Shown here: positions 1-34,386 of the stretch, one piece after another
How positions within the stretch are numbered: position 1 is the first letter of the stretch
Layout: every line of letters begins with the position of its first letter
Assembly (NCBI GenBank): GCA_002938255.1
Contig: PTLB01000003.1
Location: 1-34,386, forward strand
From: Alphaproteobacteria bacterium MarineAlpha5_Bin3
GTDB taxonomy: Bacteria; Pseudomonadota; Alphaproteobacteria; HIMB59; GCA-002718135
Direction of reading: 5' to 3'
Length of the DNA: 34,386 nucleotides
Notes under the pieces: model-generated
What the model was told of the DNA's origin: nothing
Databases searched by the model: none
The model's input: the letters and a program-made list of their open reading frames with translations, nothing else
Translations under genes and position numbers: made by a program

Positions 1-156
1 GTAAATATTATACTTATTTCTGTAATGTTTTTTAAATATTTTTTGTGGATATATAATTTTATGTTTACCGATAAGTTGATTAATATCCTCCCAATTATGA
101 TATAGTTTTACGGATTTGGCGGCTACAAAAGCTACTCCAAGTGATGAGTGTTTTTT
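1..156 (-). pseudogene. Open-frame fragment running off the left edge; possible FGGY-family carbohydrate kinase C-terminal remnant
   Basis: Minus-strand frame is open from the window edge to an in-frame TGA at 157-159 and reads HSSLGVAFVAAKSVKLYHNWEDINQLIGKHKIIYPQKIFKKHYRNKYNIY. It resembles the LGAA-LA...YP...Y C-terminus of FGGY kinases; no start codon in frame. Similarity judged by eye only. Confidence 0.25.
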
Positions 157-185
157 TCATAAGTTAATATTACCCCATCTAAGAC

Positions 186-336
186 AATTATACCACTTTG
201 AAATCCCCCCTATTTGTATAGTTGCAGACACTCTCTAGTCGCAAATTCGTCAAAAACGAGAAATTACTGCAGACACTTTTGAAAAAGTCTTATATATTGC
301 GACTTGGGGAACATAGTTTAGGAAACAGAGCGCCCC
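186..336 (+). repeat. Intergenic repeat copy 1 (direct repeat with 1451-1614)
   Basis: Shares 'aattatacc.ctttgaaatc.cc.tatttgtata' at the 5' end and 'ttgggGaacatagtttaggaaacagaRcgcccc' at the 3' end with 1451-1614; diverged middle with common 'gtcgcaaa.tc.tcaaaaac.cgaaat'. Confidence 0.8.
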
Positions 337-344
337 GCTACAAT

Positions 345-785
345 TTATAGTTCGTAAACTTCCCAATTAGTTTTTTTTGAAACTCTGTCATATAGAGATT
401 TTGCTCTTAGATTATCATTGCGCGTTATCCACCTAACCAAACCCCATCCTTTTTCTTTAGAAATTTTATCTAATTTTAAAATAAGTTTCTCACCAATTTT
501 TAAACCTCTGTAGTCAGGAGAAACAAACAAATCATCTAAAAAACCAATATCCTTTCCTCTTAAAGGACTTGGCATTCTTCTGTAATGAGCAAAGGCAACT
601 ATTTTTTCTTCAAACTCACAAATCAATCCATTAAGTTCATGCTGTTCATCTGTCAACCAACTCCATATGGTATTTAATATAGTCTGTGTCATTTCAACTT
701 TATAAAACTCAGCATAACCGTGATAGAGTTTTTGCCAGTCTTCTTTATCGTTAAGTTTTATGCTTCTAATAAATGTTGTGTCCAT
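345..785 (-). CDS. GNAT-family N-acetyltransferase
   Basis: ORF with GNAT core (FLDDLFVSPDYRGLKIGEKLILKLDKISKEKGWGLVRWITRNDNLRAKSLYDRV). Start set at the internal Met of MDTTFIRSIKL rather than the ORF-track start at 821. Confidence 0.8.
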   Translation of the reverse strand: MDTTFIRSIKLNDKEDWQKLYHGYAEFYKVEMTQTILNTIWSWLTDEQHELNGLICEFEEKIVAFAHYRRMPSPLRGKDIGFLDDLFVSPDYRGLKIGEKLILKLDKISKEKGWGLVRWITRNDNLRAKSLYDRVSKKTNWEVYEL

Positions 786-889
786 AAGACAATTTATAGC
801 ATAGCACGAAGTCTCCTGCAAAAGTCCTGCAAAAATATTGATTTCCTTACACGAAGTTTTTGAAAATGTGTTGGTTTTTGTGGTATAAA

Positions 890-922
890 TGACTAGAGGC
901 GAGTAACAGAACGCCCCATTTA
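890..922 (+). repeat. Partial third copy of the intergenic repeat 3' end
   Basis: 'aacagaacgccccattta' (905-922) is identical to 1602-1619; preceded by 'gactagaggcgagt', which can pair GGCG/CGCC. Confidence 0.6.
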
Positions 923-955
923 TGACTAATAATTATTTTAGTATTATAATTAAAT

Positions 956-1429
956 ATGAAAACCAAGTTAATTGCACTGTTTGTTATTTCTACATTTTTA
1001 GTTTCTTGTAATACTACGAGACCAACAGACGTAAAAAAATCTGACACCCAAAAAATTACTTCAATTAAATACGGTAATATTATTTCATCAATGCCTGTAA
1101 AAATTAAAGGTGAAGGTAGCGTAATCGGTGCAACAGCAGGAGGATTAATAGGCGGTCTTCTAGGTACTCAAGTATGCGGTGAAAAAGAAACTGCTGGAAC
1201 TAAATGTCAAGATATTGCGATTGTCTACGGAACGATAGGTGGTGCAACTATTGGATATGTTACAGAAGCATTATTAGGCAATCATGATGGTTATCAATAT
1301 ATTATTGACATTGATAATAACAGTGAAGATGTTGCCATAGTTCAAGGAAATAAAACTCTTTTAGAAAATGGTGGGAGAGTAGTAATTATCTATGGAGATA
1401 CAATCAGAGTTCTACCTTATACAGAATAA
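956..1429 (+). CDS. Glycine-zipper outer-membrane lipoprotein (17 kDa antigen / SlyB-like)
   Basis: Signal peptide with lipobox LVSC, then glycine zipper GSVIGATAGGLIGGLLGTQVCG...GTIGGATIGYVTEALLG. Confidence 0.75.
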   Translation: MKTKLIALFVISTFLVSCNTTRPTDVKKSDTQKITSIKYGNIISSMPVKIKGEGSVIGATAGGLIGGLLGTQVCGEKETAGTKCQDIAIVYGTIGGATIGYVTEALLGNHDGYQYIIDIDNNSEDVAIVQGNKTLLENGGRVVIIYGDTIRVLPYTE

Positions 1430-1450
1430 ACTTACCTTGAAATAAATTTC

Positions 1451-1614
1451 AATTATACCTCTTTGAAATCTCCTTATTTGTATAGGTAGCACACAGACAG
1501 AAGTCGCAAAATCATCAAAAACACGAAATCAGAGCACACAGAAAAAGCACACAGGCGCAAAAAACTATTATATTATGTGACATTGGGAACATAGTTTAGG
1601 AAACAGAACGCCCC
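1451..1614 (+). repeat. Intergenic repeat copy 2
   Basis: See 186-336; ends 11 nt before the methyltransferase ATG at 1626. Contains internal AGCACACAG-type direct repeats. Confidence 0.8.
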
Positions 1615-1625
1615 ATTTAAAAAAT

Positions 1626-2261
1626 ATGTCAAAAAAAAAAATAGGATATGATGATGCTTATTCATTAAAGACACCCGAAGATTCCATAAAACTCTACAAA
1701 AAATGGGCACAAGCCTATGATGAAGATTTTGCTTTAAGTTCAAATTATCTTTCACCTGCTAAAATTTGTAGTTTTTTTAATAAACATGCAAGAAATACTG
1801 ATACTCCAATTCTTGATGTTGGTGCTGGAACCGGTTTGGTTGGTGAATGTTTAAATAAAACAGGCAATAAAAAAATCATTGGAATAGATATATCTCCAGA
1901 AATGTTGGAACAAGCAAAATTAAAAGGATGTTATTCTTCCCTAGTGAGTGCTAATGTTACAAAAAAAATTCCATTAAAAAATAATTCTGTTGGAGCAGTT
2001 GTAAGTGCAGGAACTTTTACTCATGGGCATGTGGGACCAGATGCTTTTGATGAACTCTTACGTATTACAAAACCGGGAGGATTATTCGTTTTATCCATTA
2101 ATTCAAAAGTATTTATCAAGGGTGGTTTTCAAGAAAAATTCTCAAGAATTAAAAACAGTATTTCTGTTCCTATTTTTAATGAATTTAAAGCTCATGGTAA
2201 TAATAAAGATGAAAACTTTAGCAAAATAAAAATATTTGCATCTATTTTTCGTAAAAAATGA
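1626..2261 (+). CDS. Class I SAM-dependent methyltransferase
   Basis: Motif I ILDVGAGTGLVGE, IGIDISPEMLEQA, and LLRITKPGGLFVLSIN. Confidence 0.85.
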   Translation: MSKKKIGYDDAYSLKTPEDSIKLYKKWAQAYDEDFALSSNYLSPAKICSFFNKHARNTDTPILDVGAGTGLVGECLNKTGNKKIIGIDISPEMLEQAKLKGCYSSLVSANVTKKIPLKNNSVGAVVSAGTFTHGHVGPDAFDELLRITKPGGLFVLSINSKVFIKGGFQEKFSRIKNSISVPIFNEFKAHGNNKDENFSKIKIFASIFRKK

Positions 2262-2292
2262 AAAATGGAAATTAATACAACAAACTGTTAAT

Positions 2293-3234
2293 TTAATTTT
2301 CCTGTAAACCCAACAAATGTTCTTTAATACTTTCCGATAGTGCCAATAAATCGTAACCTCCTTCCAAAAAAGATATAATTCTTCCTTGGCAATGTATATT
2401 TGCAATTTCTATAATTTTTTTTGTTAAATCATAATAATCTTTTGATTCTAAATTAATATGCGCCAAAGGATCTCTTTTATGCGCATCAAAACCAGCGGAT
2501 ATTAATATTATTTCAGGTCTAAATTTATCTATATTATTCAAAATTTTATTTTCTAATATCTTTATAAAATCCTTTCCTTCTGTTCCTGCTAGAATTGGTG
2601 CATTGAAAATATTTCCCATTCCTTTTTCCTGTTCTGAACCTGTGCCTGGAAATAATGGGAATTCGTGTATAGAACCATAAGCAACTGTTTCGTCTTTAAA
2701 GAAAATTTCTTGCGTGCCATTTCCATGATGAACATCGAAATCAATAATCGCAATCTTATTTATTTCATATTTGCTTTGTAAATACCTTGCAGTAACTGCA
2801 ACATTATTTACAAAACAAAATCCATTTGCTCTAACAGTTTCTGCGTGATGACCTGGTGGCCGAACAGCGCAAAATATTCTTTTTTCATTTTCCCTAATAA
2901 GGCTGTCTGCGGCAGCAATACCAGCTCCACAAGATCTTAATATTGCTTTTTTACTTTTGGGACATAAAAGTGTATCGGCATATGGCTCTTTTTCTATTCC
3001 CGTTAATCCAGAATTTGGAATTAATGAAAAAATATTGTTTATATGTGTTGATGGATGTACCAGATAAATATTACGAACATCTGCTAATGGTGCATTTTTA
3101 ATATCTATATCAATACTGCTTATATTTTGAATGGATTTAAGAATAATCTGTACACGTTCTTTTTTTTCTGGGTGATTTGGACCATTATCTTTGAGTAAGC
3201 AGTCTGAGTGTGTGTAAACAATTATTTTTTTCAT
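2293..3234 (-). CDS. Histone deacetylase / acetylpolyamine amidohydrolase family protein
   Basis: RPPGHHAE, DFDVHHGNGTQEIF, SAGFDAHKRDPLA motifs. Confidence 0.9.
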   Translation of the reverse strand: MKKIIVYTHSDCLLKDNGPNHPEKKERVQIILKSIQNISSIDIDIKNAPLADVRNIYLVHPSTHINNIFSLIPNSGLTGIEKEPYADTLLCPKSKKAILRSCGAGIAAADSLIRENEKRIFCAVRPPGHHAETVRANGFCFVNNVAVTARYLQSKYEINKIAIIDFDVHHGNGTQEIFFKDETVAYGSIHEFPLFPGTGSEQEKGMGNIFNAPILAGTEGKDFIKILENKILNNIDKFRPEIILISAGFDAHKRDPLAHINLESKDYYDLTKKIIEIANIHCQGRIISFLEGGYDLLALSESIKEHLLGLQEN

Positions 3235-3387
3235 TACTCCATCTTACATTTATTTTATTAGTTTCAAAATTCGTTATCCGTATTTGAATAGCTAGTACAC
3301 ACTTTAACTGAATACTCTTACGAAAAACTGTATATACTATGTTTAAGTGATGTTTCTTCTAATTACAGAACATAGCAATATTTAAAA

Positions 3388-3846
3388 ATGAAAATCCACT
3401 ATTCTCAAATCTTAAAAAAAAACATGCTAAATGTTTTTCGCGATGTTCTAAAAAATATAGAAGTAAATGGTTTGCAAGAAGGCCATCATCTTTATATATC
3501 CTTTAAAACAGATAATAAAAAAGTTGTTATTCCAAATTGGTTAAAGGAAAAACATCCAAAAGAAATCACGATAGTCATTCAATATGAATATTGGAATTTC
3601 AAAGTAAAAAATGACTCATTCAATATTGGGCTATCATTTAATGACATAAATGCAGACATATCTGTTCCATTTGATTCTGTAATCTCTTTTGCCGATCCAT
3701 ATGCAAATTTTGGATTAAAACTTATAAATGAAGAAATTAATAAAAAATTAAGTGACAAAAAACCAAAAAGAAAAAAATCTGTTATTAAAAAAAATAAAGA
3801 CAAAGATAATATAATCGAATTTCAAAAGTTTAAAAAATTAAGATAA
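3388..3846 (+). CDS. sspB: SspB-family ClpXP adaptor (stringent starvation protein B, alphaproteobacterial type)
   Basis: GHHLYISFKTD...IPNWLKEKHPKEITIVIQYEYWNFKV...FNIGLSFNDI...ISVPFDSVISFADPYANFGLKL matches the family pattern. Confidence 0.8.
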   Translation: MKIHYSQILKKNMLNVFRDVLKNIEVNGLQEGHHLYISFKTDNKKVVIPNWLKEKHPKEITIVIQYEYWNFKVKNDSFNIGLSFNDINADISVPFDSVISFADPYANFGLKLINEEINKKLSDKKPKRKKSVIKKNKDKDNIIEFQKFKKLR

Positions 3847-4467
3847 ATATTTAGAATTCACAACTTTGCCAGATTCATAAGTTATAATAAATGGGCTGCC
3901 AGTTGGAATCTCTATTTTTGAAATTTCTTCTGCTTTATACAAGCCAACTTGTATCATCGATGCTCGCAGTGAATTGCCATGGGCTGCTATTAACACATCT
4001 TGACCCTCATTGATTTTAGGTTCTATAAAGTTGATAAAATATGGCTTAACTCTTGTAACAACATTTTCCAGACTTTCTCCTCCAGGAGGAGAAACATCGT
4101 ACGAACGGCGCCATATGCGAACTTGCTCTTTACCGTATTTATTAGCAGTCTCTTCTTTATTAAATCCAACCAAATCTCCGTAATCCCTCTCATTTAAACT
4201 TTGGTCTTTGGTCATAAGAAGTTGACCGTCACTCCAAAATTGTTCCAAGTTCATTTCTTTAATTGCTAACTCAGCCGTTTTGGTGGCTCTTTGCAAAACA
4301 CTACTGAAAATTACATCAATATGCACTTTATTTTTTTTCATTAATTGACCAGCGACTTTGGCCTCTGCAATGCCCTGTTCGGTCAATGGTACATCTTCCC
4401 ATCCAGTAAATCGATTTTCAAGATTCCATTGACTTTGGCCATGGCGTAAAAGGATAAGGTTATTCAT
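3838..4467 (-). CDS. gpmA: 2,3-bisphosphoglycerate-dependent phosphoglycerate mutase
   Basis: LLRHGQSQWNLENRFTGWEDVPLTEQG, SLNERDYGDLVG, PPGGESLENVVTRV, AAHGNSLRA. Confidence 0.95.
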   Translation of the reverse strand: MNNLILLRHGQSQWNLENRFTGWEDVPLTEQGIAEAKVAGQLMKKNKVHIDVIFSSVLQRATKTAELAIKEMNLEQFWSDGQLLMTKDQSLNERDYGDLVGFNKEETANKYGKEQVRIWRRSYDVSPPGGESLENVVTRVKPYFINFIEPKINEGQDVLIAAHGNSLRASMIQVGLYKAEEISKIEIPTGSPFIITYESGKVVNSKYLS

Positions 4468-4536
4468 AAAATAAATATTTTTAATTCAATGATTGAGTTT
4501 ATGTTATACAAAAATATAATTAAATTAATACAAAAA

Positions 4537-5922
4537 ATGAAAAAAAAATACAGAATAGAATTTGATAGTTTGGGAAGCAAAAAAATAGACTCTACCCAAC
4601 TATGGGGAGCACAAACACAGCGATCACTTGAAAATTTCAAAATTGGTAATGAAAAAATTCCAAAAGAAATAATCATTGCATTTGGTCATCAGAAAAAAGC
4701 TGCCGCTCTTGCCAATATAAAAATTGGCAAATTAAATTCTAAAATCGGAAAAGCGATCATTGATGCCTGTAATCAAATTATCAATTTAAAGCTTATTGAT
4801 GAATTTCCACTTTCTATCTGGCAAACAGGTTCAGGAACGCAAACCAATATGAATGCTAATGAAGTTATTAGTAATTATGCTATTAAAAAGTTGAAAGGGA
4901 AAATTGGATCTAAAAAACCAGTCCATCCTAATGATCATGTTAATCTATCCCAATCTTCTAATGATACTTTTCCAACAGTAATGCACATAACTTGCAATGA
5001 ATTGTTACAAGATAAATTAAACATATCATTACGTAATTTGATTAAAGAATTAAAATCTAAGTCACAAAAATTCAACAGAATTATAAAAATTGGTCGAACA
5101 CATACTCAAGACGCTATACCTTTAACATTAGGACAGGTATTTTCAGGATATTTAGAACAAATAAAAAATAATCAAAAAAGAATATTACAAGCTCAAAAAG
5201 AACTGCTTTATTTAGCCCAAGGGGGAACAGCTGTTGGAACAGGTATGAATGCTCCTAAAAATTTTGATAAAATTTTTTGTAAATACTTATCATTATTAAC
5301 TAAAAGCAAATATTTTCCTGCCCCTAATAAATTTGAATCCATTGCATCGCACGATCCCATGGTAAACCTATCTGGAAGTCTTAATACTCTTGCTACTTCT
5401 CTTTTAAAAATATCAAATGATTTACGTTTTTTAGCATCAGGTCCACGTTCAGGTTTAGGAGAGTTAAAGTTGCCTGAAAACGAACCTGGATCTTCTATAA
5501 TGCCTGGTAAAGTAAATCCAACACAAATTGAGGCGTTATCAATGGTGTGCACCCAAGTAATTGGAAATCACACAACAATTACTATTGCTGGATCGCAAGG
5601 TCACTTTGAACTAAATGCTTTTAAACCAGTGATTATTTTTAATAATTTACAATCAATACATTTACTTTCTGATTCAATTGACAGTTTTATTAAATACTGT
5701 CTTCGAGGTTTAAAGCCAGATGTTTATCGAATAAAACAACATTTAGATAATTCTTTAATGCTTGTCACTGCTTTGAATGAACATATAGGGTATGACAATG
5801 CTGCAAAAATTGCAAAAAAAGCTTTCAAAGAAAACTTAACACTTAAAGAAGCAGCTATAAAACTTGGGATGATAGAAGCAAATGAGTTTGATAGGATAGT
5901 TCAACCAAAAAAAATGATTTAG
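4537..5922 (+). CDS. fumC: Fumarate hydratase class II
   Basis: GSGTQTNMNANEV, GRTHTQDAIPLTLGQ, signature GSSIMPGKVNPTQ. Start set at MKKKYRIEFDSLG (internal Met of the ORF-track 4489 ORF). Confidence 0.95.
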   Translation: MKKKYRIEFDSLGSKKIDSTQLWGAQTQRSLENFKIGNEKIPKEIIIAFGHQKKAAALANIKIGKLNSKIGKAIIDACNQIINLKLIDEFPLSIWQTGSGTQTNMNANEVISNYAIKKLKGKIGSKKPVHPNDHVNLSQSSNDTFPTVMHITCNELLQDKLNISLRNLIKELKSKSQKFNRIIKIGRTHTQDAIPLTLGQVFSGYLEQIKNNQKRILQAQKELLYLAQGGTAVGTGMNAPKNFDKIFCKYLSLLTKSKYFPAPNKFESIASHDPMVNLSGSLNTLATSLLKISNDLRFLASGPRSGLGELKLPENEPGSSIMPGKVNPTQIEALSMVCTQVIGNHTTITIAGSQGHFELNAFKPVIIFNNLQSIHLLSDSIDSFIKYCLRGLKPDVYRIKQHLDNSLMLVTALNEHIGYDNAAKIAKKAFKENLTLKEAAIKLGMIEANEFDRIVQPKKMI

Positions 5923-5929
5923 GTTTAGA

Positions 5930-6802
5930 TTAAATTATCTTGAAATTAGATTTATCTGAAAATATTTTACGCAAAAGTTGAATGTTTAAAAAATGGCCTG
6001 ATTTTTTTCCATAGAAATAACCTTGAATAGGTTTGCCAGCTAAGTATAAATCTCCTATTGAATCCAGCATCTTATGTCGAACAAACTCATCTTCAAAACG
6101 TAAACCTTCTTTATTTAAAATTTTTTTGTCCCCAACTACAACGGCATTTTCAAGTGAACCTCCGAGAGCAAATCCGTTAGCTCTCAAATAATCTACATCT
6201 TTTTCAAATCCAAAAGTTCTCGCAAAAGAAATATCTTTCTTATAGTTGCCATTAACTAATTGAAGTTGGCATGCCTGTTTATTAACTAAATGACTTGCAA
6301 ATTCTATTTCAAAATTAATTGCAAATTGTTTGTCAGGAAGAATTTTTGTAAAACTATCACCTTTGGTAACTACAACTTCTTTTTCTATCAAAATTATTTG
6401 GCGATCAATCTCTTGTTTTACTATACCTTTACTTTCAAATAATTCTACAAAAGGTAATGAACTACCATCCATGATGGGAACTTCAGGTCCATCAATCAGT
6501 ATATTTACATTATCAATATGCATACCTGATAGAGCACTCATTAAATGCTCTATAGTAGATACTGAAGCTCCTTCTTTATTTGCAATAGTTGTACATAGGT
6601 TCGTTGAAGTAACATTTGACCATAATGCATTAATGATATTGCTATTTTTTTGATCAGTTCTTATAAATCTTATTCCATTGTTAATTTCTGCTGGCTCAAT
6701 ATTTATAGCTACTTTCTTTCCTGAATGTAAGCCTACACCTGATAAAGATATGCTCGAATTTATTGTTTGCTGTTTTTTAGATGTATTTGAGCTTGCAATC
6801 AT
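5930..6802 (-). CDS. lpxC: UDP-3-O-acyl-N-acetylglucosamine deacetylase
   Basis: SLSGVGLHSGKKV, EHLMSALSGMHIDNVNI, DGSSLPFVE, FVRHKMLDSIGDLYLAG. Start set at ATG 6802 (MIASSNTSKK); the ORF-track start at 6832 is a GTG inside a terminator hairpin. Confidence 0.95.
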   Translation of the reverse strand: MIASSNTSKKQQTINSSISLSGVGLHSGKKVAINIEPAEINNGIRFIRTDQKNSNIINALWSNVTSTNLCTTIANKEGASVSTIEHLMSALSGMHIDNVNILIDGPEVPIMDGSSLPFVELFESKGIVKQEIDRQIILIEKEVVVTKGDSFTKILPDKQFAINFEIEFASHLVNKQACQLQLVNGNYKKDISFARTFGFEKDVDYLRANGFALGGSLENAVVVGDKKILNKEGLRFEDEFVRHKMLDSIGDLYLAGKPIQGYFYGKKSGHFLNIQLLRKIFSDKSNFKII

Positions 6803-6804
6803 AA

Positions 6805-6836
6805 ATATAAAAAAAGTGCTGTCCTGCAGCACTTTT
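6805..6836 (-). terminator. Rho-independent terminator downstream of ftsZ
   Basis: On the minus strand AAAAGTGCTG-CAGGA-CAGCACTTTT then continued T run (7 T total): 10-bp perfect stem, 5-nt loop, U tract. Confidence 0.85.
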
Positions 6837-6903
6837 CTTAAATATATATATTTTTATAGTTTCACAATTAACTGAATATTACTGATTATTTCAATAAATT
6901 TAG

Positions 6904-8538
6904 CTAATTTGCTTGTCTTCTAAGGAAAGTTGGAATGTCTAACAATTCCTCTTCATTTTCCTGATTAAAATCATCTTCAGATTCAGGACCTTCATCATCC
7001 GAAAATTCATTTTCATTTTCTTTAGTATTAGTTATTTCATGATCCTCTTCAAGTATTTCATTTTGAAAAACAGGTTCTGATTTTACTGAAGTTGAGTTTT
7101 CTATGGGCTCACTCTCTAGATTTTTGTCTTCAAGAGTATCAAATAAACTAAGTTTGCGAACACTAGATTTAACTTCCTCCTTTACAGCTGATGAGTTTGA
7201 AAACACTTGATTTTCTTCGTATATATTAGAATCAACTTGTTCTAATTCATTAGATTTTTCTATTTGCTCTTCATCATATGAGGACTGAGCAGCTTCTATA
7301 TTTGCTTTTTCTGTAAACAAAGCTCCTGAAGTATCTTCTTCAACATCATTATTTATATAATTAATACTTGGATTTTCTGATGGTAAAGCTTTTTCATTAC
7401 TTGAATCAACAATTTCATCTTCCACAGTATTTTCTAATGTTAATTCTTTATCTAAATCTTCTTTAATAACTTCCGTATTCTGATTAAATTCAGATGATTT
7501 TTGTAAATAAACGGAATTATCAATAGATAAAGTACTAACTGCTTCTAGAGGTTTAGGGGAGGTTTCAGAATTTAGATCTATACCGGTTGCCACTAAACTT
7601 ACCCTAACAACACCTTCTAGTCTTTCATCGCATGTAGTCCCATAAATAATATTAGCTTCTTCATCAACTTCTTGCTTAATTCTATTTGCTGCTTCATCTA
7701 CTTCATATAAAGTAATATCGTTACCTCCAGTAATATTGATAATTAAACCTTTTGCGCCTTTTAAAGATACATCATCAATTAAAGGATTGGCTATTGCAGC
7801 TTCAGCAGCAGCAACAGCACGACCTTCACCTGAAGCTTCTCCTGTTCCCATCATTGCCCTGCCCATTTCTGACATAACTGTTTTCACATCTGAAAAATCA
7901 AGATTAATCAAACCTGGTTGAACCATCAAATCTGTAACACCTCTAACACCGGCATATAAAACATCATCTGCCATTTTAAATGCATCTGCAAATGTTGTTT
8001 TCTCATTAGCAATACGAAATAAATTTTGATTTGGTATAGTCAAGAGAGTATCAACATACTGTTGTAACTCTTCAAGACCCTTGTCAGCGATCTTCATTCT
8101 TTGAGAGCCTTCAAAATGAAAAGGTTTTGTAACAACTCCAACAGTTAATATTCCTTTTTCTCTTGCAAGTTTAGCTATAACTGGTGCGGCACCCGTTCCT
8201 GTACCACCTCCCATACCTGCAGCAATAAATAACATATGACTTCCATCTAATTTTTCACTTATTTCATTAAGAGTCTCTTCTGCTGCTTGCCTTCCAACAT
8301 CGGGTCGCATACCAGCTCCAAGTCCTCTAGTGCTTTTAATTCCTAATTGAATTTTTTTCTTGCAATTTGAAATTTGAAGAGCTTGTGCATCTGTATTTGC
8401 TATCACAAAATCAACTCCCTCAAGATTTGAATTCATCATATTGTTAACAGCGTTCCCTCCTGATCCGCCAACACCTAAAACTGTAATTTGAGGATGTAGA
8501 TTAGGACCTACATCTGGTATAGAAATATTTATAGTCAT
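6904..8538 (-). CDS. ftsZ: Cell division protein FtsZ with long acidic C-terminal linker
   Basis: [13 protein letters not shown] tubulin signature, N-terminal [17 protein letters not shown], conserved C-terminal peptide DIPTFLRRQ. Confidence 0.97.
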
Positions 8539-8545
8539 GTATTTA

Positions 8546-8594
8546 CTCCGCCGTTTTTTTATATTTTTTAACGATTTACCCCCGCAACCGTCAA
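8546..8594 (-). promoter_or_regulatory. Candidate ftsZ promoter and Shine-Dalgarno in the ftsA-ftsZ gap
   Basis: Minus strand TTGACG (8594-8589), 18-nt spacer, TAAAAA (8570-8565), then GGAG seven nt before the ftsZ ATG. The -10 is only a 4/6 match. Confidence 0.35.
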
Positions 8595-8622
8595 TAAATA
8601 TAACTATATATTGTATGTTATA

Positions 8623-9843
8623 TTATATATATTGATCTAGCCAAGAAGAAAAACGGCCAATTAAGGTATTTTTTTTTATTTTTTGGGCTTTTTTCATAAA
8701 ATTTACTTCATATTTATCAACTTCATGCAAAATTAAACCAATAGTTTGAGAAAATTGAGGACCAGAAAAAGATTTGTTTAATCCAACTACTCCATGAGGC
8801 CGGCCAAGACGTACATTGCTATCAAATATAGTTTGGGCATAATCAACAATACCCTCTAATTGTGACCCTCCTCCAGTTAAAACTAAATTTTTAATTTTCC
8901 TCTTATGTAGTCCATACTGTTTTAATTTTTGCCAAACTAACTCTAAAGTTTCTTCTACTCTTGGTTTAATGATATTGTTAATTGTACTTCGATTAATTTG
9001 CTTAAATTGACCAGGCTCAGAAGACACAATGGGGACTTCTATAATTTCATGCTCATCGCTCGGAGAAGACAAAACTGAACCATAGAGTGTTTTTAAGCGC
9101 TCTGCGCTTTCTTTTGTAGTTGAAATACCTCTAGCAATATCATTAGTAATATTTTTACTTCCAACACTCACTGCATCAGCAAAGAGTAATTTTTCATGTT
9201 CGAAAACAACTAATGATGTTGAAGCTTCCCCTAAATCGATACAAATAGCACCTAAATCCCTATCATCAACATTTAGAACTGCCAAGGCAGAAGACAAAGG
9301 TGCCGGCACTAATTGCTCAACATGAATTTGAAGATCATAAAATAAATTTTTAAATGTGTTAATTAAATTTTTTTTTACCATTAGCTTATAAAAATTTAAA
9401 TTTAAAATTTTAGCAAAATTACCTACAGGGTTTCCAAATAATATTTTGTTATCCACTTCATAACTTGCTATAGAGTTCATCAAAATTTCATAATTAATTA
9501 AATTATCAAAAAAATCAGACTGGTTAATTGCTTTTTTTAAATGAAGATCCGTAATTAACTCATTTTCAATTTCAATTTTTGAATCATAAAAAAATGATAT
9601 AGAGTCAGTTACAGGAATATTAAGATTAATCGATTTAATTTCAGTTTGAGAATCTTTAGCAGCCAATGTGATAACATGCCTGACTTCATCCTTAATTAAT
9701 TGAAAATTAATAAAAGCATTTTTATTAATATTCGAAGTTGGATAGTTAATAAAAGATAAAATTTTAGGTAAAGAATTTTTTTGCAAATCAGATACAACGC
9801 AAGATATTTTAGAATTCCCAATATCCACTCCAACTTTAATCAT
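8623..9843 (-). CDS. ftsA: Cell division protein FtsA
   Basis: Actin-like ATPase: VGVDIGNSKISCVV, GAICIDLGEASTSLVVF, LVLTGGGSQLEG; amphipathic C-terminus IGRFSSWLDQYI. Confidence 0.93.
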   Translation of the reverse strand: MIKVGVDIGNSKISCVVSDLQKNSLPKILSFINYPTSNINKNAFINFQLIKDEVRHVITLAAKDSQTEIKSINLNIPVTDSISFFYDSKIEIENELITDLHLKKAINQSDFFDNLINYEILMNSIASYEVDNKILFGNPVGNFAKILNLNFYKLMVKKNLINTFKNLFYDLQIHVEQLVPAPLSSALAVLNVDDRDLGAICIDLGEASTSLVVFEHEKLLFADAVSVGSKNITNDIARGISTTKESAERLKTLYGSVLSSPSDEHEIIEVPIVSSEPGQFKQINRSTINNIIKPRVEETLELVWQKLKQYGLHKRKIKNLVLTGGGSQLEGIVDYAQTIFDSNVRLGRPHGVVGLNKSFSGPQFSQTIGLILHEVDKYEVNFMKKAQKIKKNTLIGRFSSWLDQYI

Positions 9844-10610
9844 TTTATAATCTCTTTATATTTTAAAATAATTTTTTGTTTCATTCTAAGATCAATACTT
9901 TCAATTTCAATTAATTCCTCATTAGAAAAATTTATATATATTTTTTTATAATTCTCTAAGGCTTCTTTAATATTATTTTCTGGTAACTTTAACAAAATAC
10001 TATTTTTTAATTCAAGATCCCATCTTCTTTGATTAATCAGAAAAGCTTTATCAACATATTGTTGAAAATCATCTGGGAAAGAATCAATTAACTTTATTGA
10101 TTCATGTATAGAATTTTTTCCTTCAAACTTTATTAATGCACTAAATCTCTTTTCATTATTTGCAATGTTTTCTAAAATTTTTAAATCATCACTAAATAAT
10201 ATATTCTGAATTCCTGTTGTATAAATACCTATGGGTTTTGATTCATCAATATTTATTTCTATGGTATCTTTATAATTACTTTGTATATTTATAGATTTTA
10301 CCCAATTATTTTGACTAATTTTTTTGGCAATTTTTTTAATTGGAATTAAAAAAATAGATGAATCTTTATATGGTTTGATTAAATTTAGAATTTCATCTTC
10401 ATTGATATTATTCAAACCGTTAATATTAACTACTGATAAAGAATATTGATATTTATCTGAATAATTTTCAATAATACTATTAAATTGTTTAAATATTTTT
10501 TGATCATAAAAAAGCAAAATATAAATAACTATTATTAAAAAAAACAATAAAATAAGTATTGTGGGAAAATAAATTTTTTTCCGCCTTCTATTTAAAATAT
10601 TCTTTTTCAC
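9840..10610 (-). CDS. ftsQ: Cell division protein FtsQ
   Basis: Single N-terminal TM, POTRA-like VNINGLNNINEDEILNLI, position between ddl and ftsA. Confidence 0.85.
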   Translation of the reverse strand: MKKNILNRRRKKIYFPTILILLFFLIIVIYILLFYDQKIFKQFNSIIENYSDKYQYSLSVVNINGLNNINEDEILNLIKPYKDSSIFLIPIKKIAKKISQNNWVKSINIQSNYKDTIEINIDESKPIGIYTTGIQNILFSDDLKILENIANNEKRFSALIKFEGKNSIHESIKLIDSFPDDFQQYVDKAFLINQRRWDLELKNSILLKLPENNIKEALENYKKIYINFSNEELIEIESIDLRMKQKIILKYKEIIK

Positions 10611-11545
10611 AAAGATGAATTAATTATATTGTGTATCAAATTATCAAAACTAATATTTTTATGTTTTAATTGTTCGGGGACTAAAGAAATAGATGTCAAA
10701 CCTGGTTGTGTGTTAATTTCTAAAAAATATATATTTTTATTATCATATAAAAAATCCGATCTACTTAAATTCCTGCACTTTATTGTATCATGAACAATTT
10801 TTGCATATTTGAGACAATTATCATAAATTTTGACAGGTAATTTAGCTGGCAGAATATGCCTAGAAAATCCTTTTGAATACTTTGACTGATAATCATAAAA
10901 ATAATTATTAGAAATTATTTCGGTAACCTCCACTGCTTCACTTATATTTTCTTTATTGATAACAGCTACCGTTAACTCCCTACCTGCAATATATCTTTCT
11001 ATTAATAGTTCATTGTGTTTTTTATAAATATTATGATTGTTTTCAATATTGCGTACAAAATTTTCTAAATCTTTAGAGTCTTTTATAATTTGTACACCGT
11101 AACTTGAACCGCTAGAAACTGGCTTAACTACAAAAGAATTAAATTGTTCAAATATTTCTCTTATTTTAATTTCATCTAAATTTGTAGCTTTCAAAAGAAA
11201 AGATTCAGCAGTTAAGATCTTTGTATTTTGAATTTTTTTTTTCGTTAAAAATTTATTAAAACCAATATTTGAAGTTATTGAATCTGAGTGTGTATATCTA
11301 ATTTTTTTGTTTTCTAATATTTTTTGTATTGTACCATCTTCTCCAAAAGTCCCATGCAGTGCATTAAAACACAAATAATCATTGTTATAATGATTAATAT
11401 CTTCAGAAAATGTTTGTGGTTTTACTAATAAAGAATCAAAACTAATATTTAGATTGGTTAATGATCTTTTAATTTCTTTAGCAGTATTTAAGGAAATCTC
11501 ATGTTCTTCGTTAAAACCACCTTCTAAAATCAAGATTTTTTCCAT
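10607..11545 (-). CDS. ddl: D-alanine--D-alanine ligase
   Basis: EGGFNEEHEISLNTA, FNALHGTFGEDGTIQ, KPVSSGSSYGV, FLEINTQPGLTSISL. Start set at MEKILILEGG, overlapping the murB stop (TAATG). Confidence 0.93.
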   Translation of the reverse strand: MEKILILEGGFNEEHEISLNTAKEIKRSLTNLNISFDSLLVKPQTFSEDINHYNNDYLCFNALHGTFGEDGTIQKILENKKIRYTHSDSITSNIGFNKFLTKKKIQNTKILTAESFLLKATNLDEIKIREIFEQFNSFVVKPVSSGSSYGVQIIKDSKDLENFVRNIENNHNIYKKHNELLIERYIAGRELTVAVINKENISEAVEVTEIISNNYFYDYQSKYSKGFSRHILPAKLPVKIYDNCLKYAKIVHDTIKCRNLSRSDFLYDNKNIYFLEINTQPGLTSISLVPEQLKHKNISFDNLIHNIINSSL

Positions 11546-12438
11546 TAAACACCCAATATTTTTATTTCCCATTTAAGTTGAATTTGAAATTTATTAAAAA
11601 CTTTATCTATTATTCTTAATCCCAATTCCTCAATATCCTTTGCTGATGCATTATTTGCATTAATCAAAAAATTTGCATGTTTTTCACTCACATATGCATC
11701 ACCAACATTCAAATTCTTACAACCTGCCATTTCAATTAATTTAGCAGCATAATTATTGTCTGGATTCTTAAAAGTGCTTCCTCCAGTTTTAGTTCTAAAA
11801 GGTTGGGATTGTTCACGTTGAAGTTTTATCTCGTAAATATTTTTATCAATTTCTTCTTTTTCTCCATATTCTAATTTATATTGAGCAGAAATTACAATAT
11901 CATTATCGGATAATGATGACTCTCTATATTTAAGATTTAATTGATTATTTGTAAAAAAATTAATTTCTCCTTTATTATTAATTGTTTTAATACTTTTTAA
12001 AACTTTTTTAGTTTCTGATCCATAGCAACCAGCATTCATCTTAATTGCACCTCCAATTGTTCCAGGAATACCAGAATAAAATTCTAAATTTTTAATGGAA
12101 TGCATTTGGGCAAATTTTGAAAAATTAATATCTAATATTCCTGCACCAACATTAATAAAATTATCCTGTATAGAAATATGATTAAATAACTTTCCCAATT
12201 TAAAAATTATTCCATCAAAACCTTTGTCTCTTATTAAAACATTTGATCCTGCGCCAATAATTTTATATTGTAAATTTCCAATATTATTCAATATAATTTC
12301 GAGTTCTTCTTCATTATAAACTAAACAGAATATGTAAGTTTTTCCACCTGCTTTAAACCATGTATGCTTATAAATTTCGTAATCATAATAAAACTTACTT
12401 TTTAATTTTTTTTTTATTTTTTCAATGTTTTTTTGCAT
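11545..12438 (-). CDS. murB: UDP-N-acetylmuramate dehydrogenase
   Basis: GAGSNVLIRDKGFDG, SGIPGTIGGAIKMNAGCYG, GGSTFKNP. Confidence 0.94.
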   Translation of the reverse strand: MQKNIEKIKKKLKSKFYYDYEIYKHTWFKAGGKTYIFCLVYNEEELEIILNNIGNLQYKIIGAGSNVLIRDKGFDGIIFKLGKLFNHISIQDNFINVGAGILDINFSKFAQMHSIKNLEFYSGIPGTIGGAIKMNAGCYGSETKKVLKSIKTINNKGEINFFTNNQLNLKYRESSLSDNDIVISAQYKLEYGEKEEIDKNIYEIKLQREQSQPFRTKTGGSTFKNPDNNYAAKLIEMAGCKNLNVGDAYVSEKHANFLINANNASAKDIEELGLRIIDKVFNKFQIQLKWEIKILGV

Positions 12439-13837
12439 TGTTATTTTTAATTAAATTTTCAGCATAATAAGTAATAGATCCGGCACCCATGAAAATTATA
12501 ATATTATTTTTTTTAAAGTATGGTTTTAATTTGTGTTGCAAATTATCTCGATTACTCAAATAAAAAGTATTTTTGTTTTTGTTTTTTATTTTATTAACTA
12601 AATTTTTTGAATTAACTCCTTTGATTGGTTTTTCACCAGCAGGATAAATATCCATTATATATAAATAATCAATCTTTTGTAAAATATTTATAAAATCATT
12701 TAACAAGTATTTTGTTCTTGAATATCTATGAGGTTGAAAAATTACAATAATTTTTTTTTCCGCAAGGTGCTTAGCTATTTCATAACTAGCTTTTATTTCT
12801 GAAGGATGATGAGCATAATCATCATAAATTGCAGCTTTCTGAATATTGCCCAAATAACTAAATCTTCTTTTAACTCCTTCAAAGTTTAGTAATGATTGTT
12901 GAATTTTTTGTATGGAAACCTTCGCTAATAAAGATGCTATAATTGCCCCAGTAGCATTTAAAATATTATGCTCACCCAATAAATTAATTTTGAATTTATA
13001 TTTACCACCAATACCATCAATAATATTTTTATTTATAAATAAAAAAAATTCTGTACTTTTTTTATTTTTTTTAATTGAAGTAATCTTAACATCAGATGTT
13101 TTTTGATTTTTAGAATATGTAATGATGTTTCTTGTTTTAATTTCCTTGGATAGCCTTTTTAGATTATTGTTATCAGTACATAAAATAGAGTACCCATAAA
13201 AAGGAAGATTATTTATAAAATTTTTGAAAGCTTTTATTAAATTATCTTTATTTTTATAATAATCTAAATGTTCTAGATCCAAATTAGTAATAATATTTAT
13301 TTCATGTGGTAATCTTAAAAATGTACCATCACTTTCATCAGCTTCCACCACCATCCACTCACCTAGACCAAATCTATTATTTTTAGAATACGAATTTATA
13401 ATACCTCCATTGACAATGGTTGGGTCAAATTTAGCATAATCTAGGATTGAACCAACTAAACTAGTCGTAGTTGTTTTCCCATGAGAGCCTGCAACAGCAA
13501 TCGATCTTTTAGTTTTCATTAATTCAGATAGCATATCGGCACGACTCACTAAAGGAATGGATAATCTTTTACATTCAATGAGCTCAGGATTGTTTTTTTT
13601 TATTGCAGAAGAAAAAACAACAGCTGTTATATTTTTAATATTCTTTTTATCGTGTCCTTTAAAAAATTTAATACCTTTTTTTTTCAGTCTTTGAATATTT
13701 TCGTTTAAATTAATGTCACTACCCTGAATATTATATCCTAAATCTAACATCAATTCCGCGATGCCAGACATTCCAATGCCGCCAATACCCACAAAATGGA
13801 TAATAATTTTGTTAAATTTACTATTTTTTTTCATCAA
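12422..13837 (-). CDS. murC: UDP-N-acetylmuramate--L-alanine ligase
   Basis: HFVGIGGIGMSGIAELM, AVAGSHGKTTTTSLVGSIL, YDDYAHHPSEIKA, FQPHRYSRT. Confidence 0.96.
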   Translation of the reverse strand: MMKKNSKFNKIIIHFVGIGGIGMSGIAELMLDLGYNIQGSDINLNENIQRLKKKGIKFFKGHDKKNIKNITAVVFSSAIKKNNPELIECKRLSIPLVSRADMLSELMKTKRSIAVAGSHGKTTTTSLVGSILDYAKFDPTIVNGGIINSYSKNNRFGLGEWMVVEADESDGTFLRLPHEINIITNLDLEHLDYYKNKDNLIKAFKNFINNLPFYGYSILCTDNNNLKRLSKEIKTRNIITYSKNQKTSDVKITSIKKNKKSTEFFLFINKNIIDGIGGKYKFKINLLGEHNILNATGAIIASLLAKVSIQKIQQSLLNFEGVKRRFSYLGNIQKAAIYDDYAHHPSEIKASYEIAKHLAEKKIIVIFQPHRYSRTKYLLNDFINILQKIDYLYIMDIYPAGEKPIKGVNSKNLVNKIKNKNKNTFYLSNRDNLQHKLKPYFKKNNIIIFMGAGSITYYAENLIKNNNAKKH

Positions 13838-14915
13838 GTAATACTTTTAACATTAATTCATTAGCATTTGGTACTGGAATATTGTTTAATGCTTTCTTCA
13901 TTATTGTACGTTTTGTAATATCATTAATTAAATTTCTTAATATTTCTAAATTTTTATTTTTATCAAATATATTTTCATGCATAATAATTGCGCACTGTTT
14001 ACTTTCAAGATATTCAGCATTTTTAATTTGATGATTATTCATTGAATGGGGTAAAGGAAATAAAATGGATGGTATTTGATATACTATTAAGTCATTAATT
14101 GTCCCTGCTCCAGCTCGAGTAATAGCTAAATCAGTTTTTATTAAAATTTCATGAATATTATTATAATAATCTTTAAGTTGATATTCTGCATTTAACTTTG
14201 TTAAAGTTTCTTTAACTTTTTCTGTTAATTGATAAGGTGATTGAATGATGAGTTTTATTTTTTCTATCTCTTTTTTTGTCAATTCATTAAACATTAATAA
14301 AAAATATTCAATAATAGGTATTGATCCTTGACTTCCTCCATAAATAAAAATTATTATTTTTTCTTTATTAATATCTAGTTTATCAAATAATATTTTATTT
14401 TTCGCCAAAGTAGGAAGTCCTACATGATGGGTTTTATGATAAAATTCTTTTTTTATATTATTTATATGCTCAAAATTGGTAAAAATGTTTTTTGAATAAG
14501 GTAAAAAAAATAAATTAACTCTTCCCATTACTGAATTTTGCTCATGAATATGAATATCAATTTTTTTAATGAATTTAAAAAATATACTTATTAATAAAGG
14601 GGTTAATGAAGCGTAACTTCCAAATGATATACAATGTCTAGGTATAATTTTAACTATATAAAAAATTGACTGAATAAATCCTATAAATAAGCTGAATGTT
14701 GACTTAACCTTAAAGTAAAAATTGCCTGATAAATGTGAAGATTGAATAGAAATAATATTGCCTTTAAAATTATTTGCATATTTTATCCCTCTTTTATCAA
14801 GCATAAGTGAGCACCTATAGCCTTTTAAAATTAAATAATTCCCAAAATTAACGGCAGGTATTACATGCCCTCCTGTCCCTCCTGTGCAGATAAGTATGTT
14901 ATTATTTTTCTTCAT
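13821..14915 (-). CDS. murG: Undecaprenyldiphospho-muramoylpentapeptide beta-N-acetylglucosaminyltransferase
   Basis: ICTGGTGGHVIPA, EQNSVMGRVN, YGGSQGS, TRAGAGTINDL. Confidence 0.94.
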   Translation of the reverse strand: MKKNNNILICTGGTGGHVIPAVNFGNYLILKGYRCSLMLDKRGIKYANNFKGNIISIQSSHLSGNFYFKVKSTFSLFIGFIQSIFYIVKIIPRHCISFGSYASLTPLLISIFFKFIKKIDIHIHEQNSVMGRVNLFFLPYSKNIFTNFEHINNIKKEFYHKTHHVGLPTLAKNKILFDKLDINKEKIIIFIYGGSQGSIPIIEYFLLMFNELTKKEIEKIKLIIQSPYQLTEKVKETLTKLNAEYQLKDYYNNIHEILIKTDLAITRAGAGTINDLIVYQIPSILFPLPHSMNNHQIKNAEYLESKQCAIIMHENIFDKNKNLEILRNLINDITKRTIMKKALNNIPVPNANELMLKVLLDEKK

Positions 14916-15969
14916 TTCTTTGCCTAGTTAAAGATAATAAACATCCAAATAAAACTGCACTTGATATCATGGATGAGCCTCCATAACTTACAAATGGTAA
15001 AGTCATACCTTTGGTTGGAATTAATGCTAAAGAACTACAAATATTAAATAAAGATTGTAAGCCAAAAGAACAAGTTAAACCTACTACTGCGATTATTTCA
15101 AAAGGATTGCTCATTTTTAATAATTTCAATAAAAATCTGATGATAATGACTAATATTAATAAAACAATTAAAGAGCAGAAAATAAATCCTAATTCCTCTC
15201 CAGCAACAGCAAAAATAAAATCAGTATTTGCAGAGGGTATTTTCTCTTTTAAAATTCCTTGACCTGGTCCTTTTCCAAATAAACCACCTGATTTAAAAGC
15301 TTGTAAACTTAAATCAATTTGATCAGTATTAGCTGTTGGATTTATAAATGCATCTACTCTTTTTTGGATATGATCAAAATAATAATATGAAAAAGCACTT
15401 AAAAATAATAAAGATACTAGAGCAAAAATCACCAAAACCATGGAAAGTCCGGCTATAAAAAGTTGGCAAAAAAAAGTAATGGCAATTAAGAAGGCCGTAC
15501 CAAAATCTGGCTGCAAAATTATTAAACCACAAATAGTCACAAAAGAAATTATAAGAACCACAAAGTAAGAATTTCTCCCACTAATGCCTTGAGATATAAA
15601 CCAAGCACTTAATAAGAAAAAAAATGGTTTAATAAACTCAGAAGGTTGAAGGCTAAAACCATATATCTTGAGCCATCTCTTTGATCCATTAACTTCATAA
15701 TCTAAAAATAAAATTATAAATAAAATTAAAATACATAAAATGATGGATAACAAAGAAAAACGACGGAGAAATTTAATTTCAAAACATGATACTGAAAGCA
15801 TAATAAATATTCCAATTATTGAAAAAATTAAATGTTTGTTTAAAAATAAATATGAATCACTTAGAGAAATAGAAAGAATTATACCTATGATTGCCAGCAT
15901 TAATATTAGAGCAAAATTAACTCTATCAATTTGTTTCCACCAAAACTTTATATTTAACTTCGTTTTCAT
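14902..15969 (-). CDS. ftsW: Lipid II polymerase / division protein FtsW (SEDS)
   Basis: Multi-TM; GSKRWL, LQPSEFIKP, GGLFGKGPGQG, AVAGEELGF, LPFVSYGGSSM. Confidence 0.93.
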   Translation of the reverse strand: MKTKLNIKFWWKQIDRVNFALILMLAIIGIILSISLSDSYLFLNKHLIFSIIGIFIMLSVSCFEIKFLRRFSLLSIILCILILFIILFLDYEVNGSKRWLKIYGFSLQPSEFIKPFFFLLSAWFISQGISGRNSYFVVLIISFVTICGLIILQPDFGTAFLIAITFFCQLFIAGLSMVLVIFALVSLLFLSAFSYYYFDHIQKRVDAFINPTANTDQIDLSLQAFKSGGLFGKGPGQGILKEKIPSANTDFIFAVAGEELGFIFCSLIVLLILVIIIRFLLKLLKMSNPFEIIAVVGLTCSFGLQSLFNICSSLALIPTKGMTLPFVSYGGSSMISSAVLFGCLLSLTRQRNEEK

Positions 15970-17291
15970 AAAACGGATGAAACAACTATATTTTTAAAGT
16001 GATTTCCTCTTTCTTCAAAATCTTTATACTGATCAAATGAGGTGCACGCTGGAGAAAAAAGTATAGTTAGTAATTCTTTTTTGATAGCGTTATCTAAAAA
16101 AATTTTTTTCAGAGCATCTTCCAATTTATCAAAAATTTCACAATCAATCGAACTTCCTAACTGTTGAAAAATAACATTAGCTGATTTGCCTATTAAATAT
16201 ATTTTATTTATTTTGTCTTTTTGGTTAATAAATGAGATAAAATTATCTTCTTTTGCTTGACCACCCAATATTAAGTTAACATTTTTGTAATTTTGTAAAG
16301 ATTTTAATGCTGCTTCTACATTAGTTGCTTTACTATTATTAATTATACACATTTCCTTATTATTTATAATCTCTTCCATCCTATGAGGAAGTCCAATAAA
16401 ATTAGAAACACATTTAACAAATTTATTCGTATTCAATTTTAAAATTTTTACTACTGCATAAGCTGCTAATATATTTTGCTTATTAAATGAACTGGATAAG
16501 GATGAAGAAATTTCAGGAATTGGCAGTACTTCACTCTTGTAAAAAAATTTATCTATTATATGTCCATCTTTAAAAAATATACCTTCTTCAATAGGATCGA
16601 TTGAAATAGGAATCATTTTATTTTGTTTATTTTTCCTAAATATTTTTGAACATATTTCGTTATCAACAGAAATAATGTTAAATGAATTTTGATTAGAGCT
16701 TATTATCTTTTCCTTTTGACTTACATAGTCTTCATAATTATCATATCTATCAAGATGATCCGGTGATATATTTAATAGTATAGATATAAAAGGACTAAAA
16801 CTGGGGGCTGACTCAAGTTGAAAAGAACTAAGTTCGATAATATGGTATAATTCATCAATTTTTAAATTCTTAAATTCCATTAACGGTAATCCTATATTAC
16901 CTCCTACAAAATTTTTAATTTTACATAATTGTAAAATATCTCCAATTAATTTTGTGGTAGTGGATTTTCCATTTGTACCAGTAACAGCTATTATCTTTTC
17001 ACAATTTATTAACCTAGAATATAATTCCAAATCACGGAAAAGTTTAATATTATTTTTTTTTAATATATCTATTTTTTTATCTTGTAGAGAAATACCTGGT
17101 GTAATAAAAGCTTCATCAACTAATTTTGCATCTAAATGATTTGGTTTGATAAAATTGGTTTTAAAATTAGTTTTAATTAATTTTTCTCTAATAGTTTCAT
17201 CATCATCCCAACAATAATACTTTTCATTAATACTTTTTAAATAAGTAACTAAAGATAAACCGCTTTTATTTAATCCATAGATATACTTCAT
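15966..17291 (-). CDS. murD: UDP-N-acetylmuramoylalanine--D-glutamate ligase
   Basis: AVTGTNGKSTTTKLIGDIL, NISPDHLDRY, LILGGQAK, SPACTSFDQYKDFEERGNHF. Confidence 0.94.
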   Translation of the reverse strand: MKYIYGLNKSGLSLVTYLKSINEKYYCWDDDETIREKLIKTNFKTNFIKPNHLDAKLVDEAFITPGISLQDKKIDILKKNNIKLFRDLELYSRLINCEKIIAVTGTNGKSTTTKLIGDILQLCKIKNFVGGNIGLPLMEFKNLKIDELYHIIELSSFQLESAPSFSPFISILLNISPDHLDRYDNYEDYVSQKEKIISSNQNSFNIISVDNEICSKIFRKNKQNKMIPISIDPIEEGIFFKDGHIIDKFFYKSEVLPIPEISSSLSSSFNKQNILAAYAVVKILKLNTNKFVKCVSNFIGLPHRMEEIINNKEMCIINNSKATNVEAALKSLQNYKNVNLILGGQAKEDNFISFINQKDKINKIYLIGKSANVIFQQLGSSIDCEIFDKLEDALKKIFLDNAIKKELLTILFSPACTSFDQYKDFEERGNHFKNIVVSSVL

Positions 17292-17304
17292 TAATGTTAA
17301 TTAT

Positions 17305-18393
17305 TTACCTTATTTTTAAAGTTGCTAATCCAATTAATGCTAAAACAATTGTAATAATCCAAAATCGAATTACTATTGTAGATTCCGCCCATCCTTTTTT
17401 TTCATAATGATGATGTAATGGTGCCATTCTAAAAACTCTTTTTCCTGTTAATTTAAAGCTAATTACTTGAACAATTACTGAAAGAGTTTCTAATACAAAT
17501 AAACCTCCTATAATTGCTAATACAATCTCATGTTTTACTATTATTGCTATTGAGCCTAATGCACTTCCCAGAGCTAAAGAACCAGTATCCCCCATAAAAA
17601 CCTTTGCTGGAGGTGCATTAAACCATAAAAATCCTAGTGAAGACCCAATTAATGCTCCGCAAAATACAGTTAATTCTCCACTATTTTCAATGTAGGTTAT
17701 TTGTAAATAATCTGAAAAAATAACATTGCCAGTAACATAGGCAATAAAAGCGAAGGCCATAGCAACTACCATTATAGGAACAATTGCAAGACCATCTAAT
17801 CCATCAGTTAGGTTAACAGCATTAGCGGAGCCTGCAATAATAAATATTCCAATTACATAATAATAAATACCAAAATCTATAATTAAATTTTTAAAAAAAG
17901 GGAAATTAAGAATGCCTACAATATTATTTGAAAAAGAAATTTGAATAAAATAAATTATAATTAAACTAAATATTAACTGCAAAGATATCTTAGTCGTCGC
18001 TTTTATGCCTTTGTTATTATTAAATTTGATTTTAATATAATCATCAATAAAACCTATTGAACCAAAAAGTAATGAAGTTAAAAAACAAATCCAAATAAAT
18101 TTATTTGCTAAATCTGCCCAAAGAAAAAGTGAGAAGGTCATGCTCATTAAAATCATAATTCCACCCATTGTTGGAGTGCCTGCTTTTTTAATTATATGAT
18201 TTACTGGGCCATCGGAACGTATAGGTTGTCCAATAGGTTGAAATGATGATAATTTTTTAATTATTATTTCTCCAAATATTAAAGAGAAAAAAAGTGAAGT
18301 TAAAATTGCTGCTCCTGTTCGAAAAGTAATATAATTAAATAAATTTAAATAAGAAAAAGTATTTACATATTCTTGAGATAAAAAATTAAACAA
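17305..18393 (-). CDS. mraY: Phospho-N-acetylmuramoyl-pentapeptide-transferase
   Basis: [53 protein letters not shown]. Confidence 0.97.
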
Positions 18394-19788
18394 TTAATTC
18401 TCTCCTTTTTTTAATAAGATTTTGCTAATTTTATTTGTTAATGAAGAATTTGAACCTTTAATTAACAATATATCATTATTATTTAAAGTATTCTTGAGAT
18501 ATTTTATAATCAATTTTTCATTTAAAATTAATTCTATCTTTAAATCTTTTTTTGATAATTTATTTAAAGCTGATTTCATTAATTCGCCACATACAATAAC
18601 ATTATTGAGATCAAGAGTAATTATGTATTCAAGAATTTCAAGATGAAAGCCAAGTGCCCCTTCTCCTAATTCTTTCATGTCTCCTAAAATCAGTATCTTT
18701 TTTTGATTTTTCATAGTTTTGATATTGCTGAATTCATCAATACACATTCTCATTGTAGAAGGACTAGCGTTATATGTTTCATCAATAAAATTTATTATTT
18801 TATTATTAATAAATATTTTTCTTTCTAAACCTCTTCCCTCTACCAATTCGACATTTTTTGTTGAAGAGATGAAAGTTGTGATATCAAGTTTATTGTAAAC
18901 AAAAATTATTAAACTTATTAAAATATTATTTATTCTACTTAATTGGTTTTTATTTATCTCGAATTTATAGGTGGTAGTATTATTATAAATTAATACCTCG
19001 AAAGTTTTATCATCAATTTTTTTTATTTTTTCTATTCTATAATTTTGATTATTAATTTTGCCAAAAGTGATTATATTGGAAATATTTTCTTTTAATGCCA
19101 AATCCGAAATATATGTTTCGTCAGTATTATTTTGAGATAAAATAAGTAATTCTATATTAGGATTATATTCAGGGTTAAAAATATCTGATTTTTCAATAGC
19201 AATATTTCTAGTATTTTTAAAATTTTCTAAATGAGTAGGTAAAATATTTGTAATAATTGCCTGGGAAGGCATAATAATAGATGTTAAATTCTTAATTTCT
19301 TCAAAATTATTTGTCCCAATTTCAAATATAGCAAAACTAGAAGATAAATTAATGTTTATTAGCGAAATAAGTACTCCAAGATAATTATTATAACTTTTAA
19401 TAGAGACAGATACTGTTGATGTTTGTGAAATGAAATATTTTAAATTTTCCTTAAGTGTTGTTTTGCCAACACTGCCTGTTATTCCTATTACTTTTCCCTT
19501 AAATATATTTCTTTTTATTTTTGCAGTTGATAAAAGGAATGTCAAAATATCATCTACAACTAAAATTTTATTGAATATAAAATTGTCTTCTAATTTTCTA
19601 TCAGTAATAATGTATCTAGCACCCTTATTTATGGCGTCAGGAATATATTGATTACCATGTGTGTTGTTTCCCAATAGGGATATAAAAACATCATCTTTAA
19701 TAATTTCAAGACTACTGATCTTTGCCTTACCTTCATTATTCAATAAATACTCCGTAACTTTTTCAGATAAAGTATGTTTTATATTCAT
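18394..19788 (-). CDS. murF: UDP-N-acetylmuramoyl-tripeptide--D-alanyl-D-alanine ligase
   Basis: ITGSVGKTTLKENLKYF, YNNYLGVLISL, FEIGTNNFEEI, ILGDMKELGEGALGFH. Confidence 0.93.
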   Translation of the reverse strand: MNIKHTLSEKVTEYLLNNEGKAKISSLEIIKDDVFISLLGNNTHGNQYIPDAINKGARYIITDRKLEDNFIFNKILVVDDILTFLLSTAKIKRNIFKGKVIGITGSVGKTTLKENLKYFISQTSTVSVSIKSYNNYLGVLISLININLSSSFAIFEIGTNNFEEIKNLTSIIMPSQAIITNILPTHLENFKNTRNIAIEKSDIFNPEYNPNIELLILSQNNTDETYISDLALKENISNIITFGKINNQNYRIEKIKKIDDKTFEVLIYNNTTTYKFEINKNQLSRINNILISLIIFVYNKLDITTFISSTKNVELVEGRGLERKIFINNKIINFIDETYNASPSTMRMCIDEFSNIKTMKNQKKILILGDMKELGEGALGFHLEILEYIITLDLNNVIVCGELMKSALNKLSKKDLKIELILNEKLIIKYLKNTLNNNDILLIKGSNSSLTNKISKILLKKGEN

Positions 19789-21218
19789 ATTTTTTTCATT
19801 ATAAAATATTTAGCTACCTGAACATCATCAAAAAACCTTATTTGATTTTTTCGTACTTGGTTTTTTTCATGACCTTTGCCAGCAATTATAAGAATTTCAT
19901 TTTTTTGAAGATCATTTATTGATTCTTCAATAGCTTTTTTTCTATCTGGTATTTCAATTGCTCTTTTACATTTAGATAAAATAGCTTTACGTATTTTTTT
20001 TGGATCTTCATTTCGTGGATTGTCATCAGTTATATAAACTTTGCTTGCATATCTATTGGCAATAGATCCCATTAATAATCTTTTGCCTTCATCTCTCTCA
20101 CCTCCACAACCAAACACAACATTAGGCTTAGATTTCAAAAAAGTCTTGCTAATCAGAGCATTTTTTAAAGCATCAGGAGTATGAGCGTAGTCTACATAAA
20201 TTATCGAATTATTTTTTAGTTTTCCAACTTCCTCTAATCTTCCTTTGGGTTTAATAATTTTAGGTAAAACTTTTATAATATCCTTAATATATATGTTTAA
20301 ACTTAAGCAACAACAAATTGCACAAGCAATATTCTCTAGCTCTATTGGAGAGTAATTTAACAAACTAATTAAATATTTTTTAGAAAAAATTTTTATTTCA
20401 ATTTTATTTTTTATATAAATGATGTTTACATCACTGTTTTTTTTTCCGTAACTAATAACTTGATTTTTTTTGATTAATTTGTTTTTTAAAGTTTGGGCGC
20501 CTTTAATATTGTCATTAATAATTGCAATTCCATTTTTTTTGAGTTCGTGCGTAAACAATCTTAATTTTGACTTTTTATAATTTTCAAACGTTTTATGATA
20601 ATCTAAATGGTCATGACTAATATTAGTAATTGCTGCTATATCAATTGGAAAATTTTTTATACGATTTTGTGCTAAAGAATGACTAGATACTTCAAAAGCA
20701 AAATTATACAAATTTTTTTTTTTTTTTAAAAAGGCACTTTGGTATAATATTTCTAATTCAGGTGTAGTAAGACTAGAATTTAAAATTTTTTTTCCATTTT
20801 TGTAATATCCAAGAGTACCATATGTTTTTATGAATTCATTATTAAGCTCACATATTTGTGAAATGAACCACACAACAGAAGTTTTTCCATTAGTACCAGT
20901 TACAGCAACAGAATTTAAAGGATGTTTGGGAAACAATTTACAAAGTAAATGTTTTTTATTTTTATTGATATTCTTAACAATATACTGAGGAATTAAAAAA
21001 TTTTTATAGTATTTAGTAGTAATAAGTGCAACTGCACCTTTTGTTATAGATTCTCTAATATATTCTTGCTTAATTTTTTTTTTTGCATCAATAATATATA
21101 TTGATTGATTTTTAACCGCTTTTGAATTTGAATAAATACTCTGAAAGAGAATATTTGTTTTCTTAATATTGTATTTTTTTTTGCATTCTATGTACTTTGG
21201 TAAATCATTAAGTAACAT
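19785..21218 (-). CDS. murE: UDP-N-acetylmuramoyl-L-alanyl-D-glutamate--2,6-diaminopimelate ligase
   Basis: AVTGTNGKTSVVWF, NISHDHLDYHKTFENY, YVDYAHTPDALKNAL, TDDNPRNEDP (DNPR = meso-DAP type). Confidence 0.95.
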   Translation of the reverse strand: MLLNDLPKYIECKKKYNIKKTNILFQSIYSNSKAVKNQSIYIIDAKKKIKQEYIRESITKGAVALITTKYYKNFLIPQYIVKNINKNKKHLLCKLFPKHPLNSVAVTGTNGKTSVVWFISQICELNNEFIKTYGTLGYYKNGKKILNSSLTTPELEILYQSAFLKKKKNLYNFAFEVSSHSLAQNRIKNFPIDIAAITNISHDHLDYHKTFENYKKSKLRLFTHELKKNGIAIINDNIKGAQTLKNKLIKKNQVISYGKKNSDVNIIYIKNKIEIKIFSKKYLISLLNYSPIELENIACAICCCLSLNIYIKDIIKVLPKIIKPKGRLEEVGKLKNNSIIYVDYAHTPDALKNALISKTFLKSKPNVVFGCGGERDEGKRLLMGSIANRYASKVYITDDNPRNEDPKKIRKAILSKCKRAIEIPDRKKAIEESINDLQKNEILIIAGKGHEKNQVRKNQIRFFDDVQVAKYFIMKKI

Positions 21219-22848
21219 AATATCTATGATAATTTATTCTTATGGCAGCATTAAGAATTTCTAAAGCAGGAAGCCTAGGTATTTTAAGTATTTCTATCAT
21301 TCTTAATATAATATTTTTTACAAGAGGAGCGTTTACAGCAGCTCCGGTAATATTATAATTTTCCTCTTTGATTTTTTTAGGATTTTCAACAATTGTCAAA
21401 ACTAAATATTGAGGTTTTGATATAGGAAATATACCTATAAATGATGTCAGGTTTGCATCTTTTTGATATTGTCCAAGATTGTTAATTAATTCAGCAGTAC
21501 CGGTTTTGCCACCTATTTCATAACCTTCAATTCTCACTCTAGGCCCAGTGTATTTTGTCTCTGTTACAACTGCCCTTAATAATTCTAATATATATTCTGA
21601 TGTTTCTTTTTTAACTAACGCTTCTGAACTAATATTGTTAGCCCCTAATAATATTGTTGGTATAACTCTCCTTCCTTCATTCAAAATTGATGCATAAGCA
21701 GTTGCAATATGAAGAGGAGTAACAGCAAAACCATGACCAAAACCTATTGTCATAGTCTCTAATTCACCCCAATTATTTTTATTTCCAAGAGGCTGCGCTG
21801 CTTCTTTTATCTGAATGTTTATTTTTTCAAAAAAACCCATTTTTCTAAAAAATTCTATTTGTTTTTTTTTACCAATTTTATGAGCAATTTTAGCAGCTCC
21901 AATATTTGATGATTGTACAACAATATCTTTTACACTTAATGATCCAACAAATGGGTGATAATCACGTATTGAATTGATAGGTTTAGAAACATCAAACATC
22001 ATTTCTTTGTTAATTATATTTTCATCAATTCCCAATGCAACAATAATTGGCTTAAAAGTTGATCCCATTTCATAATTAGCTTGCAAGGCTCTATTAAATC
22101 GACCTTCCATACTTGATAAATTAATTCTATTAGGATTAAAATCAGGAAAGTTATTTAAAGAAATTATTTCTCCATTTTTTATATCAATTAATAAGGATAC
22201 CCCTGAATCTGCTGAAAATTTTTCAATAGTGCTTTCCAATTCTTCTTGAACTGCATTTTGTAAATTAATATCTATTGTCAAAAAAATATTTTCTCCTTTA
22301 TTTAATATGTCATCTAAACCTCTTTCAATTCCAGCCTGCCCTTTATTATCTATATCAACATAACCGAGAACATGTGCACCAATATTTTGAAAAGGGTATA
22401 TTCTTTTAGTCTCCAATAGAGTGCGTAAATGAATTTCACCAAGTTCAATAATTTTTTGATGCTCTTTTGGGGATATGTTTCTTTTTAACCAAACAAATTT
22501 TTTTTGTGATAACAATTTTTTTTCTATTACTTCTTTATCTAAAAAAAGAATTGCTGACAATTGATTAGATAAATCAGACTTATTATTTATTTTTAATGGA
22601 TTTGCTGCAAGTGAATAGTTATGTATATTTGTAGCTAATAACTGACCATTTCTATCGTAAATTTTTCCTCTTTCAATATTTGCTTTAATATTGGTAATCT
22701 CTTTTACATTATTTTCAAATACCATGACATCAGCTATTCGAAATATTGCTACAAAATAAAAACCAAGAAAAACAATAATAGAAAAAAAAACTCTTTTATG
22801 AAATTTTTTTAAATCATCACTATCAAATATAAGAAATTTTTTAGACAT
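21208..22848 (-). CDS. ftsI: Peptidoglycan transpeptidase FtsI (PBP3)
   Basis: N-terminal TM; GSTFKPI (SxxK), SSN, GKTGTAE motifs. Confidence 0.95.
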   Translation of the reverse strand: MSKKFLIFDSDDLKKFHKRVFFSIIVFLGFYFVAIFRIADVMVFENNVKEITNIKANIERGKIYDRNGQLLATNIHNYSLAANPLKINNKSDLSNQLSAILFLDKEVIEKKLLSQKKFVWLKRNISPKEHQKIIELGEIHLRTLLETKRIYPFQNIGAHVLGYVDIDNKGQAGIERGLDDILNKGENIFLTIDINLQNAVQEELESTIEKFSADSGVSLLIDIKNGEIISLNNFPDFNPNRINLSSMEGRFNRALQANYEMGSTFKPIIVALGIDENIINKEMMFDVSKPINSIRDYHPFVGSLSVKDIVVQSSNIGAAKIAHKIGKKKQIEFFRKMGFFEKINIQIKEAAQPLGNKNNWGELETMTIGFGHGFAVTPLHIATAYASILNEGRRVIPTILLGANNISSEALVKKETSEYILELLRAVVTETKYTGPRVRIEGYEIGGKTGTAELINNLGQYQKDANLTSFIGIFPISKPQYLVLTIVENPKKIKEENYNITGAAVNAPLVKNIILRMIEILKIPRLPALEILNAAIRINYHRYYVT

Positions 22849-22862
22849 TAATTTCCTAAAAT

Positions 22863-23180
22863 TTATTGCGTACCCACAGTATAAATATTTTTAAAATTAT
22901 TTTTCTGAATATCAACAAAGCTTAATCTCTTATTGGAAAATGATTCAAATTGTTCACCATCAAAATATACTTTGTGTAGTTTTTTAAGATATCCATAATT
23001 ATGATATAAGCTAAACTCAATTTCATTAATTCTTATTTGTTCATTAATAAAATTGATTTTTTTTTCTAAAGTATAATTTTGTTTTTCAATTTCGCGAGAA
23101 ACATTTCCCAAATACAAAAGAAACAGAACTGATAGAATATTTAAAACTATCAGCGATGATATTGCACTAAAATATCGCAT
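22863..23180 (-). CDS. ftsL: Cell division protein FtsL-like
   Basis: Short bitopic protein with one N-terminal TM and a coiled-coil-like segment, between rsmH and ftsI. Confidence 0.75.
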   Translation of the reverse strand: MRYFSAISSLIVLNILSVLFLLYLGNVSREIEKQNYTLEKKINFINEQIRINEIEFSLYHNYGYLKKLHKVYFDGEQFESFSNKRLSFVDIQKNNFKNIYTVGTQ

Positions 23181-23181
23181 T

Positions 23182-24126
23182 TCAATGTATCTTTTCTCCT
23201 ACCCGAAGCTTAGCTGAACGTGAGCGAGGATTATTTAATATTTCTCGCTCTGATGGTCTAATTGGTTTTTTGGTGATTATATTAAAGGTTATTGGACCTT
23301 CATCAACTAGCTCCGGATAGTGGCGGGAGGAACGCCATCGCTTACCACTATTGTGGTTGAAAAAATCTTTCACAATTCTATCTTCTAGACTTTGGAAAGA
23401 AACTATTATCAATCTACCTTTTGCACTTAATAAATTTATAGATTTGTTTAAGGCCAAGGATAGCTCATTTAATTCATCATTAACGTAAATTCGAAGTGCT
23501 TGAAAAGTTTTAGTCGCAGGATGAATTTTTGATTTATGAATTTGTTGAGTTGTAAATGATTGTTTTATTAATTTTGCTAATTCTTTGGTAGTCATAATAA
23601 ATTTAATTTTTCTTGATTTAACAATATTTTTTGCAATTCTTCTTGATAATCGCTCATCACCAAACTTATAAATAATATTAGCCAACTGTTCTTCAGGATA
23701 ACTGTTTATTATATCTGAAGCCTTAGTTGAGGAACTGCCCATTACCATATCAAGAGGACCATCATACTTGAATGAAAATCCCCGATCTCTGTTATCCAAT
23801 TGATTGGAAGATAAACCTAAGTCAAATATTATTACATCAAATTTAATTTTTTTGATTTGAGAATTATTAACAATTAATTGATCAATATTACCAAAACATC
23901 CATTAACTAAAGAAAAATTATTATATTTTTCATTTAAATCTCTAGCAAATATCTTGCTTATAGGATCTCTGTCTATTGCAACCAATTGTTTAACATCGAA
24001 TTTCTTTAATATTGCTCGTGAGTATCCTCCTCCTCCAAAAGTTGCATCAATAACGTTGATTTTCTTGTCATGAGGGATGTAAGATTGGACTTCTTCTAAC
24101 ATTACAGGGATATGATTATTTTTCAT
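23182..24126 (-). CDS. rsmH: 16S rRNA (cytosine1402-N4)-methyltransferase
   Basis: HIPVMLEEV, IDATFGGGGYSRAIL, DRDP, FDLGLSSNQLD..RGFSF, PATKTFQALRIYVNDEL. Confidence 0.97.
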   Translation of the reverse strand: MKNNHIPVMLEEVQSYIPHDKKINVIDATFGGGGYSRAILKKFDVKQLVAIDRDPISKIFARDLNEKYNNFSLVNGCFGNIDQLIVNNSQIKKIKFDVIIFDLGLSSNQLDNRDRGFSFKYDGPLDMVMGSSSTKASDIINSYPEEQLANIIYKFGDERLSRRIAKNIVKSRKIKFIMTTKELAKLIKQSFTTQQIHKSKIHPATKTFQALRIYVNDELNELSLALNKSINLLSAKGRLIIVSFQSLEDRIVKDFFNHNSGKRWRSSRHYPELVDEGPITFNIITKKPIRPSEREILNNPRSRSAKLRVGEKIH

Positions 24127-24592
24127 ATGACCTTTGGATCGGAAAAATAATTGAACTTAAGGATTTCTTTTTCTTTATTAACCTAGCACGAGATTTTTTC
24201 TGTCTCTCAATTGCTGCTTTTGGTTCCCAAATTTGAAAATAATGACCTTGCCCAACGAATGTAACTTCTGAAGTTATATTGGAATGTTTTTTTAAATAAT
24301 CTGGAATTAAAAAACGTCCTTCCTTATCAATGTTGGTAGGTATAATTTCTGAAAGAATAGATCTTGCAAAATCATCTTGATCCTCAGAAAAAAAATCTAA
24401 TTTATTGATTCGATCTGCAATATCTTTAATTCTGTCACCACTGCAACCCTCAATAGAGTTGTGCTTTAATGACTTGTACAATATGATTTCATTTTTACTA
24501 TTTTGAGGTAATGCATTTCTAAAAATTGATGGCAGAGAAACTCTCCCTTTTTTGTCAATCTTGTTTACAAATTGTGATACAAATAACTCCAT
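24116..24592 (-). CDS. mraZ: Transcriptional regulator MraZ
   Basis: KIDKKGRVSLPSIFRNAL and second repeat NIDKEGRFLIPDYLKKHS, first gene of dcw cluster. Confidence 0.95.
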   Translation of the reverse strand: MELFVSQFVNKIDKKGRVSLPSIFRNALPQNSKNEIILYKSLKHNSIEGCSGDRIKDIADRINKLDFFSEDQDDFARSILSEIIPTNIDKEGRFLIPDYLKKHSNITSEVTFVGQGHYFQIWEPKAAIERQKKSRARLIKKKKSLSSIIFPIQRSYEK

Positions 24593-24622
24593 ATTTTTAA
24601 ACCATAGTGAAAAACAACTTTT

Positions 24623-24656
24623 TGGGTTAACATGGGATTATATGGGCGTCAATGGG
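24623..24656 (+). promoter_or_regulatory. Probable MraZ operator: four TGGG direct repeats at exact 10-bp spacing, overlapping a TATAAT on the mraZ strand
   Basis: TGGG at 24623, 24633, 24643, 24653 upstream of mraZ; minus-strand TATAAT at 24642-24637. TGGG direct repeats with ~5-nt spacers are the known E. coli-type MraZ target. Confidence 0.8.
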
Positions 24657-24700
24657 TATACTAGGTTAATTACAGAGTGTTCTATAAATGTTCACGATAT

Positions 24701-25043
24701 AGATGGTGCATAAGCCGGGTTCTGTAAATTTATAAAAAAAATTTGATGATCATTAATCTAGAGCAAGTGTCACCACTTGCTTCAAGCAGCCTACCCGAGT
24801 AACTTAACTGGAAATTAATTGTTACTCCTATTTGGCCTTGCTCCTAAAAGGGTTTTCACTGCCATAATTGTTACCAATTATGCGGTGAGCTCTTACCTCA
24901 CCTTTTCACCCTTACCTTCAAAAAGGCGGTATGTTTTCTGTTGCACTTTCCCTAAGCTTGCACTTGCCAGGTATTACCTGGTTTTATTTTCCAGCGGAGC
25001 CCGGACTTTCCTCTTGATTGCTCAAGCGATCATCGCACCATCT
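24701..25043 (-). ncRNA. rnpB: RNase P RNA (bacterial class A)
   Basis: Minus strand 5' AGATGGTGCGATGATCGC...GAGGAAAGTCCGGGCTCC...; 3' ...ACAGAACCCGGCTTATGCACCATCT, whose ends pair as P1. Ends approximate. Confidence 0.95.
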
Positions 25044-25067
25044 TAATAAGAAAATAATGGAAAAAAA

Positions 25068-25817
25068 CTAAATGGTCAATGATTGATTAAAATGACCCTT
25101 AATTATTTCATAAGTATTATTATCCAAATAACCATTAACCATAGATTTTCTAAAATGCATTTGATAAGCCTTGATTAAAGTTTTAAATTTTTTTTTACCA
25201 ACTTTTGCTTGCTTAACATCATATCCAATAATTTCTAACATATATAAAGTTTTTTTTTCAATTGATCTGAATGACAAACTATTAAGATGATGTTCAATCT
25301 TTTCAGACAATTTTTTCCCAAGTAATTTAGGCATTGTAACAATTTTTTTTGAAGATAATTTGTTCCAAGGAAATTTCTCACCAGGATCAATTTTCCTATA
25401 TGGAGATATATCTGAATGTGCAAGAATATTGTGTGATTTGATTTTATATTTTTTTTTTAAAAATATTAATAATTTAACAAAAGCCTTAAATTGTAAAGAA
25501 TTATAATTTTCAAAATCCAAGTTATAACCTGAATTATCTATCTCAATACCAATTGAATTAGAATTTATATCTCTTTCCTTCTTCCAATAAGATTTGCCTG
25601 CATGCCATGCCCTATAATTAACATTCACAAGATTAAAAATTTTCCCAATTCTATTAATAAGAAAATGTGAACTAACCTGATTATTTTTATTACACAAATA
25701 ATTAATAGCTTCAACATCAGTTCGCATCGCGGTATAATGAATTATTATATACTTGATAGATAATCGCTTACATCGTTTATCATAGTTGAGTGATTTATGT
25801 TTATTTATAAATTTCAT
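25068..25817 (-). CDS. N-acetylmuramoyl-L-alanine amidase (amidase_2) with C-terminal peptidoglycan-binding-like domain
   Basis: IKYIIIHYTAM, SSHFLINRIGKIFNLV, AWHAGKSYWK, NSIGIEIDNSG, HSDISPYRKIDPGEKFPW. Confidence 0.88.
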   Translation of the reverse strand: MKFINKHKSLNYDKRCKRLSIKYIIIHYTAMRTDVEAINYLCNKNNQVSSHFLINRIGKIFNLVNVNYRAWHAGKSYWKKERDINSNSIGIEIDNSGYNLDFENYNSLQFKAFVKLLIFLKKKYKIKSHNILAHSDISPYRKIDPGEKFPWNKLSSKKIVTMPKLLGKKLSEKIEHHLNSLSFRSIEKKTLYMLEIIGYDVKQAKVGKKKFKTLIKAYQMHFRKSMVNGYLDNNTYEIIKGHFNQSLTI

Positions 25818-25855
25818 TCAAATTTAATTCTTTTCAATATATAGAACTTATATTA

Positions 25856-30921
<5,066 letters not shown>

Positions 30922-30980
30922 TTTTATGTTATATTTAAATGTATATAGTATTATAAGATTACATCAAATCGGAAGTTAAT

Positions 30981-31766
30981 ATGGCAATTTTTAAAATCTT
31001 AATAGTTTTCGCTTCATTATTTTTCTATAATTTTTCATTATTGGCAGTCGAGTCAGACACTGTAAAAACTAGTTCATCAGATTTTGAAACAGGAAATTTT
31101 GAAGACGAGATATATGATCCATTAGAACCTATTAATAGGGCAATATTTGGTTTTAATAATGTGGCTGACAAAATCGTTTTAGAACCGATTGCTAAAGGTT
31201 ATAGAAAACTTCCATCCCCTATTCAAACAGGAATTGGAAATTTTTTAAGCAACTTAAAAATGCCCTTAGTTATTGTAAACCAGCTTCTTCAGGGACAGGG
31301 AAAAAATGCTGGAGAATCAACTGGTAGGTTTGTAGTTAACAGTACTGCAGGTTTATTCGGACTTTTTGATGTTGCAGATAAAATTGGCCTAGAACAAACG
31401 CAGGAGGACTTTGGCCAAACTCTTGCAACATGGGGCGTGGGAGATGGATTTTACTTAGTGTTACCAATTTTTGGCCCTTCGAATGTAAGGGATACTGCTG
31501 GAATGATCCTCGCATATACTACAGATCCAGTCAACGCCTATGCAGTACGTGAAGGCGAACCTTGGATTTTACCCGTTCGTACTGCCACAAATGCTGTTGA
31601 TCAACGTTCAAAGATTATTGATGAAGTCAACGCAATGCGTAACAATTCACTTGATTATTATGCAGCTGTTAGAAGTTCGTATTATCAATACAGAAAAGCT
31701 GCTATCTTAAACATTGATGATAATTCACAAACACCTCTTCCTTTAATAACTATTGAGTTTGAATAA
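30981..31766 (+). CDS. mlaA: MlaA/VacJ-family phospholipid transport protein
   Basis: YDPLEPINRAIFGFN, FVVNSTAGLFGLFDVA, EDFGQTLATWGVGDGFYLVLPIFGPSNVRD. Confidence 0.93.
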   Translation: MAIFKILIVFASLFFYNFSLLAVESDTVKTSSSDFETGNFEDEIYDPLEPINRAIFGFNNVADKIVLEPIAKGYRKLPSPIQTGIGNFLSNLKMPLVIVNQLLQGQGKNAGESTGRFVVNSTAGLFGLFDVADKIGLEQTQEDFGQTLATWGVGDGFYLVLPIFGPSNVRDTAGMILAYTTDPVNAYAVREGEPWILPVRTATNAVDQRSKIIDEVNAMRNNSLDYYAAVRSSYYQYRKAAILNIDDNSQTPLPLITIEFE

Positions 31767-31772
31767 AACATA

Positions 31773-32381
31773 ATGCGCTTGTTTATTCAAACTTTCTCTT
31801 TGGTATTGTTAATTAACCAATCAGCTCTTGCTGATGAAGCATCAAGCTGGTTAAAAACAGAAATTGATTTTATTTTGAATGCATACAACAATTCAAGCAC
31901 TACTAATGAAACTCGTTTTCTTATTATAGAAAATACAATCAATTATAATTTTGCTGGAGCTGGTATAGCTAAATTTGTCGCTGGTAAAGCATGGGCTGGT
32001 GCGGAAAAAAATACAAAAAAAGATTACATAACATCTTTTAAAAGACATTTAGCTCTTAATGTTGCATCATTGATGAAGGGGTATTCTAATCAAGAATATA
32101 AACTGATAAATATTAAATACGATTCCAAAAATAAAGTCAGTCTAATAGACATGGAAATATATAACGAAACTGGTAGTTTGGTTGTTACTTGGAGAGTAAA
32201 AAAATCAAAAGAACGCTATTTTGTTATTGATTTATTGGTGGCAGATATTTCTCTTGTTGTTACAAAACGCTCCGAATTTAACTCAATGTTAAAAACAGTT
32301 GATTATGATCTGCATGAATTTAATAAACTGCTAAAAGATCAAAATGAAAGTAGTTACAATAAATTCATTAAATCAAATTAG
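31773..32381 (+). CDS. mlaC: MlaC/Ttg2D-family ABC transport substrate-binding protein
   Basis: N-terminal signal; IAKFVAGKAWAGAEKNTKKDYITSFKRHLA and VTWRVKKSKERYFVIDLLVADISLVVTKRSEF; adjacent to mlaA. Confidence 0.88.
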   Translation: MRLFIQTFSLVLLINQSALADEASSWLKTEIDFILNAYNNSSTTNETRFLIIENTINYNFAGAGIAKFVAGKAWAGAEKNTKKDYITSFKRHLALNVASLMKGYSNQEYKLINIKYDSKNKVSLIDMEIYNETGSLVVTWRVKKSKERYFVIDLLVADISLVVTKRSEFNSMLKTVDYDLHEFNKLLKDQNESSYNKFIKSN

Positions 32382-32460
32382 TATTTTTATACGATACTTG
32401 AGTTAATAATTTCTGTAAATATTAAAAGAACTTTACGCAAATTTGAAAACTTAAGAAAAC

Positions 32461-33582
32461 TCAATGTTTTAAGTTTTTAATATCATCCTCAGTTAAAGGC
32501 GCTGGCTGATCACAAGAAGTTTCAGTTTTATAAATAGAGTTATTTTTAGATGATATAAGAATTCCATCCATAATCTCTAATACATGCAAAGCAAGATCTA
32601 TTGAGCAACGGGCATTTTTATTGTTAGAAATACAGTTAACCATATCCGCTAATCCAACACCTCTGTAATTGGCTACTATGTCATCACCATCTTTTTTATT
32701 AGGTATTCCCAATAACATTTTATCAGTTTTAACAATATCCCAATCAGAATCTTTATTAGAAACTAATAGTTCACCCCCGAAATGATTTGGATCAGGTAAG
32801 ACCAGTGAGCCGTTTGAGCCATATAATTCTATGGTATTGTGTTGATGTTTCCATACATCCCATGATGCAAATAATTGAATTTTAGTTTTATTAGCAAATT
32901 CTAATACAGCCATTAGAGTTGTAGGTGTTTCAACTTTTATTTTTTCACCATATCTGGGCTCACTTGTAATAGTACGCTCTTGTTCAATGGTTCCGCTTAC
33001 ACTAATAATATTCTCAACAGGTCCTAATAAATTAACTAATTGAGTTATGTAATATACGCCCACATCAAAAATAGGGCCTCCTCCAAGCTTAAAAAAGAAA
33101 TCAGGATTAGGATGCCAATGTTCCATACCGTGAGACATCATGTTAAAAGTTCCAAGTGAAACTTTTCCTATTTTATTTTCATCGATAAATTGCCTGGCTT
33201 TTTGTCCAGCCGCTCCTAAAAATGTATCCGGTGCACAACCAACTTGAAGGCCTTTTTCATCTGATAATTTTTTTAATTCCAAACCTTTTCGAAAACTCAT
33301 TGCAAGGGGCTTTTCAGAAAAACTGTGCTTGCCAGATTCAAGTGTTTTTTGAATTATTTCTTTATGAGATGAGGGGATGGTTAGGTTAAGTATGAGATCA
33401 ATATCTTTATTAGTTAATAAATCTTCAACACTTTGTACTTTAACGTCTTGTTCCTTTGCGCTTTTTTCAGCAGCCTCATTAATAATATCTGCACATGCAA
33501 TAATATTAATATTATTAAACAAGTTTTGACTTTGAAAATAGGTATCAGAAATATTTCCACACCCAATAATACCCACTTTCAT
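32461..33582 (-). CDS. Gfo/Idh/MocA-family oxidoreductase
   Basis: VGIIGCGNISDTYFQ Rossmann, EKPLAMSFRKGLEL, GGGPIFDVGVYYITQLVNLLGPV. Confidence 0.93.
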   Translation of the reverse strand: MKVGIIGCGNISDTYFQSQNLFNNINIIACADIINEAAEKSAKEQDVKVQSVEDLLTNKDIDLILNLTIPSSHKEIIQKTLESGKHSFSEKPLAMSFRKGLELKKLSDEKGLQVGCAPDTFLGAAGQKARQFIDENKIGKVSLGTFNMMSHGMEHWHPNPDFFFKLGGGPIFDVGVYYITQLVNLLGPVENIISVSGTIEQERTITSEPRYGEKIKVETPTTLMAVLEFANKTKIQLFASWDVWKHQHNTIELYGSNGSLVLPDPNHFGGELLVSNKDSDWDIVKTDKMLLGIPNKKDGDDIVANYRGVGLADMVNCISNNKNARCSIDLALHVLEIMDGILISSKNNSIYKTETSCDQPAPLTEDDIKNLKH

Positions 33583-33591
33583 AATATAATC

Positions 33592-34362
33592 TTATTCAAT
33601 CGTGCTTAGATAATTAAGAGACCTGGATGTATAGTCTTTGTAGTCTTCAGGATCATCATGTTCTATTGCAAATATTTTACAATTTGTTTTTTTAACTTCA
33701 GAAATAATTGTTGCCCAATCAATAAATCCCTCCCCAATTGCACACTGCTCTTTGTTATCAATCAAGTCTTTGTCTTTCGAATAAAAATCTTTAAGATGAC
33801 AAGCAATAAGTTTGTAGTCATATTTTTTTATCCAAATTAAAGGATCTTGTTTTCCCGCTACAACCCAACCTAAATCAATTTCAAATTTTAAATTTTCATT
33901 GTGATCCAATATGCATTCTATAGGCATTTTACCACTCGGTAATTGATTAAATTCAAAAGAATGATTATGGTATCCTAAGGTAAGATCATTTTCTTCAAAC
34001 ACTTTTACGTAAGAAGAAAGTTCTTTGCCAAAACTATTCCATTCTTCTTCATTCTTGTCAAAACTAGTCTCAAATTTACCTACAGGTTTTCCTACAGGTG
34101 CAGGAACTATGGCGTGTTTAACATTTAGTGCCTTTAAACTATTTATAATTTGATCCGTATTTTTAAGAGTATCAAATCCTATATGTGAAGATAGAGAAGT
34201 TAAATTATATCTTTGAAGTAAATCTTTTGTTTCATCAAATGCCTCAACCTCAAATAATTCAACATTTGTCATACCTTCTAAGGATAAAAATTTAAATATT
34301 TTTTCATATGGTTTAAATTTTCTAGCTGTGTAAACTTGAATTGATATTTCTCCTTTTTTCAT
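33592..34362 (-). CDS. Sugar phosphate isomerase/epimerase (xylose-isomerase-like TIM barrel)
   Basis: LGYHNHSFEF, FEIDLGWVVAGKQDP, ACHLKDF, IGEGFIDWATI, FAIEHDDPED; SD-like AGGAAAGG upstream. Confidence 0.9.
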   Translation of the reverse strand: MKKGEISIQVYTARKFKPYEKIFKFLSLEGMTNVELFEVEAFDETKDLLQRYNLTSLSSHIGFDTLKNTDQIINSLKALNVKHAIVPAPVGKPVGKFETSFDKNEEEWNSFGKELSSYVKVFEENDLTLGYHNHSFEFNQLPSGKMPIECILDHNENLKFEIDLGWVVAGKQDPLIWIKKYDYKLIACHLKDFYSKDKDLIDNKEQCAIGEGFIDWATIISEVKKTNCKIFAIEHDDPEDYKDYTSRSLNYLSTIE

Positions 34363-34386
34363 TTTAAATCCTTTCCTCTGACATTT

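Follow-up and report, generated by a model that had tools for sequence, protein, structure and literature searches.

What are the repeats of about 150 bp that stand between small, unrelated genes at one end of an ocean alphaproteobacterial contig? They lie at the left end of the window, by which we mean the whole stretch of 34,386 nucleotides analysed here, from Alphaproteobacteria bacterium MarineAlpha5_Bin3 of the order HIMB59. A sequence-only reading of this DNA had left three options: a mobile or cassette boundary element, a dispersed noncoding RNA, or a shared promoter or leader. The first was well chosen. We are confident that the repeats are attachment (att) sites of small elements docked in tandem at the 3′ end of the permuted ssrA gene. 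Below, G, C and L numbers are our handles for genomes, contigs and loci.

The repeats and their shared core

The two longer copies in the window are direct repeats (185-336 and 1450-1619) and, as had been noticed, have near-identical ends and a diverged middle: identity is 92% in the 24-nt 5′ block, 85% in the 55-nt 3′ block and 73% in between. Their terminal 18 nt are indeed found again, exactly, at 905-922. What had been taken there for a partial third copy is the core of a complete site with a different arm type, at about 800-917. Searched with copy 2, the window's own genome (874 kb, 81 contigs, 80% complete) gives copy 1 (E=1e-20) and the 905-922 site, and no other credible match. Among 60 relatives the same query matches in 12 genomes, with E down to 6.5e-40 and in some of them with several matches per contig. 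The repeat is thus not a product of chance, since it is also present in relatives. It is not dispersed, as had been supposed: each genome has its copies at a single place, downstream of ssrA. Scans of the repeat region against Rfam, at gathering and relaxed thresholds, and of the repeat against phage and plasmid collections give no match, nor does a pattern search for the class A site (see below) in a genome-contig collection.

At their common 3′ end, with the core ACAGAACGCCCC, the repeats reproduce the 3′ end of ssrA, the alphaproteobacterial tmRNA gene in its permuted form, and their shared end GGxAACAGAACGCCCC corresponds to the final 16 bases of this gene. In the relatives the arrays begin exactly at ssrA, and the outermost repeat runs into the permuted gene. 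Each of the first six arrays examined has both a match to Rfam RF01849 (alpha_tmRNA; 190.8-230 bits) and a tmRNA called by ARAGORN, with tags of the ANDN..AA type. The six contigs follow one layout, a repeat, one or a few small genes and again a repeat, at the same chromosomal place within each family. All six lead to ssrA in the direction of the window's left end. The gene stands above the family cut-off in 55 of the 60 relatives, and beside their arrays it is intact, with full-length RF01849 matches. It is not found in the fragmented assembly of the window's own genome, and its position beside the window array is therefore predicted from synteny.

Within the order the core is present in 120 of 162 genomes, and 47 of the 162 (counted by hand from the pattern-search table) have at least two. 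Multiple cores lie almost always on one strand, and the reversed pattern, used as a control in the 162 genomes, gives zero matches. Searched across the class, the exact core occurs outside the order in single matches only, which are uninformative because the ends of ssrA differ between orders. Many of the relatives are genomes of single cells, a point against binning artefacts.

Table 1. Features at the left end of the window (1-based positions; the strand is empty where none applies).
Feature	Position	Strand	Remarks
Cassette remainder, cut by the contig start	1-184		No long ORF; ssrA beyond this end by synteny
att site, class A	185-336	+	Arm ~185-320; core GGAAACAGAGCGCCCC 321-336, equal to the ssrA 3′ end; aligned with 15 other class A sites
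Distal arm iteron GCAGACACT	224-232	+	Same word at 269-277
Proximal arm iteron GCAGACACT	269-277	+	
GNAT acetyltransferase, cargo of cassette 337-917	345-785	-	PF00583, E=1e-14; ORF extendable to TTG at 821
att site, second arm type	800-917	+	Core AGTAACAGAACGCCCC 902-917; direct repeats CTCCTGCAAAA 813-823 and GTCCTGCAAAA 824-834; similar arms in G027, G018, G061 and G005
Small glycine-zipper lipoprotein, cargo of cassette 918-1614	956-1429	+	phrog_13877, E=1.6e-9; weak NCBIfam YiaD glycine-zipper match; no Pfam family
att site, class A	1450-1614	+	Core GGAAACAGAACGCCCC 1599-1614
Distal arm iteron GCACACAGA	1489-1497	+	
Two proximal arm iterons	1534-1555	+	GCACACAGA 1534-1542; GCACACAGG 1547-1555
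Methyltransferase, first gene past the last core	1626-2261	+	PF08241, E=1.9e-18
Locus flank: histone-deacetylase-like, SspB, gpmA-like, fumarase	2293-5922		

The window contains two whole elements, with the acetyltransferase and the lipoprotein as cargo, and part of a third (1-336). Its array is cut by the assembly, since the window starts at the first base of contig C23. The methyltransferase beyond the last core is possibly a further cassette with its outer site lost, because in G087 this methyltransferase (5303-5941) forms a core-bounded cassette between cores at 5277 and 5958. The same sspB-gpmA-fumarase flank is found next to the ssrA arrays in family f1.

Two observations concern the assemblies. 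In G004:C22, G006:C14 and G007:C62, and at base 1 of the window, contigs break 5 to ~180 bp past the end of ssrA or within the array, as expected if this point is highly variable in the population. G018 has two different ssrA genes, on C33 and C55 (L034 and L033), which could be contamination or a second tmRNA; this genome also has a segment of 11.8 kb between cores, with genes for transporters and sugar metabolism.

Anatomy of the sites and exact insertion

With ssrA placed at the left, a cassette starts immediately behind one core, and its right end is formed by a long arm and the core that comes next. Each repeat of about 150 bp is an attachment site, composed of an arm with short direct repeats and the ssrA-derived core. 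Single-linkage clustering of the arms gives two large classes and several small ones: class E/F has 36 copies in 25 genomes, and the other large class has 25 copies in 17 genomes, with all three window sites within it. Class A proper has the fixed scaffold AAGTCGCAAATTCRTCAAAAA ... TGCGACTTRGGG ... core. Its direct repeats vary between elements and agree within an element: the iteron word is GCAGACACT in window copy 1 and GCACACAGA in copy 2, and GCATAGAGT, TGCATACAGT and TAGCACGCACT elsewhere. Of the 83 arms, 28 show tandem repeats beyond the level of shuffled sequences. Distal iterons resemble the proximal ones of the same element more closely than those of other elements (permutation p=5e-5, in a test designed after the pattern had been seen and with some of the arms closely related). 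The iterons, specific to each element, are putative arm-type sites like those of a lambda-type attP, probably bound by the N-terminal domain of an integrase.

Elements are inserted with single-base accuracy, directly behind the core. For 18 of the 44 multi-core arrays, the flank beyond the outermost core matches what follows ssrA in a relative without the insert, usually from the first base or bases behind the core (AG-897-D18 against G033, 250/250; G042 against G047, 240/250; G055 against G039, 236/248). The DNA behind the core nearest to ssrA gives no match to this flank of the uninserted relative. The comparison of empty and occupied sites holds in both families. Whole elements also recur beside different neighbours: cassette 4 of G045 is cassette 1 of G053, 96% identical from core to core and with different left neighbours, and further pairs are the second cassettes of G087 and G102 (88%) and G085 cassette 2 with G087 cassette 4 (91%). 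G019, of family f1, and G051, of family f2, have in common an arm type that is nearly identical over its inner 60 bp, a likeness that suggests transfer between the families.

Could the arrays turn over mainly by homologous recombination, either from one direct repeat to another or, following transformation, at conserved flanking sequence, with the site-specific integrase only historical? We consider this unlikely, yet it is the alternative that survives best. Class A arms resemble one another over ~130 bp (with a mean column identity of 71% in 16 aligned sites), some arms look hybrid (G087 #5, G092 #2), the integrase is missing from almost all elements, and homologous recombination has been proposed for other HIMB59 islands (PMC10734472). 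However, the insertion points coincide exactly with the core, even though the stretch common to ssrA and most arms is only ~12-16 bp; unrelated arm types have the same junction; and two integrases adjacent to ssrA exist. RecA does not exchange sequences of 12-16 bp efficiently. Some of the shuffling may still depend on RecA, because within one class the length of the arms suffices for homologous recombination and some appear to be hybrids.

The scale of the units was measured on an interval map of 80 loci, with 77 ssrA ends and 84 further cores that delimit 81 repeat-to-repeat intervals. The median interval is 1,176 bp and 75 are shorter than 2.5 kb; exactly one ORF of at least 60 aa is present in 48 of the 81, and none in three. 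Occupied genomes, from two families, hold about one to seven cassettes each, and most elements carry one to three cargo genes and no integrase. Among the 98 cassette proteins scanned, the commonest Pfam matches have no more than three members each; they are methyltransferases, GNAT acetyltransferases, endonuclease/phosphatase, MORN repeats and one type I restriction system. The latter lies between cores in L048 (G051), ~5.6 kb long.

The gene nearest to the arm reads away from the long arm in 59 of 78 intervals (59:19), with its start codon ~160 bp from the core. This bias would fit a noncoding RNA or a regulatory leader upstream of accessory genes, as the sequence-only reading had considered, and we regard that explanation as very improbable. 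Besides the lack of an Rfam match, an RNAalifold analysis of 16 copies yields neither a conserved nor a covarying fold (3 pairs, 0 compensatory), which speaks against the RNA. The scan for promoters and terminators remains at chance level, with no promoter signal above shuffles; given the gene orientation, a shared promoter or leader may still be a side function. Moreover, G067 has a gene-less copy, a 152-bp interval made up of both ends of a class A cassette and nothing else.

Integrases and a proposed mechanism

G063 has an intact tyrosine integrase 100 bp after the 3′ end of ssrA (PF00589, E=1.8e-25), in whose sequence the expected R, K, H-x-x-R, H and Y residues can be read. A frameshifted relative lies in G028, in an island of 4.2 kb with a core at each end. 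The two are 51-58% identical, and every other relative in the order is at most 39% identical; many other integrases of the order adjoin tRNA genes. An ssrA-specific integrase lineage thus exists. An integrase beside ssrA is seen in G063 and G028 only, and the window elements have none; neither an integrase together with class A arms nor viral relatives of the G063 integrase were found. We file the window-type elements as non-autonomous rather than as autonomous islands because they are without an integrase of their own, and we infer that they are mobilised in trans by an integrase supplied elsewhere. In the contig start G000:C28:21-449 (L238) there is an integrase fragment whose upstream frame resembles a translated tRNA end; it is probably part of a tRNA-targeted element.

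We suggest the following course of events. Each element would recombine as a circle bearing attP, made of the long arm with its element-specific direct repeats, the 12-bp core ACAGAACGCCCC and a short arm. A tyrosine integrase would join attP to the end of ssrA or to any earlier core. Joining at the core would leave ssrA intact and stack new elements. The integrase would come in trans, as it must since most elements lack one, either from an ssrA island like those of G063 and G028 or from outside.

Phage and plasmid collections and viral contigs gave neither an excised circle nor a phage or plasmid that bears attP. Core matches in AT-rich marine viral contigs are phage-encoded permuted tmRNA genes. 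Those in GC-rich viral contigs are due to chance, and so is the match in L208, inside a primase-like gene. In the AT-rich IMG/VR contigs L085, L089, L091, L092, L095, L097, L099 and L103 the permuted tmRNA has the same 3′ end and is directly followed by other genes, in line with the two-piece phage-borne tmRNA reported for marine myophages (PMC9004378).

The layout of the arrays is that of a true integron or a sedentary chromosomal integron with the repeats as attC: repeat and gene alternate, the units are mostly of single genes, the sites measure 60-150 bp and genes share an orientation bias. We nevertheless give the integron almost no credence. The junction is the ssrA 3′ end ACAGAACGCCCC, with no GTTRRRY/RYYYAAC heptamer there on reading; the arms have direct repeats and not an attC-like foldable palindrome; and the one ssrA-adjacent integrase scanned reaches 37.5 bits against a cut-off of 265 for TIGR02249, the integron integrase IntI. 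Hardly any weight goes either to a transposon-like repeat (a MITE or IS remnant) placed between genes by chance, for which one may cite the short noncoding repeat and its gene-less copies, since the copies occur only downstream of ssrA, in a single orientation and with a core identical to ssrA, and neither transposase nor terminal inverted repeats are seen.

A wider proposal extends the docking of elements at ssrA to a non-integron gene-cassette system. In it, circles of ~1 kb, mostly of a single gene, would circulate ocean-wide with a common ssrA core and a multitude of arm-iteron specificities, every one of them recognised by a separate integrase in trans; ssrA would be a permanent, order-wide dock, with arms and integrases co-evolving. 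We offer this as a tentative idea, which we hold to be somewhat less probable than its opposite.

Relation to known systems

The target is of a known kind, a hot spot of tandem islands at ssrA, and its form here is unusual and cassette-like. As in islands integrated at ssrA, the boundaries consist of the ssrA 3′ end and its direct repeats, the joined site is found in uninserted relatives, and ssrA is intact in the relatives. The closest likeness is in Dehalococcoides, where several islands are stacked downstream of ssrA, bounded by short direct repeats of its 3′ end, and form a hot spot for strain differences (McMurdie et al. 2011; PMC3146451). Those islands have a 20-bp repeat, insertion in the T-loop part of ssrA and the serine recombinase DsiB; the integration module is present in 16 of 31 islands, and the vcr islands are ~12 kb long (PMC3146451). 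Unlike them, the elements described here are targeted to the 3′ end of a permuted ssrA, which lies outside its tRNA-like part, and use tyrosine integrases; they have a median of 1.2 kb, nearly always lack the integrase and have ~130-bp arms of several types. The DsiA/DsiB serine recombinase module with its RecF, ParB and Mom homologues is absent among the Pfam families listed for the cargo, and the recombinases adjacent to ssrA belong to PF00589.

'Traffic at the tmRNA gene' (Williams 2003) reportedly describes tyrosine integrases with independent ssrA specificity, as well as arrays, and one case in which a permuted ssrA of a cyanobacterium is used at its 3′ end, outside the tRNA-like part. 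The elements there are said to be integrase-bearing islands and prophages of many kb. To our knowledge, arrays of mostly single-gene elements are not described in that work. Tycheposons are small integrative elements at RNA genes of a streamlined ocean bacterium, some with cargo only; their targets are tRNA genes, and they are larger and not known to be stacked as units of one or two genes. Whereas a tycheposon is recognised by a tRNA target with a tyrosine recombinase and/or satellite modules, the target here is ssrA and the window elements are cargo only. Tycheposons of Prochlorococcus have been listed among marine satellites (PMC11389934). Integron cassette arrays are alike in their rows of mostly single promiscuous genes at one locus with recombination sites between them; here, in contrast, the sites have an ssrA core and arm iterons instead of attC, and the integrase scanned beside ssrA is no integron integrase.

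The literature searched does not describe ssrA cassette arrays in this group, and the cassette scale and the diverse arms look new. A study of HIMB59 islands notes the absence of tRNA or IS hallmarks and mentions neither tmRNA, ssrA nor integrase (PMC10734472). For single-gene exchange in streamlined ocean bacteria with few transposons and prophages, the arrays offer a defined dock with base-exact boundaries: a fixed spot in tiny genomes where genes are swapped, with the layout of an integron and a different joining site. The core ACAGAACGCCCC can serve as a search key for the cassette pool in metagenomes, and the pair of integrase and att site is testable.

Two minor observations belong to the window. 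The gene sspB (3388-3846), for the adaptor of tmRNA-tagged proteins, lies near the ssrA array in family f1. An RNase P RNA of class A, at 24695-25045 on the minus strand, is ordinary.
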